64,000 nucleotides of DNA from NCBI RefSeq assembly GCF_900474185.1, contig NZ_UCNW01000008.1, positions 186,001 to 250,000 of the forward strand, written 5' to 3'. Of this stretch, positions 1-64,000 are shown one piece after another (position 1 is the stretch's first letter; each line of letters starts with the position of its first letter). The position numbers and the translations under genes are program-made. Under the pieces are notes generated by a model. That model saw only the letters and a list, made by a program, of their open reading frames with translations. It was not told where the DNA came from and did not search any database. This DNA is from Synechococcus sp. UW69. GTDB lineage: Bacteria > Cyanobacteriota > Cyanobacteriia > PCC-6307 > Cyanobiaceae.

Positions 1-414
1 CTGATCAGCGTCAGCGGTGTCGGTCCCCAGGCCGGTCTGGCCCTGATGCAGGAATGCAGGCCCCAAGAACTGGTGGAAGCGATCAGCAGCGGTGATCTGC
101 GCCGACTTTGCAAGGCGCAGGGCATCGGCAAACGCACAGCAGAGCGCCTTGCGGTGGAACTCAGGGCCTCCATCGCGGCATTCGCGGGCGTTAATCCAGC
201 TCCCTCCCTGGCTGAAGGAATCAGCTCAGAGCAGATGCCAGAGAGCGGGGCCGACGTCGAAGCAACCCTGGCAATGCTTGGTTACGACGATCTCGAAATC
301 CGTCGCGCCATCCGTGCCATCGCCGAGGGTGCAGATGGCCCCCCGCCTGCCGGAGGCGACCAGGACGCTTGGCTGCGGGTCTGCCTCCAATGGCTAAGTC
401 GCGAATCGGCCTGA
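1..414 (+). CDS. ruvA: Holliday junction helicase subunit RuvA, C-terminal part
   Basis: The reading frame is open from the first base of the window, so the 5' end lies outside. The 137 visible residues begin inside the helix-hairpin-helix region ([14 protein letters not shown], then [15 protein letters not shown]) and end with the small C-terminal domain that contacts RuvB. RuvA binds four-way DNA junctions as a tetramer and loads RuvB for branch migration during recombination repair. About one third of a normal RuvA of roughly 200 residues is missing upstream. It is followed at a short distance by rpsO on the same strand. Confidence 0.93.
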
Positions 415-470
415 TCCGTCCCTCGCAAAGGTAAGCTGGTTGTTTGCACTGACAGGGCCGCCCCCCGCGC

Positions 471-740
471 ATGTCGCTTGATACCACCGAGAAGCAGCAG
501 CTGATCAACACCCACCAGACCCACGGCACCGACACCGGTTCGGCCGAGGTCCAGGTGGCCATGCTGAGTGAGCGGATCAACCGTCTCAGCAGCCACCTGC
601 AGAACAACATCCACGACTTCTCCTCGCGTCAGGGGCTGCTCAAGATGATTGGCCGTCGCAAGCGTCTGCTGAGCTACATGCGCAGCAAGAGCGAGCAACG
701 CTACGCCGATACGATCGCCAAACTGGGCATCCGCGGTTAA
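471..740 (+). CDS. rpsO: 30S ribosomal protein S15
   Basis: This 89-residue protein matches the standard S15 length and fold. It has the typical start ([12 protein letters not shown]), the conserved HTGSAEVQ-like segment (here [16 protein letters not shown]) and the C-terminal [10 protein letters not shown] stretch that contacts 16S rRNA. S15 is a primary binder of the central domain of 16S rRNA in the small subunit. It lies 56 bp after ruvA and 12 bp before the PAM68-like gene, so the three may share a transcript. Confidence 0.98.
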
Positions 741-752
741 TCGAACTGCCCC

Positions 753-1166
753 ATGGCTGAGCAACGCAATGCCCTTCCCTTCGAGCCCAAAGGGTCTGGG
801 AAGGGAAGCAAGCCTGCCTCTGGGGCTCCCAGACAGGAAGCCATTCCTCGGTATGTGGCCGATCGAATGGCTCGTCGTGTCGCTGTGTTCACAGGACTCC
901 CGTCTCTCGCAGGGATGGGAGTTTTTGTTGGCAGCTACGTCGTCGTCACCCGTGGCATCGCCGATATCGCTCCGGGGCTCACACTCGCAGGCTCCGGCTT
1001 GTTTTTCCTCCTAGGGCTGGTGGGACTCAGCATTGGCGTGTTGACAGCCAGCTGGGATCCCGAACCAGGTTCCCTTTTGGGCTTTGAGAACTTCAAACCC
1101 AATGTCCAGCGGATGCGTGAGTCGATCCGGGCCCAGAAGCAACAGCAAAGGGAATCAGAGCCCTGA
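753..1166 (+). CDS. PAM68-like photosystem II assembly protein (DUF3464)
   Basis: This 137-residue protein has a charged N-terminal tail rich in Lys, Pro and Gly (about residues 1-40), two hydrophobic membrane segments (about 43-66 and 75-100), and a soluble tail with SWDPEPGSLLGFENFKPN. That layout and the C-terminal motif are those of cyanobacterial PAM68 homologues, which assist early photosystem II assembly and chlorophyll insertion in the thylakoid membrane. Family assignment is from recall of motifs and the role is known for homologues only. It starts 12 bp after rpsO. Confidence 0.8.
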   Translation: MAEQRNALPFEPKGSGKGSKPASGAPRQEAIPRYVADRMARRVAVFTGLPSLAGMGVFVGSYVVVTRGIADIAPGLTLAGSGLFFLLGLVGLSIGVLTASWDPEPGSLLGFENFKPNVQRMRESIRAQKQQQRESEP

Positions 1167-1195
1167 ACAGTGCTCTTCTGATGACCTAATCAACA

Positions 1196-4100
1196 TCAAG
1201 TGAGAACCAGACGATCGCTGCTGCGGGCTTCAAAGGCTTGGTTGCGCAACGATTCGATCGCTGCATCGACATTTTTTACGCAGAACTGAGGGCCAAGTCG
1301 CACGTAGCGAACGGTCTCGCCATGACGCACCTCGGCGACCACAGGCACTTTGACGCCCAACTCATCCCGTTCGGGACGATGTTGGTTCAGGCATTCCCGC
1401 AACTTGTGCTGAATGGCGATGTCACTGGCCTGATCAGAAGGGAGCTGAACCAGAAGCAGATTGAGCTCATCAACGGCGCGGCAGTCGTCAATGATCAGCT
1501 GCACGCGCTCGTCACGCCGATCCACCCCAGCCCACACCAGCAAGCGGGCTTCGGCCATCAGATGATCCGCGAGGCGGGCGTAGCTCTTAGGGAAAACAAC
1601 GGCTTCGCAGCTTCCGGTGAGATCCTCGAGCTGAAGAATCGCCATGCGGTCGCCCTTACGGGTGGTGACCTGGCGCATCTCCGCCACCATCGCGATGGCA
1701 CTCACCTTTGTTTTATCCGGCTGCTCCTCAAGGGATCCCAGGCCGATGGGCGCCAGCAGTTTCGAGGAGGGCGTGAGCTGTTTGAGGGGGTGATCTGACA
1801 AGTAGAAGCCCACCAAATCTTTTTCAAGGCGCAGCTTTTCTGTCGGGGGGTAATCCGGCACCGGTGCAGCTTTGGGGGCATGGCTGAGATCAGCCGGGCC
1901 AGCGTCATCGGATGCAGGGGCCATCAAATCGAAGAGATTGCCCTGACCGCTGTCACGGTCCTTGGCCCGTGAGGAGGCCCAGTCGAGGAGCAGGTCCAGA
2001 TCGGCCATCAGCTGGGCACGATTGGCCTGCGGATCCATGGCATCCAGGGCGCCGCAGTGAATCAACGATTCCAGGCCACGACGATTGAGCACCGAAGATG
2101 GGATCCGATCACAAAGATCGGCCAGGGAGTGGAAGGGCCCATCGCTATCGCGGGCGGCGATCAACTGCCGAATCGCTCCGTCACCAAGGTTGCGAACAGC
2201 GGAGAGTCCAAACAGGATTCGATCGCCGTTGGGGGTGAAATCGGTCAGGGAGGCATTCACATCCGGAGGCATCACCTCAATCCCCATTGCATTGCAATTG
2301 GAGATGTAGCGCTGCACCTTGTCGGCGGCTCCGGCATTCACCGTGAGCAGGGCCGCCATGTAGGCCACCGGATAGTGCGCCTTCAGATAGGCCGTCTGAT
2401 AAGTGACAGCGCCGTAGGCCGTGGAATGGCTCTTATTGAAGCAATATTCAGCGAAGAGAACCATCTGATCGAACAGTTCGTCGGCGACCTTTTCATCAAC
2501 GCCACGCTCACCAGCTCCTTTGACGAAGATGCCGCGATGCTTCTGCATCTCTGAAACTTTTTTCTTGCCCATCGCTCGTCTCAGCAGATCGGCCTGACCC
2601 AGGGAATAACCAGCCAGATCCTGAGCGATCCGCATGATCTGCTCCTGATACACCATGATCCCGTAGGTCTCCGACAGGATCGGCTCCAAGATCGCGTGGG
2701 CGAAATCAATCGCCTCCCGCCCGTGCTTGCGGTTGATGAATTTGGGAATCAATCCAGCATCGAGAGGGCCCGGTCTGTAGAGAGCGAGGATTGAGGAAAT
2801 GTCTTCCAGAGAAGACGGCTTGAGATCGCGCACGATCTGCCGCATGCCACTGGATTCCAGCTGGAAGATCCCCTCAAGGTCACCGCGAGCGAGAAGAGCA
2901 AAGGTCTCTTCATCCTCCGGCGGGAGCTTGTCGGGATCGACGCGGGTTCCACTGCTGACCTCCACCAGCTCGAGCGTCTTTTCGATCATCGTGAGGTTCT
3001 TCAACCCCAGGAAATCCATCTTCAACAGACCCATGGATTCCACGTCTTCCATGAAGTACTGCGTGATCACCTGACCATCGTTGTTGCGCTGCAACGGCAC
3101 AAGCTCATCCAGAGGGTCAGCGGCAATGACCACCCCGGCTGCATGTACACCAAAGGTTTTATTGGTGCCCTCAATCCGCATCGCCATATCCACCCAACGC
3201 TTGACCGTTGGATCCGACTCGTACTTCTCGCGGAACTCGGGATTGGGTGATTCCTCACCGATCATCGCCTTGAGCTTGGCGGGCTTGCCGCGAACCACCG
3301 GGATCAGTTTCGCCAGACGGTCGGCATCGCCATAGGGAATATCAAGCACCCGGGCCACATCCTTCAGAACAGCCTTGGAGGTCATCCGGTTGAAGGTGAT
3401 GATCTGGGCCACCTTGTCTTCGCCGTAGCGCTCGGTGACGTAGTCGATCACCTCACCACGGCGTTCAATGCAGAAGTCGGTGTCGATATCAGGCATCGAC
3501 TTGCGTTCCGGGTTGAGGAAACGCTCGAACAGGAGGCAGTTGGTGATCGGATCAATGTTGGTGATCCCAAGGCAGTAGGCGACAAGCGAGCCTGCAGCAG
3601 AGCCCCGGCCAGGGCCCACAGGAATGCTCTGTTCCCGGGCAAAGCGGATGTAATCCCAGACCACCAGGAAGTAGGTGGGGAATCCCATCTGCTCCATGAT
3701 CTTGAGCTCGTGGCTCATGCGCTCGGCGTAGTCGTCGGGCAGAGGAGCATCGACACCGAGCTCGAGGCGATCCCGCAGCCCTTGCTCCGTCACCTCCCTC
3801 AGGTAGCTGACAGGGGTATGCCCTTCGGGAATCGGGAAGCGGGGCATTTGGTAGCGCCCGAGGATGTCGTAGGGCTCCACCTTGTCGGCCACCTTGACGG
3901 TGTTGGCAATCGCCTCCTGGACCACCTCAGGCTCCAGATGGTCACCGAAGAGACACCCCATCTCCTCTTCGGTCTTGATGTATTCGGTTCCCGTGTAGCG
4001 CAGTCGCTTCTCATCGGTGATCAACTTTCCGGTAAGCACACAGAGAAGAGCGTCGTGGGCTTCGACGTCCTGCTTGCTCAGGTAATGGGCATCGTTGGTC

Positions 4101-4714
4101 GCAACAATCTGGATGCCGAGTTCCTTGGCGATTTTGACGATCTCGACGTTGACGATCCGATCTTCCGGAGATCCATGGTCCTGGATCTCGAGGTAGTAGT
4201 CATCGCCAAAAACCTCCTGGTACCAGGCCGCCACCTTGCGTGCCACATCAGGACGACCACGCAAAATCGCCTGGGCAATCTCGCCACCGAGGCAGGCCGT
4301 GGCGATGATCAGCCCCTCGCTGTGTTGCTTCAGCAGCTCCTTGTCGATGCAGGCACGGGAAAAAATGCCGCGTCCCCGCATCCCCCGCAGATGGCTGATG
4401 CTGGTGAGCTTGACCAGGTTGCGGTAGCCCGTGGCGTTTTTGGCAAGCACCACCAGGTGGTACCGCTTCTCTTTCTTGGGTTGCGGATCATCAATGGACC
4501 CGTTGATCACGTACATCTCGTTGCCGATGATCGGCTTGAGATCGGTGCCCTGACAAAGCTTCAGAAGCTCGATAGCGCCATACATCACGCCGTGATCGGT
4601 CAGGGCGATCGCTGGCATGCCCAGTTGCTTCGCCCGCTCCACCATGGCCGGCAACTGCGACGCCCCGTCGAGAAGGCTGTAATCGCTGTGGTTGTGGAGA
4701 GGGACGAATGCCAT
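1196..4714 (-). CDS. dnaE: DNA polymerase III alpha subunit
   Basis: At 1172 residues this is a full-length, unsplit replicative polymerase. The N-terminus carries the PHP domain ([15 protein letters not shown] and ALTDHG). The catalytic aspartates appear in MPDIDTDF at residues 407-414, followed by the polymerase palm and fingers ([11 protein letters not shown] just before, and ESSGMRQI later). The C-terminal part contains the helix-hairpin-helix and OB-fold regions ([31 protein letters not shown] in the family pattern). It polymerises DNA in the holoenzyme. It is transcribed in the same direction as gatA, which lies upstream of it on the minus strand. Confidence 0.98.
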
Positions 4715-4784
4715 AGGGTCAGACTAGGACCCAACGCAAGATCCAGCGTTCACGGAGAACGAAACACCCCACATGTGGCGGAGC

Positions 4785-6245
4785 TCAGGGAACCAGAGCG
4801 GCTTCAGGGCGTGAAGCGAACACCTGCGCTGCCTGCTCGTACTGGTGCGCCACCTGGAGCAGACGCGGTTCGTCCAAGACATTGCCGATCAACTGCATCC
4901 CAATCGGCAAACCCGCCGCACTGAATCCGCAGGGAACACTGATCGCAGGCAACCCGGCCAGGTTCACCGGAATCGTCAGCAAGTCGGCGAGGTACATCGC
5001 CAGAGGGTCATCAGCATGGGCGCCAGCCTTGAACGCGGTGGACGGTGCGGTTGGCGTGAGCAGCACATCAACACTCTGGAACGCAGCATCAAAATCACGC
5101 CGGATCAGGGTGCGCACCTGCTGGGCCTTTTTGTAATAAGCGTCGACGTATCCGGCGGAAAGGGCATAGGTGCCAATCAAGATCCGCCGCTGCACCTCCG
5201 CACCAAACCCCTCAGCACGGCTTCGTGCTGTCATCGCGGCAAGGCTTTCGGCGTCGTCCGCACGAAAGCCGTATTTGACCCCGTCGTAACGCGCCAAATT
5301 GGCAGAGGCCTCCGACGGCGCAATCACGTAATAGGTGGCGATGCCGTCGTTGAAACGGGGGCAGCTCACCTCCACCAGCTCAGCGCCAAGAGCCTCCAGC
5401 TGAGCAGCAGAGGCCTGCACCGAAGCCTTGACCTCAGCATCGAGGCCTTCGGCATCGAAGCACTCCTTGATCACACCAACCTTGAGACCCTTGATGGGCT
5501 TGTTCAGGCCGGCACTGAAGTCCGGCACAGCCGCATCAAGGCAAGTGGAATCACGGGGGTCGGGCCCTGCGATCACCTGAAGCAGTTCGGCCACATCAGC
5601 CACACTTCCTGCAAAGGGACCCACCTGATCCAAGGAACTGGCAAAAGCCACCAGACCCCAACGACTGACGCGGCCGTAGGTGGGTTTAAGACCCACAACG
5701 CCACAAAACGACGCAGGCTGACGGATGGAGCCTCCGGTGTCGGAACCCAGAGAAGCAACGCAACTCCCTGAAGCGACGGCCGCAGCACTGCCACCGGAGC
5801 TTCCGCCCGGTACATGGGCTGTGTTCCAAGGATTCTGAGTCGCACCAAAGGCCGACGTTTCCGTGGAGCCGCCCATGGCGAACTCATCCAGATTCGTCTT
5901 ACCCACCAGCACACCTCCGGCTTGCCAAAGCCTTTCGGTCACTGTTGATTCGTAGGGAGGCACAAACTGTTCCAGCATGCGGCTGGAGCAGGTGGTGCGA
6001 ACCCCTTTGGTGCAGAGGTTGTCTTTAACGGCCAGTGGCAATCCAGCCAGAGGGCCGAGGGTCTCTCCAGCGGCCCTTGCTTCATCGATGCTGGATGCAT
6101 CAGCACGGGCTTTTTCGCTCGTCACCTCAACAAAAGCATTGAGAGACGGCTCAGAGTTTTCGAGCCGCTTGAGGTGTTGATCAACGAGCTCACGGGAGGA
6201 AATCTCACCGCTCTGCAGTTGCTGACGCCACGCGCTGATCGTCAT
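4785..6245 (-). CDS. gatA: Aspartyl/glutamyl-tRNA amidotransferase subunit A
   Basis: From the ATG at 6245 the product is 486 residues, the usual GatA length. A longer frame extends upstream to 6383 but would overlap the next gene and add a non-conserved tail. The amidase-signature triad is present: Lys in LAVKDN (about residue 74), the cis-Ser in the [11 protein letters not shown] segment, and the nucleophilic Ser in [12 protein letters not shown]. GatA supplies ammonia from glutamine to GatB in the GatCAB complex, which converts misacylated Glu-tRNA(Gln) to Gln-tRNA(Gln). GatB and GatC are not in this window. Confidence 0.97.
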
Positions 6246-6288
6246 GTCCCTGCGATCCATTGCAGGGAGGACGCTATCAGCCGCTTGA

Positions 6289-6534
6289 TCAGCCCTCAGC
6301 CGTGATGGTGAGGGGCTCGGAGCGACGGGTCCGCAGCAGGGAGTGGCTGATCGACTGAGGTTGCTCAGACTTGACGTCGTCAAGGAAGGAAGTCAGCTCG
6401 TTTTCCAAACCTTTGCGGGTGACAAACGGACCGAACCAGTAGGTCACATCGGGACCTGATGTCTGAATCCGAGCCCACCAGGCGACCCCAAGGCCATTGG
6501 CAAGGCTGCGCAGCGGCCGGATCAGGGGACTCAT
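6289..6534 (-). CDS. DUF1816 protein
   Basis: This 81-residue soluble protein has the cyanobacterial DUF1816 pattern, with [19 protein letters not shown] and a following acidic helix ([15 protein letters not shown]). DUF1816 proteins are small and common in phycobilisome-containing cyanobacteria, and their function is not established. It sits 43 bp upstream of gatA on the same strand and may be cotranscribed with it. Confidence 0.75.
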
Positions 6535-6594
6535 GGGAGGGGTAAAACGACCTCAAGGCATTGTGCCTCGTGAACCGGCAAAACCGAGCTGTTT

Positions 6595-8178
6595 TCAGGG
6601 AGATAGCTGGATATTCTGATCGAACTCCGGCGCAGCAGCTTGTTCAGACGGATGGAGATCCAGATCAATCCGCTGGTCAGGAACCTTCTCCACGGGTTGT
6701 TCAGGCGGTTCAGACGCCTCAGTGGACGTCTCTACCCCAGCGATTTGGGGACGTCGAATCGGGGGTGACGGCGCCTGGCCGTGAATGTCCTTCATCCAAT
6801 TGCGACGCGCCACTTCATAAACGCAAAGTGCCGTAGCAACGGATGCATTCAGGCTTGGGGTAATGCCCCGCAGCGGAATGCGGACCAACTGATCACAGTG
6901 ACGCCGGGTCAAAAGCGACAAGCCCTGGTCCTCTGACCCGGTGACCAGCACCAATGGGCCGCTGAGATCAACATCCGTGAGGGTCACGTCCCCTTCTGCC
7001 GCAAGGCCCACCACCCTGTATCCCGCATCCTTGAGCTTTTCCAACGACCGGTTGAGGTTGACCACACGCGCGACCGGAAGGTGTTCAAGGGCACCGGCTG
7101 CCACTTTGGCGGCCGAACCGGTTAACCCAGCACTCCGGCGCTGGGGAATCACCACACCATGGGCTCCCATCGCCTCGGCGGAACGCACGACAGCACCGAG
7201 ATTGTGGGGGTCCGTGACACTATCCAAAGCCACCAATAAGGGGGGTTCCCCAAGATCCGAACAGCCATCGATGAGGCTTTCGAGATCGAGGGTTTCAGCA
7301 GCTGCCGTCTGAAGGGCGATGCCCTGGTGAACGGAACCACCTGTGATCTGTCCAAGCCGAGCCCAGGTCACCTCTTCCACCAAGACCCCAGACGCCTTGG
7401 CATCGCGCAAGAGCTGGAGAAATTTGGCCGCACTGCGCATCTCCGGGGTGCACCAAATGCGATGAATGGGTCGTCCTGCCTCCAGCGCGGCTTGGGTGGC
7501 ATGGCGCCCCCAAATCAGATCATCTGCCGGAGGTATGGCCGCTGCGGCCTCCGGTGCTGCATCCAGTCGCTGGGAACGTCCATTGTCGTAGCGCGATCGG
7601 GGGCGCTGGGACGGCTGGCGCCGTTCATCCCCGGAGCGACGACGATCGCCGTAACGATCATTCCGATCCCGAAATCGTCCGGGCCCTGAACGGTCGTTCT
7701 GAGATTCCGTACGAAAAGCATTCTGATCCCGGTCGAAGGAACGGGATCGATCCCCGAATCGCTCTCTGGGGCGATCATCAGATCGATTACCGGGTCGATC
7801 TCCGAATCGCTCTCTGGGGCGATCACCGGATCGATTGCCGGGTCGATCTCCGAATCGCTCTCTGGGGCGATCATCAGATCGATTACCGGGTCGATCTCCA
7901 CCCCGAGGACGCTCCCAGCCCTCATCCCTCGGCGCTCGTCGGTCGCGAAAACTGCTGCCATCTCGACCAGGTTTGGCGTAAGGCGAACGACCACCGTCGG
8001 AACGACGATTGCTGGGCATGGGCCGACCGTTGCCAGAGCGCCCCACCGAGGAGCGGCCAGCGGATGGACGTCCACTGGGAGGCCTGCCTCCTGGAGGTCG
8101 TCCACTTCCACTCCCTCCTGGCCCCGAACGACCATCGCGGGATGGGCCGCTGGAGCGGCGTTCAAAGCGAGGGCTCAT
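6595..8178 (-). CDS. rlmB: TrmH/SpoU-family rRNA 2'-O-methyltransferase with Arg/Gly/Asp-rich N-terminus
   Basis: From the ATG at 8178 (MSPRFERRSSG) the product is 527 residues. The C-terminal half is a SPOUT methyltransferase: a substrate-binding domain starting at DDLIWGRHATQAALEAGRPIHRIW, then DSVTDPHNLGAVVRSAEAMG, the VTGSEDQGLS motif, and IPLRGITPSLNASVATALCVYE, which forms the SAM knot. RlmB-type enzymes methylate a ribose in 23S rRNA. The first about 200 residues are low-complexity and rich in Arg, Gly, Asp, Ser and Pro, with 16-residue tandem repeats (see the repeat entry). This tail is probably disordered and may bind RNA. The gene overlaps nothing after start correction and is preceded by the Mini-III gene. 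Confidence 0.9.
   Translation of the reverse strand: MSPRFERRSSGPSRDGRSGPGGSGSGRPPGGRPPSGRPSAGRSSVGRSGNGRPMPSNRRSDGGRSPYAKPGRDGSSFRDRRAPRDEGWERPRGGDRPGNRSDDRPRERFGDRPGNRSGDRPRERFGDRPGNRSDDRPRERFGDRSRSFDRDQNAFRTESQNDRSGPGRFRDRNDRYGDRRRSGDERRQPSQRPRSRYDNGRSQRLDAAPEAAAAIPPADDLIWGRHATQAALEAGRPIHRIWCTPEMRSAAKFLQLLRDAKASGVLVEEVTWARLGQITGGSVHQGIALQTAAAETLDLESLIDGCSDLGEPPLLVALDSVTDPHNLGAVVRSAEAMGAHGVVIPQRRSAGLTGSAAKVAAGALEHLPVARVVNLNRSLEKLKDAGYRVVGLAAEGDVTLTDVDLSGPLVLVTGSEDQGLSLLTRRHCDQLVRIPLRGITPSLNASVATALCVYEVARRNWMKDIHGQAPSPPIRRPQIAGVETSTEASEPPEQPVEKVPDQRIDLDLHPSEQAAAPEFDQNIQLSP
7748..7903 (-). repeat. Tandem 48-bp coding repeat in the rRNA methylase gene
   Basis: About three and a half direct copies of a 48-bp unit encode the 16-residue unit DRPGNRSDDRPRERFG, with DDRP/GDRP variation. 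On the plus strand each copy contains the shared block CGAATCGCTCTCTGGGGCGA. The unit is a multiple of three, so copy-number change keeps the frame. Confidence 0.9.
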
Positions 8179-8194
8179 GGTGTGCGAGGCAACG

Positions 8195-8605
8195 TTATGG
8201 GTTGGATCCGGCTTGCTCCAGGTGATCGAAGAGCTCAGCAAGCCGGGCTGGATTGTTCAGAAACAGCCAGCCAACCATTGTCTCAAACCCCGTGGCCCGT
8301 CCATACACAGCGGCCTCGGCTCGGCGCGGACCACGGCCTGCACTGTTGCGCCCCCGACGGACCAGATCGAGTTCCTGGGAATCCAGGAGTTGACGGTCTT
8401 CCAGCCAAGTCAACAAACGGGATTGGGCATCGGCGCGAACATCGGCCACAACAGCACGATGCAAATGATCGGAACGGCCGGGTCTGGCTCCATGGCGGAG
8501 CCGTTGATGGAGCTCCCAGACGGCATCTCCGATCCAAGCCAGCTGCAATGGGCCCAATTGATCGTTCAGACCACTGGGTGACTGATTGCGAATCCAGTCG
8601 CTCAA
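8195..8605 (-). CDS. mrnC: Mini-ribonuclease 3 (23S rRNA maturation)
   Basis: The conserved part is a 136-residue RNase III catalytic domain without a dsRNA-binding domain: LGPLQLAWIGDAVWELHQRLR holds the signature Asp, and VRRGRNSAGRGPRRAE and YGRATGFETMVGWLFL follow. I place the start at the TTG at 8605, because it overlaps the STAS-gene stop as TTGA and gives the family length. A longer frame to 8737 would run through the STAS gene. Mini-III trims the ends of 23S rRNA in homologues. Its position beside an rRNA methylase fits a role in ribosome maturation. Confidence 0.85.
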   Translation of the reverse strand: MSDWIRNQSPSGLNDQLGPLQLAWIGDAVWELHQRLRHGARPGRSDHLHRAVVADVRADAQSRLLTWLEDRQLLDSQELDLVRRGRNSAGRGPRRAEAAVYGRATGFETMVGWLFLNNPARLAELFDHLEQAGSNP

Positions 8606-8997
8606 GCGGCCAATTGGTTCAGAGCTGTCGGAAGATCCTCCACCAGATGGAGGAACTCTTCGAGCCGCACCAACTTGATCGTCTGCATCACACGGGTGTT
8701 TCCCACAAGGAGAAACGACCGTTTGGCATCCGTGCATTGTTTGGCCAACTGCACCAGGGCACCAAGGCCTGATGAGTCGAGAAAATCGATCTTGCTTAGA
8801 TCGAGAACAGCTGGAAGCTTGTTGGCTTTCAAAACATCGGCCACGTACTCCATGAACTGCTTCTCGGAGTACGCATCCAATTGGCCGGTGAAGTGAAACA
8901 CCAAACAGCCATCCTTCTGTTCAAATCCGCCCCGTAGAGAGACGGTCAGTCGCTGCAGTTCGCTGATGGGATCAAGCCCCCCAGGCATCATCGGCAC
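8602..8997 (-). CDS. STAS-domain protein, anti-sigma-factor antagonist type
   Basis: The 131 residues form one STAS domain: VFHFTGQLDAYSEKQF, VLDLSKIDFLDSSGLGALVQLAKQC and LLVGNTRVMQTIKLVRLEEFL. The Ser in DSSGLG is the residue phosphorylated by anti-sigma kinases in SpoIIAA/RsbV proteins, so partner switching is possible. No kinase or sigma-factor gene is adjacent. The stop codon overlaps the predicted TTG start of Mini-III. The biological target is unknown. Confidence 0.88.
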   Translation of the reverse strand: MPMMPGGLDPISELQRLTVSLRGGFEQKDGCLVFHFTGQLDAYSEKQFMEYVADVLKANKLPAVLDLSKIDFLDSSGLGALVQLAKQCTDAKRSFLLVGNTRVMQTIKLVRLEEFLHLVEDLPTALNQLAA

Positions 8998-9033
8998 GAA
9001 GTGTAGTGATGCTGAGCCTGGGCAACCACCTCA

Positions 9034-10194
9034 TCAACGGCGATCGGCCATGAGCGTCACAAAGCGGGCGAAATGATGATCCGCGTCATGCGGTCCAGGA
9101 CTGGCTTCCGGGTGGTATTGCACACCAAAAACGGGCTTGTGACGGTGAGCAATGGCCGCCACGGTGCGGTCGTTCAGATTGAAATGGGTGACATCAATGG
9201 CGTCGGTATCCAGAGATTCGGCAGAGAGGGCAAACCCGTGGTTCTGACTGGTGATTTCAACCTGCCCCGTGGTGCCACAGGGATGATTCAAACCACGATG
9301 GCCATAGGACAGCTTGAAGGTCTTGCCGCCGAGTGCCAGGCCGAGAATCTGATGGCCCAAACAGATCCCAAACAGCGGTAGATCGGCCTCCTCCAAGAGA
9401 GTCTTGGCCAGGGCAATCCCATAGCTCACCGCCGCAGGGTCTCCAGGACCGTTGGAGAGAAAGACACCATCCGGGCGATGGGAACGAACCGTGGCCAGAT
9501 CGGTGTCTGCAGGGAGAACAGTGACGTCACAGCCATGGGCGACCAGGCGATCGAGAATGGCTCGTTTAATTCCAAAATCAACCGCGACGACGCGGAAGGG
9601 GGCGTCGCTTCGACGCTGCAGGCGCTGATCGAAGCCAACACTGCAGGGTTGATTCCACTGGTAGGGCTCACGGGTGGTGACGCGATCTGCCAGGTTCAGT
9701 CCTTCCATCGAAGGCGCCTGCTTCAAGAGCTCAAACAACTGCGCAGGTGTCTGGCCGTCACTGCTGATCACACCATTCATGGCACCGGCCTCGCGCAGAT
9801 GACGCACCAGCGCACGGGTGTCTACACCGCTGATACCCACCAGTTGATGGCTCTGCATCCAGGTATCGAGAGTCTGTTCACAACGCCAGTTGCTGGGCGA
9901 CGGCGCCAGCTGGCGTGCGATCACACCAAGGGCGTGGGGACGATCGGCTTCCTGATCGTCGGCATTCACCCCGGTATTGCCGAGTTCGGGATAGGTGAAG
10001 CTCACCAGTTGTCCGGCATAGGAGGGATCCGTCAGCACCTCCTGATATCCGGTCATCCCGGTGTTGAACACCACTTCACCGATGGTTGTACCGCGATGGC
10101 CAAAGCCGACACCGGTCAGAACCGTGCCATCGGCAAGGACGAGATAGGCCTTGTCTGATGGGGAGTCGGGCATCGGAGGGCCGCCGAAGGGCAT
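9034..10194 (-). CDS. carA: Carbamoyl-phosphate synthase small subunit
   Basis: This 386-residue protein has the CarA N-terminal domain ([32 protein letters not shown]) and a C-terminal class I glutamine amidotransferase domain with Cys in [11 protein letters not shown] and the His/Glu pair in [12 protein letters not shown]. It releases ammonia from glutamine for carbamoyl phosphate, used for arginine and pyrimidines. An in-frame ATG at 10173 is an alternative start. The one at 10194 has GGAG about 12 bases upstream. It lies 7 bp after trpD, so the two are probably cotranscribed. Confidence 0.96.
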
Positions 10195-10201
10195 CAGTCA
10201 C

Positions 10202-11248
10202 TCATTCTCCATCTCCATCGGACAGGGCATCCCGCAGAGCGACAAGCTTCTCCCAGGCCTTGCCCTCTCGCAGAACCGTCATGGCCTGTGCAGCAGCAGC
10301 CGTGAGATCGGTTTGCAATCCAGCGGCCCAAAGCACCAATGCCGTGTTGAAGGCAACCACCTCCGTTTGAGCGAGCGATCCATGCCCTTGCAGAACATCT
10401 CGCAGGATCTGCTGATTCACCGAGCAGTCACCACCACGTAGCAAATCGAGGCCGGCACCCGTCAGGCCCAGATCTTCAGGGCAGACCTCCTGGCTGCTGA
10501 TGCCCCCCGATTCGATCAAACGCAAGGCGTTGGGGCCAGCCAAGGAAGCCTCATCGAGACCGCCAGCGCCGTGAACCACAACGGCACGGGTCAATCCCAA
10601 CTGCTGGAGGGCACCTGCCATGGGATCGAGAAGCTCCGGACGGGCCACACCAAGAACCTGGGCCTGGGGCTGCAGTGGGTTGACCAGTGGACCCAGCAGG
10701 TTGAACACAGTGCGAACGCCCAGACGGCGTCGTAATGGAGCCAGATTGACCAAGGCTGGATGCCAGGCCGGAGCAAACAAAAAGGTGACACCGGTTCCAG
10801 GCAGAGCCTCCACCACCTTGTTTAAGGGTGCCTTGAGGTTGAGACCGAGCCCTTCAAGAACATCGGCTGAGCCCACCTTGCCGCTGGCGCTGCGGTTGCC
10901 GTGCTTCGCCACATTCACTCCACAGGCGGCGGCGGTGAAGGCGACAGCAGTTGAGATATTGAACGTGTCTGCACCGTCACCACCGGTGCCGCAGGTGTCG
11001 ACCATCGCCAAATTGGGCCGGGCGCAGGGAAGTGGACACGCTTCCCTCAAAACAGCTGCCATGGCCGCAAGCTCATCGGCCACCATTCCCTTGGCTCTCA
11101 GACCAGCGAGGAACGCCCCTGTTTGAACGGGCTCGAGCTCCTCGGCCAGCCAGGCATGCATCAGGGCGGTGGCCTCATCGGAGCTGAGGTGGTTGCCCTG
11201 CAGCAGGTGGTCCAAGCGAACCGACCAAGAGCGCGTGTCTGAGGACAT
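10202..11248 (-). CDS. trpD: Anthranilate phosphoribosyltransferase
   Basis: From the ATG at 11248 ([16 protein letters not shown]) this is a 348-residue TrpD. Diagnostic motifs are [17 protein letters not shown] for phosphoribosyl pyrophosphate binding and [20 protein letters not shown] for anthranilate binding. It catalyses the second step of tryptophan synthesis. A longer frame to 11317 exists, but the added residues are not conserved in character. It is followed directly by carA. Other trp genes are not in the window. Confidence 0.95.
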
Positions 11249-11398
11249 GGAAGAGAAGCTGGCAGTAAAAAACCCGGGTGCGAGGCACTCCGGGCCAGGT
11301 GATGGGGACGTCTCCACTATCCCTCAGATGAGTGGCGGACGACCAGCGGTTCAAGACGGATGCCTAGGTTGGCGGCCCAACGGGACCCACGAGCTCGC

Positions 11399-13162
11399 AT
11401 GGCTGCCCTACGTCTCGACTTGATCGGCCGCTACTTGCGACCCCATCGACGCACCGTCCTGCTGGGAGCCATTGCACTGGTTGTGGTCAACATCCTGCGG
11501 GTGACGATCCCGATGGAGGTCCGCAGCGTCGTGGATGAGCTGCAAGAGGGATTCAGTTACGCCGGGGTCCTGCGCCAGGCGGGATGGGTCGTGCTTCTTG
11601 CGAGCACCATGGGGGTTATTCGACTGGTCTCGCGCCAACTCGTCTTCGGCGTGGGCCGGCAGGTGGAAGTGGAGCTGCGTCAGCGCTTGTTCGAGCACAT
11701 GCTTCGCCAGGAACCCGATTGGATTCAGAGCAAGGGCAGCGGAGAGGTGATCAGTCGCGCCACCAGCGATGTGGAAAACATCCGGCGCCTGCTCGGATTC
11801 GCGATTCTCAGCCTGACCAACACGCTGCTGGCCTATGCGCTCACGCTGCCCGCCATGTTGGCGATCGATCCATGGCTAACCCTGGCCGCCGTCGGTCTTT
11901 ACCCCGTGATGCTCAGCACGGTGAGGCTGTTCGGCGGGCGCATGATGCGTCAACAACGTGCTCAGCAGGAAGAACTATCGGCGCTCAGCAATCTGATTCA
12001 GGAGGATCTGTCGGGCATCGGGGCCATCAAGATCTACGGCCAAGAGGCTTCGGAACAGGATGCCTTCGCGACGCGCAACCGCCGTTATCGCGATAGCGCC
12101 ATTCGTCTGGCGAGAACACGGAGCACCTTGTTCCCTCTGCTTGAGGGGATTTCGTCCATCTCTCTCCTGTTGCTGCTGGCCATCGGCAGCGGTCAACTCG
12201 AATCCGGTCGATTGAGCATTGGTGGCCTGGTCGCCCTCATTCTTTATGTGGAGCAACTTGTATTCCCGACCGCACTGCTGGGATTCACCCTCAACACCTT
12301 CCAGACCGGACAGGTCAGCCTCGAGCGGGTGGAAGAGTTGCTCCGACGCGAACCGAAGATCAAAGATCCAGAGCAACCCACCGATCGACCTCATCCAACG
12401 AACCAACGCAAGGGTCGCTTTGAAGCCCGTGACCTGACCGTTCAATACGAGGGTGCGGAGCACAACACGCTCAACGGCCTGAGTTTCTGCATCGAACCGG
12501 GAGAGTTGGTCGCCGTTGTTGGTCCGGTGGGATGCGGCAAGACCACCCTGGCTCGCTCCTTCGGGCGCATGGTTCCTCTCGAGCCCGGGAAGCTGTTCCT
12601 GGATGGGGTGGATGTAACCCAGATGCCCCTGCAGGAGTTACGCCGTGATGTGGCGATTGTTCCCCAAGAGGGCTTTCTTTTCACCAGCACCCTGGCGGAC
12701 AACCTCCGGTATGGCGACCCTGCAGCCACAGATCAACGGGTTGAGCGGGCAGCAGGCCAGGCCCGTCTCGCTGATGACATCAAGGGATTTCCAGATGGCT
12801 TCGAAACGATCGTTGGGGAACGCGGCATCACCCTGAGTGGTGGTCAGCGTCAACGCACAGCGCTCGGACGGGCCTTGCTGATGTCGGCCCCGGTGTTGGT
12901 TCTCGATGACGCCTTGGCGAGTGTCGATAACAACACCGCAGCAGCCATTCTCGATTCGATCCGGGCGCAGGACGATCGGACCATCGTGATGATCAGCCAT
13001 CAACTTTCTGCAGCCGCTGCCTGTGATCGCATCCTCGTAATGGAGAGCGGGCGCATCGTGCAGCAGGGACACCACAGCGCGTTGATTCAGCAACCAGGGG
13101 TCTACAAGCGACTTTGGGAGCGTCAGCAAGCGGCGCAACAGCTGGATGCGATGGCTTCCTGA
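11399..13162 (+). CDS. ABC transporter, fused membrane and ATPase domains (exporter type)
   Basis: The ATG at 11399 gives 587 residues. The first about 320 residues form a six-helix exporter membrane domain (hydrophobic stretches from LLGAIALVVVNIL onward). The ATPase domain has Walker A VGPVGCGKTT, signature LSGGQRQRTALGRAL, Walker B VLVLDDALASVD and the H-loop MISHQL. It resembles MsbA/LmrA-like half-transporters that export lipids or drugs as dimers. The substrate cannot be read from sequence. It diverges from trpD across about 150 bp. Confidence 0.9.
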   Translation: MAALRLDLIGRYLRPHRRTVLLGAIALVVVNILRVTIPMEVRSVVDELQEGFSYAGVLRQAGWVVLLASTMGVIRLVSRQLVFGVGRQVEVELRQRLFEHMLRQEPDWIQSKGSGEVISRATSDVENIRRLLGFAILSLTNTLLAYALTLPAMLAIDPWLTLAAVGLYPVMLSTVRLFGGRMMRQQRAQQEELSALSNLIQEDLSGIGAIKIYGQEASEQDAFATRNRRYRDSAIRLARTRSTLFPLLEGISSISLLLLLAIGSGQLESGRLSIGGLVALILYVEQLVFPTALLGFTLNTFQTGQVSLERVEELLRREPKIKDPEQPTDRPHPTNQRKGRFEARDLTVQYEGAEHNTLNGLSFCIEPGELVAVVGPVGCGKTTLARSFGRMVPLEPGKLFLDGVDVTQMPLQELRRDVAIVPQEGFLFTSTLADNLRYGDPAATDQRVERAAGQARLADDIKGFPDGFETIVGERGITLSGGQRQRTALGRALLMSAPVLVLDDALASVDNNTAAAILDSIRAQDDRTIVMISHQLSAAAACDRILVMESGRIVQQGHHSALIQQPGVYKRLWERQQAAQQLDAMAS

Positions 13163-13230
13163 AGAATCTCCGAGCTGTTTCTGACAATCGCCGTGTCCAT
13201 GGCTTAGCTGTGGTGACGGCAACTTCTTCC

Positions 13231-13494
13231 ATGACCAGCGGATCCCCCTTCGCGGTGCGCTGCACGCTCACCTTTGGTGACATCTACGGGCAGGTGCTGG
13301 CTTGGATGGCAGTGATTTTTGTGAGCTTGGCCTCTGGCCTCGCCCTGATGGGGTCATCGCGCCCGGTGTTTGCGCTTGTAGGTGTGGGACTCATCCTGGT
13401 TCTCAGCCTGCCTTTTCTCCTTTTTGCATTTGTCACAACGCTTCTGAACCATATTCAACTGGAACCACAAACACCAAAAGCTTCAGAGAGCTGA
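13231..13494 (+). CDS. Small two-helix membrane protein of unknown function
   Basis: The 87-residue product starts MTSGSPFAVRCTLTFGD and has two strong hydrophobic segments (VLAWMAVIFVSLASGLALMG and the stretch FALVGVGLILVLSLPFLLF) with a short polar tail. A GTG at 13213 in the same frame is an alternative start. It lies 68 bp downstream of the ABC transporter gene on the same strand and could be cotranscribed. I do not recognise a family. Confidence 0.6.
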   Translation: MTSGSPFAVRCTLTFGDIYGQVLAWMAVIFVSLASGLALMGSSRPVFALVGVGLILVLSLPFLLFAFVTTLLNHIQLEPQTPKASES

Positions 13495-13966
13495 AAGCGA
13501 AAGCCTCAATTCAATCCACAAACACCGACGCTACTTCGCTACTGAACAAGCAATAAGAAGACGATAAATCACTATTTTCAGACTATTTCGATGCCATCAA
13601 CAACAGAGCACTGAAGACAATTTCCAGTGAGCAATCCCGAACGGTCTTCCGTTGATCTGCCACCAAGCTAATAACAAAATTCATCCATTCGTCAAAGACT
13701 CCATGGTCCGGCGACATTCTCCACCTCACTTTTTGAACAGATTAAAAAACGTGTGATCAACGACATCAATCTGATAAACAGTTCGAAGCAGACACAAATC
13801 TGATTGCAACCTGATTCAAATTCACTGTCCGCTCGTTTCTCTCAAACCCAGCTCTTTCTAGCCAGCCATTGAGCCGGAGGGATTTCATCTCTATCAGGTC
13901 ATCCAGCCACGACAAATCTTTGACGTGGCGAAGCATCGCGCCGTTGTATCAGCTGCCTAAGCTTGG
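13495..13966 (+). other. Gene-free AT-rich stretch
   Basis: About 470 bp between the small membrane protein and msrA hold no credible reading frame on either strand. Base composition is visibly more AT-rich than the flanks. I see no tRNA, strong hairpin or repeat. It probably contains the msrA promoter. Confidence 0.6.
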
Positions 13967-14698
13967 ATGATCGACAGAATCAACATGCTGCCCTCTTGGT
14001 TGTCTCCCCGCGGCGGCGCTGAAGCATCTGAACCAGCAATGCACGCTGTTCTGGGGACACCGCTCAATGCCCCATTGATGGCGGACCAAGAGGAGGCGAT
14101 CTTTGCGTGCGGATGCTTTTGGGGAGCTGAAAAAGGGTTTTGGAGGCTGCCGGGAGTCGTGACCACTGCCGTGGGCTACGCGGGCGGTCAAACGGAACAA
14201 CCGACCTACAACCAGGTCTGCTCCGGCAGAACAGGGCACACAGAAGTGGTCCGCGTGGTTTGGAGTCGCCCCGCTCTGGACTTCAGCGACCTGCTGAAGC
14301 TGTTCTGGGAATGCCACGACCCCACCCAGGGCAATCGGCAAGGCAACGACACCGGCACCCAATACCGATCAGCCATTTACACCTTCAACCAGCTGCATCT
14401 TCAACAGGCCCAGGCCAGCCGAGACGCGTATCAAGTCGCCCTTTCCGCCAAGGGCTATGGCGCCATCACCACCGAAATCCTGGCGGATCAAACCTTTTAC
14501 TTCGCCGAGGAGTATCACCAGCAATACCTCGCCAAACCGGGAAGCCGCCCCTACTGCTCCGCGATGCCAACCCAGACGCTTCTCGGCGACTTTGAAGGCT
14601 CCAACTACAAACTCCCGAAGCAGGTTTGGGACAAGTACGACTGGTCCATCAGTCACTGCGTGCTCCGATCTGACAACAGTCCGATCGCGCTGGCCTGA
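13967..14698 (+). CDS. msrA: Peptide methionine-S-sulfoxide reductase
   Basis: The catalytic motif [11 protein letters not shown] with the active Cys is present near residue 50, followed by [12 protein letters not shown] and the [22 protein letters not shown] block typical of MsrA. It reduces methionine-S-sulfoxide in oxidised proteins with thioredoxin. The product is 243 residues from this ATG, and a second in-frame ATG at 13985 is equally possible. The N-terminal about 40 residues precede the domain and are not conserved in appearance. Confidence 0.95.
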
Positions 14699-14758
14699 GG
14701 AGATCCGGCTCCTGCACGGCCGCAAACACGCTGCGAAAAAACAGTCGTTTCGGCCAGG

Positions 14759-14947
14759 ATGTTCAAGAACCCAATCAATGGCATGCCCGAGCCCTTGTCT
14801 GATCGGCAGGTGATCCTGGCCATAGCGGTAACGCTGATTTTGGTTCTCGGCCTGATCCTCGGCAGTGTCTCCCTCAACCGAGAGCAGCAAGCTCCATTTC
14901 TCTGGCGGGAGACGCCTCAACCCAAAGTGACACCATTGGCAATCTGA
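14759..14947 (+). CDS. Small single-pass membrane protein, unknown
   Basis: The 62-residue frame has a polar start (MFKNPINGMPEPLSDRQ), one clean membrane helix (about residues 19-40) and a short polar tail ending PKVTPLAI. It sits between msrA and another small gene on the same strand. The frame is short and I know no homologue, so it could be chance. The hydrophobic pattern is in its favour. Confidence 0.45.
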   Translation: MFKNPINGMPEPLSDRQVILAIAVTLILVLGLILGSVSLNREQQAPFLWRETPQPKVTPLAI

Positions 14948-14966
14948 CCACCTGCCCAGAAGCAGG

Positions 14967-15350
14967 TTGCCTCCTAGTGCGATCGTGGATGCAGAGGGAC
15001 CCCTCCGATCTGCAGTGAGTGCGCGGCCTGATCCATCCGAGCAGCGACAACTGCATCCTCTGCCCAGAGGGCTGGTTGAGCTCTACGGCTTGATTGCCGT
15101 TCTTGTTGTGCTGATCCCTGAGTGGTTGGCGGATGGAACTCTGAATCTTGGCCAAGCCAAAGGCCCTGCGGCACTCCCCATGCGGTCTAGGGCTTGGCGC
15201 ACCCTTCCGGAACTCCGTTTGGCCGCGATGAGCTTGGCCGAGCTCCGTAAGGCCGCCTCAGAACTGCGTCTGTATCACTACGGATCAGCAAGTCGAGACA
15301 AGCTCACCACTCGGTTGCTTCGACGACTCAGACGCCGGGATGCACTGTGA
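14967..15350 (+). CDS. Hypothetical protein with a C-terminal SAP/Rho-N-like helix pair
   Basis: This 127-residue protein has one hydrophobic segment (LYGLIAVLVVLIPEWLADG) and a basic C-terminus (MSLAELRKAASELRLYHYGSA and then DKLTTRLLRRLRRR). The latter follows the helix-extended loop-helix pattern of SAP or Rho N-terminal nucleic-acid-binding motifs. The true start may be a later GTG. It ends 14 bp before tRNA-Pro. A membrane-tethered nucleic-acid-binding role is only a guess. Confidence 0.6.
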   Translation: MPPSAIVDAEGPLRSAVSARPDPSEQRQLHPLPRGLVELYGLIAVLVVLIPEWLADGTLNLGQAKGPAALPMRSRAWRTLPELRLAAMSLAELRKAASELRLYHYGSASRDKLTTRLLRRLRRRDAL

Positions 15351-15364
15351 TAACTTAAATCTGA

Positions 15365-15438
15365 CGGGGCGTGGCGCAGCTTGGTAGCGCACCACTTTGG
15401 GGTAGTGGGGGTCGTGGGTTCAAATCCCGCCGCTCCGA
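15365..15438 (+). tRNA. trnP-GGG: tRNA-Pro (anticodon GGG)
   Basis: The acceptor stem CGGGGCG pairs with CGCTCCG, with one G-U pair, and a discriminator A follows. The anticodon stem CCACT/AGTGG closes the loop TTGGGGT, so the anticodon is GGG. The T-arm GTGGG-TTCAAAT-CCCGC is canonical. The 3' CCA is not encoded, as is usual in cyanobacteria. A strong terminator follows at 15485. Confidence 0.96.
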
Positions 15439-15484
15439 TTTCAACCGTTTTTTTCCCCACCTGAAACCCAACGTTTCAGGCTCT

Positions 15485-15512
15485 GAGCCGGCAAACATGC
15501 CGGCTCTTTTTT
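15485..15512 (+). terminator. Rho-independent terminator after tRNA-Pro
   Basis: The 8-bp stem GAGCCGGC/GCCGGCTC has a 6-base loop and is followed by six T residues on the plus strand. The minus-strand side lacks a T run, so it acts for the tRNA transcript rather than for the convergent regulator gene. Confidence 0.9.
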
Positions 15513-15516
15513 GTGT

Positions 15517-16164
15517 TCAGTGACGGCCAGTGCGGGTCATCACGAGATGCCTGGATGCATCAATCTGAAGCCAACCCTCATCACGTAACTGACCCAACAC
15601 ACGGGTGACAGTCACCCGCGTCGTGCTGAGTGCACTGGCGATCTCCTGATGGGTGAGGCGGAGATTCAGCCGCAAACCATCATCACAGGGCTCACCAAAG
15701 TCCCTAGCAAGCAGCTCGACAAACCCCCGGACCCGCTCTTCAACGCGGCGCAAGCCCAGCAGAGCCAACATCGATTCCGCCTGGCGGTAACGGGCCGTCA
15801 TGGCCTTCGCCAAGGCGAGAGCCAACTGCGGTGACTGCTCCACTTCAGCCAGATTGCAGCAGAGCAGATCGCAATCCGTCAGCGCAACAGCGTCATAGGC
15901 CTCCACATTGGTGAAAGCAGCACCAAAGGGTTCATTGGGCCCCACAAGGCCAAGCACCAATTCATCCCCATGAACTGAAACGGCACCCAGTTTCACCATG
16001 CCGCGCACCACAAACCAAACGCTGTTTTTCAGGAGTGGAATCAAACTCCCTGATGTGACATGAACGACATTGTTTTTTTGATAGCTGCCTTCAAGAAACG
16101 CCTTGAAGCCCAGAGCTGTTGAAGACAGATCAGAGGACGGAGTAGCAAGCATTTGGAATTCCAT
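15517..16164 (-). CDS. CRP/FNR-family transcriptional regulator, PtrA-like
   Basis: This 215-residue protein has an N-terminal cyclic-nucleotide-binding-like beta roll (about residues 35-115, including VWFVVRGMVKLGAVSVHGDELVLGLVGP), a dimer helix, and a C-terminal winged helix with LTHQEIASALSTTRVTVTRVLGQL. The position next to two pstS genes and a Pho-box-like repeat upstream suggests PtrA, the CRP-family regulator known in marine Synechococcus to act below PhoB on phosphorus-stress genes. NtcA is a paralogue but its recognition helix differs. The family is certain. The PtrA name is an inference from context. Confidence 0.85.
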   Translation of the reverse strand: MEFQMLATPSSDLSSTALGFKAFLEGSYQKNNVVHVTSGSLIPLLKNSVWFVVRGMVKLGAVSVHGDELVLGLVGPNEPFGAAFTNVEAYDAVALTDCDLLCCNLAEVEQSPQLALALAKAMTARYRQAESMLALLGLRRVEERVRGFVELLARDFGEPCDDGLRLNLRLTHQEIASALSTTRVTVTRVLGQLRDEGWLQIDASRHLVMTRTGRH

Positions 16165-16202
16165 GAATCCACGAAAACTGTATTGAGGACAACATCGATT
16201 CC

Positions 16203-16243
16203 CAACAAAGAGGTGGGAGAGGTTTGGTTAAGAAGGCTCTAAC
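16203..16243 (-). promoter_or_regulatory. Pho-box-like repeats upstream of the CRP-family regulator
   Basis: Read on the minus strand, four 8-mers are spaced by 3 bases: GTTAGAGC, CTTAACCA, CTCTCCCA, CTTTGTTG. The second matches the cyanobacterial PhoB/SphR consensus CTTAACCW well, and the others only partly. The block lies about 39 bp upstream of the start codon. Confidence 0.55.
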
Positions 16244-16268
16244 GTTGATTCAAAATGCGGATTTTCAT

Positions 16269-16294
16269 AAAAAAAGGGCCCCGAAGGGCCCTTT
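16269..16294 (-). terminator. Rho-independent terminator of the first pstS
   Basis: On the minus strand a 9-bp perfect stem (AAAGGGCCC/GGGCCCTTT, loop TTCG) runs into a T tract. It lies 37 bp after the pstS stop and before the regulator gene, so the two are separate units. Confidence 0.85.
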
Positions 16295-16330
16295 GAAATT
16301 TGGTTTTTAAAAAACCGACTCAAGCCAAGA

Positions 16331-17305
16331 TCACTGACCAATCTTTTTGACTGCGGCCTTTGATTTGGCCAGGATGTCACCCTTCAGAGGAACAAACCCC
16401 AGGGAAGGAGCTTTGTCCTGAGCCTTGCTGCTCAACATGTAGTTGAAGGCTTCCTGCACCACTTTGGCGTTTTTGCCGTTGCCGGTTTTGTAGGCCAACA
16501 CCCAGGTCAGCGTTGCAATGGGGTAAGCGCCCTTAGCGGTGGGGTTGGGATTCTTGCCTGCAAGATCCTTGTCGAGGCTGATGCCGTTCAGGGCACGGGC
16601 GCCAGCAGCAACGGAGGGCTTGAGGAACTCACCCGCCTTGTTCTGGAGAGCAGCGGCCTTGACATTGCCCTTGATGTAGGACTGATTCACATAACCGATG
16701 GCACCCACGCGGTTCTGAATCACACCGGCAACACCGGAATTACCTTTGGCGCCGACACCAGCAGGCCACTTGACGGACTTACCAGTACCCAGGGTCCAGG
16801 TCTTGGAGAAAGCCTCCATGGAGTTGGTGAAGGCCTTGGTGGTGCCGGAACCGTCAGAACGATGCACCCAGGTGAGAGTGCCGGCTTTGCAGCCCAGCTC
16901 TTTCCAGTTCTTAACCATGCCCATGGCGACCTTGACGGCCTGCTCCTGGGTGAGTTTCAGGTTGCAGCCGGGCTTGTTGTAGCCGAAGGCGATGGTGCCA
17001 CCCACCATCGGGATCTGAACAACACCACGGCCGACCTTGGCCATATCCTTCTTCTTCATCGGATCATCCGATGCGCCGAAGTTCACGGTCTGGTCGATGA
17101 AGGCTTTACGGCCGGAACCGGAACCGACAGCCTGATAGTTGACCTGAGGGCCACCAGACTTGGCCAGGTCAGCGAACCAACGCTGGTAGATCTTGGCAGG
17201 GAAGGAAGCACCAGCGCCGTTCAGCTTGGGAGCTGCCGAAGCGGAGATGCCTGCTCCCAGAACAAGCAGGGAAGAGGCAAGAAGGGCTTTTTGTGCGATG
17301 CGCAT
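16331..17305 (-). CDS. pstS: Phosphate-binding protein PstS, exported form
   Basis: The ATG at 17305 gives 324 residues with an Ala-rich cleavable signal peptide (MRIAQKALLASSLLVLGAG, cut near SASAA) and no lipobox Cys. The mature domain has the PstS phosphate-binding signatures LNGAGASFPAKIYQRWF, GSGSGRKAFI and RSDGSGTTKAF. It captures phosphate in the periplasm for the PstABC importer, whose genes are not here. It is a close paralogue of the next pstS but differs in anchoring, so it may be soluble. It has its own upstream repeat and terminator. Confidence 0.95.
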   Translation of the reverse strand: MRIAQKALLASSLLVLGAGISASAAPKLNGAGASFPAKIYQRWFADLAKSGGPQVNYQAVGSGSGRKAFIDQTVNFGASDDPMKKKDMAKVGRGVVQIPMVGGTIAFGYNKPGCNLKLTQEQAVKVAMGMVKNWKELGCKAGTLTWVHRSDGSGTTKAFTNSMEAFSKTWTLGTGKSVKWPAGVGAKGNSGVAGVIQNRVGAIGYVNQSYIKGNVKAAALQNKAGEFLKPSVAAGARALNGISLDKDLAGKNPNPTAKGAYPIATLTWVLAYKTGNGKNAKVVQEAFNYMLSSKAQDKAPSLGFVPLKGDILAKSKAAVKKIGQ

Positions 17306-17378
17306 CACAACCGAAAGAGAAACGAGGCTGTTGCAATCCAGGCTTAATCGCAGCAAGGACGACCTGTCGTTATGCGCC

Positions 17379-17417
17379 CATTAACGCTGGTTAAGGTTCC
17401 CCTAAAAGCTCTTTAAG
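17379..17417 (-). promoter_or_regulatory. Pho-box-like repeats upstream of the exported pstS
   Basis: On the minus strand, 11-bp-spaced units read CTTAAAGA, TTTAGGGG, CTTAACCA, followed one base off phase by GTTAATGG. CTTAACCA fits the cyanobacterial Pho-box half-site. The block is about 75-110 bp upstream of the start codon, a usual place for a PhoB-activated promoter. Confidence 0.6.
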
Positions 17418-17422
17418 TCATC

Positions 17423-17455
17423 AAAAAACCCCGGTTTGGACAGTCCAAACCGGGG
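17423..17455 (-). terminator. Rho-independent terminator of the lipoprotein pstS
   Basis: A perfect 12-bp stem (CCCCGGTTTGGA with its complement) around a 3-base loop is followed on the minus strand by six T residues. It separates the two pstS transcripts. Confidence 0.93.
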
Positions 17456-17484
17456 CATGAATCCAGCAAATCAATGGTTTGCGT

Positions 17485-18489
17485 TCAGGGCTGAATGCCC
17501 TCCACTGCACTGCGAGATTTTTCGAGGATGGTTCCCCGGAGAGGGACAAAGCCCAAGGCCGCAGCGCCTTCCTGGGTGGAGTCTTCCAGCATGTAGTTGA
17601 AGACGTTCTGCACAGCTTCAGCTTTGGCGCCATTGCCCTCGGCGTAGGCCAACACCCAGGTGAGTGTCGCGATGGGGTAGGCACCAGCGGCCTCAGGGTT
17701 CGGATTGCTGCCAGCCAGATGCTCATCAAGCTCAATGCCGTTAAGGGCTTTGGCACCAGCTTCCACGGAGGGTTTGAGGAATTCACCGGATTTGTTCTGC
17801 ACCGCAGCAGCCTGCACATTTCCCTTGATGTACGACTGATTCACGTAGCCGATCGCGCCAACCCGATTGTCGATCACCCCGGCCACACCGGAATTGCCCT
17901 TAGCACCCACGCCCACCGGCCACTTCACCGATTTACCGCTGCCGAGGGTCCAATCCGGTGAAAAAGTCTGCATCGAATTGGTGAAGGCCTTCGTGGTGCC
18001 GGATCCATCGGATCGATGCACCCAGGTGATCGTGCCGGCTTCACAACCAAGCTCCTTCCAATCACTGATGCTGCCGATGGCCACCCCCACTGCCTGCTGC
18101 TGGGTGAGCTGAAGCTCGCAACCCGGCTTGTTGTATCCGAAGGCGATGGTTCCCCCCACCATGGGGATCTGGACCACCCCTCGGCTCACCTGATTGCGGT
18201 CGGCCTCTTTGATCGGGTCGTCTGAAGCAGCGAAATCGACGGTGCCATCGATGAAGGCTTTGCGACCGGAACCGGAACCCACCGCCTGGTAGTTCACCTT
18301 GAGGCCGCCGGAGCCGGCCAGATCGGCAAACCAGCTCTGGTACACCTTGGCGGGGAAGGAAGCTCCGGCTGCATTGAGGCTGGACACACTGGAGCTGCCA
18401 CCACAGGCGGCAAGACCGACAGCAAGGACGCTCAGGCTTGAGACAGCCAGGGAACGATGTGCCAAAACCTTCGTTGTGATTTTGACCAT
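17485..18489 (-). CDS. pstS: Phosphate-binding protein PstS, lipoprotein form
   Basis: From the ATG at 18489, preceded by GGGAGG, the product is 334 residues. The signal peptide ends in a lipobox (VGLAACGGSSS), so the protein should be anchored to the membrane through Cys. The mature part repeats the PstS signatures NAAGASFPAKVYQSWF, GSGSGRKAFI and RSDGSGTTKAF. It is clearly paralogous to its downstream neighbour. I see no Pho-box-like repeat immediately upstream, so regulation may differ from the other copy. Confidence 0.95.
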   Translation of the reverse strand: MVKITTKVLAHRSLAVSSLSVLAVGLAACGGSSSVSSLNAAGASFPAKVYQSWFADLAGSGGLKVNYQAVGSGSGRKAFIDGTVDFAASDDPIKEADRNQVSRGVVQIPMVGGTIAFGYNKPGCELQLTQQQAVGVAIGSISDWKELGCEAGTITWVHRSDGSGTTKAFTNSMQTFSPDWTLGSGKSVKWPVGVGAKGNSGVAGVIDNRVGAIGYVNQSYIKGNVQAAAVQNKSGEFLKPSVEAGAKALNGIELDEHLAGSNPNPEAAGAYPIATLTWVLAYAEGNGAKAEAVQNVFNYMLEDSTQEGAAALGFVPLRGTILEKSRSAVEGIQP

Positions 18490-18512
18490 CCTCCCGCGTC
18501 GTGGATCCAATC

Positions 18513-18800
18513 TCAGAGCGTCGGAACAACGGTGATCGGAGAAACGGTGATCGGAACAACGGTGAGACGGGTTGCCACCGCGTAGCAACGCAGCCAGCGG
18601 TTCACACGTCTGCGATGGATCGCGGGAACCTCGCCGATCAATTGACTGAGTTCATCAGCGCCCATGCGTCGCAGGGCCCGCACATCCACATGCCACAGCG
18701 CTTCCGCTTCACGAATCAAGCGCGCCCAGGTGCGGACCTGCTGCCATTGGCGCAAGCGAGAGCGAATGGGGCGTTGATGGGGATGCAGAAATGCCGTCAT
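18513..18800 (-). CDS. Hypothetical basic helical protein
   Basis: From the ATG at 18800 (MTAFLHPHQRPIRSRLRQW) the product is 95 residues, rich in Arg and Trp, with a helix-hairpin-like segment (LRRMGADELSQLIGEVPAIHRRRVNRWL). A TTG at 18821 in the same frame is an alternative. The C-terminus (VVPITVSPITVVPTL) is encoded by short tandem repeats and abuts the pstS promoter, so it may be an extension by repeat growth. I do not recognise the family. Confidence 0.55.
   Translation of the reverse strand: MTAFLHPHQRPIRSRLRQWQQVRTWARLIREAEALWHVDVRALRRMGADELSQLIGEVPAIHRRRVNRWLRCYAVATRLTVVPITVSPITVVPTL
18524..18565 (+). repeat. Short imperfect tandem repeat at the 3' end of a small gene
   Basis: The units CGGTGATCGGA, CGGTGATCGGA and CGGTGAGACGG occur with 5-6 base spacers (GAAA or ACAA) upstream of the lipoprotein pstS start. 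They lie within the last codons of the opposite frame. Confidence 0.7.
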
Positions 18801-18880
18801 GTCTTCAGAGTGCTGCCTCAAGCAGCACTGTCTGCAAAATCACCCAGAGCCTTTCGGAGTGCTGAAGCAAAAGCGCAGTC

Positions 18881-19744
18881 TCAGGCGCTGAGGCGATCAG
18901 CCTCCAGCTCCACGGGGGCGACAGGAAACTCCAGCGCTGCAATCTCGCGATCACTCAACCGACGGGTCCAAGCACCCTTGATCGGATCGTTCCAGCGGAA
19001 GCCGGCCGCTTTGGCCAGATGGCGTTCATCGAACGACACCCGAGCGCGCATCAATTGGCGGGGTTCCAAGCCCCGCTCCAACAGCTGCTCCAGGTCATCG
19101 CAACGCGCGAAGACCTCTGCGATGTAGATGCAATCGCTCAGGGCACGGTGAGCTGCCCAGACCGGGACGCCATAGGCCAAGGCAAGGTCCCGCACCGATG
19201 GCCGTGAGCGCAGCTGACGCTCAGCCGGCCAGCGAATGTCCTCCATGGTGCAGAGCCATGGCGTGGTGGTGGCCGGAACAGAACCAAGACCGAACCACTG
19301 GCGATCGAAGGCTGCGTTGTGAGCGACCAGCAGATCAGCCGCGCTGAGCAGATGCTCGAACCACACCAGCGCCTGTTGCCAGGGTTGTGGGCGGCGGGTG
19401 ACGGCGGCGGGAATCCGGTTAATCGCCTCCGCAGCATTGGATTCAACCGGCAGGAGGAAGGATTGCTGGGCCAGCACCGAGCGACTCGGTACATCGAAAA
19501 GAATGCAGCCCACCTCAAGACACTTGTCTTGAAGCGGATCCAAGCCTGAGGTTTCGGTGTCAATGATCAGAAGGGTGGAGGGGGAGCCCTCGACCGAATC
19601 CTCAGTCCGATCGCCATTGGCGGCGGGCACAACGTCTGGCGGAACCACAGAAGGTGAATCCGAAGCTGAGACCTGAGAATCTGTCGGCGTTGGAGCGGCT
19701 TGGGGCTGTGAAAAGCCTGCAAGAAAGTTGAGCTGCTCAGGCAT
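18881..19744 (-). CDS. DnaQ-like 3'-5' exonuclease (DEDDh)
   Basis: The exonuclease I motif LLIIDTETSGLDP supplies the first Asp/Glu pair near residue 60, HNAAFDRQWF the second Asp, and AHRALSDCIYIAEVF the His/Asp pair of the third motif. The 287-residue protein carries an N-terminal Pro/Ser-rich linker of about 50 residues and a C-terminal region (DERHLAKAAGFRWNDPIKGAWTRRLSD) often found in cyanobacterial members. It may act in proofreading or RNA/DNA processing. It is divergent from the peroxiredoxin gene. Confidence 0.88.
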   Translation of the reverse strand: MPEQLNFLAGFSQPQAAPTPTDSQVSASDSPSVVPPDVVPAANGDRTEDSVEGSPSTLLIIDTETSGLDPLQDKCLEVGCILFDVPSRSVLAQQSFLLPVESNAAEAINRIPAAVTRRPQPWQQALVWFEHLLSAADLLVAHNAAFDRQWFGLGSVPATTTPWLCTMEDIRWPAERQLRSRPSVRDLALAYGVPVWAAHRALSDCIYIAEVFARCDDLEQLLERGLEPRQLMRARVSFDERHLAKAAGFRWNDPIKGAWTRRLSDREIAALEFPVAPVELEADRLSA

Positions 19745-19829
19745 GGCGCGATGTCTGCTCCCGCCCCTGATTCTCCCGCCCCGGGCAAGGAGCCTGCTGC
19801 CTAAGGTTCACACTCTTCACTTTGATCGG

Positions 19830-20285
19830 ATGGCCCTCGGGATCGGCGACCGTCTTCCCTCCTTCAGCCTGGAGGATCAGAACGGTGACCTTCGCACTCC
19901 CGCTTCGGTGCAGGGCCGTTGGCTGGTGCTGTTCTTCTATCCCAAGGACGACACACCGGGATGCACCGCCGAGGCATGCAGCTTCCGCGACAACACAGAG
20001 AGCTTTGCTGCACTCGATGCGGAGGTCTGGGGCATCAGCGGTGATGACGCCGTCAGCCATCGCCGTTTTGCCACCCGCCACAACCTGACGTTCCCGTTGC
20101 TGTGCGACCGCAACAACGCCCTGCGACGCGAAATGGGAGTTCCTAAAGCCCTGGGCCTTTTGCCCGGTCGTGTCACCTACATCGTTGATGGCGAGGGGGT
20201 GATCCGACACACCTTCAGCAACCTGCTTGATGGCCCGGCCCATGTACGGGAAGCACAGCATGTGCTGAATCAGCTGCGCGGCTGA
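19830..20285 (+). CDS. bcp: Peroxiredoxin Q / bacterioferritin comigratory protein
   Basis: The ATG at 19830 (MALGIGDRLPSFSLED) gives 151 residues, the PrxQ length. The peroxidatic Cys lies in YPKDDTPGCTAEACSFRD, and the second Cys five residues on is the resolving Cys of the PrxQ class. It reduces hydroperoxides using thioredoxin. A longer frame from 19728 overlaps the opposing exonuclease gene and is not needed. The DUF1350 gene follows after 2 bp. Confidence 0.95.
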   Translation: MALGIGDRLPSFSLEDQNGDLRTPASVQGRWLVLFFYPKDDTPGCTAEACSFRDNTESFAALDAEVWGISGDDAVSHRRFATRHNLTFPLLCDRNNALRREMGVPKALGLLPGRVTYIVDGEGVIRHTFSNLLDGPAHVREAQHVLNQLRG

Positions 20286-20287
20286 GC

Positions 20288-21013
20288 ATGGTCAACTGGC
20301 GTCAGCTGGGTCCGATCTGGCAGCTGCGGCCTGCCGAACCAACTGGGCTGATCGAATTCATCGGCGGCAGCTATCTGGCAGCGACACCGCAGCTGAGCTA
20401 TCGGAGGTTGCTGGAAGACCTTGTGGCCGATGGCCTCGCTGTGCATGCCTGGGCCTACGTGCCTGGATTTGATCATCAGCGGCAGGCCCGCGATGCCTGG
20501 AGCGCCTTCCGCTCGGCGCGACGCCAACTGGAGGAGCGATGCGGAGCCCTGGCAAGTCCACTTCGCCTCGGCCACAGCCTGGGTTGCAAGCTTCATCTGC
20601 TGGCCCCCGATGGGGGACGCGGCAGCAGAGCACTGATCGCCCTGAGCTTCAACAACTTCAACGCCGACCGTTCGATTCCGCTGCTCGGCGAACTCGCGCC
20701 ACGGCTAGGGGTGGACACTGAATTCAGTCCCAGTCCAGCCGAAACGCTTCGCTTGATCGGCCGCCACTATCAGCAGGAGCGGAATCTGGTGGTGCGATTC
20801 GGGCGTGATGAGCTGGATCAAAGTGGCGACCTGATTCAAGCGCTGAAACAACGACCTTCGGATTCCAGCTCAACCCTTGAGCTTCCCGGGGATCACCTCA
20901 CCCCTGCCAGTGCTGGGCTGCGACGCAGCTTTCTCGGGGACTGGGCGGATGACCCCAAACGGGTGGCGGTCATCCGACAGTTGAGCAGAACCATCTGCAG
21001 CTGGAGCAGCTGA
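20288..21013 (+). CDS. DUF1350 alpha/beta-hydrolase-fold protein
   Basis: This 241-residue protein shows the DUF1350 pattern: an opening strand (GLIEFIGGSYLAATPQLSYRRLLEDL), a nucleophile elbow-like LGHSLGCKLHLL, and a late His in LPGDHLTP. The family is plant- and cyanobacterium-enriched. Its substrate is unknown. It is tightly packed behind the peroxiredoxin gene, so the two are likely cotranscribed. Confidence 0.8.
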   Translation: MVNWRQLGPIWQLRPAEPTGLIEFIGGSYLAATPQLSYRRLLEDLVADGLAVHAWAYVPGFDHQRQARDAWSAFRSARRQLEERCGALASPLRLGHSLGCKLHLLAPDGGRGSRALIALSFNNFNADRSIPLLGELAPRLGVDTEFSPSPAETLRLIGRHYQQERNLVVRFGRDELDQSGDLIQALKQRPSDSSSTLELPGDHLTPASAGLRRSFLGDWADDPKRVAVIRQLSRTICSWSS

Positions 21014-21034
21014 GCCTCTGCGGCCCCGAGGCAA

Positions 21035-23008
<1,974 letters not shown>

Positions 23009-23149
23009 AGCAGACTGCGCGGTGCATCTCCTCGAAGGGTAAGGAGCAAGACCCCGCTTGATCCATGTCCCGTATCAATCCGTCGGACGATGCAGCGGAG
23101 GATGGAGCGGACGATGCGAAAAGATTGAGCTGGGCATCGCCGTTCCGGG

Positions 23150-23812
23150 ATGAAATTTCCACCTGCCGCTTGCCTGTTCGATCTGGACGGGCTTCTGCTC
23201 GACACCGAACCGCTGCATGGCCGGGGCTGGTCGGAAGCCGCGGCCCATTTCGGCACACGGCTGAGTGAGGCTCAATTGATGCAATTGAAGGGCCGTCGCC
23301 GACTCGACTGCGCAGCCCAGGTGAATGCATGGCTGGCCACACCGGTGGGCGTGGAGGCCCTCTTGGCTGTGCAGCAGCCAATCGTTCGTGCCCTGCTGCC
23401 CAATGCCTCCGCGTTGCCCTCAGCGCAGGAGCTGGTAGCGCTCTGCCACAGCCGAGGAATTCCCATGGCTCTGGTCACCAGCAGCAGCCGCGTCGCCGTT
23501 GAATTCAAAGCAAGCCCTCACCCCTGGCTCGAGCAAATCCGGGAACGGGTTTATGGCGATGACCCTGACCTTGCAGCGGGCAAACCCGACCCCGCACCCT
23601 TCCTGCTTGCAGCACAGCGGCTGGGGCTCAACCCACAGAACTGCTGGGCCCTTGAGGATTCACAGGCCGGAAGCCAGTCGGCTCACCGTGCCGGATGTCA
23701 GGTCTGGCTGGTGAATGCATCCGGTACAAGTGACCCTGACTTCACCACCAATCCCTGTGAAATCAACAGTCTTGCCGTTGTTTTAAAGCTGTTGATCAGT
23801 ACAGACGGCTGA
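23150..23812 (+). CDS. HAD-superfamily hydrolase
   Basis: The 220-residue protein has the HAD motif I nucleophile in LFDLDGLLLDTEPLHG, motif II in ALVTSSSR, the motif III Lys in AAGKPDPAPF and motif IV in ALEDSQAGSQSAHRAG. A helical cap follows motif I, as in beta-phosphoglucomutase-like phosphatases. The substrate is unknown. Its last 17 bp overlap tail-to-tail with the prenyl synthase gene. Confidence 0.9.
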   Translation: MKFPPAACLFDLDGLLLDTEPLHGRGWSEAAAHFGTRLSEAQLMQLKGRRRLDCAAQVNAWLATPVGVEALLAVQQPIVRALLPNASALPSAQELVALCHSRGIPMALVTSSSRVAVEFKASPHPWLEQIRERVYGDDPDLAAGKPDPAPFLLAAQRLGLNPQNCWALEDSQAGSQSAHRAGCQVWLVNASGTSDPDFTTNPCEINSLAVVLKLLISTDG

Positions 23813-24767
23813 GAACAAAGTCCGGCAATTCCATCAAGGCTCTCTGGGAGGGAGACTCCGGCAGCCAAGCGATCGATTCACGGGATTCGCGAGCAAACGT
23901 TTCGGCAAGATCTCGGGTGCGTTCAATCGCTTTAGACGCCCGCACCATCTCAAGCGCTTGGTCAAGGTCACCGGGCTCTGAAAACTGGCGATCGATCAGC
24001 GGTTGCAGCGATGGATGCTCCTCAAGGGCGTAAAAGGTGGGAGCGGTGAGATAGCCACTGGCGAGATCACTTGCCGCTGGCTTTCCGAGCTGCTGGTCGC
24101 TTCCAGTGAAATCAAGGATGTCGTCAACAACCTGGAACGCCAGACCAAGCTGGCGACCAAATTGATAAAGGTTGTCGAGCTGTAACGGAGAGCAGCCGCT
24201 GAGAACGCCTGCAGCGCGGCAACTATTGGCAATCAACGATGCCGTCTTGCAGTAACTCTTTTCGAGGTAGGTCTCAAAGGTCTGGGCTGTGTCGAAGCGG
24301 TACAGGCCCTGTTTGATCTCACCATCCGCGAGATCCATGATCACGCGGCTGAGCAGCTTCACCACTTCGAGGTCATCGAGGTTGGCCAGGTGCCAGCTGG
24401 CCTGCGCGAAGAGAAAGTCTCCGGCGAGAACAGCGACGCGGGCGTCAAAGCGGCTGTGCACCGTGTCCACGCCACGCCGGGTCGAGGCTTCGTCCACCAC
24501 ATCGTCGTGAACGAGCGAAGCGGTATGGATCATCTCTGTGATCTCAGCCAACCGTCGGTGGCGGGGTGAAAGCTCACCCTTGTCGGACAGAGCCCTGGAC
24601 AGCAGCAGGACAATCCCCGGTCGCAAACGTTTACCGCCGGCGCTGAACAGGTGCTCCGCTGCGGCCTGAAGAATGGGATGACCTGCCCCAATCAGGCTGC
24701 GCAGGTCTCCGAGCAGGGTTTCAAGGTCGTTCTCCACCGGTTGGAGTAGCTCGGTGACGGTGCTCAT
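23796..24767 (-). CDS. sds: Solanesyl-type polyprenyl diphosphate synthase
   Basis: From the ATG at 24767 (MSTVTELLQPVENDLE) the enzyme is 323 residues. Both Asp-rich motifs are present (VHDDVVDEASTRRG and VVDDILDFTGSDQQLGKP). In cyanobacteria this class makes the side chain of plastoquinone and phylloquinone-related lipids. It fits the ubiD and men genes elsewhere in the window. Chain length is inferred. A longer frame to 24896 would overlap murI and lacks conserved residues. Confidence 0.9.
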   Translation of the reverse strand: MSTVTELLQPVENDLETLLGDLRSLIGAGHPILQAAAEHLFSAGGKRLRPGIVLLLSRALSDKGELSPRHRRLAEITEMIHTASLVHDDVVDEASTRRGVDTVHSRFDARVAVLAGDFLFAQASWHLANLDDLEVVKLLSRVIMDLADGEIKQGLYRFDTAQTFETYLEKSYCKTASLIANSCRAAGVLSGCSPLQLDNLYQFGRQLGLAFQVVDDILDFTGSDQQLGKPAASDLASGYLTAPTFYALEEHPSLQPLIDRQFSEPGDLDQALEMVRASKAIERTRDLAETFARESRESIAWLPESPSQRALMELPDFVLSRLY

Positions 24768-24804
24768 GACTCCCCTCGGCGCCGCGATCCTAGTGGCCCC
24801 ATGC

Positions 24805-25602
24805 TCAGTCCTGCAGCAGCTGGAGGCTGACGGCAGGCCGCTGCCCCAGCCAGGGGGTGGCGCGCATCGCGAAGCCATCGGGGTCAGCAGTGACACAGAA
24901 CCGGCAGCTCTCCAATGAAAACGGGCTTTGGATCTGCGAGATCCGGTCTGGTGGCCCTAGGAGCGCGTCCAATTGACGGGCCACTCCCATCGCCGGATCA
25001 ACGATCTGGACAGACTCCGGAAGCATCTGCCGCAACAGAGGCACCAGCAACGGGTAATGGGTGCACCCCAACACGATCGACTCGACTGAGGCCGCGAGCA
25101 AAGGTTCGAGATAAGCCTGCGCCGCTCGGCGCAGGTCTTCAGAGTTCATATCGCCAGCTTCGATCAGTGGAACAAACGCAGGACAGGCCTGCTCAATCAC
25201 GACCGACCCGGGGTGAAGCGCTTCGATGCTGGCCCGATAAGCCGAGGAGGCAACGGTGGCCGGCGTGGCCAGCACACCAACCCGGCGGGTTTCCACCATC
25301 GCAGCGGCTGCACCAATCAGACCGATGACCGGAGCCCCGGCCTGGCCCTCAGCCACATCCCTCGCCAAGGCGTTGGTGGTGTTGCAGGCCATCACCACCG
25401 TGGTCACCTGCTGGTCACTCAGCCAACCCACCACTTCAGCAGCAATGCGACGGATGTCATCCGGTTGACGATTGCCGTAGGGCACCCGCGCCGTGTCACC
25501 GAGGTAGACGCAGGGAACCGCCCCATGACGTTCAAGCACGCGCCGGAGAACCGTCAGGCCACCGAGTCCACTGTCGAAGAATCCCAGCAGTTGAGGCGTC
25601 AT
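24805..25602 (-). CDS. murI: Glutamate racemase
   Basis: The 265-residue product has the paired catalytic cysteines, in VVMACNTTNALA and in VLGCTHYPLLVPL, plus the N-terminal FFDSGLGGLTVLR. It makes D-glutamate for peptidoglycan. Its start overlaps the upstream amidase stop by 4 bp, consistent with a cell-wall operon. Confidence 0.97.
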   Translation of the reverse strand: MTPQLLGFFDSGLGGLTVLRRVLERHGAVPCVYLGDTARVPYGNRQPDDIRRIAAEVVGWLSDQQVTTVVMACNTTNALARDVAEGQAGAPVIGLIGAAAAMVETRRVGVLATPATVASSAYRASIEALHPGSVVIEQACPAFVPLIEAGDMNSEDLRRAAQAYLEPLLAASVESIVLGCTHYPLLVPLLRQMLPESVQIVDPAMGVARQLDALLGPPDRISQIQSPFSLESCRFCVTADPDGFAMRATPWLGQRPAVSLQLLQD

Positions 25603-26693
25603 CGCACCTCCTGCTTGAGGTAATTGAGAATGCCGGCCGCCAGTGCCAAGGCCAACCGGCGGCGATGGTCAGCGTTCGCAAGACGTGGCGCATCAATCGC
25701 TCCAGTGACAAATCCCATCTCCACGAGGGCAGAGGGCATGGTGGTGCGACGGATCACGAAGAATCGACCTCGCCTGACACCACGATTCGGTGTGCCGGGA
25801 GACACATCCATCATCTGCTGCTGCAGATAGGACGCCAGGCGTCCAGATCGGGGGTCCGAGAAGAAAAAGGTCTCGATCCCATTCACATCCGGACGGTTCA
25901 TGCTCAGCGCATTGGCATGAATGCTCACAAAGGCGGTTGCACCTGTTCGATTCGCCAGGGACACCCGCGGCGGAAGGTCCACATCCACTTCACGCGTACG
26001 GGTCATCCGAACATCCACGCCGCGCGCCCGGAGCAGGTCTGCAACCTGCAGCGACACATCAAGAACCACGTTGGTCTCGCGCAAGCCACCAATGCCGATC
26101 GCCCCAGGATCTGGACCACCGTGACCAGGGTCGATCACGATGCGATAGCGATTACGGGCGACCGTCGGCAGCCCCGAAGGATCGACCGGCGTTCGGGTGG
26201 GACGGAATCCACCCGGCGGGAGCCAGGCCGTAGCGCGACCCGTCAAATCGCCTTCGCCAAAGTCATCGAGCCCACGGGTGGGGAGACCGGTGAAGACCAG
26301 TTCCCAGCGATCCGGAGCGGTTCCACGCAAACGCAAATCGTTGGGGTTGAGATCCACATCTGGACGGAATTCCACGACCAGACGGGTGGCACCGACGCGG
26401 GGCTTCCCCAGCCGAATTTCTCGGACGGCGCCCCGACCAGCCAACCGCCGCGGGAACTTCAACTCCCCAGGAATATCAATCCAGACCCGGGTTCCACGAC
26501 CATCGCTGGCAGCCTGAAAAAAGGCTTCCAACCGAGCGTTCCGGCTCGTGCGCAGCTTGAGCACCCCCTCTTCGGTGAAGGCCCAGGCCGCCAGGGCACT
26601 AGCAGCTCTGGCGGGCAAGCCCTGGGTGAAAGCAGTGCACTGCAAGGCCGCGGCCAGAAGCCAGGCCAGTCGTCGGGACGACGCTGGAGGCAT
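25599..26693 (-). CDS. N-acetylmuramoyl-L-alanine amidase with AMIN domain
   Basis: The 364-residue protein begins with a signal-type hydrophobic stretch (RLAWLLAAALQCTAF, cut near ARAAS). An AMIN-type beta domain follows (about residues 40-150), then the zinc amidase_3 domain with IVIDPGHGGPDPGAIG, RETNVVL, and SIHANALS. It cleaves the peptide from muramic acid in the periplasm during cell separation. It is coupled to murI by a 4-bp overlap. Confidence 0.92.
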   Translation of the reverse strand: MPPASSRRLAWLLAAALQCTAFTQGLPARAASALAAWAFTEEGVLKLRTSRNARLEAFFQAASDGRGTRVWIDIPGELKFPRRLAGRGAVREIRLGKPRVGATRLVVEFRPDVDLNPNDLRLRGTAPDRWELVFTGLPTRGLDDFGEGDLTGRATAWLPPGGFRPTRTPVDPSGLPTVARNRYRIVIDPGHGGPDPGAIGIGGLRETNVVLDVSLQVADLLRARGVDVRMTRTREVDVDLPPRVSLANRTGATAFVSIHANALSMNRPDVNGIETFFFSDPRSGRLASYLQQQMMDVSPGTPNRGVRRGRFFVIRRTTMPSALVEMGFVTGAIDAPRLANADHRRRLALALAAGILNYLKQEVR

Positions 26694-26698
26694 GGTGC

Positions 26699-27520
26699 TC
26701 AGAACAGGGCGGGCTGACGATGCCGAAGGCTCGGCATCTGGCCCCGAACATGACCGAGGTGATTGGTGTTGACCGGAGCAATGGCTGCTCCAGCCTGAAC
26801 ACCCGCATCGGCAAGGACCGTGCCCCAGGGATCAATCACCAGAGCGTGTCCGTGGCTCTGTCGGCGACCGTGGTGGACCCCCGTCTGCGCTGGGGCAAGC
26901 ACATAAGCCGTGTTCTCGATGGCCCTGGCCTGAAGAAGAACCTGCCAGTGGTCTTTTCCGGTGAACGCGGTGAATGCTGCAGGAATCATCAACAGATCTG
27001 CGCCGGCGCCGACGAGGTGGCGATAGAGCTCAGGAAACCGCACGTCGTAGCAAATGGACAGCCCCACCTTGCACAGACCAGGAATGTCGACAACAGGAGG
27101 TAAATCACGCCCCGGGTTCACCGTTGCCGACTCGCGGTAGGTGTTGCCGTCCGGCAGGTCGACATCAAACAAATGAATCTTGTCGTAACGGCCCAGGAGC
27201 ATGCCGTCACGGTCGACGAGCTCTGAGCGGTTCAGCGTGCGTGATCCATCACCCACAGGCACAGGAAAGCCCCCACCAAGAAGCGCCACCTGATACCTGC
27301 GCGCCATGGTCACCAAAAAGCGACTGCACTGTTCAGCCAGCGTTGGGGCCAGTGCCAGGCGCCGGCTGTCCTCCCCCATAAAGGCGAAATTCTCGGGGAG
27401 ACCAATCAGTTCGGCACCACGGCGTGCAGCCAGATCGATCTGCTCCTCAGCAGCATTGAAATTGAGCTCCGGATCCTGACTGCTCGTTAGCTGAACAGCA
27501 GCCGCCAGGAAGTCGCTCAC
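26699..27520 (-). CDS. Carbon-nitrogen hydrolase (nitrilase superfamily, Nit-like)
   Basis: The catalytic triad is visible: Glu in LIGLPENFAFMG, Lys in GRYDKIHLFDVDLP and Cys in LSICYDVRFPELYR. The 273-residue length and these motifs match Nit/omega-amidase-type members, which may hydrolyse deaminated glutathione or alpha-ketoglutaramate. The exact substrate cannot be set. It ends only 5 bp upstream of the amidase gene. Confidence 0.9.
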   Translation of the reverse strand: MSDFLAAAVQLTSSQDPELNFNAAEEQIDLAARRGAELIGLPENFAFMGEDSRRLALAPTLAEQCSRFLVTMARRYQVALLGGGFPVPVGDGSRTLNRSELVDRDGMLLGRYDKIHLFDVDLPDGNTYRESATVNPGRDLPPVVDIPGLCKVGLSICYDVRFPELYRHLVGAGADLLMIPAAFTAFTGKDHWQVLLQARAIENTAYVLAPAQTGVHHGRRQSHGHALVIDPWGTVLADAGVQAGAAIAPVNTNHLGHVRGQMPSLRHRQPALF

Positions 27521-27554
27521 ATGAACTGATCAGATCGTCGAATTTTACTGAGAG

Positions 27555-28286
27555 TCAGGCCGCCCGAAGCACCCCGGGTTCGACCTGTGTCGGAACGACA
27601 CTGAGCTGATCAAGACCAGCACAGCAGCGGAAGTCATCATCGTGATCCCCCAGGCCAATCAAACGCTGGCCATGGGTCGCCGTGCGAAGGCACGCTTCTG
27701 GATCGGATTGCCACTGACGCCAGAGGGAAACGGCAGAGGTGAGTTCATCGTTGGCGGCGTTGCTCCCCGTGGGATCCAGCTCAAGCAACCGATGGGCCAA
27801 CGCTCCAGCAGCGAGTGAATCTTCTAAGGAATAAGCACCCTCCCAACCGCTGCCAACAATTGCTAAGTGGCTGGGTTGTTTCGCCAGCAGACGCTGCGCA
27901 ACGGCTTCGCGATTCGGCAGCGCCGCCGTCAAAAGCAGGGGGACTTCTCGCACACGATCCAAGGCACGCGTGCCATTGGTGGTACTCATAAACAGACGCT
28001 TGCCAGCCACCCGCTCCGGCACGACCGCAACGGGCGAATTGCCAAGGTCAAATCCCTCCAGCATCTTCCCCCCGCGCTCACCAAGCAGAAGACGCGAGTC
28101 AGCGGGCCACGCGGCTGATTCCGCCCGGAGGTCGTCGAGGCTGGCGAAGGCCTGCACGGCCTCAGCACCGTTATGCAATGCCCAGGCAATGGTGGTGGTG
28201 GCCCTCAACACATCAATCACCACCGCCGCATCAGGGCGAAGGTCCTGCGGCATTTCTGCCGGCACATGGAAGTAGGAGATCTGCAT
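27555..28286 (-). CDS. comB: 2-phosphosulfolactate phosphatase family protein
   Basis: From the ATG at 28286 ([12 protein letters not shown]) the product is 243 residues. The family motifs are [34 protein letters not shown] and [10 protein letters not shown]. ComB acts in coenzyme M synthesis in methanogens. Cyanobacteria make no coenzyme M, so the role here is unclear, possibly sulfonate metabolism. The longer frame to 28613 lies opposite ubiD and is an artefact. It diverges from ubiD. Confidence 0.88.
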
Positions 28287-28349
28287 GGCCACGCTGAACA
28301 CCGGCGTGCGACACAGTACCGAGACCGCTTGCGCCAAGACCGTCATCCC

Positions 28350-29912
28350 ATGGCCATGTTCCAATCCGGTCCGGCCACCAGAGACCTGCGGGGCTTCCTG
28401 AAGCTCCTTGAGGACCGTGGTCAGTTGCGACGGATCACGGCACCTGTAGATCCCGACCTCGAGCTGGCAGCCATTGCCGACCGGGTCCTGAGCCAGGGAG
28501 GTCCGGCCTTGCTGTTCGAGAACGTGATCGGCTCCTCGATGCCGGTGGCCGTCAACACCCTCGGCACCGTGGAACGGGTGGTCTGGAGCATGGGTCTCGA
28601 ACGGGCTGAACAACTGGAGGAGCTGGGTTCACGTCTCGCTTTGCTTCAACAACCCAGACCACCCAAAGGCCTCCAGGAGACCAAACAATTTGCCCGCGTC
28701 TTCTGGGATCTGGTCAAGGCCAAACCCGACCGCGACCTCACACCCCCCTGCCGGCAGCAGGTGTTTCGCGGCGATGAGGTCAATCTCGACAACATTCCCC
28801 TGATCCGCCCCTGGCCAGGTGATGCAGGGGGTGTGATCACCCTTGGCCTGGTGATCACCAAGGATCCCGAAACCGGGGTCCCCAACGTGGGCGTCTATCG
28901 ACTTCAAAAACAGTCGTTGAACACGATGACCGTGCACTGGCTGAGTGTGCGTGGAGGAGCACGCCACCTGCGCAAAGCCGCAGCCATGGGCAAGAAACTT
29001 GAGGTAGCGGTGGCCATCGGAGTGCACCCGTTGCTGGTGATGGCCGCTGCAACGCCAATTCCCGTGCAGCTGAGTGAATGGCTGTTTGCGGGGATCTACG
29101 CCGGTGAGGGCGTTCGTCTGGCTCCCTGCAAAACAATCGACCTGCAGGTGCCCAGCCACAGCGAAGTAGTGCTGGAAGGAACGATCACTCCTGGCGAAGT
29201 GCTGCCGGATGGGCCCTTCGGAGATCACATGGGGTTCTATGGCGGTGTGGAGGACTCACCTCTGGTGCGCTTCCACTGCATGACCCAACGGCGTGATCCG
29301 GTGTTTCTCACCACCTTCAGCGGCCGCCCTCCGAAGGAAGAAGCGATGTTGGCTATCGCGCTGAACCGGATCTACACACCGATCCTGCGGCAGCAGATTC
29401 CGGAAATCACCGACTTCTTCCTGCCGATGGAAGCGCTCAGCTACAAGCTGGCGGTGATCTCGATCGACAAGGCTTATCCGGGGCAGGCCAAGCGTGCTGC
29501 CATGGCGTTCTGGAGTGCCCTGCCGCAATTCACTTACACCAAATTCGTGGTGGTGGTGGACAGCCACATCAACGTGCGCGATCCACGCCAGGTGGTCTGG
29601 GCCATCGCGGCCCAGGTGGATCCCCAACGTGACCTCTTCACCCTGGAGAACACGCCCTTCGACACGCTGGACTTCGCTAGCGAACAACTGGGCCTGGGAG
29701 GACGACTGGCCATCGATGCCACCACCAAGGTCGGACCCGAAAAGAACCACGACTGGGGCGAACCTCTGAGCCGTCCGGCGGATCTGGAACAACGGGTCAG
29801 CGACCGCTGGTCTGAGCTGGGTCTGGATGACCTCGGCGACGACGACCCCGATCCCAGCCTGTTCGGCTATGCCCTCGACCGACTAATTCAGGGCCTGAAG
29901 ACCGGCCAATAG
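28350..29912 (+). CDS. ubiD: UbiD-family prenyl-FMN decarboxylase
   Basis: The ATG at 28350 gives 520 residues, the UbiD size. Recognisable blocks are [18 protein letters not shown], the GPALLFENV segment, the metal/prFMN-binding region around [29 protein letters not shown] and the late segment [15 protein letters not shown]. In cyanobacteria a UbiD homologue is linked to plastoquinone synthesis by decarboxylating a prenylated hydroxybenzoate. aroA follows after 24 bp. Confidence 0.92.
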
Positions 29913-29936
29913 GATCAGCCCAACGACGTTGCGACC

Positions 29937-31262
29937 TTGAGCGGCACAGGCCAATCCGATGACCCCCGTGAGCTCAAGGCCGGAGGAAGCCTCAAGGGAC
30001 GCGTGAAAGTCCCCGGCGATAAATCGATCTCGCATCGATCCCTGCTGTTTGGCGCCATCGCCGAGGGCACCACAACGATCGATGGCCTGCTCCCAGCAGA
30101 AGACCCCCTAAGTACAGCCGCCTGCCTGCGGGCGATGGGCGTCACCATCAGCCCCATCACCGACGGCGGCATCGTCACCGTTGAGGGCGTGGGCCTGGAT
30201 GGATTGCAGGAGCCCGCAGAAGTACTCGACTGCGGTAATTCCGGCACCACCATGCGACTGATGTTGGGTCTGTTAGCGGGCCGCGACGGTCGACATTTCG
30301 TTCTGGATGGCGACGCATCCCTGCGCCGCCGCCCGATGCGTCGTGTGGGCCAGCCGTTGGCCTCGATGGGTGCTGATGTGCGCGGCCGTGATGGGGGCAA
30401 CCTGGCCCCTCTTGCGGTGCAGGGGCGACGCCTCAAAGGAACCGTGATCGGTACGCCGGTGGCCAGTGCTCAAGTCAAGTCGGCCCTGCTCCTAGCCGCC
30501 CTCACGGCGGAGAGCCCGACCACCGTCATCGAACCGGCGCAGTCCCGCGATCACAGCGAACGGATGCTGAACGCCTTCGGCGCTGATCTGACGGTGGGCG
30601 GCGAAATGGGTCGGCACATCAGCGTGCGTCCCGGCGCCACCCTGCATGGCCAGAACGTGGTTGTGCCCGGGGACATCAGCTCAGCAGCCTTCTGGCTGGT
30701 CGCTGGAGCCCTCATTCCAGGAGCCGATCTCACCATCGAGAATGTGGGGCTCAACCCAACACGTACCGGAATCCTGGAGGTGTTGGAGCAGATGGGTGCA
30801 CAGATCGACGTGCTCAACCCCCGCGATGTGGCGGGCGAACCTGTCGGCGACCTGAGGGTGACCCACGGACCCTTGAAACCGTTCCACTTCGGCGAGGAAA
30901 TCATGCCCCGCCTGGTGGATGAGGTGCCCATCCTCAGTGTCGCCGCCTGTTTCTGCGACGGCGAAAGTCGGATCAGTGGGGCGTCTGAACTGCGGGTCAA
31001 AGAAACCGATCGTTTGGCGGTGATGGCCCGCCAGCTGAAGGTCATGGGGGCCGACATTGATGAACACGAGGACGGCATGACCATCCGCGGCGGGCGACCA
31101 CTCAAGGGAGCCGTGCTGGACAGCGAAACCGATCACCGGGTGGCGATGAGCCTTGGCGTCGCAGCAATGCTGGCCGATGGGAACTCCAGCCTGGCGAGAA
31201 GCGAAGCGGCAGCCGTGTCTTATCCCTCGTTCTGGGACGAGCTTGAGCGGCTCCGCTGCTGA
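29937..31262 (+). CDS. aroA: 3-phosphoshikimate 1-carboxyvinyltransferase (EPSP synthase)
   Basis: This is a 441-residue enzyme with a TTG start ([12 protein letters not shown]). Class-defining segments are [43 protein letters not shown] and [15 protein letters not shown]. It joins phosphoenolpyruvate to shikimate 3-phosphate in aromatic synthesis. The 3' end overlaps the predicted start of the next gene by 20 bp. Confidence 0.97.
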
Positions 31263-32160
31263 CCTCGGCGCTCTCCGCGTCTACACGACAGCGGATGGAA
31301 GCTTCAGCCTGCACAGTGATCATTTTGGAGAGGCTTTTCACAACTCCGCGGGAGCTCTGAACGAGGCCCGAGCCAAGTTCGTCCAGCCTGCGGAGCTGCA
31401 GCGCTTCCGCAACGGCCATGCCCTAAAAATCCTGGATGTGTGCCTGGGGCTTGGGTACAACACGGCCGCCGTGCTGGAGGCCCTGCCGACGGCAGAACCC
31501 GTCGTTCAATGGTGGGGACTGGAACTGGACCGACGGCCCTTGGAACAGGCCCTGGACCAGACGAGCTTCCACTCCCTTTGGCCAGCGCCTGTGCTGGCCA
31601 AGCTTGAAGCCATCCGCGATCAGGGCGGCTGGCAGGAGAACAACAGCCGCGGGATTCAGCTCTGGGGGGATGCCCGTTCGATGCTCGAGGAGATTCCTGA
31701 GGGTGTTCGCTTCGATCTGATCCTTCTGGACGCCTTCTCCCCCCAGCGCTGCCCGGAACTGTGGAGCGAGGAATTCCTAGGAGCCCTGGCGCGACGCCTG
31801 GAGCCGCAGGGGCGGCTACTGACCTACAGCCGTTCTGCAGCGGTGCGGGCCAGCCTGAAGCGAGCAGGCTTGCGTTTGTTTTCACTGCTTCCAGCCCCGG
31901 GCGAGGGGGCGGGCTGGAGCAGCGGCACGCTGGCCACGCCACCGGACTCCGCCTGTCCGCAGGACGGACCCGGTTGGCGCCCCCTGTCGGCCATGGAGTG
32001 GGAACACCTGCAGACGCGGGCGGCCGTGCCGTTCCGCGATCCCCATGGCAATGCCACGGCTGATGCCATCCTTGAGCGACGCCGTGATGAACAGGAGCAT
32101 TGCGGCTATGAACCCACCAATGCCTGGCAAAGGCGCTGGCGCGGGGACAGGCCGTCCTGA
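31243..32160 (+). CDS. MnmC-like SAM-dependent methyltransferase (methyltransferase domain only)
   Basis: The conserved protein begins near [20 protein letters not shown], so I use the TTG at 31243 (305 residues). The longer frame from 31153 runs through aroA. The SAM site is [17 protein letters not shown], then [15 protein letters not shown] and [21 protein letters not shown], which match the MnmC N-terminal (DUF752) domain that finishes the 5-methylaminomethyl group at U34 of tRNA. The oxidoreductase domain of MnmC is absent. Confidence 0.82.
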
Positions 32161-32196
32161 GCCCGGTAGATTCCGCCCGTCTTCCCCCTGCTCCGC

Positions 32197-33549
32197 ATGC
32201 TCGCCGTAGCCGTTCTGGCCGCTGGAAAAGGCACCCGCATGAAGAGCGCACTCCCCAAAGTGCTCCAACCCCTGGCGGGAGCCACCCTGGTGGAACGGGT
32301 GCTCGCCAGTGCCCGCAACCTGCAACCGGAACGGCGGCTGCTGATCGTGGGACATCAAGCGGAACGGGTGGAGCAGCAGCTTGCCCCGCTCGGAGCCCTG
32401 GAATTTGTCCTGCAGCAGCCCCAGAACGGCACGGGCCATGCCGTTCAGCAACTGATTCCCTCGCTGGAGAGCTTCGAAGGCGAACTTCTCGTGCTCAATG
32501 GCGACGTGCCACTGCTGAGAAGTGAAACAGTTGAGGCTTTGGTGCAGCACCACCGGACCAGTGGTGCCGATGTCACTCTGCTCACGGCAAGGCTCGCTGA
32601 TCCCACCGGTTACGGGCGTGTGTTCGCGGATCCCGACGGACGGGTGAGCGGCATCATTGAGCATCGCGATTGCACCGACGAGCAACGCACCAACAACCTC
32701 ACCAACGCGGGCATCTACTGCTTCAACTGGAGGGCATTGGCCAACGTTCTGCCAAAGCTCAGCACCGACAACGATCAGGGGGAGCTTTACCTCACCGACA
32801 CGGTGGCGATGCTGGCGAAGGCCATGCACCTGGAAGTGGCTGACGCCGATGAAGTAAACGGCATCAACAACCGACGGCAACTGGCCCAGTGCGAGGCCCT
32901 GCTGCAACAGCGGCTGCGCAACCACTGGATGGACGAAGGCGTCACCTTCATTGATCCCGAAAGTTGCACCCTGAGTGAAGGCTGCAGCTTTGGCCAGGAC
33001 GTGGTGATCGAACCGCAGACTCACTTCCGCGGTGACTGCGTGATTGGCGACAACTGCCGGATTGGCCCGGGCAGCCTGGTGGAGAACGCGTCTCTTGGGG
33101 CCAACGTCAACGTGGTGCACTCGGTGGTGCGGGAGGCCAACGTGGGCAACGATGTCGCCATCGGCCCCTTTGCCCACCTCAGGCCGGCCGCGGACGTCGG
33201 CGATGGCTGCCGAATCGGCAACTTCGTCGAGGTGAAGAAAAGCCAGCTAGGTGCTGGCACCAAGGTGAACCACCTCAGCTACATCGGTGACGCCAATCTC
33301 GGGGACAACGTCAACGTGGGCGCCGGCACGATCACCGCCAACTACGACGGGGTGAACAAGCACCGCACCGTGATCGGCAGCAACAGCAAAACGGGTGCCA
33401 ATTCCGTGCTGGTGGCCCCCGTCAACGTCGGGGAACAAGCCACCATCGGCGCCGGATCAACGATCACCAAGGATGTGGCCGATGGAGCACTGGCGATTGG
33501 ACGCGCCCGCCAGATGACCAAGGAGGGCTGGGCCGAACGAAAGGTTTAG
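32197..33549 (+). CDS. glmU: Bifunctional N-acetylglucosamine-1-phosphate uridylyltransferase / glucosamine-1-phosphate acetyltransferase
   Basis: The 450 residues hold an N-terminal nucleotidyltransferase domain ([37 protein letters not shown]) and a C-terminal left-handed beta helix of hexapeptide repeats ([37 protein letters not shown]). It makes UDP-GlcNAc for peptidoglycan and lipopolysaccharide. It converges with murF on the other strand. Confidence 0.98.
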
Positions 33550-33559
33550 AACAGCTCTC

Positions 33560-34920
33560 TTACAGCCGTGGCAACAGCGGAATCAACCGCTCCAGGGCAA
33601 CGCCTCGGCTGGCCTTCAGCAGGAGCACATCTCCGGAGGTCAGCCAGGCCGAGAGGGGAGCTGCTGCTGCTTCCGGGCTAGACACCAGCTGAAGATTGGG
33701 CAGCGATGCCGCCACCTCAGCCATCGCCGCCCCCTCCGCACCAGCATCCACAAGCACTAGGCCGTCCAACCCATGCTGAACGGCACGGGCCGCGACCTCA
33801 CGATGTAACTCGAGGCTGCGTTCCCCAAGTTCCAACATGGTTCCCAGCACGGCAAAACGACGCCCCGGTTGAGCAGCCAACAGGTCAAGGGCCGCTAGAA
33901 CCGCCTCGGGCGAAGCGTTGTAGGTCTCATCCAGGAGAGTCAACCCACCCTGTTGCAGGCGGCGGTTGCGCCCGCCAGGCACCATCACCTGCATCCCCGG
34001 CAACGCCTTGCGGGATACACCCAGCTGATCGGCTACAGCCACGGCCAGCAGCAGATTTCGGGCGTTGTGGCGCCCCTCAAGCTGTAGTGGGAGACGATCA
34101 CCATCGATCAGCAACTGATTCCCATCAATGGCACCGATCAGATCGGCATCAGCCAGATCAGCATCGACCTGGGGATCGTCGACAAGGCGAACCCGCAACA
34201 CGCGGCCGGACCAAACCGCTGCCAGGGCTCTCTCCAGCAGAGGATCACCGGCGGGAATCACCACGGTTCCCTTCGGATGAAGCCCAGCGGTGATTTCACA
34301 CTTTGCGGCCGCAATCGCCTCGCGACTGCCGAGACGACCAATGTGGGCCGTTCCGATGTTGGTAATCACCGCCAGATCGGGCTCCGTGCAACGGGAGAGA
34401 CGTTCAATCTCCCCAGGCCCTCGCATGCCCATCTCAATCACCAGGGCACGGTGATCAACATCGGCCTTCAACACCGTGAGTGGCACACCCACGTCGTTGT
34501 TGTTGTTGCCTTCACTGGCCTGAATCGGCCCCAGCGGTGCCAATGCCGCCCGTATCAATTCCCTCGTTGTGGTTTTGCCCGCCGAGCCTGTGACAGCCAC
34601 CAGGGGTTGAGCCAGGGAACGGCGATGCAGCAAGGCCAACTGCTGATAGGCCAGGAGTGTGTCGTCGACCCGCCAATGCAGCAGATTCGGCGGCAGCGGC
34701 TGAGCCCAGCTGCGGTTCACAACAGCGGCCTGACCCTCCCGTTCAGGGAGTTGATCGAGGAAGTGATGGCCATCAAAACGCTCACCAACCAGGGGGACAA
34801 AGAAATCACCCACCTGGAGCTGACGGCTGTCGGTACAGACTCGTCCCAAGGCGGTATCGGGTTCAAACGTACCGCCCTCAGGTGTTCCCCAGGCATCGAT
34901 CAGCTGACGCAGCGTCAGGG

Positions 34921-34924
<4 letters not shown>
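33560..34924 (-). CDS. murF: UDP-N-acetylmuramoyl-tripeptide--D-alanyl-D-alanine ligase
   Basis: The 454-residue Mur ligase shows the P-loop VTGSAGKTTTRELI, the substrate segments EGNNNNDVGVP and VIEMGMRGPGEI, and the late LLDETYNASPEAVLAAL. It adds D-Ala-D-Ala to the muramyl tripeptide. The start overlaps the upstream gene stop by 4 bp, so it is the last gene of a coupled minus-strand run. Confidence 0.97.
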
Positions 34925-37265
<2,341 letters not shown>

Positions 37266-37281
37266 TTACGAATCTGTTACG

Positions 37282-37827
37282 TCAGGGGAGCACTGTCACC
37301 TGAGTTCCAAGCGACACCTGGCGATACAGGGCACTCACATCCTCGTTGTAAAGCCGCACACAGCCATGGGAAACGGCCCGTCCCACCGTCCAACGGTGGG
37401 GGGTGCCATGGAAGCCCGTGGTGGTGCATCCCTTGATCGTGATCCAGGCCTCTCCGTCATGGGCATCACGGCCCATGCAGTCACGATGGAAGGCGATCCA
37501 GTGGCTCCCCAAAGGATTGTCTGGCCCCTGCTCCTCAACGCGCTCGCCAGTGACTGGATGGACCCACACCGGATTTGGGATCTTCTGCAGCACTTCAAAA
37601 CGGCCGGAGGGGGTCTCCCAACCAGGCATGCCGATGGCCACAGGGAAGGCGTTGCGCAAGTTGCCGTTATCGAGCAAGAACACACGGCGACGGCCGCGCA
37701 GCATCACGACATGGCGATTGGATTGCCCACGCAAATCCTGAGGGAGTGACGCCAGGCCAGCCGGGACTGAATCCATGGCGGCCGCCTGAAGCAGAGGCAG
37801 CGGATCCGGCAGAGGAAGAGGCAGCAT
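37282..37827 (-). CDS. L,D-transpeptidase (YkuD domain)
   Basis: The catalytic motif HGTPHRWTVGRAVSHGCVRLYNEDV carries the His and the Cys of the YkuD active site near the C-terminus of a 181-residue protein. It forms 3-3 cross-links in peptidoglycan or attaches proteins to it. The N-terminus (LPLPDPLPLLQAAAMDSVPAGLA) is only weakly signal-like. It lies 5 bp after menB and 55 bp before glgA. Confidence 0.9.
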   Translation of the reverse strand: MLPLPLPDPLPLLQAAAMDSVPAGLASLPQDLRGQSNRHVVMLRGRRRVFLLDNGNLRNAFPVAIGMPGWETPSGRFEVLQKIPNPVWVHPVTGERVEEQGPDNPLGSHWIAFHRDCMGRDAHDGEAWITIKGCTTTGFHGTPHRWTVGRAVSHGCVRLYNEDVSALYRQVSLGTQVTVLP

Positions 37828-37832
37828 GCCCG

Positions 37833-38702
37833 TCAGGGTAACCAGCCTGTTTCTGAAAAATCCGGCGGCCTCTTCTCAAGAAAGGCATTGCGCCCCTCCT
37901 TGGCTTCATCAGTTCGATAGAAGAGATGGGTGGCATTGCCGGCCAACTCCTGCAGCCCGGCGAGGCCGTCGGTTTCGGCATTGAAGGCGGCCTTGAGGCA
38001 ACGGATGGCCGTGGGGCTGTGCTGCAGCACCTCCCGGGCCCAACGCACCCCCTCCGCCTCCAGCTGATCCAACGGCACCACGGCATTAACAAGCCCCATC
38101 TCCAGAGCCTCCTTGGCGCCATAGCGTCGGCAGAGAAACCAGATTTCACGGGCCTTGCGCTGACCAACCACCCGCGCCAGGTAGCCCGCACCAAAGCCGC
38201 CGTCGAAACTGCCGACCTTGGGTCCGGTCTGGCCAAACACGGCGTTGTCGGCGGCCAAGCTGAGGTCGCAGAGCAAATGCAGCACCTGGCCACCGCCCAT
38301 GGCGTAGCCAGCCACCAGAGCGATCACCACCTTGGGCAGGCTCCGGATGATGCGCTGCAGATCCAGCACGTTCAGACGCGGCAGGCCGTCCTCGCCGACA
38401 TAGCCGCCGTCACCGCGAACACTCTGATCACCGCCGGAACAGAAGGCATAACCACCATCAGGGGCCGGGCCCACGCCGGTGAACAGCACCACACCGATGT
38501 CACGGTCATCCCGGATGCGCGTGAAGGCATCACAGAGCTCCATCACCGTCTGCGGGCGGAAGGCGTTGCGCTTGGCGGGGCGGTTGATGGCCACGCGAGC
38601 CAGGCCGTCTGCGCAACGGTCCACAAGGATGTCCTGGTAACTGCCCCACGGAGTCCATTGCGCGGTTGGCGCACCGGGGAGCACCTGACGCATGTCACTC
38701 AT
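37833..38702 (-). CDS. menB: 1,4-dihydroxy-2-naphthoyl-CoA synthase
   Basis: The 289-residue crotonase-fold enzyme has the MenB landmarks [39 protein letters not shown], and [17 protein letters not shown]. It closes the second ring of the naphthoquinone for phylloquinone, the photosystem I cofactor. It follows menD after 5 bp, forming a men operon. Confidence 0.97.
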
Positions 38703-38707
38703 CGGGT

Positions 38708-40393
38708 TCAGAGCTCGGTGCTTTCATTCTGAGCAGCGGCGCGCAGCTGCTGACGCAAGGCGGCATCACGACCACGGTCGGTGCACAGCCGCAACAACAC
38801 CGGTCGCTTCTGCGACAACCCCCATGCCAAGGCCTCCTGGAGGTCATCCAGACAGGCCACCTGGCGCCCAGGGACCCCATGGGCTGCCGCCAAGGCCAGG
38901 GGATCCACCTGCTGGGGCATGGCGAAGAGTGATTCGAAGCCCGGTGTGGCAATGGGCAGCTGCTGAAAAATGCCACCACCGCCGTTATCGATCAGCAGCA
39001 CCAGCAGTGGAGGTGGGGTTGCTGCAGAGGAGCCATGCAACCAGCCGTTGCTGTCGTGCAGCAACGCAAGATCACCGGTCACCAGAGCCAGCGGGCCAAG
39101 ATTCACCGCCAGGCCCATGGCAAGGGACAAGGTGCCATCAATGCCGGAAGCTCCGCGGAAACTGAAGCAACGGTGGCTGCTGCTGGCAGGGCCGCTCCAG
39201 GTCAACCAGTCACGCACCGGTGAGCTGGCGGCCAACATCACCGGCAACTGACCTGGCAGCAGCTTGGGAAGCCAGTAGGCCAGGGCGGGTTCGTTGACCG
39301 CGCCGCTCAAGGGCAGCTGGGCCTCGATCCACGGCGAGAGATCATTTCTCCCCGCCGATGGCTTCTGCGTTGCGTCCGGGTCAGGGTGTTGGGCCATCCA
39401 GGCAGCCATGCCTCCAGACCACTGGCTGGCGCACCGCAGCGGATCAAGGGGCCTTGGATCTCCTTCCGTGATCAACAGCTGTGGGCCCTGATGGCGCTGA
39501 AGCCAGGCCTCCAGCCGCCGGCTGGCGGGCATCGGCCCAAGCCGCAACACCTGAGCGTTCTCAGGCAAGGCCAGCTCATCCAACTGCAGCTCCCAATGCT
39601 CGATGCGGTTGGGGCACTCGGCGGCAAGGGCGGCGAGCGGATCCGCCAGCACAGGCCAGCCGCTGACGTTCAACCAACGACGCACAGCTTGTTGGTAGGG
39701 CGCCAAAGCAGGCGAAAGTCCACGCCAAGGCCCGGCAATCACGACCCCAGGGCGCTCAGGATCAAGGCGAGGCGGAGGCGCAATCTCGGGCGAAAGCTCA
39801 GGGCAAGCCGTGGGTAAACAGGCACCCGAGACGAGCTGTTGTTGCTGCTCGAGAGTGGTGTGCAGCGGCTCCTCGAAGGGCAGGTTGAGCTGCACAGGGC
39901 CCGGTGGGCCACTGCCTGCCCCCTGGACTTTTTGCCAGGCCTGAACCGCCAGGGCGTTGAGGGCTTCGTTGGTCTGCGCATGAACACCTTCTGCCGCTCC
40001 ACTGCCGACCCAGCGGCAGGCCGCGAGGAGGAAAGATTCCTGATTAACGGTCTGGTTGGCGCCGCAGTTTTTGAGCCGGGCGGGGCGATCCGCCGTGAGC
40101 AGCAGCAAAGGCTGACAGGAACGGTCCGCCTCCACCGCAGCGGGCAGCAGGTTGGCCACCGCGGTGCCGGAGGTGGTGACCACCGCCACGGCACGTCCAT
40201 GGGCGGTCGCCATGCCGAGAGCCAGAAACGCGGCCGACCGCTCATCGATGGCCGTGACCAACTGCAGCTTCTCCTGGGACGCCAACACTCCCGCCGCTGT
40301 TGCCAGGGGGCCGGACCGGCTGCCAGGGCAGAGCACCAGCTGCTTCAGCCCCTGGAGGCACAACGCCTCAAGCAAGGTGAGCGCGGCCTGCAA
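38708..40393 (-). CDS. menD: SEPHCHC synthase, thiamine-diphosphate dependent
   Basis: The 561 residues match Men[18 protein letters not shown] at the N-terminus, [13 protein letters not shown], and a C-terminal thiamine-binding region ([13 protein letters not shown], then [18 protein letters not shown]). It performs the first committed step of phylloquinone synthesis. The TTG at 40393 cuts just inside the usual [13 protein letters not shown] segment, so the true start may be a non-ATG codon up to about 21 bp upstream. It diverges from lepB. Confidence 0.95.
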
Positions 40394-40450
40394 ATTGGTG
40401 CGGGCGGTGGACAGTGCAGCAGGCCAGGCTGGTGTGATCTTCGGTCAACG

Positions 40451-41041
40451 ATGACCCAACCCACGACACCCGCTCCAGGGGACGACAGCAAGGGCTTCTG
40501 GCGCAATCTGATTCTCTGGGCCCTGCTGGCCCTGCTGCTGCGCTGGTTTGTGGTGGAACCGCGGTGGATTCCCTCCGGCTCGATGCTGCCCACCCTGCAA
40601 CTGCAGGACCGCATCCTGGTGGAGAAAGTCAGGCCACGCCTGGCTCGCAGCCGCCACGGCCATCTGCACCGGGGCGATGTGGTGGTGTTCGCTCCGCCGG
40701 AGCAGCTCGTGGCCGCTGGCTATGACGCATCCGCAGCGCTGATCAAACGGGTGGTGGGCCTGCCTGGCGATCAGCTGGAAGTACGCGACGGGACCCTGAT
40801 TCGCAATGGATCACCGCTGGTGGAGCCCTGGCTGAGGGAAGCGATCGATTACGACATGGCTCCGATCACCGTGCCGGCGGATCAACTGTGGGTCATGGGT
40901 GACAACCGCAATGCCAGCCTTGATTCCCATCTCTGGGGATCACTCCCAGAAACCAATGTGCTGGGCACGGCGGTTTGGCGGTATTGGCCGCTGCAGAGGT
41001 TCGGTCCGATACGGATCCCCGACACCAGCGCTGGCGGTTGA
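40451..41041 (+). CDS. lepB: Signal peptidase I
   Basis: From the ATG at 40451 (MTQPTTPAPGDDSKGFW) the enzyme is 196 residues with one N-terminal membrane anchor (LILWALLALLLRWFVV). The catalytic Ser lies in PSGSMLPTL and the catalytic Lys in LIKRVVGLPGD, and the late MGDNRNASLDSHLWG box is canonical. It cleaves signal peptides of exported proteins. The longer 39839 frame lies opposite menD and is an artefact. Confidence 0.96.
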   Translation: MTQPTTPAPGDDSKGFWRNLILWALLALLLRWFVVEPRWIPSGSMLPTLQLQDRILVEKVRPRLARSRHGHLHRGDVVVFAPPEQLVAAGYDASAALIKRVVGLPGDQLEVRDGTLIRNGSPLVEPWLREAIDYDMAPITVPADQLWVMGDNRNASLDSHLWGSLPETNVLGTAVWRYWPLQRFGPIRIPDTSAGG

Positions 41042-41089
41042 GACCGAGGGCTTGCGTTAGTGTCAGGGCCGTGATGTACATCACAGAGA

Positions 41090-41443
41090 ATGTTTAACCC
41101 CGAGTTTCTGACAACTGACAGCAGTGACGGTCAAGCGGGGAACAGCCTGATCCAGTACTTGCAGGAGCAATCGCCAGACACTTTGCAGCGGGTCGCCAAA
41201 TCAGCAAGCAACGATATTCAAGACATCATTCGCCATAACGTTCAGGGGCTGCTGGGAATGCTCCCTGGCGAGCACTTTGAGGTGAAAGTGACAGCCAACC
41301 GCGACAACCTCGCCAACATGTTGGCCTCAGCGATGATGACTGGGTATTTCCTGCGCCAAATGGAACAGCGCAAGGAGCTGGAAGAAACGCTGTTCGCTGA
41401 TGAACAGATGGCGATCGAGCCGGAAGACGAGCTCAAGCTTTGA
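41090..41443 (+). CDS. DUF760 protein
   Basis: This 117-residue soluble protein matches the DUF760 pattern: SLIQYLQEQSPDTLQRVAKSAS, IIRHNVQGLLGMLPGEHFEVKV and NLANMLASAMMTGYFLRQMEQR. The family occurs in cyanobacteria and chloroplasts and relates to regulators of plastid protein turnover in plants. The bacterial role is unknown. The 3' end overlaps the opposing DUF4336 gene by 11 bp. Confidence 0.85.
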   Translation: MFNPEFLTTDSSDGQAGNSLIQYLQEQSPDTLQRVAKSASNDIQDIIRHNVQGLLGMLPGEHFEVKVTANRDNLANMLASAMMTGYFLRQMEQRKELEETLFADEQMAIEPEDELKL

Positions 41444-42629
41444 TCACGGGCTGATCAGGCACGACGCCCAGATCCAGCAAACGCTGATCAATGGATCCAA
41501 GAAATTCCCAGTTCTCTGAACTGGGGGCCCAGTCCCGCTGTTGCAATGACGTGAGCAGTTGTTCAACGGTTTCGGGCGTGAATGTGACTGGCGCGCTGTA
41601 GTGGGCCGGCACCAGCCAGCGCAACTCAGCCAGGCCACCCAGCTCGTGCAACCAACGCAGAAGTGCGGCCTGTGCCCTAGGCAACACCAACCGCTCGAGC
41701 ACCGGGGCCACCTGCAGCCTTGGGGCTTCGCTGCCCATCAAGCCATCGGCTGCAGCCTGCCAACCCGGCAGCCAGCGGAAGGGATACAGACCGAAGTGAG
41801 CCCGCAGAGAGCGAAGCCCTGGCTTGAAGGCGTCCCGCAGCAGCTCCGGAAGAGAAGGAACCTCCAGCGGTTCCGGTCTCAGATAGGAGGCAAAGAGAAC
41901 CAATCGGGCCCAGCCGCGGCGGCGGGCCTCTGCCGAATCGGTGAGAGGCTCATCTCCGCGTTCACGGGCATGGAACAACAGCGGCGTTGGGTCGAGATCG
42001 AACAAGGCCGGGGGGTCAGCACTGATGCCCACCAGGGCGTCGGTCACCAACAGAGCTCCTGACGGGCGATGGAAACAGGACACTTCCTGGAAGCGACCGA
42101 CGCCAAGGTCGAGCGGTCCCAACGACAACCACTCACAAACATCGCCATGGGGGAGACCATCGTCGAACAACACCTTGGTGCGGCCTGCCGGAACGCCCAG
42201 CCAGGCCAGGGGCAACTGCACCGGAAAGCTCCACTGGCCCGGACACACCCACACCTCCGCATCAGGGAAGGCGCGTGCCAAGGGGCCTAGGGGAAGCTTG
42301 TGCTCCAAACCAGACGCGGTGGGCAGCACGATCGAGCGCACCGGACCGTGCTGTTGTTCAAGGCCGGCGATGGCTTGGCGGACCTCTCCGGTGGGCGGCA
42401 AGGGGTTCACCAACATCAAGCCACCGGGCACCTTGGCCACGGTGAGCCGCACGGGCACCGCCACGTAATACACGCCTTGAAGCTGCTCAAGGCTCCAGAG
42501 CTGGCCTGGGATCAGCTCCCTGAACACAGTGCGACGGCGGCCATAGGGGTAGAGGGGCAGCAGCGGCCAGAAACCCCAGCGCTGATCCGCAGGATTCACA
42601 CCAGCTCCAGCCACCACGCTCCCCATCAA
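41433..42629 (-). CDS. DUF4336 protein (metallo-hydrolase-like)
   Basis: The 398-residue protein has the DUF4336 order: N-terminal ADQRWGFWPLLPLYPYGRRRTVFRE, then a beta-lactamase-fold-like core (GLMLVNPLPPTGEVRQAI, IVLPTASGLEHKLPLG, LLVTDALVGI) and the late LVPAHYSAP. It may be a metal-dependent hydrolase, but the classical HxHxDH metal motif is not evident. Its first about 25 codons are part of repeat A, duplicated at 50.14 kb. It sits just before the chrA end. Confidence 0.75.
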   Translation of the reverse strand: MMGSVVAGAGVNPADQRWGFWPLLPLYPYGRRRTVFRELIPGQLWSLEQLQGVYYVAVPVRLTVAKVPGGLMLVNPLPPTGEVRQAIAGLEQQHGPVRSIVLPTASGLEHKLPLGPLARAFPDAEVWVCPGQWSFPVQLPLAWLGVPAGRTKVLFDDGLPHGDVCEWLSLGPLDLGVGRFQEVSCFHRPSGALLVTDALVGISADPPALFDLDPTPLLFHARERGDEPLTDSAEARRRGWARLVLFASYLRPEPLEVPSLPELLRDAFKPGLRSLRAHFGLYPFRWLPGWQAAADGLMGSEAPRLQVAPVLERLVLPRAQAALLRWLHELGGLAELRWLVPAHYSAPVTFTPETVEQLLTSLQQRDWAPSSENWEFLGSIDQRLLDLGVVPDQPVIKA

Positions 42630-42690
42630 TGCAGTGATTCTGCAGAGGAATCGATCAGGCCAGGGTCAAACCACCCACCGCGGCGCAAAA
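42556..42690. repeat. Direct repeat copy A (junction of DUF4336 and chrA genes)
   Basis: These 135 bp match 50140-50274 without gaps and with about four mismatches. The copy covers the first codons of the DUF4336 gene, the 25-bp spacer, and the last codons of chrA, all still functional here. Copy B is in non-coding DNA, so A is probably the parental copy. Confidence 0.93.
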
Positions 42691-43851
42691 CAGGACCACC
42701 CGCCACGCCGGTTGCCGCCAGCTCACCAACAGCACAAACGCCACCAAGGCCAGGCTGAACTCAGCTCCGCCGCGGATGCCTGTTTGCCAGACGGGTTGAA
42801 ACAACGCCGCCAGCAGAATGCCCACCACCGATGCATTGATGCCCAGCAAGGCTCGACGCATTGGAGCCAAACGGCCCAAGTCACTCCAGAAGGGCAAGAG
42901 CCCGCCAATCAACAAGAACGATGGGAAAAAGAGAGTAATGAGCGCCATCACAGAACCGGCGATGCCCTGAAGCCCAGGCTGCAGATCAAAGCCAAGAAAG
43001 GCCGCGAAGCTGAACATCGGCCCTGGCACCGCCTGGGCGGCGCCGTACCCCGCCAGAAACTGCTGCAGGTCGATCCAACCGTTGGGCACCAGCGCTTGCT
43101 CCAACAGGGGAAGCACCACATGGCCACCGCCGAACACCAAGGCACCCGTGCGCAGGAATCCACTGAGCTGCTGCACCAGCAGCGGCCTCGCCTCAGCGGA
43201 CAGCCAGGGGAGAGCCACCAACAGCAGAGCTGCACAGGCAAGCAACCCCAGCGCCACCGAGCGCCGCAGCGGAACCATGAGACGTTCAGGCGCCAATGGC
43301 TCCAGCTCAGGTGGCGGCAGAGCACACAACCCCACCAACCCACCGAGCAGTAAGGCCAACAGCTGAGCCCAGACACGAGGCACCAACAGCACCAGCACGG
43401 CTGCCCCCACCATCAAGCTGGCCCGCTGCCGATCGGGGGCCAGTTTGCGCTGCAGGCCCAGAACGGCTTGGGCCACCACGGCCACAGCCGCCACCATCAA
43501 GCCATGCACCCAGCCCCCGTCGATCCAGGTGGGATGGGCTAAGAGCAGCGACGCCGCCAGCACCATCAACACGGCGGAGGGCAAGGTGAACCCCGCCCAG
43601 GCCGCCAGACCGCCAAGCCAACCGGCCCGCATCATCCCCAGACCCATGCCCACCTGGGAACTCGAGGGTCCAGGCAACAGTTGACAGAGCCCAACCAGAT
43701 CGGCGTAGGCCTCAGCGGTGATCCAACGCTCCCGCTGCACAAAACGCTCGTGAAAGTAACCGAGGTGCGCCACGGGGCCTCCGAAGGACGTCAGCCCCAA
43801 CACGAAGAACTGAACAAACACCTGCAGCGGCCTGGGCATCAAGCTGCCCAT
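42655..43851 (-). CDS. chrA: Chromate transporter family protein
   Basis: The 398-residue protein is a two-half CHR protein. The N-half has FVQFFVLGLTSFGGPVAHLGYF and the C-half repeats the pattern in QLSGFLRTGALVFGGGHVVLPLLEQ, each followed by a QAVPGP/LPGPS-like segment (LLPGPSSSQVGMGLGMM and AAQAVPGPMFSFAAFLG). About ten membrane helices are visible. It may export chromate or import/export a related oxyanion such as sulfate. Its start is 2 bp from the ACR3 stop, so the pair is likely cotranscribed. Confidence 0.88.
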   Translation of the reverse strand: MGSLMPRPLQVFVQFFVLGLTSFGGPVAHLGYFHERFVQRERWITAEAYADLVGLCQLLPGPSSSQVGMGLGMMRAGWLGGLAAWAGFTLPSAVLMVLAASLLLAHPTWIDGGWVHGLMVAAVAVVAQAVLGLQRKLAPDRQRASLMVGAAVLVLLVPRVWAQLLALLLGGLVGLCALPPPELEPLAPERLMVPLRRSVALGLLACAALLLVALPWLSAEARPLLVQQLSGFLRTGALVFGGGHVVLPLLEQALVPNGWIDLQQFLAGYGAAQAVPGPMFSFAAFLGFDLQPGLQGIAGSVMALITLFFPSFLLIGGLLPFWSDLGRLAPMRRALLGINASVVGILLAALFQPVWQTGIRGGAEFSLALVAFVLLVSWRQPAWRVVLFCAAVGGLTLA

Positions 43852-43852
43852 C

Positions 43853-44863
43853 TCAGGCAGGGAACAGGCGTCGGTTCCGATTGGCAATCGCCACCAAGGA
43901 GAGCATCACCGGAACCTCCACCAGCACACCAACAACCGTGGCTAAAGCCGCCCCGGAGTTCAAACCGAACAGGCTGATTGCCACCGCAACCGCCAACTCA
44001 AAAAAGTTGGACGCGCCGATCATGGCCCCAGGTGCCGCAATTGATCGCGGTTGGCCTGCTGAGCGCATCCAAAACGCTGTGATCCAGAAGATCAGATAGG
44101 CCTGGAGGATCAGGGGAATGGCGATCAAGACGATGGCCAGCGGATTGGCAAGGATCGCCTGGGCCTGGACCATGAACAGCAGCAACACGGTGGCGATCAA
44201 GGCGCCAATCGCTAAGGGCTTGAGCCGCGTCTCCAACCGCTCAATTCGGCGAGAACTTCGCAAACTCACCCGCGTCAACCACCCGGCCACCAGGGGAACC
44301 ACGACGAACAAACCCACTGCTGTGAGCATCGTGTTCCAAGGCACCAGCACATCCGAGACCCCCAGCAGAAGCGCCGCAATCGGCGCGAAAGCAAACACCA
44401 TGATCACGTCGTTCAGCGCGACCTGCACCAGGGTGTAATTGGGATCGCCATCGCTGAGGCGACTCCACACAAACACCATCGCCGTACAAGGCGCGACCCC
44501 GAGAAGAATCATCCCGGCCACATACTCCTGGCCAACAGCTGCCGGGATCCAGGCGGAAAACACACCACGGATGAACAGCCAGGCAAGGGCTGTCATGGTG
44601 AGCGGCTTGATCAGCCAGTTCACGACAGCCGTCACCAACAGCCCCCGTGGCTGCTGGCGAATCGCTCCGATGGAGGAAAAATCGACCGCCAACATCATTG
44701 GAAAAATCATTCCCCAGATCAGCACCGCGATCGGCAGATTGATCCCCACGACCTCCAACGCCGCGATTCCACCCGCCAGATCGGGGAACAACGCTCCAAG
44801 ACCAACCCCAGCCACGATCGCCAGGGCGATCCAGAGAGAGAGGTAGCGCTCAAAAAGGCCCAT
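43853..44863 (-). CDS. acr3: Arsenite efflux transporter, ACR3 family
   Basis: From the ATG at 44863 ([16 protein letters not shown]) the 336-residue protein has about ten membrane helices and the ACR3 signatures [17 protein letters not shown], containing the conserved Cys, and [20 protein letters not shown] with its conserved Glu. It exports arsenite with proton antiport. It is cotranscribed with chrA and divergent from the phosphite operon. No arsenate reductase or ArsR gene is next to it. Confidence 0.92.
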
Positions 44864-45015
44864 TAATCCATCAAGGGATCTTGATGGAATGAGCCTATAG
44901 CGACGAAGTCCCCGCTCAAAAGCGAAGCAGCAAAAGAAGCCGAAGATTATCAAAGCGATAAGATCAGACCAAAAGACTTATTATTTGGGCACTGATAAGC
45001 AGGTCGCAATCAATC

Positions 45016-45045
45016 CTTATTTACCCCTTAACCTACAACAACAGG
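45016..45045 (+). promoter_or_regulatory. Pho-box-like repeat upstream of ptxA
   Basis: CTTATTTA, CTTAACCT and ACAACAGG are spaced at 11 bp (3-base spacers). CTTAACCT is the cyanobacterial Pho-box half-site consensus, and the first unit shares CTTA. The block sits about 45-75 bp upstream of the ptxA ATG in a strongly AT-rich region, so phosphate-starvation control by PhoB is likely. Confidence 0.62.
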
Positions 45046-45088
45046 AGAGAGTTAAATTTCCAGATATCGAGCTCGACAGAGAAGGCGA

Positions 45089-46794
<1,706 letters not shown>

Positions 46795-46806
46795 ACAGGT
46801 ACCTCC

Positions 46807-46840
46807 GTCCCGATGGTTCACACCATCGGGACATTTTTTA
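46807..46840 (+). terminator. Intra-operon hairpin with T run between ptxB and ptxC
   Basis: A perfect 10-bp stem (GTCCCGATGG/CCATCGGGAC, 6-base loop) is followed by ATTTTTTAT. It looks like a rho-independent terminator, but the coupled permease gene begins just 10 bases later. Partial termination would give more binding protein than permease. Confidence 0.8.
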
Positions 46841-46849
46841 TCTCCCGTT

Positions 46850-47659
46850 ATGAGCGCTTCCGTTGATTCCTATCGCGCCATTCTTCGGCGCCATGAGCTG
46901 CGATGGCGGCAGCAATTCCTCCGTGTTCTGGTGATTCTCACGGCGGTGGTTGGTTCCCTGTCCGTTGTGGGCCTGTTTGATCCGAATCGAATCGCCACCG
47001 GGGTGCCGGCGATTTTGAACTTGCTGCCTGAAATGTTCCCACCGGATTTCGGGCGGTGGCAGTTCTGGATCAAGCCCTTGATCGACTCGATGGCCATGAG
47101 CATCGCGGGCACCTCAATCGCTGTTTTCTTCTCACTGTTGCTCTGTTTCTTCGCAGCAAGAAACACCAGCCCCAGCCGTGGCTTGTACGTCATGGCCACC
47201 GCAATACTCAACGTGACCCGAGCCGTTCCCGAGCTAATTCTCGGCATGATTCTTGTGGCCGCCGTGGGCTTCGGAGCACTGCCCGGAACGCTGGCCCTCG
47301 GTCTTCACTCCGTTGGCATGCTCGGCAAGTTCTACGCCGAGGCGATCGAGCTGTGTGATCAAGAACCGATCGAAGCCGCCCGCTCATCAGGGGCATCTGA
47401 ACTGCAGGTGATCGTTCACAGCATCCTTCCCCAGGTGTTCCCAGCCATGGCGGATGTCACGTTCTACCGCTGGGAATACAACTTTCGAGCCTCGATGGTG
47501 GTGGGCGCCGTGGGTGCCGGCGGCATTGGCTTGGAAATCATCAGTGCCCTGCGGATCATGGAGTACCAACAGGTCTCAGCCCTGCTGTTGGTGGTGCTCG
47601 TGGTGGTTACGGCGCTCGATTCAATGAGCAATGCCCTGCGCCATTGGATGGTGCAATGA
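46850..47659 (+). CDS. ptxC: Phosphite/phosphonate ABC importer permease
   Basis: The ATG at 46850 (MSASVDSYRAILRRHE) gives 269 residues. About five or six membrane helices and the PhnE inner-membrane motif EAARSSGASELQVIVHSILPQVFP, which couples to the ATPase, are visible. A longer frame from 46733 overlaps ptxB and is not needed. The stop overlaps the ptxD ATG as ATGA. Confidence 0.93.
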   Translation: MSASVDSYRAILRRHELRWRQQFLRVLVILTAVVGSLSVVGLFDPNRIATGVPAILNLLPEMFPPDFGRWQFWIKPLIDSMAMSIAGTSIAVFFSLLLCFFAARNTSPSRGLYVMATAILNVTRAVPELILGMILVAAVGFGALPGTLALGLHSVGMLGKFYAEAIELCDQEPIEAARSSGASELQVIVHSILPQVFPAMADVTFYRWEYNFRASMVVGAVGAGGIGLEIISALRIMEYQQVSALLLVVLVVVTALDSMSNALRHWMVQ

Positions 47660-48657
47660 CAACCCTCGTAAGCCATCAACACCGGCCCCATCTGGTGGTC
47701 ACGAACTATGTGCAAGAGGAGGTCATTGACTTCCTCTCCGAATTCGCACGGGTCACCGCCAATCGCAGCCGGGAACCCTGGAGCCGTCGATCTTTGCTGG
47801 AGGCAGCAGCGGACGCCGACGGCCTGCTGATGTTCATGCCGGATTGCGTCGATGCCGACTTTCTTGATCACTGCCCGCGGCTGCGCTCGATTGCCGGAGC
47901 CCTGCGTGGTTTCGACAACTTCGATCTCTCCGCCTGCGATGCACGGGAGATTCGCTATCAATTCATCCCCAATTTGTTGGCGGCACCAACGGCAGAACTC
48001 ACCGTTGCGATGCTGATCAGCCTGGCGCGATCCATCCCGGCAGGGGACGCCTTTGTGCGCACAGGTCAGTTCCCTGGATGGCGGCCGAACTTCTACTCCA
48101 AAGGAGTGATTAACAGCACAGTTGGCATCGTGGGAATGGGGCAACTCGGCCTTGAATTCGCCGAGCGCATGCGGGGCTTCGGCGCAACGATCCTCTACAG
48201 CGATCCCATTCGTCTTGATCGCCAATCTGAGCAACGTCTTGAACTGCAGCATGTGGAGTTCAACGACGTAATTGAACACAGTGATCACCTGGTGCTGATG
48301 GTGCCGCTCACAAACGACACGCTGCATCTGATCAATGCGGATGTATTGGCCCGTTGCAAGCCGGGAGCGGTGCTGATCAATCCATGCCGCGGCTCGGTGG
48401 TGGATGAACAGGCTGTTGTGCAGGCACTGCAATCGGGCCAGCTGGGGGGCTACGGAGCAGATGTTTTTGAGATGGAGGACTGGGCCCGACAGGACCACCC
48501 CAATTCCATTCCCCAGGCCTTGCTCGATCAACGCGATCACACCGTGCTCACGCCGCACATCGGTTCGGCCGTCCAATCGATCCGCGACGACATCGCCATG
48601 ACGGCGGCCCGCAATCTCAAGGCACTTGTTCAGACCACCCTGTTGCCGATCAGATGA
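47656..48657 (+). CDS. ptxD: Phosphite dehydrogenase
   Basis: From the ATG overlapping the permease stop the enzyme is 333 residues. It is a D-2-hydroxyacid-dehydrogenase-type protein with the NAD site GIVGMGQLG and an acidic residue (YSDP) after the second strand, favouring NAD. Catalytic residues in PtxD positions are Arg245 (NPCRGSV), Glu274 (FEMEDWARQD) and His301 (TPHIGSAV). The DWARxD segment is characteristic of PtxD rather than of glycerate dehydrogenases. It oxidises phosphite to phosphate. Coupled on both sides by ATGA overlaps. Confidence 0.92.
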   Translation: MTTLVSHQHRPHLVVTNYVQEEVIDFLSEFARVTANRSREPWSRRSLLEAAADADGLLMFMPDCVDADFLDHCPRLRSIAGALRGFDNFDLSACDAREIRYQFIPNLLAAPTAELTVAMLISLARSIPAGDAFVRTGQFPGWRPNFYSKGVINSTVGIVGMGQLGLEFAERMRGFGATILYSDPIRLDRQSEQRLELQHVEFNDVIEHSDHLVLMVPLTNDTLHLINADVLARCKPGAVLINPCRGSVVDEQAVVQALQSGQLGGYGADVFEMEDWARQDHPNSIPQALLDQRDHTVLTPHIGSAVQSIRDDIAMTAARNLKALVQTTLLPIR

Positions 48658-49418
48658 CCAACATCACAACGCACTGGGATCCGAAGGATCTCCTTCAATT
48701 CAAAGGGCTTCATCAGCAAGACGGTGTCGTTCATGTGCCTGGCTTGGTGGCAAGCGAAGCCATGGCCGAGCTGTTGGCTTGGGTTGACGACATCTCCAAC
48801 GCGTCAACCTTGGGGCGCCACTACTTCGAAAGCACAGCCCACGGCCGGGTCAAAGCGCGAACCGAAGACTTCGCCAAGGATCACCCTCCACTGCATCAGT
48901 TCCTAACCCAAGGGCGGGTGCACGACGTGCTCGAAGCATTGTTTGGCGAGCCACCGGTGCTGTTCAAGGAAAAGATCAACTACAAGCACCCCGGTGCAGC
49001 CGGGTATGCCCCCCATCAGGATGCACCGGCCTATCCGTATGGATCCCTGCACATCACGATGCTGCTGGCCTTGGATTCAGCTGATACCAGCAATGGTTGC
49101 TTGGAATTCGCCAAGGGGGCCCATCACAACGGGGTGATTGGAGTGAATGCCGATGGATGTCTACCGATTGAGCAGGCATCTCAACTTGAATGGACGCCGA
49201 TGCCTGTGGCTGCTGGAGACGCTGTGTTCTTCAACTCCTTTGCGCCGCACCGCAGCGGCACCAACCGCTCTGATCGTTCACGCCGCGCGCTGTACGTCAC
49301 CTACAACGCCAGCTCCGAAGGCGATTTGAGATCGGAGTACTACGACCACAAAAAGCAGGCGCTGGCTGAAGGGCGCGTCAGCTTGATCAACCATTTTCTC
49401 GGGGAGGACGTCTCATGA
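48654..49418 (+). CDS. phnY: Fe(II)/2-oxoglutarate-dependent phosphonate dioxygenase, PhnY-like
   Basis: The 254-residue PhyH-fold protein has the iron facial triad in APHQDAPAYP (H-x-D) and APHRSGTNRSDRSRRALYV (distal His and the 2-oxoglutarate Arg). In the PhnY/PhnZ pathway it hydroxylates C1 of 2-aminoethylphosphonate or methylphosphonate. The position between ptxD and an HD-domain gene supports this. Start overlaps ptxD by 4 bp. Which phosphonate is used cannot be told from sequence. Confidence 0.85.
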   Translation: MTNITTHWDPKDLLQFKGLHQQDGVVHVPGLVASEAMAELLAWVDDISNASTLGRHYFESTAHGRVKARTEDFAKDHPPLHQFLTQGRVHDVLEALFGEPPVLFKEKINYKHPGAAGYAPHQDAPAYPYGSLHITMLLALDSADTSNGCLEFAKGAHHNGVIGVNADGCLPIEQASQLEWTPMPVAAGDAVFFNSFAPHRSGTNRSDRSRRALYVTYNASSEGDLRSEYYDHKKQALAEGRVSLINHFLGEDVS

Positions 49419-50017
49419 CTGCACTGGCCGACCACGCCATGGAATGGATGAAATCCATGCAAGCGGGGGGTCGCGAAGAGCGCGTTGATCTGCTCTTCGC
49501 CTATCTCAACACCCACGGGCAATCCAGCTACGACCCATCGGTGACGCAGCTGGAGCATGCTTTGCAGACAGCACTTCTGGCACACCAGGAGTCGCACCAG
49601 CCCCACATGGTGGTGGCATCACTGCTTCATGACATCGGCCATCTGATGATCGATGAACACGATGAACGGGGAGATTTCCTCGATCAAGACTGTGCCCATG
49701 AGGCCGTCGCAGCCCGAGCACTCTCGGTGTTCTTCCCTGCGCAGGTCGTTGCCCCCGTACAGCGTCATGTCTCAGCCAAACGGCTGCTGTGTTCGCTGGA
49801 TGAGACGTATTACGCGGGGCTATCGGATGCGTCGAAACGCAGTTTCGCTGTGCAGGGTGGAGAACTGAGCCGTTCAGAAGCGATGCGTCTCTTGGAATTG
49901 GAGGGGATGAACGATGCCATGGCGCTGCGGCGCTGGGACGACCGGGCCAAGGTTCACGGGGTTGAAGTGCCCGACTTGGATGCCTACCGGCAGGTCGTCT
50001 TGGACCATCTCCTGTAA
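49415..50017 (+). CDS. phnZ: HD-domain mixed-valent diiron oxygenase, PhnZ-like
   Basis: The 200-residue HD-fold protein shows LEHALQTALLAHQ, then the HD pair in ASLLHDIGHLM and the later metal ligand in AARALSVFFPAQVVAPVQRHV. PhnZ uses two irons and oxygen to cleave the C-P bond of 1-hydroxyphosphonates, releasing phosphate. The family otherwise includes inositol-oxygenase-like enzymes, so the context (phnY, ptxD, importer) carries much of the call. It overlaps phnY by 4 bp and ends the unit. Confidence 0.85.
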   Translation: MTALADHAMEWMKSMQAGGREERVDLLFAYLNTHGQSSYDPSVTQLEHALQTALLAHQESHQPHMVVASLLHDIGHLMIDEHDERGDFLDQDCAHEAVAARALSVFFPAQVVAPVQRHVSAKRLLCSLDETYYAGLSDASKRSFAVQGGELSRSEAMRLLELEGMNDAMALRRWDDRAKVHGVEVPDLDAYRQVVLDHLL

Positions 50018-50427
50018 AGCAGGATTCAAGCGAGGTCAGCTGTCTGGGAGTTGCACACCATTGATCCCAGTTGCACACAATTCCAGGGACAAATTAGGGA
50101 CAAGCCCCTCAGGCCTATTCCTGTAACTAGGAGCTAAGTGGCAGCAGCGGCCAGAAACCCCAGCGCTGATCCGCAGGATTCACACCAGTTCCAGCCACCA
50201 CGCTCCCCATCAATGCAGTGATTCTGCAGAGGAATCGATCAGGCCAGGGGCAAACCGCCAACCGCGGCGCAAAACCACCCTGCGTCAACCATCCAAACGA
50301 CTCAGAAAGAGCTCGATGACCATCAAACAGAGGTGAGTTGAGCCGATTCGAACGGCATCCAGTCGTTTGTATGGCTCTCCTGAAATGGAATGGCTAACTC
50401 TGAAGACAGCAAGTTGCTTGCCGCCCG
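50018..50427. other. Non-coding repeat-bearing spacer
   Basis: This 410-bp gap holds repeat copy B, a pair of near-identical short motifs at 50050-50080 (TTGCACACCA and TTGCACACAA), and the presumed promoter of the acid phosphatase gene. No convincing reading frame is present. Confidence 0.65.
50097..50274. repeat. Direct repeat copy B, shared with copies A and C
   Basis: Bases 50140-50274 match copy A (42556-42690) at about 97%. Bases 50097-50188 match copy C (54398-54489) at about 83% without gaps. B therefore bridges the two modules. It is non-coding here, even though the A-like part derives from the starts and ends of two genes. Confidence 0.9.
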
Positions 50428-51279
50428 ATGCGTCGGATTGAACTTGGTCTTTTGGTGTTAGCTCTTTTCGGTTTAGGAGGCGTCACAGGACTCCCTGCTC
50501 AAGCGGCACAACCCACCTACTGCGAATCCAACGTCGGATCACCCAGTGATCTGAAGGAGTTGAAACACGGGCTCCTGCAGGGCTACCTCGATCCGAAAAC
50601 GCTTCCCGACTCCCTCAAACTGCTTGCTCCGCCGCCGGCACCTGGATCAGCAGCACAGGCACTCGATGAAGAGATCTCCAAGGACAATTTTTCACATGAA
50701 GGTACTGCACGCTGGAGTCAAGCAGCGACAGATGCCGATCTTCACTTCCCTGCCGCCGCATCGATTTTTTCCTGCAGTGTGGGCATCGAGATTTCCGAAG
50801 AACGCACACCAAGGCTTTACACGCTCCTTCGCCGATCACTCACCGATGCGGGATTGGCGTCCTACAAAGCCAAGAACCACTACCAGCGATCAAGGCCGTT
50901 CATGAGCAATGGGGAGTCGATCTGCACCCCTGATGATGAGAGTGCTCTGCGGTCCGACGGCTCCTATCCATCCGGGCACACCTCTGTGGGCTGGGCCTGG
51001 GCTCTAATCCTCAGTGAGATTGCCCCCAACCAACAGGATCAGATCCTGCAACGGGGAATGGATTACGGAAGGAGCCGAAACATCTGCAACGTGCACTGGC
51101 ACAGCGACGTTCAAGCGGGGCAGCTCATTGGCGCAGCAACGGTCGCACAACTGCATGCCAACCCCGTATTCCGTGCTGATCTGCGGGCTGCACGCAAAGA
51201 AGTGAAGGTGCAGCAAGCCACCAACAACATTGCCAACTCGATCAGCTGCAAGCGGGAGCAAGCGGCATTGCAGCCCTAA
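50428..51279 (+). CDS. Class A non-specific acid phosphatase (PAP2 family)
   Basis: The 283-residue protein has a signal peptide (residues 1-26, cut after PAQA). The full class A signature is intact: K149-x6-R156-P157, PSGH at 181-184, and S216-R-x5-H223-x3-D227. It should dephosphorylate organic phosphate esters in the periplasm. It heads a three-gene unit with a lipid-kinase-like fusion and a metallophosphoesterase, and lies downstream of repeat B. The KSR-type motif order rules out alkaline phosphatases. Confidence 0.93.
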   Translation: MRRIELGLLVLALFGLGGVTGLPAQAAQPTYCESNVGSPSDLKELKHGLLQGYLDPKTLPDSLKLLAPPPAPGSAAQALDEEISKDNFSHEGTARWSQAATDADLHFPAAASIFSCSVGIEISEERTPRLYTLLRRSLTDAGLASYKAKNHYQRSRPFMSNGESICTPDDESALRSDGSYPSGHTSVGWAWALILSEIAPNQQDQILQRGMDYGRSRNICNVHWHSDVQAGQLIGAATVAQLHANPVFRADLRAARKEVKVQQATNNIANSISCKREQAALQP

Positions 51280-51341
51280 CCAACCAAGAAGAAGAAACAA
51301 ACAACAACAACACAAGCAGACAACATCTCCAAGGCTGAGCC

Positions 51342-52649
51342 ATGCCCTCCACCATTGTCTTGAATGCCGATCCAGATGTTTGCCCCGCCATGGGGACCTG
51401 GATCACCAATAACACCCAGCTGCTCTCAGGTTTTTCTCTTCTCATCGCCGAAGACGTGATCGAGGAGCTCACCCTGCGCCATGAATTAGGTGGGCTTTCG
51501 ATCATTCCCTGTCGTGCCATCCGTGACGGTGGGGATATCAGCATGGCGGCCAAGGTCCTCGAAGGAGAGATCAGTGGCCTGGTCCATTTCCCGGCTCCAC
51601 CTGAACAAATGAGCAGGGATGTGCTCGCCGAACCACTGGTTCGTGCGGCCCTGCTCTGCGACTTGCCGATCGCCCTAAATCCAGCCACGGCATCCGCCCT
51701 GTTGCAAGGCATAAAACGCAGTCGGCGGGGCTATCTGATTTTCAATCCAATCTCCGGTCAAGGGGATCCTGAGACAGAACTCGCCGAGATTCGAAGTCAT
51801 CTCGAACCACAATTCATGCTGCAGGTTTGGAAAACCCAGCCGGATCTTGATCCTGCCGAGCAAGCTAAAGAGTTGATCAAGGAGATCAAAGCATTCGATG
51901 CCGAAGGAGATGGCGAATCGATCATCATTGCCTCGGGCGGTGATGGAACCGTTGGTGCCGTTGCCAGTGCCCTGCAGGGCAGTGATATCCCTCTAGGCAT
52001 TATTCCCCGTGGCACAGCCAACGCCTTTTCCGTTGCCCTGGGCATCCCCACAGGAGTGAAGGCCGCCTGCACCAATTTGCTTTTGGGCAATCTGCGACGG
52101 GTCGATGTGGCCTTGTGCAACGACCGGCCCATGATCCTGCTGGCTGGCCTTGGCTTTGAAGCGGGGATGGTGGATAAAGCCAGCCGTGAACTGAAAAACA
52201 TCCTTGGCCCGATGGCCTACATCTTTTCTGGTGCCCGGCAGCTGGTGGATCAACAACCATTCCAAGCCACCCTGCAGATCGATGGCAACGAATACCAGCT
52301 GGATACGAGCGCCATCACCGTGGCCAATGCCGCACCAGCCAGTTCGGTGATGGCGCAGGGGTTCGGAGAAGTGATTCCCGATGATGGGCTTCTTGAAGTG
52401 ATTGTGGCCACTCCCAAAGACCGCATTGGTGGTTTTTCGGTGCTGTCCAGCCTCGCCTGGTCGGCCATCAAAAGCAGCAACGCCAACCACAGCAACATTG
52501 CCTGTTTTCGAACCAAGCAGATTCAAATCAAGTTGAACGACGTTCAAAAACTGGTGATTGATGGAGAAGTGCTCGATGCACAAACCGTCACGGTGAGCGT
52601 GAACCCTCAAGCCTTGCAAGTGGTGGCACCCATCCCACTGAAATTTTGA
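51342..52649 (+). CDS. Methylglyoxal-synthase-like domain fused to diacylglycerol-kinase-type lipid kinase
   Basis: Residues 1-125 resemble methylglyoxal synthase (GGDISMAAKVLEGEISGLV with GGD at 63-65, then LLCDLPIALNPATASAL), but other catalytic residues appear lost. Residues 130-435 form a YegS/DgkB-type kinase: NPISG at 135-139, ASGGDGTV with GGDGT at 199-203, PRGTANAF at 222-229. It would phosphorylate diacylglycerol or a similar lipid. The stop overlaps the next start as TTGA. The MGS-like part may be regulatory rather than catalytic. The kinase assignment is firm and the role is inferred. Confidence 0.85.
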   Translation: MPSTIVLNADPDVCPAMGTWITNNTQLLSGFSLLIAEDVIEELTLRHELGGLSIIPCRAIRDGGDISMAAKVLEGEISGLVHFPAPPEQMSRDVLAEPLVRAALLCDLPIALNPATASALLQGIKRSRRGYLIFNPISGQGDPETELAEIRSHLEPQFMLQVWKTQPDLDPAEQAKELIKEIKAFDAEGDGESIIIASGGDGTVGAVASALQGSDIPLGIIPRGTANAFSVALGIPTGVKAACTNLLLGNLRRVDVALCNDRPMILLAGLGFEAGMVDKASRELKNILGPMAYIFSGARQLVDQQPFQATLQIDGNEYQLDTSAITVANAAPASSVMAQGFGEVIPDDGLLEVIVATPKDRIGGFSVLSSLAWSAIKSSNANHSNIACFRTKQIQIKLNDVQKLVIDGEVLDAQTVTVSVNPQALQVVAPIPLKF

Positions 52650-54184
52650 ATTTCGCCAGCGATCCCCCCCTTCAACGCAAGATCAGCCAGATGGGCAAGC
52701 GCGTGCGCTGGCAGCATCCGGAGCTGATACGTCGCGGGATCGATCAAACCCGACTCGTAATCAACAACGCCAATGGCACCCCTGCAGCGCACGATGCCTT
52801 TCACTTCTTAGTTCTTGGCGACAGTGGCACTGGCCGTCATCGGCGGCACAGCCCACCCCGTCGAATTGCGGAACGACTTCTGCCCCACAAAAAAGGCGCT
52901 GCCTTTTTGCTCCACACCGGAGATGTGGTGTATCTGGTGGGGGCTGCTGATCAGTACCGCGACAACTTTCTGAAGCCCTACAGGGAGTGGCTCCATCACA
53001 GTGAGGATTGGCAAACCATCAGCCATGAGGGGCTTGTCTTCAACCAACCCTTCCTTCCGGTTCCGGGAAATCACGACTACTACGACCTCTCCATTCCGGT
53101 GGCATTGATTGCAGGTGTCACCCTGCCATTGCGGCGGCATCTGCAATGGATGCATGACATCGACGCCGGATGGCGCGGCTCACGGCAGGGGGAAACCTAT
53201 GCCCGCGCATTCCTTGATGTTCTCGCCGACATCCCCTTAACCCATCTCGGCGATCACCTTGACAAGCACTACGACGTCTCGTGGGACGGAAAACGATGCC
53301 TGCGCTACCAACCCGGGATCAACACTCGATTGCCCAACCGCTACTACCGCTTCCGGCATTCGGGTGTTGACGTTTTTGCAATCGATTCGAACACACTGTT
53401 GACAACAGCCAAGCCGTCGACAAGCAACGTTAAACGTCGGCAAGAGCTACGCAGTCTTGAACAACAACAAGCCAATCTCTATAGAGATTTGGCGAACAGC
53501 AATCTCAGCGAAGAGAATCGCGATGCACTCCTCGATGAACTTGAAACGCTTCAGGAGGAATGCTTCGATCTTCAACGCCATTTCAGGCCCAGTGCATCCG
53601 TTGATCAAGAGCAACTGACCTGGCTCAAGCAAGGGCTAATCGCGTCCCATCGTGATCCCGACGCACGTGGACGCATCTTGACGATGCATCACCCCGCTTA
53701 TGTCACAGAAAAAACCAAATGGAGTCAGGCCGATACGCAGGCGATTCGCAACCACCTCAGGGATGTCTTCGACGAGGTTGCTTCATCTCTTGGGGGCGCC
53801 CTTAATTCACCTTTAGTAGATCTTGTTCTCAGTGGCCATGCCCACTGCATGGAGGTGCTGCGTACCCATGAAACCGGACACGCCGATCGCGAGATCAACT
53901 GGGTGATCTGCGGCGGAAGCGGCTATGGGCTCCGCATGCAACGGCGTGAGGGCCCTGAGCTGATCGAACAGGGCGAGGCAGGAAACAGCAGCGTGATCGC
54001 CAGCAACAACCTCTTCATCGGACGGAACTGGAATGGCACTGCTGAAGGAGATGCCTACAGCGGCCTGCGCATCGACATTGCTGAGGGAAAGCCGCTCAGG
54101 ATGTCCTTAACACCGTTGGTGTCGTCCCGAACCAGCAAGGGATGGATTGATGCAGAACCTGCTCCAATCACTCTGGGGGGGTAG
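52646..54184 (+). CDS. Calcineurin-like metallophosphoesterase
   Basis: From the TTG coupled to the previous stop the protein is 512 residues. An ATG at 52691 is an alternative. The dimetal site is visible: GDS at 58-60, HTGDVVY with Asp93, GNHDYY at 141-146, TMHHPAY and LSGHAHCMEVL. The order matches purple-acid-phosphatase-like enzymes. A helical insertion rich in Gln and Leu follows (RQELRSLEQQQANLYRDL). No signal peptide is seen, so it may be cytosolic. Substrate unknown. Confidence 0.88.
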   Translation: MNFASDPPLQRKISQMGKRVRWQHPELIRRGIDQTRLVINNANGTPAAHDAFHFLVLGDSGTGRHRRHSPPRRIAERLLPHKKGAAFLLHTGDVVYLVGAADQYRDNFLKPYREWLHHSEDWQTISHEGLVFNQPFLPVPGNHDYYDLSIPVALIAGVTLPLRRHLQWMHDIDAGWRGSRQGETYARAFLDVLADIPLTHLGDHLDKHYDVSWDGKRCLRYQPGINTRLPNRYYRFRHSGVDVFAIDSNTLLTTAKPSTSNVKRRQELRSLEQQQANLYRDLANSNLSEENRDALLDELETLQEECFDLQRHFRPSASVDQEQLTWLKQGLIASHRDPDARGRILTMHHPAYVTEKTKWSQADTQAIRNHLRDVFDEVASSLGGALNSPLVDLVLSGHAHCMEVLRTHETGHADREINWVICGGSGYGLRMQRREGPELIEQGEAGNSSVIASNNLFIGRNWNGTAEGDAYSGLRIDIAEGKPLRMSLTPLVSSRTSKGWIDAEPAPITLGG

Positions 54185-54397
54185 GTCGTGAGCAAGACAA
54201 AGCTCATACAGGGTTCAACATCTCCGTGCGCTGCGCTGTGATATTGAAGCCAGCTCATATTCCTTGATAATGAATGCCGTAACCAGAGGGCTGTAGGGAA
54301 GACAAAGCGGATGTCGAAAAAACGTCAAGAAGCTCTGTAGGCACGTTGAAGTTGCTCAGTATTCACCCCAATTGCACCAGAAATCATGAACAACTCA

Positions 54398-54489
54398 GGG
54401 CCCAGCTCCTCAGATCTGTTCCAACAACTGGGAGCTAAGTAGCAGCAGCGGTAAGAAACCCGAGCGCTGATCAGCAGGATTCACATCAG
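54398..54489. repeat. Direct repeat copy C
   Basis: These 92 bp match copy B 50097-50188 without gaps at about 83% (16 mismatches counted by eye). Similarity ends abruptly after GATTCACATCAG. It lies downstream of the metallophosphoesterase and closes the second phosphorus module. Confidence 0.85.
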
Positions 54490-54659
54490 CGACGACTAGA
54501 GCGCTTGGAGTGAACGTGTTTGGACGACAAATGCAACAGGCTGGATGCCTTGTCTTGCTCCTCCACCTTGGTGAGCTTTTTCACAAGGATCCACGTGTCT
54601 TGGGCAGACATCTCCCCATCCTGCTCCCATTTGATGCTCGACAGCTCTGCGGGGGACAT
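54486..54659 (-). CDS. Possible small protein with basic tail
   Basis: The 57-residue frame begins MSPAELSSIKWEQDGEMSAQ and ends in a Lys/Arg/Ser-rich tail (KHVHSKRSSRR). The amino-acid pattern looks like a real protein, but the frame is short, lacks a clear ribosome-binding site, and its stop sits at the end of repeat C. Treat as tentative. Confidence 0.35.
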   Translation of the reverse strand: MSPAELSSIKWEQDGEMSAQDTWILVKKLTKVEEQDKASSLLHLSSKHVHSKRSSRR

Positions 54660-54785
54660 CAAGAGCTGTCTTGGGGGCAACAAGCTAAGGAAACAAGCTT
54701 GGTGGCAACCGACAAAATCCGACACTTGTCACTTAAGAAAATTGGAGATTGGTTTGCCTGGTTACAGCTTTCGGTGCTGGACAAC

Positions 54786-54814
54786 AAAAAAGCCCCAGCC
54801 GAACGGACTGGAGC
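54786..54814 (-). terminator. Minus-strand rho-independent terminator
   Basis: On the minus strand a 7-bp stem (GCTCCAG/CTGGGGC, one G-T pair) with a 9-base loop runs into six T residues. It would end a transcript coming from the 55-kb side, such as the microprotein at 54973. Confidence 0.7.
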
Positions 54815-54972
54815 CAGGCGATGGGGAACTTTCGAAAGATACCGGCCCTGCATCAACAAGCAAGACGGGAGACACCACATCTAGTGTGATCAGCCCTCAG
54901 ATGCGGGTCTAGCCTGAAAAAACACCAGATCTAGGGGACGAGCAGAAGCCCCCTAATCGAGGCCAATAGCGG

Positions 54973-55119
54973 TCAGTGCGTGCCGAACCAGGAACAACAG
55001 GAGCCAAGACGCATCGTCAAAAGCGTCAGCACACCAACCGCTGCAGCCACAAACGACAGACCCATCAGCTGCTGACGACGCTTCTCTCTGATGACCTCGA
55101 TCGATTGGCTGCCGTTCAA
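54973..55119 (-). CDS. Candidate membrane microprotein (48 residues)
   Basis: The frame reads LNGSQSIEVIREKRRQQLMG and continues into one hydrophobic helix (SFVAAAVGVLTLLTM) and a Cys-containing tail. A basic segment before the helix favours a cytoplasmic N-terminus. The start is a TTG and no strong ribosome-binding site is seen, so an internal ATG is possible. A terminator lies downstream at 54786. Confidence 0.45.
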   Translation of the reverse strand: MNGSQSIEVIREKRRQQLMGLSFVAAAVGVLTLLTMRLGSCCSWFGTH

Positions 55120-55313
55120 GCTGTAAGCGCCGGTTCAAGCATCTTAACGATTTTTAGTAACGAAAGCTACTAAGGCTGTGATTAAGGGTGAAATGACCTA
55201 AACGCGTCTGCGACGAACGACGTCGACTTCAGGTCCCCACACAAAACGACATTCTCTGTAATCGCAGCCAAGAGTTTGGCCTGATACACCTCTTTCAGAT
55301 CTTGGCCGAGACC

Positions 55314-55619
55314 ATGAGCGACCTGAGCAAGGAACAGGAACAAGCCATTGCTCGGTCGACCATGTATCTCTTCGCAGCAATCCTGACGATCCTGATGGTT
55401 TCCCTTGCAGGACTCTTCCTCAGTGCCGAACTGGAGCAGCAAGCCCAGATCAAAGAGGCGACATCAGTGCAGATCTCACGCCAAGCCGAGGTCGCTCCTC
55501 AATCCCAACGACCTTGGACACGATGGAAACAACAACGACCCGCAATGTTGCCTGTGAAAATCCATGCTTTACACGAGCCCAGCAAGGTCTTTGAACTGAG
55601 GTTCTCATCGCTCACTTGA
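55314..55619 (+). CDS. Small single-pass membrane protein, unknown
   Basis: From the ATG at 55314 (MSDLSKEQEQAIARSTM) the product is 101 residues with one strong helix (LFAAILTILMVSLAGLFL, about residues 19-36), then a Gln- and basic-rich soluble tail. A TTG at 55302 is an alternative start. No family is recognised. Confidence 0.5.
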   Translation: MSDLSKEQEQAIARSTMYLFAAILTILMVSLAGLFLSAELEQQAQIKEATSVQISRQAEVAPQSQRPWTRWKQQRPAMLPVKIHALHEPSKVFELRFSSLT

Positions 55620-56058
55620 ACCAAAGGGGAGCCAAGCAAAAAACGGAGGCTTTCACGCGTTTCAGGGTGCAGCGGCGAAGCGGCGACTGCGGGCAGTCAA
55701 TTGGGTGCGCGCTCTGAGATGGCGATGCCGACGACAGGGCCTTGCGTAGAGATCAGAGCTGTTTTTCCAGGAACGTGGATAGGGCCAGCTTCGTTTGACC
55801 GCCGGCGAATTTGTTGTTCTGCAACACCACCAAGAGTGGAGCCACAGGGCTGTCATGCCACAGATCAAACCTGTCATAGCTGCATGATGAAACCCTCTGG
55901 GGCGACGTCAAGCGCAGATCTGAAAGCGAAGCCTCGCTGAGATTCCTCGCTCAGACCCCAACCATCGGGTGTTGCATCAACTCTGCATAAATGAGTGATA
56001 AGGCCAGTTGCCAAGACCCCGGAGGCCGATGCAGAACGGGAGCATCGGATCCGCAGCC
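55620..56058. other. Decayed stretch with a frameshifted small gene on the minus strand
   Basis: This gap has no intact gene. On the minus strand a frame ends SALDVAPEGFIMQL at 55874, and the next frame continues with a natural-looking sequence (YDRFDLWHDSPVAPLLVVLQ, stop at 55753). See the pseudogene entry. Confidence 0.5.
55753..55992 (-). pseudogene. Frameshifted small gene of unknown family
   Basis: Two minus-strand frames join if one base is restored near the TGA at 55874: VDATPDGWGLSEESQRGFAF and onward to FIMQL, then YDRFDLWHDS to the stop after FLEKQL. The composite would be about 80 residues. No clear ATG is found at the 5' end. It could be a broken gene or a chance arrangement. Confidence 0.4.
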
Positions 56059-56241
56059 ATGGCCAAGCGTCGCTTTCTCGACAAGCAACCACTCACCCAG
56101 GCAGAAGGGCTAACCGCCCTGATCATGATGGGGGTGGGTCTAACCCTGGGCGGCATCAGCGTGACCATCTTCATGGCGTTAAGTGCTGCAGCCCAAGGGT
56201 CTTGGCAGGAACTTTGGCTCTCCGGTCAGCTGAATTTCTGA
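56059..56241 (+). CDS. Small membrane protein (60 residues)
   Basis: The ATG at 56059 (MAKRRFLDKQPLTQAEGLTA) opens a 60-residue frame with a basic head, one long hydrophobic helix (residues 18-43), and a short tail (GSWQELWLSGQLNF). An ATG at 56029 is also in frame. The pattern is that of small thylakoid or plasma-membrane proteins. It converges with the FAD enzyme gene, 2 bp apart. Confidence 0.6.
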   Translation: MAKRRFLDKQPLTQAEGLTALIMMGVGLTLGGISVTIFMALSAAAQGSWQELWLSGQLNF

Positions 56242-56243
56242 GC

Positions 56244-57878
56244 TCAGGGCATCCAAGGCAACCGGATGCCGAAAGCCTCCAACGGATCCATCACGAGTTT
56301 GTTCATCGCCCGCCCCAGCAGCACTTGGGGCTCTTCGGGACGAATCGGAAGCACTTCATGCTCTCGACTCGTCGCGCGATCCATTCCTTTGAGCACACCA
56401 CTCCGTATCAAGGCATTGGCTGCCTCAAGGCCGCAGACATAGGCACGTTCCTGGCACAGTCCCTTGGCACCGTGCTCCCGGTCTCCCATCCGCACCCAGT
56501 CGCCAGCGCAGACCACGGATGGCAACGATGTTTGCAGCGGCGGACGTTGGCTGAAACTGCCAGGTGAGAACAACGACACCGAACCCGGGTAACGCCGCAC
56601 CTCAAACTCCAGAGCCCGCGCCAACCGAAAACCCGGCACCGCCTGCGGCAGAAGCTCTTTCATCAGGGTGTCGACGATCTCGTGATCACTCAGAGCCGCA
56701 ATCGCTGTGGCGTTGTAGAAGTCGCTGGCAACGACGGACCCCTGAGGAGCACGACCACCCCAGAGATCCGTTTCATCTCCTTTCTGCAGCTGGTCGAGCA
56801 TGAAGAAGGTGGCACCCGAACCCTGCAATGGCGCAAAGCGCGAGAAGACATTGGCGGGATCGTCGACTGCGACATAGCGATCCAGCCACAACCGCACCGA
56901 CACCACATCAATCGCGCCCAATGTGCCGGCAGCCACCAGCTCCGGTAGGGCTCCCGCACAGCACGGCGACTGCTCCATCAGAGCATTCATGCCCTTGGAA
57001 CCCACCGCCAGAACAACCGCATCGACATCGTCGATCACACTTGTTCGTCCCGTTGCGGGCGAACGGACCTCCACAGACTGGATCGCTGCTGCCTGGTGAT
57101 CGAGATTGAGACAAGTTGCCAGTGTGCCTCCCTGAACTGTGAGCTGACAACGGTCCAGCAAGCGTTCCGCCAATGGAGCGATCAACCGCTCTGCGATGGT
57201 CCCAGAACGAATCCAGCGCACATCGAAGGAGTCCTGATGCGCCAAGGCGTAGTAATAGAGCAGCTCCATGGTGACGGCAGCGGATAAGTCTTCGGGTGGC
57301 TTGAACAGCCCCACCAGAAGAATCGGACGCAAAAACTCATTGATCATCCGCTCACTGATCTTCAGTTGGCGGAACAGCGTCAGCGCATCGATGGCGTCAT
57401 AACGCCGGAATGTTGCCTCACTGCGATTGAGATCAAGCATCGCCACCAGAAGCCCGGCGATACTCAATCGATCGGCAACTGGAAGGCGCTTGAAGTTCTT
57501 AACCGTCGCCATGGCCTGCCCCAAAGGACTGGGGAGCTGCCACCCATCACCAAACACCGGTGCGGTGGCCTCCAAACCATCGGGAGACCAGAAGGCACTG
57601 GTCGTGAAGTCGGTAAACACATGCTCGAGCTCGAGCTCATGGGTCAGCGCATTGATGTTGGGGTAATCCCTCCAGAAACCACGGGTACCGGCTTCAAAAG
57701 GGTTGCCAGATGCGGTGCGCGTTGGCGTACGACCTGTTGGATCCGCCATCCCATCGATCAGGGTGACCCGCATGCCTGCTTCACAGAGGGCTTTCGCAGC
57801 ACCCCAGCCCGCCCAGCCAGCACCGATCACCACGACATGGGAGGACTCAGCCTGCGTGACCTTGGATTGCTCAGGCAT
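56244..57878 (-). CDS. FAD-dependent amine-oxidase/carotenoid-desaturase-like protein
   Basis: From the ATG at 57878 (MPEQSKVTQAESS) the protein is 544 residues. The FAD site is VVVIGAGWAGWGAAKALCEAG with the acidic LIDG, and the C-terminal motif FSQRPPLQTSLPSVVCAGDWVRMGDREHGAKGLCQERAYVCG in the family pattern binds flavin. It resembles zeta-carotene/phytoene desaturase-type enzymes, common as extra copies in picocyanobacteria. Its substrate is unknown and could be a carotenoid. Confidence 0.85.
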   Translation of the reverse strand: MPEQSKVTQAESSHVVVIGAGWAGWGAAKALCEAGMRVTLIDGMADPTGRTPTRTASGNPFEAGTRGFWRDYPNINALTHELELEHVFTDFTTSAFWSPDGLEATAPVFGDGWQLPSPLGQAMATVKNFKRLPVADRLSIAGLLVAMLDLNRSEATFRRYDAIDALTLFRQLKISERMINEFLRPILLVGLFKPPEDLSAAVTMELLYYYALAHQDSFDVRWIRSGTIAERLIAPLAERLLDRCQLTVQGGTLATCLNLDHQAAAIQSVEVRSPATGRTSVIDDVDAVVLAVGSKGMNALMEQSPCCAGALPELVAAGTLGAIDVVSVRLWLDRYVAVDDPANVFSRFAPLQGSGATFFMLDQLQKGDETDLWGGRAPQGSVVASDFYNATAIAALSDHEIVDTLMKELLPQAVPGFRLARALEFEVRRYPGSVSLFSPGSFSQRPPLQTSLPSVVCAGDWVRMGDREHGAKGLCQERAYVCGLEAANALIRSGVLKGMDRATSREHEVLPIRPEEPQVLLGRAMNKLVMDPLEAFGIRLPWMP

Positions 57879-57999
57879 CGAACCTTCAGAGATCGAATGA
57901 ACCGTCTCCGCATCATGGAGCTCTGAGGCCGGCAACGGTCGCCATCTCCACTGAGCAGAACGGCTCAATAGCGTTGTCTCGAATGTTCAAAACCATCCG

Positions 58000-58107
58000 A
58001 TGAATCCCGACACAAGCGCACGCTGGCCTGTTCTTCTTCCCTTGGTGTTGTTCTTCGGGGGGATCGGTGCAGCGGCAGCGATGACTCAGTTGCTGGGATC
58101 GTTCTGA
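58000..58107 (+). CDS. Candidate membrane microprotein (35 residues)
   Basis: The frame starts MNPDTSARWPVLLPLVLFFG and continues to GSF, with one hydrophobic segment rich in Gly and Ala. It diverges from the FAD enzyme gene 122 bp away. It is too short for ordinary gene callers. It does not match any photosystem or cytochrome b6f small subunit I know. Confidence 0.5.
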   Translation: MNPDTSARWPVLLPLVLFFGGIGAAAAMTQLLGSF

Positions 58108-58121
58108 AATTCAGCTCGTCA

Positions 58122-58331
58122 TCAGACCAATTTCAAGGCGTGCAGAACCTGCACTCGGATGCCTCCCAAGCGGACCCATGCCCGCAGTGCATCGGCTTTG
58201 CAGGTGTAGGGCCTCCAGTCGTCCTCATAAATACGCCGTTGAATGTGACGCACCACCCGCTCAGCAACAACACGGTCGCTGGGCACCTTCAGCACGACCT
58301 GCTGACCGTTGACCAAGAGCGTCTCAATCAT
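58122..58331 (-). CDS. Small conserved-looking soluble protein (69 residues)
   Basis: The 69-residue frame MIETLLVNGQQVVLKVPSDR runs through a helical region (VVAERVVRHIQRRIYED) to VRLGGIRVQVLHALKLV. The amphipathic pattern looks genuine. Its start overlaps the upstream microprotein stop as ATGA, so they are coupled. Function unknown. Confidence 0.65.
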   Translation of the reverse strand: MIETLLVNGQQVVLKVPSDRVVAERVVRHIQRRIYEDDWRPYTCKADALRAWVRLGGIRVQVLHALKLV

Positions 58332-58477
58332 TTTTTAGGAGGTTTGATCAGCTCGCCGGTCTGCAACGACACCACGGCGAAGCTACCCACAAACACCAAC
58401 GCCACCAAAACCAGAAAGACAGCTGTGAGATTGCTGATCTCCAGCTGCCCGAGCATGAAGGCGAAAAGACCTGGCAT
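58328..58477 (-). CDS. Membrane microprotein (49 residues)
   Basis: The frame MPGLFAFMLGQLEISNLTAV continues into a strong membrane helix (FLVLVALVFVGSFAVV) and a polar tail ending IKPPKK. The stop overlaps the next gene start as ATGA. This coupling, and the clean hydrophobic profile, make it likely real although it is below common length cut-offs. Confidence 0.65.
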   Translation of the reverse strand: MPGLFAFMLGQLEISNLTAVFLVLVALVFVGSFAVVSLQTGELIKPPKK

Positions 58478-58501
58478 CAAAAGCAGCGACGACGTCTGAA
58501 C

Positions 58502-58588
58502 TTAAACCGACTGGTCAGTGGTGAGAGTTCCCAGAACAACGCCGGCCATGGACAAGCCGATCGCAAGCATCACAACGGTTTCGATCAT
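58502..58588 (-). CDS. Candidate membrane microprotein (28 residues)
   Basis: The frame MIETVVMLAIGLSMAGVVLG ends TLTTDQSV. It is nearly all hydrophobic helix. Its ATG overlaps the TGA of the upstream frame at 58585 as ATGA. It lies 24 bp before the 49-residue microprotein, forming a chain of three tiny genes on the minus strand. Confidence 0.5.
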   Translation of the reverse strand: MIETVVMLAIGLSMAGVVLGTLTTDQSV

Positions 58589-59340
58589 GCGTTTTCACCA
58601 GAGGAGCTCGCGCTGAGCACGGCAGCAGATCGGGAGGACTTCACCGCAGGTTGCGCTGAAGAGGCAGATAAATCATTGGACTGCCAGGTTGAAGCAGCTG
58701 AACAACGGGTCGGATTTTTTACCCCCCAGGAAATACGGCCCATCACCAAACATTCAACTGGAGCAATGATTGCGGCAACCGATTGGCCTGTCTGTTCGAT
58801 CGGCAACCGACGCCGTGGGTGATCGCCATACAAGCGTTCACGGATCTGAACAGTCGCCTGGCCATAGGCCGACCCGCCACCTCTGCTTTTTCAAACGCAG
58901 CCAACAGGGGGATTGCTGCCTGCATCACATCGACCCAAAACCATCCAAGATTTGGCTCGCATCCTGAGCAAGCCGTTGTTGACGACGATCCACCTTCACC
59001 AACAACGCGGTATGCATGGTGCCCATCTGCCGCAGCATTGAGGAGAGTTCAACACTGAACTCGACGGCACCTGCTGAGAGATTGTTGAGTTCATCTTCAT
59101 GGCTTCTGGCTTGACCCTCCGTGATGATCACGTAGGCATGGCGGCGCGTGGCTTTCGCTGCAGCCTCGGCTGGAACCCCCTCAAACGGGAGAATTCCTCA
59201 GGCGAAGAGGCGGTTGCGGAACGGTTGCGATCCGCGTCAACAACACACACCGACATGCCCTGTTGAGCCCATACAGAGGCCAGATGATGACTGCTGCAGG
59301 TTTTTGCCACACCTCCCTTTTGGCCCAAAAAAGTCAACAA
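58585..59340 (-). pseudogene. Decayed ParA-family ATPase gene with several frameshifts
   Basis: A ParA Walker A region (LLTFLGQKGGVAKTCSSHHL, then VCVVDADRNRSATA) starts at a TTG at 59340. After about 50 residues the frame shifts, and the next frame (58925-about 59185) continues EGVPAEAAAKATRR, ITEGQARSHEDELNNLSAGA and LLVKVDRRQQRLA. A third frame has AAIPLLAAFEKAEVAG (58743-58928) and a fourth continues SAYGQATVQIRERLYGD. A block corresponding to the usual LPTTPQARS-type segment seems deleted. ParA proteins segregate DNA or position complexes. This one cannot be functional as a full ATPase. Confidence 0.75.
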
Positions 59341-59350
59341 CAGAATTCGT

Positions 59351-59542
59351 TCAAATGCGCGGAATGATCGCGTCGTTAGGAAAGAACTCCTCAAACACAC
59401 AAATGCGGTCGGCCCAACGCGCCTCCACTTCCAAGCGCATTAAGCGGTTTCGCACCCACATCAATGTGTCCACATCAATGGGCTTATGAAGCTTGTGTTG
59501 CTGTGCCTTCACCCAATCATCTTTGCTCTGAGAGCTTTTCAT
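59351..59542 (-). CDS. Small protein upstream of the parA pseudogene (63 residues)
   Basis: The frame MKSSQSKDDWVKAQQHKLHK continues with MWVRNRLMRLEVEARWADRI and ends FPNDAIIPRI. It ends 10 bp before the parA start, so it probably belonged to the same operon. The helical, charged sequence looks genuine. Function unknown. Confidence 0.6.
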   Translation of the reverse strand: MKSSQSKDDWVKAQQHKLHKPIDVDTLMWVRNRLMRLEVEARWADRICVFEEFFPNDAIIPRI

Positions 59543-59781
59543 GACATCTAAAACAGTGTGCCTACACGGTACGAACGGAGGCTTAAGGCGCTAGCAGCTT
59601 CACACTAAGTAAGCATCAAAGAACACTTGATTGCGTGCGAACTGTTCACCATGACAACAAGTTAATGGAAGCTTTGAGTCCAGAACAAACCGTCAGAGTT
59701 TGAACCACCAGATCGGTAGCCGATCCATCATTCCGTCACACCAAGCAGCGACAAGATGAAATCAGTTCCTGAAACGCTGAG

Positions 59782-59901
59782 ATGACGCAAACCACTGCCT
59801 ACCCCACTCTGTTGCAGGCCATCACCAAGGCGGCTCAAAAAACGCCGCAACTCAAACCTCGCCCGGTGCATACACCGCCAAACGGGCGCGGAAGCAATTG
59901 A
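59782..59901 (+). CDS. Doubtful short frame (39 residues)
   Basis: The frame MTQTTAYPTLLQAITKAAQK ends with a Pro-rich basic tail. It has no clear ribosome-binding site and no recognised homologue. It is listed only because it lies in an otherwise empty gap. Confidence 0.25.
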   Translation: MTQTTAYPTLLQAITKAAQKTPQLKPRPVHTPPNGRGSN

Positions 59902-60011
59902 ATGAAAACCGCTGGAATGCATCCAAGCGGGGTTATTCAGGCCTGGGCTAAACAAAATTGCAGCTGTGTAACAGCACGAACGACACGTGGGTTGATATCG
60001 CCTCTATAAAG

Positions 60012-60062
60012 GTTGTGTAGCAACAGCTACGCAACTACGTTCACCCCGCCTTAGGCGAGGCG
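60012..60062 (+). promoter_or_regulatory. Structured leader upstream of the DUF4278 gene
   Basis: A 10-bp hairpin (GTTGTGTAGC/GCTACGCAAC with loop AACA, one G-T pair) is followed by a smaller one (CGCC-TTAG-GCG). A TATAAA element at 60005 could be a -10 box. The leader would be about 100 bases long, long enough for a 5' regulatory RNA. Confidence 0.45.
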
Positions 60063-60116
60063 CAGTTCGATTCAGGCCATGGAACGGGGACCTGAGCTTG
60101 CTTCGAGGAACTCATC

Positions 60117-60221
60117 ATGACCCTGACCTATCGCGGCCAGAAGTACACCAAGAACAACGCAGCTGCTTCCAGCAACCAGCGTTCTGTTCTCGTTTATCGC
60201 GGTCAGAAAGTCGCTCGCTGA
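60117..60221 (+). CDS. DUF4278 microprotein
   Basis: The 34-residue frame has the DUF4278 repeat twice: MTLTYRGQKYTKNN at the start and SVLVYRGQKVAR at the end. GAGGAA lies 9 bases upstream of the ATG and a terminator follows at 60245. DUF4278 proteins are tiny, abundant in cyanobacteria and unexplained. The match is by motif, and the gene is below standard length cut-offs. Confidence 0.85.
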   Translation: MTLTYRGQKYTKNNAAASSNQRSVLVYRGQKVAR

Positions 60222-60244
60222 CCTCAGCACAAAACGCTCGATCA

Positions 60245-60270
60245 AGTCCCGCTTAGGCGGGACTTTTTTT
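60245..60270 (+). terminator. Rho-independent terminator of the DUF4278 gene
   Basis: An 8-bp stem (AGTCCCGC/GCGGGACT, loop TTAG) is followed by six or more T residues, 24 bp after the stop. Part of the T run is shared with the stop codon of the opposing microprotein. Confidence 0.92.
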
Positions 60271-60394
60271 ATGGCTGTTTCGTCGTGGGATCAGGCTGCT
60301 TGGCTTTCCAACGTTCAAACCAAACCGCCACACCCAAGGAGATACCGATCGCGATGCCTGCACCGATGCAGACGACCCCAAATTCCACTGGCAT
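60269..60394 (-). CDS. Membrane microprotein (41 residues)
   Basis: The frame MPVEFGVVCIGAGIAIGISL continues GVAVWFERWKAKQPDPTTKQP. One Gly/Ile-rich membrane helix is followed by a Trp-and-basic interface and a polar tail, the classic layout of small bitopic proteins. It converges with the DUF4278 gene. Function unknown. Confidence 0.6.
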   Translation of the reverse strand: MPVEFGVVCIGAGIAIGISLGVAVWFERWKAKQPDPTTKQP

Positions 60395-60489
60395 GCAATC
60401 GCCCCAACTTGATCTCAATCATCGGACAAGACCGCTCAGAAGTCGCGATCCATCGCTAAGCATTGGTTTCTTCAAGGCGTGCTGGAACG

Positions 60490-61449
60490 ATGTTCCTAAT
60501 TCATAATTCGCACGAACAAGCCAATCTCCTGGCATCAGCACTGGTGCAAGTCCACAGAGTTGAAGGCCACTGGTACACGTCTTTTCAACAGGACCTTGCC
60601 CACACCCTTTTCCTGAAGCTGCTTGACGCTGAGATTGACTTCTCCGGCCATCCCGGAATTGAGGTTGAAACGTTGGCAGAGACGTTGACGCAAGCACCGG
60701 AGCGCCAAGAGCTGTTGGAACTGCTGATCGCCTTCGAAATGCTTTGCAATCCAATCCCGGAGACGTTGAGTAGGGACATTGATCATTGGGCAGACGCACT
60801 GAACATCAACAGCGAGATCCTGAACCTCGCCAGGGAATTGGCACACAACGCCATCACCCAGGCAACAACAGATTTTTACCGCTGCAACTGGATCGGAGAA
60901 GGCGATGATCAAAGCGATCCCGTCTTTCAGGATCTCTTGAAAAAATACGGTGATCACGCCTACGGCGTATGTGTCACGGCGGATCCTGATGAGTTTGCAC
61001 GCTGGGACAACCTCAAAAACTGTTCCCAGGGCAGCCTTGGACGCAGTCTCTGGGAGTTTTACCAATCAAGAGGATTCAAACTTCCCGGTGAACTTGGTGC
61101 CGGTAACGCAGCACTCGCGCATCACGACTGGATCCATCTGATTGCTGGGTATGACACCACCCCCATCGGAGAATTGGAAGTCACAGCATTCATGGCTTCT
61201 TCAAGCCGCTCAGAGGGAGCAACCCTTGGCTTTATAGGAGCAATCAGCATCTTGGAAACTGGGTTGCTGCATAGCTTCTACGGCGCCGACAAATTTGGGA
61301 GAGCGCTCTCAGCCGACGATGGAATTGAGCGTATCGCTCAGGCAATCAGCAGAGGCAAAGCCTGCAATGTCGACCCGCTCATCGACCTTGACTATTTCAA
61401 GTATGCAGACACACCGCTAACAAACATCCAGAAGGCCTGGTGGAGCTGA
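60490..61449 (+). CDS. Protein with a C-terminal Coq4-like metal motif
   Basis: From the ATG at 60490 (MFLIHNSHEQANLL) the protein is 319 residues, all soluble. The C-terminal part carries H212-D213-W-I-H216 and Glu228, which is exactly the HDxxH-x11-E motif of the ubiquinone-pathway protein Coq4, in the segment AALAHHDWIHLIAGYD. LWEFYQSRGFKLPGE just before it also fits Coq4. The N-terminal about 150 residues are helical and not in Coq4. Cyanobacteria lack ubiquinone, so a plastoquinone-linked or other role is inferred. Confidence 0.75.
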   Translation: MFLIHNSHEQANLLASALVQVHRVEGHWYTSFQQDLAHTLFLKLLDAEIDFSGHPGIEVETLAETLTQAPERQELLELLIAFEMLCNPIPETLSRDIDHWADALNINSEILNLARELAHNAITQATTDFYRCNWIGEGDDQSDPVFQDLLKKYGDHAYGVCVTADPDEFARWDNLKNCSQGSLGRSLWEFYQSRGFKLPGELGAGNAALAHHDWIHLIAGYDTTPIGELEVTAFMASSSRSEGATLGFIGAISILETGLLHSFYGADKFGRALSADDGIERIAQAISRGKACNVDPLIDLDYFKYADTPLTNIQKAWWS

Positions 61450-61450
61450 G

Positions 61451-62236
61451 TTAGTTCACCAAGCGTTGATACGCTTCATTAACACGGCGAAAAGCCTCTG
61501 CCGAACCGCCAAGGTCGGGATGGTGCTGTTTCACCAATTTTCGGTGAGCCTGCTTGATCTCGGAGAGTGACGCGTTGGCGTCCAACCCGAGGACATCTAA
61601 AGCTGCAATCCGTGGATCACGGGGATGTCCAAAGTCCACACGATCTGTTCGCCTTTGATCACTTCGCGTGCGACGTCCCTGCCGCTTGGAGCTGAATTGT
61701 TCCTGGTGCTGACGCAGCTGTTCAACCACCCGTCGTGGATCCTCATCGAGCCACTCGCTGGCCCGAACGCCGAACATCGCAAACGCCGCCAAGACTGCCG
61801 TTGTTTGTTTGCTCGCCTTGGATCCAACCGCTACCCGAAGATCAGTCCCTAAACCAGGAACCAGACGATCGAGTCGCTGTTCAAGGGTCAGATGAGAGGG
61901 GAAACTGCTGCGATTGAGCTGATCAATCAAAGACTCCAACCCGCGCTGACGCAGGACACTCCATCCCGGCTGTTGTGAAAGGGACTGCCCCCAAGCCTGC
62001 ACCTGGTGGCTGCTGATGCGCGGCGGAGCTTGGGCCGATGGCTCACTCCAAGAGCGGTGGGAAGTCGTTTCGGTTCGGAAGCGTTGGCGTTGCTGCCGCT
62101 GCAGTCGGTCCAACTCACTGTTGAGCCGCAACACCTCACGTCGAAGGGCATCGTTCTCCGCCAGCAACGCCTCAACATTGCTGGTAACCCGTTGTTCAGA
62201 ACGTCCGCCAGACCAGTGACGCGGATCAAAACCCAA
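61451..62236 (-). CDS. J-domain protein with C-terminal J domain
   Basis: The 261-residue protein has an N-terminal coiled coil (VEALLAENDALRREVLRLNSELDRLQ in pattern), a middle helical domain (about residues 85-180), and a C-terminal J domain ending VKQHHPDLGGSAEAFRRVNEAYQRLV, with the catalytic HPD intact. It should stimulate an Hsp70. The J domain at the C-terminus instead of the N-terminus marks it as a specialised co-chaperone. It is 15 bp from the SDR gene stop. Confidence 0.85.
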   Translation of the reverse strand: MGFDPRHWSGGRSEQRVTSNVEALLAENDALRREVLRLNSELDRLQRQQRQRFRTETTSHRSWSEPSAQAPPRISSHQVQAWGQSLSQQPGWSVLRQRGLESLIDQLNRSSFPSHLTLEQRLDRLVPGLGTDLRVAVGSKASKQTTAVLAAFAMFGVRASEWLDEDPRRVVEQLRQHQEQFSSKRQGRRTRSDQRRTDRVDFGHPRDPRIAALDVLGLDANASLSEIKQAHRKLVKQHHPDLGGSAEAFRRVNEAYQRLVN

Positions 62237-62251
62237 AGCGTTTCTCCCGTC

Positions 62252-62917
62252 TCACCACGGCAATAGCTCACCATTGGCATGCCAGAAGCTGCCGCTGTTG
62301 GCCATGGTCAAGGCATCAATCCGTGCCAACAGACCCTCCACCGCCTGCTCCGGGTGAATACCGCTTGGATTGAACTGGATCATCCGAGTACGCACCAATC
62401 CAGGATGCAAAATTGCAACGGCGATGCCGAGTGGCTCCAGATCGATCGCCAATGATTTTCCGGCCATATTGAGGGCCACCTTCGACATCCGATAGCCATA
62501 GGAACCTCCAGATGTGTTGTCATCAATGGAGCCCATACGGCTGGTCATCAACACCAACTTGGCACCACGGGGCATCTGATTCAGCAAAGCCCGGGCGAGC
62601 AGCAGAGGAGCAAGGGCATTCACCTCAAACTGCCGAAGGATTCCCGTGGGATCCAGATCGGCCAACCGCATCGACTGCAGGATTCCGGCATTGAGGATGA
62701 CGCCATCAAGCGGCAAGCCCGTCAAGCGGTGCACCAGATCATCGATGCATTGGCTGTCACTCAGTTCAAGGCCGGCTTCAACACGCACCCCTAGATGCTC
62801 CAATTCATCACTGCTTTGACGGCAGACCGCCACCACCTCCTCGCCCCGGGCCTTGAGCTGACGGCAGTATTCCAACCCGATCCCACGGTTCGCGCCGGTG
62901 ACCAGGAACGTCGACAT
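62252..62917 (-). CDS. Short-chain dehydrogenase/reductase
   Basis: The 221-residue SDR enzyme has the nucleotide motif FLVTGANRGIGLEYC, LDGVILNAGIL, and the catalytic YGYRMSKVALN (Tyr-x3-Lys) with the preceding Ser in the TSRMGS segment. It resembles C-factor/sniffer-like SDRs. The substrate is unknown. It is on the same strand as, and just upstream of, the J-domain gene. Confidence 0.9.
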   Translation of the reverse strand: MSTFLVTGANRGIGLEYCRQLKARGEEVVAVCRQSSDELEHLGVRVEAGLELSDSQCIDDLVHRLTGLPLDGVILNAGILQSMRLADLDPTGILRQFEVNALAPLLLARALLNQMPRGAKLVLMTSRMGSIDDNTSGGSYGYRMSKVALNMAGKSLAIDLEPLGIAVAILHPGLVRTRMIQFNPSGIHPEQAVEGLLARIDALTMANSGSFWHANGELLPW

Positions 62918-62986
62918 GGGGAAATTTCAGCCACCGCCATCCTGCCCGCTCTTCCATCGATCCACCGAAGAGATCAAACGATTCGA

Positions 62987-63199
62987 TTAATCGGATAGAT
63001 CACCATCAACGCCGTACTGATGCAAACACTGCTTCACCGTGAGTACCGAAACTGTGCCGCCGGTCTCCGCATTGACGAGCAAATACGGGCAGCCTCGAAG
63101 AACACAGCGACGTCGTGCGTCGATGTAGGCATCAAAAGCGTGAGCATGGGAACACTCCTCCACCCAACCTTCGCTACTGAGATACCGCGTGAGAATCAT
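62987..63199 (-). CDS. Small hypothetical protein with Cys/His residues
   Basis: From the ATG at 63199 (MILTRYLSSEGWVEECSH) the product is 70 residues. A start at 63220 is also possible. It contains DAYIDARRRCVLRGCPYLLVN and CLHQYGVDGD. No metal motif is clear. The composition looks genuine and marine-Synechococcus-like. Function unknown. Confidence 0.6.
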   Translation of the reverse strand: MILTRYLSSEGWVEECSHAHAFDAYIDARRRCVLRGCPYLLVNAETGGTVSVLTVKQCLHQYGVDGDLSD

Positions 63200-63309
63200 G
63201 TCCAAAGTCCTCGAGGCCACTGGTTATGGCTCAGGACATCCCCCATCCCAAGAAGTGACCTGAAGTCTTCGGGATCACAGCGGCACTGAAGACACCAAAT
63301 CAAAGCGAT

Positions 63310-63495
63310 TCAAAAGGATTCAGCCGATCCCTGCACAACGGTGACCACCTGATTCCAGGTGGCATGAACCACGCGATAGGTCTTCAAGGTGGCACGTGAT
63401 TTGGTGCGGGCATTCACAAAGGCTTTGAACTCCGTTTTGAAGCAGATCTCCTGAATCCATTGCCCCCCTGAATCAAGCCTCTCGATGCAATACAT
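63310..63495 (-). CDS. Small hypothetical protein (61 residues)
   Basis: The frame MYCIERLDSGGQWIQEICFK continues KTEFKAFVNARTKSRATLKTYRVV in pattern and ends VVQGSAESF. It alternates strands and a helix like a small beta-alpha domain. It lies between the 70-residue gene and the Yfr1-like RNA, all on the minus strand. Function unknown. Confidence 0.65.
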   Translation of the reverse strand: MYCIERLDSGGQWIQEICFKTEFKAFVNARTKSRATLKTYRVVHATWNQVVTVVQGSAESF

Positions 63496-63579
63496 CAGAC
63501 AAAAGTCGTTAAAAACATCACAACCGCAAAACTTTTGCTGAGCACAAAATCAAAAGGTGTAGTTCGGGATTGGGGCAAG

Positions 63580-63650
63580 AAAAAGCCCCCGCGGTTAACG
63601 GAGGCTCAGGTGGTGTGAGGAGTCGACGTTTTTTTGACAAAGGCCGACAC
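63580..63650 (-). ncRNA. yfr1: Yfr1-like small RNA
   Basis: Read on the minus strand, the ultraconserved Yfr1 core ACTCCTCACAC occurs exactly (63613-63623). It lies between a 5' region that can form a GTCG/CGAC stem and a 3' terminator hairpin (AGCCTCCG/CGGGGGCT then T run, 63580-63606). Yfr1 is a short (about 55-70 nt) Hfq-independent RNA found across cyanobacteria that pairs with outer-membrane protein mRNAs. The 5' end is approximate, and a TATGAA element about 10 bases upstream could be the -10 box. Confidence 0.82.
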
Positions 63651-63708
63651 TGAGTTTCATAGCCCGATTTCACCGCGGCAGCACCACCAGCCACAAAGCT
63701 TTATCGGC

Positions 63709-63999
63709 TCAGAGATAAAGAACACTGTCGCGACAGCGCTGGAGGGCCTCACGAACAGCGATCAGCGCAGCTTCATCAGGCCTCTGCAGTCCAGCCGGCA
63801 CAACAATCAAATCATCTGGATCCAACCGGACCCTTGCCGAAAACCAGGTGCCAGGGCCTGGAACAGATGCACGGCAGATCGGCTCCTGCCTTTCATCCAA
63901 ACGGCGCTCAATCAACCAACCGTCCACACGGTCTAAGGGCTGGAACGCCGTTGCCTCAAAGGCAACAGGCGAAATCAGGATCAGCAGCAACACACGCAC
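63709..63999 (-). CDS. Exported small protein, possibly cut by the window edge
   Basis: The 96-residue frame from a GTG at 63999 has a signal-peptide-like start (RVLLLILISPVAFEATAF). The mature region contains ICRASVPGPGTWFSARVRLD and a Cys near the end (LQRCRDSVLYL). The start is one base from the window end, so a longer N-terminus is possible. Two Cys residues could form a disulfide. No family is recognised. Confidence 0.6.
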   Translation of the reverse strand: MRVLLLILISPVAFEATAFQPLDRVDGWLIERRLDERQEPICRASVPGPGTWFSARVRLDPDDLIVVPAGLQRPDEAALIAVREALQRCRDSVLYL

Positions 64000-64000
64000 T

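Follow-up and report, generated by a model that had tools for sequence, protein, structure and literature searches.

A degenerate methylglyoxal synthase-like domain fused to a predicted lipid kinase and paired with a metallophosphoesterase in Synechococcus sp. UW69

The stretch of DNA analyzed here (the window, 64,000 nucleotides of a contig of Synechococcus sp. UW69) carries on its forward strand an open reading frame with an ATG start (51342..52649) that encodes a protein of 435 amino acids, in which a methylglyoxal synthase (MGS)-like domain is joined to a lipid kinase-like half. The reading frame is real, and since an in-frame TGA lies two codons 5' of the ATG, the N-terminal domain belongs to the product. 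Residues 1-125 (51342..51716, +) form the MGS-like part and residues 128-435 (51723..52646, +) the kinase part; an AlphaFold2 model of the single chain reached a mean pLDDT of 82.6 and a pTM of 0.65, the latter leaving the mutual arrangement of the two domains unsure. A PAP2/PhoC-like acid phosphatase gene (50428..51279, +; PF01569, E=1.9e-14; NF045654, 193 bits, below the cut-off of 430) ends 62 bp upstream and is common to six of 20 relatives, while the gene of a purple-acid-phosphatase-like metallophosphoesterase (52646..54184, +; Metallophos, E=5e-8) overlaps the kinase stop codon by 4 nt. Further upstream, phnC-phnD-phnE, a D-2-hydroxyacid dehydrogenase gene and homologues of PhnY (methylphosphonate hydroxylase) and PhnZ (hydroxymethylphosphonate dioxygenase) follow each other in one run (45089-50017), which is likely a phosphonate or phosphite utilization cluster; the dehydrogenase may be phosphite dehydrogenase-like. 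Promoter and terminator scans of positions 49900-54400 returned nothing above chance.

The relationship of the N-terminal domain to MGS is remote in sequence. It matches the NCBIfam models NF003559 (E=3.5e-10) and TIGR00160 (E=4.4e-7) while staying under their curated equivalog cut-offs (37.5 vs 84 bits and 30.9 vs 146.9 bits), and the Pfam MGS model does not match it: searched with this model, the own genome yields only CarB, PurH and a fusion of a cyclic-nucleotide (cNMP)-binding domain to MGS. Among solved MGS structures the best match by sequence is 1vmd (E=4.7e-6), and a profile-profile comparison of 13 marine-clade N-terminal domains with 13 intact cyanobacterial MGS domains aligned them over their full length (97.4% probability, E=1.1e-11). 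The predicted structure superposes on the MGS of Thermus, E. coli, B. subtilis and others with Z scores of 17.5-19.6 over 120-125 residues and an rmsd of mostly 1.7-2.4 A. An unrelated fold is thereby excluded, and the domain is predicted to have the MGS fold, as the original prediction had proposed for residues 1-125.

The state of the active site was read at 14 positions in E. coli MgsA numbering (H19, D20, K23, T45, G46, T47, T48, S65, G66, G70, D71, D91, H98, D101), whose catalytic or phosphate-binding roles are established for MGS enzymes. Of the MgsA reference sequence, residues 27-129 agree with the HMMER alignments and the AHDxKK segment with the Thermus MGS chains. Only G70 and D71 are kept in the window protein, and the other 12 positions are changed (H19D, D20P, K23C, T45A, G46E, T47D, T48V, S65A, G66I, D91A, H98R and D101L). 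The motif AHDxxK thus reads ADPDVC (H19 is D10, at 51369..51371, +; D20 is P11 and K23 is C14), ATGTTG reads IAEDVI, SGPxGGD reads AIRDGGD and DPLxxxPHxPD reads APPEQMSRDVL (H98 is R92, D101 is L95); the GGD at residues 63-65 (51528..51536, +), whose Asp corresponds to the catalytic base Asp71 of MGS, is preserved. The alignment therefore bears out what had been noticed in the bare sequence, namely Asp-Pro-Asp in place of the His of DHxK, the replacement of the DPL...PHxPD region and the surviving GGD. Of the catalytic residues H19, D71, D91, H98 and D101, D71 alone is left, and the alignment supports the view that the catalytic site is dead. D65, the equivalent of D71, is kept in all 33 Cyanobiaceae sequences; 62 of 67 sequences have both D71 and R107 and three have neither (Fisher P=2e-4, a value that ignores relatedness), a co-retention that suggests a structural salt bridge.

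It had also been suggested that the retained fold could be a sensor, still binding phosphate or DHAP and thereby controlling the kinase. Phosphate inhibits MGS, the structure of a Thermus MGS with bound phosphate has been solved (2xw6), and in carbamoyl phosphate synthetase the allosteric domain is MGS-like. The activator site of CPS1 is described in PMC4655335. Moreover, the fusion gene adjoins the phosphonate-uptake and PhnY/PhnZ-like genes. Against this stand the phosphate-binding residues themselves: K23, T45, G46, T47, T48, S65 and G66 have become C, A, E, D, V, A and I, and since no MGS phosphate contact survives and the former pocket gains the acidic D10, E37 and D38, the idea of a phosphate sensor fails. 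The genomic context argues in the same direction, because the phn, 2-hydroxyacid dehydrogenase and PhnYZ genes lie beside the fusion only in the window and in the closest relative (G022), and because a Pho-box-like site, the sole one outside the fusion gene, lies upstream of phnC (45016-45034) and none was found upstream of the fusion gene or of the acid phosphatase gene. Other marine relatives have glmU, recognized by eye, upstream of the fusion. A phosphorus island as a general feature of the locus was consequently rejected; the local genes suggest a phosphorus-acquisition neighborhood common only to the window and its closest relative, and we regard the sensor as very unlikely.

One could also argue that the domain remains a weak or altered MGS, or catalyzes another reaction with D65, given the invariance of this residue in Cyanobiaceae. 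We give hardly any credence to this explanation: H19, H98, D101 and the phosphate site have been lost, and the genome encodes another MGS that keeps the main site residues, a protein of 297 amino acids in which a cyclic-nucleotide-binding domain is joined to an MGS domain (L003:985-1878; in the own genome, G000:C9:124031-124921). This protein keeps H19, K23, TGTT, SGPLGGD, D91, H98 and D101, with N at D20, which makes it a candidate cyclic-nucleotide-regulated methylglyoxal synthase; 16 of the 34 genomes in the genus have a match to it, some of these matches being weak. Its presence as a strict replacement for the lost activity was rejected, as three genomes (G003, G007 and G022) carry the dead fusion without it. 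Another apparent pseudo-MGS, judging from its GGD changed to GGY, forms the C-terminal end of a large acidic low-complexity protein in a genome of family f7 (L122:1489-3258, minus strand; genome G498), a separate architecture, and frames resembling it (600-690 amino acids) occur in G355, G377 and G413.

The C-terminal half (308 residues) matches the curated model NF002033 (PRK00861) with 385.3 bits for a cut-off of 293, TIGR00147 just above its cut-off (120.6 vs 118.65 bits) and, in Pfam, DAGK_cat (E=5e-27) and YegS_C (E=1.5e-15). All kinase motifs are present, i.e., NPISG (135-139), the nucleotide-binding GGDGT (199-203; 51936..51950, +), PRGTANAF (222-229), DDG (347-349) and DGE (407-409; 52560..52568, +), confirming the claim that NPxSG, GGDGT and PRGTANAF were intact; in a 62-sequence alignment GGDGT is invariant and DGE near-invariant, and D348 is likewise conserved. 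The counterpart of E409 in S. aureus DgkB (2qv7) is the glutamate of its DGE motif, presumably E273. Residues 128-435 can thus be assigned from their sequence to the YegS/DgkB type of lipid kinases, and lipid kinase activity is predicted for the protein. A competing assignment comes from the Synechocystis protein Sll0036, whose C-terminal half was proposed to be NAD kinase-like and inactive; by extension, neither half of the window protein would be an enzyme, the C-terminal one being a defunct NAD kinase. Pfam NAD_kinase does score 27.0 on the window protein for a cut-off of 25.5, where DAGK_cat reaches 94 bits, and the NCBIfam NAD kinase models gave no match to it at E values up to 1. As the lipid kinase models are stronger, an NAD kinase identity was rejected. 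The predicted structure of this half resembles diacylglycerol kinases (Z about 30) far more than NAD kinases (Z about 16), and its intact lipid kinase motifs together with a dN/dS of 0.05 make a defunct NAD kinase extremely unlikely.

The fusion itself is already known from cyanobacteria. In Synechocystis PCC 6803, knockout of sll0036 led to less methylglyoxal and faster mixotrophic growth, and the authors described Sll0036 as combining an MGS motif with an NAD-kinase motif, the latter judged inactive (PMC11897720); a second study reports low methylglyoxal with glucose in an MGS deletion mutant of this organism (PMC7407080). In the orthologue of Synechocystis salina, Pfam finds DAGK_cat and YegS_C in the C-terminal half and NAD_kinase under its cut-off, so that the published reading of this half looks better replaced, as far as its sequence tells, by that of a lipid kinase instead of an NAD kinase; the phenotype published for the sll0036 knockout may then include an effect on lipids. 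No paper on the variant with a dead MGS was found in a limited search of open-access text, nor any on MGS in connection with a lipid kinase, a diacylglycerol kinase or a pseudoenzyme. It is the pseudo-MGS form with its coupled phosphoesterase that is new.

Fusions were detected in 54 of 250 Cyanobiaceae genomes, at 46-100% identity (five of 34 within the genus), and in many other cyanobacterial families, where many keep 12-14 of the 14 site positions; named loci include Synechococcus, Nodosilinea, Phormidium, Xenococcus and Synechocystis salina. Its architecture, with MGS immediately preceding a PRK00861 kinase in a single reading frame, and the kinase phylogeny place the window protein with the Sll0036-type fusions, whose active MGS site it does not share. 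Two longer proteins of about 676-679 amino acids (L177:7732-9771 and L137:3704-5734) combine a degenerate MGS, a kinase of the same family and an additional segment, and in a fragmented assembly of the same genus (L008/L010; genome G014:C26) the fusion gene is interrupted close to its start by a stop codon in frame and by a change of frame, and may be a pseudogene or an assembly error. On a tree of 97 kinase domains (19 with an intact MGS, 46 with a degenerate MGS and 32 without MGS), the degenerate state requires at least five changes on well-supported branches: the site was lost repeatedly in several cyanobacterial lineages. All sampled Cyanobiaceae are degenerate; freshwater members often retain T45, D91 and D101 along with D71 and marine members retain fewer, the marine/freshwater split being our reading of tree position and named relatives. 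Within a single phylum one can therefore follow a bifunctional enzyme by degrees to a pseudoenzyme-kinase, through members whose MGS is intact, half-decayed or fully dead, and the change from enzyme to module without catalysis becomes directly testable.

Does the dead domain do anything? The stepwise loss of its site, and the many other cyanobacterial kinases of this family that do without an MGS domain, would suit a mere passenger, kept folded only to spare the expression and folding of the kinase. So would its rate of evolution, as the N-terminal domain changes faster than the kinase in degenerate Cyanobiaceae: pooled dN/dS is 0.151 (0.112-0.195) for marine pairs and 0.347 (0.234-0.484) for freshwater Cyanobiaceae, compared with 0.054 and 0.163 for the kinase half, a difference of about threefold in marine members that agrees with a less stringent role. 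On the other hand, these values are far from neutrality (near 1), and the marine one is close to the 0.122 (0.069-0.198) of catalytically intact fusions, whose kinase half stands at 0.077. Purifying selection clearly acts on the dead domain, whose constraint in marine members is not measurably below that of the live domain. All full-length Cyanobiaceae copies, across a deep tree, have kept it, and it has acquired clade-specific near-invariant residues including W20, F83, L112 and G123. Purifying selection could mirror only the need to avoid misfolding; with these observations taken together, we consider the passenger unlikely.

In the metallophosphoesterase encoded by the downstream gene, the metal-binding motifs are conserved; a PDB search by sequence gave chance matches only, and with a model of moderate quality (pLDDT 74) the fold is nearest to purple acid phosphatase (Foldseek: pig enzyme 1ute, E=1e-9), SMPDL3A and PhoD. 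No signal peptide is obvious by eye. Some of the metallophosphoesterase partners (L156:9317-10705 and L158:6622-7986) are devoid of a helical insert of about 60-70 residues that the others have, at about residues 252-316 of the metallophosphoesterase in the window. Among the 250 Cyanobiaceae genomes, the metallophosphoesterase occurs in 52 of 54 with the fusion and in none of the 196 without it (Fisher P=7e-52, the relatedness of the genomes being ignored), nearly always directly downstream. In other families, by counts grouped by hand from tables and coordinates and likewise ignoring relatedness, the gene lies directly downstream of an MGS-less kinase in 13 of 35 genomes and anywhere in 30 of 35, and is found in one of about 15 genomes having only an intact fusion. 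The pair of kinase and phosphoesterase looks constant, and the MGS domain seems to have been added to it, being catalytic in some lineages and non-catalytic in others. This strict pairing names a candidate kinase-phosphatase unit in marine picocyanobacteria, the two enzymes presumably acting in one pathway.

Our preferred explanation, which we hold to be probable, is that a functional lipid kinase, with a phosphatase as its partner, has retained its N-terminal pseudoenzyme as a module for assembly or regulation. The ancestors would have been two-domain proteins like Sll0036, in which a single chain combined an active MGS with a lipid kinase; along the lineage leading to Cyanobiaceae the active and phosphate site would have been lost stepwise and the fold kept by purifying selection. 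Free MGS enzymes are hexamers, and the dead domain would most likely serve the kinase non-catalytically, either by holding an oligomer together or by offering a new regulatory contact. The kinase and its translationally coupled metallophosphoesterase would probably form an opposing or sequential pair on a lipid or phospho-metabolite. Of the interpretation given at the outset, the MGS fold, the dead catalytic site and the intact lipid kinase stand, and the phosphate or triose-phosphate sensor does not. It is tempting to go further and speculate that dead MGS domains have repeatedly and independently turned, within Cyanobacteria, into new ligand-responsive allosteric modules on lipid kinases, comparable to the one in carbamoyl phosphate synthetase; we put this forward as a tentative and less likely possibility. 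If true, a triose-phosphate enzyme would have become a controller of membrane-lipid phosphorylation.

In carbamoyl phosphate synthetase, too, an MGS-like domain without catalysis is joined to a different enzyme and regulates it; there, however, the domain is C-terminal and its ligand is known, whereas in the window protein it is N-terminal. With MgsA (1b93, 2xw6) the N-terminal domain has in common the fold and the GGD segment, at 17-24% identity in the superposition, and it differs by the loss of the catalytic and phosphate-binding residues and by its fusion to a kinase. The YegS/DgkB/BmrU lipid kinases (PRK00861, NF002033) correspond to the whole C-terminal half, catalytic motifs included and above the curated cut-off, but do not have the additional MGS-fold domain, while the purple acid phosphatases, PhoD and SMPDL3A share motifs and fold with the partner gene product. 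The closest known system is the Sll0036 type, which has the two domains in the same order and a kinase of the same subfamily, with 41% identity for the orthologue of Synechocystis salina; proteins of this type retain the MGS site and contribute to making methylglyoxal in vivo, whereas the window protein has lost that site, and most genomes with only an intact fusion do not have the metallophosphoesterase gene to which the window fusion is coupled.
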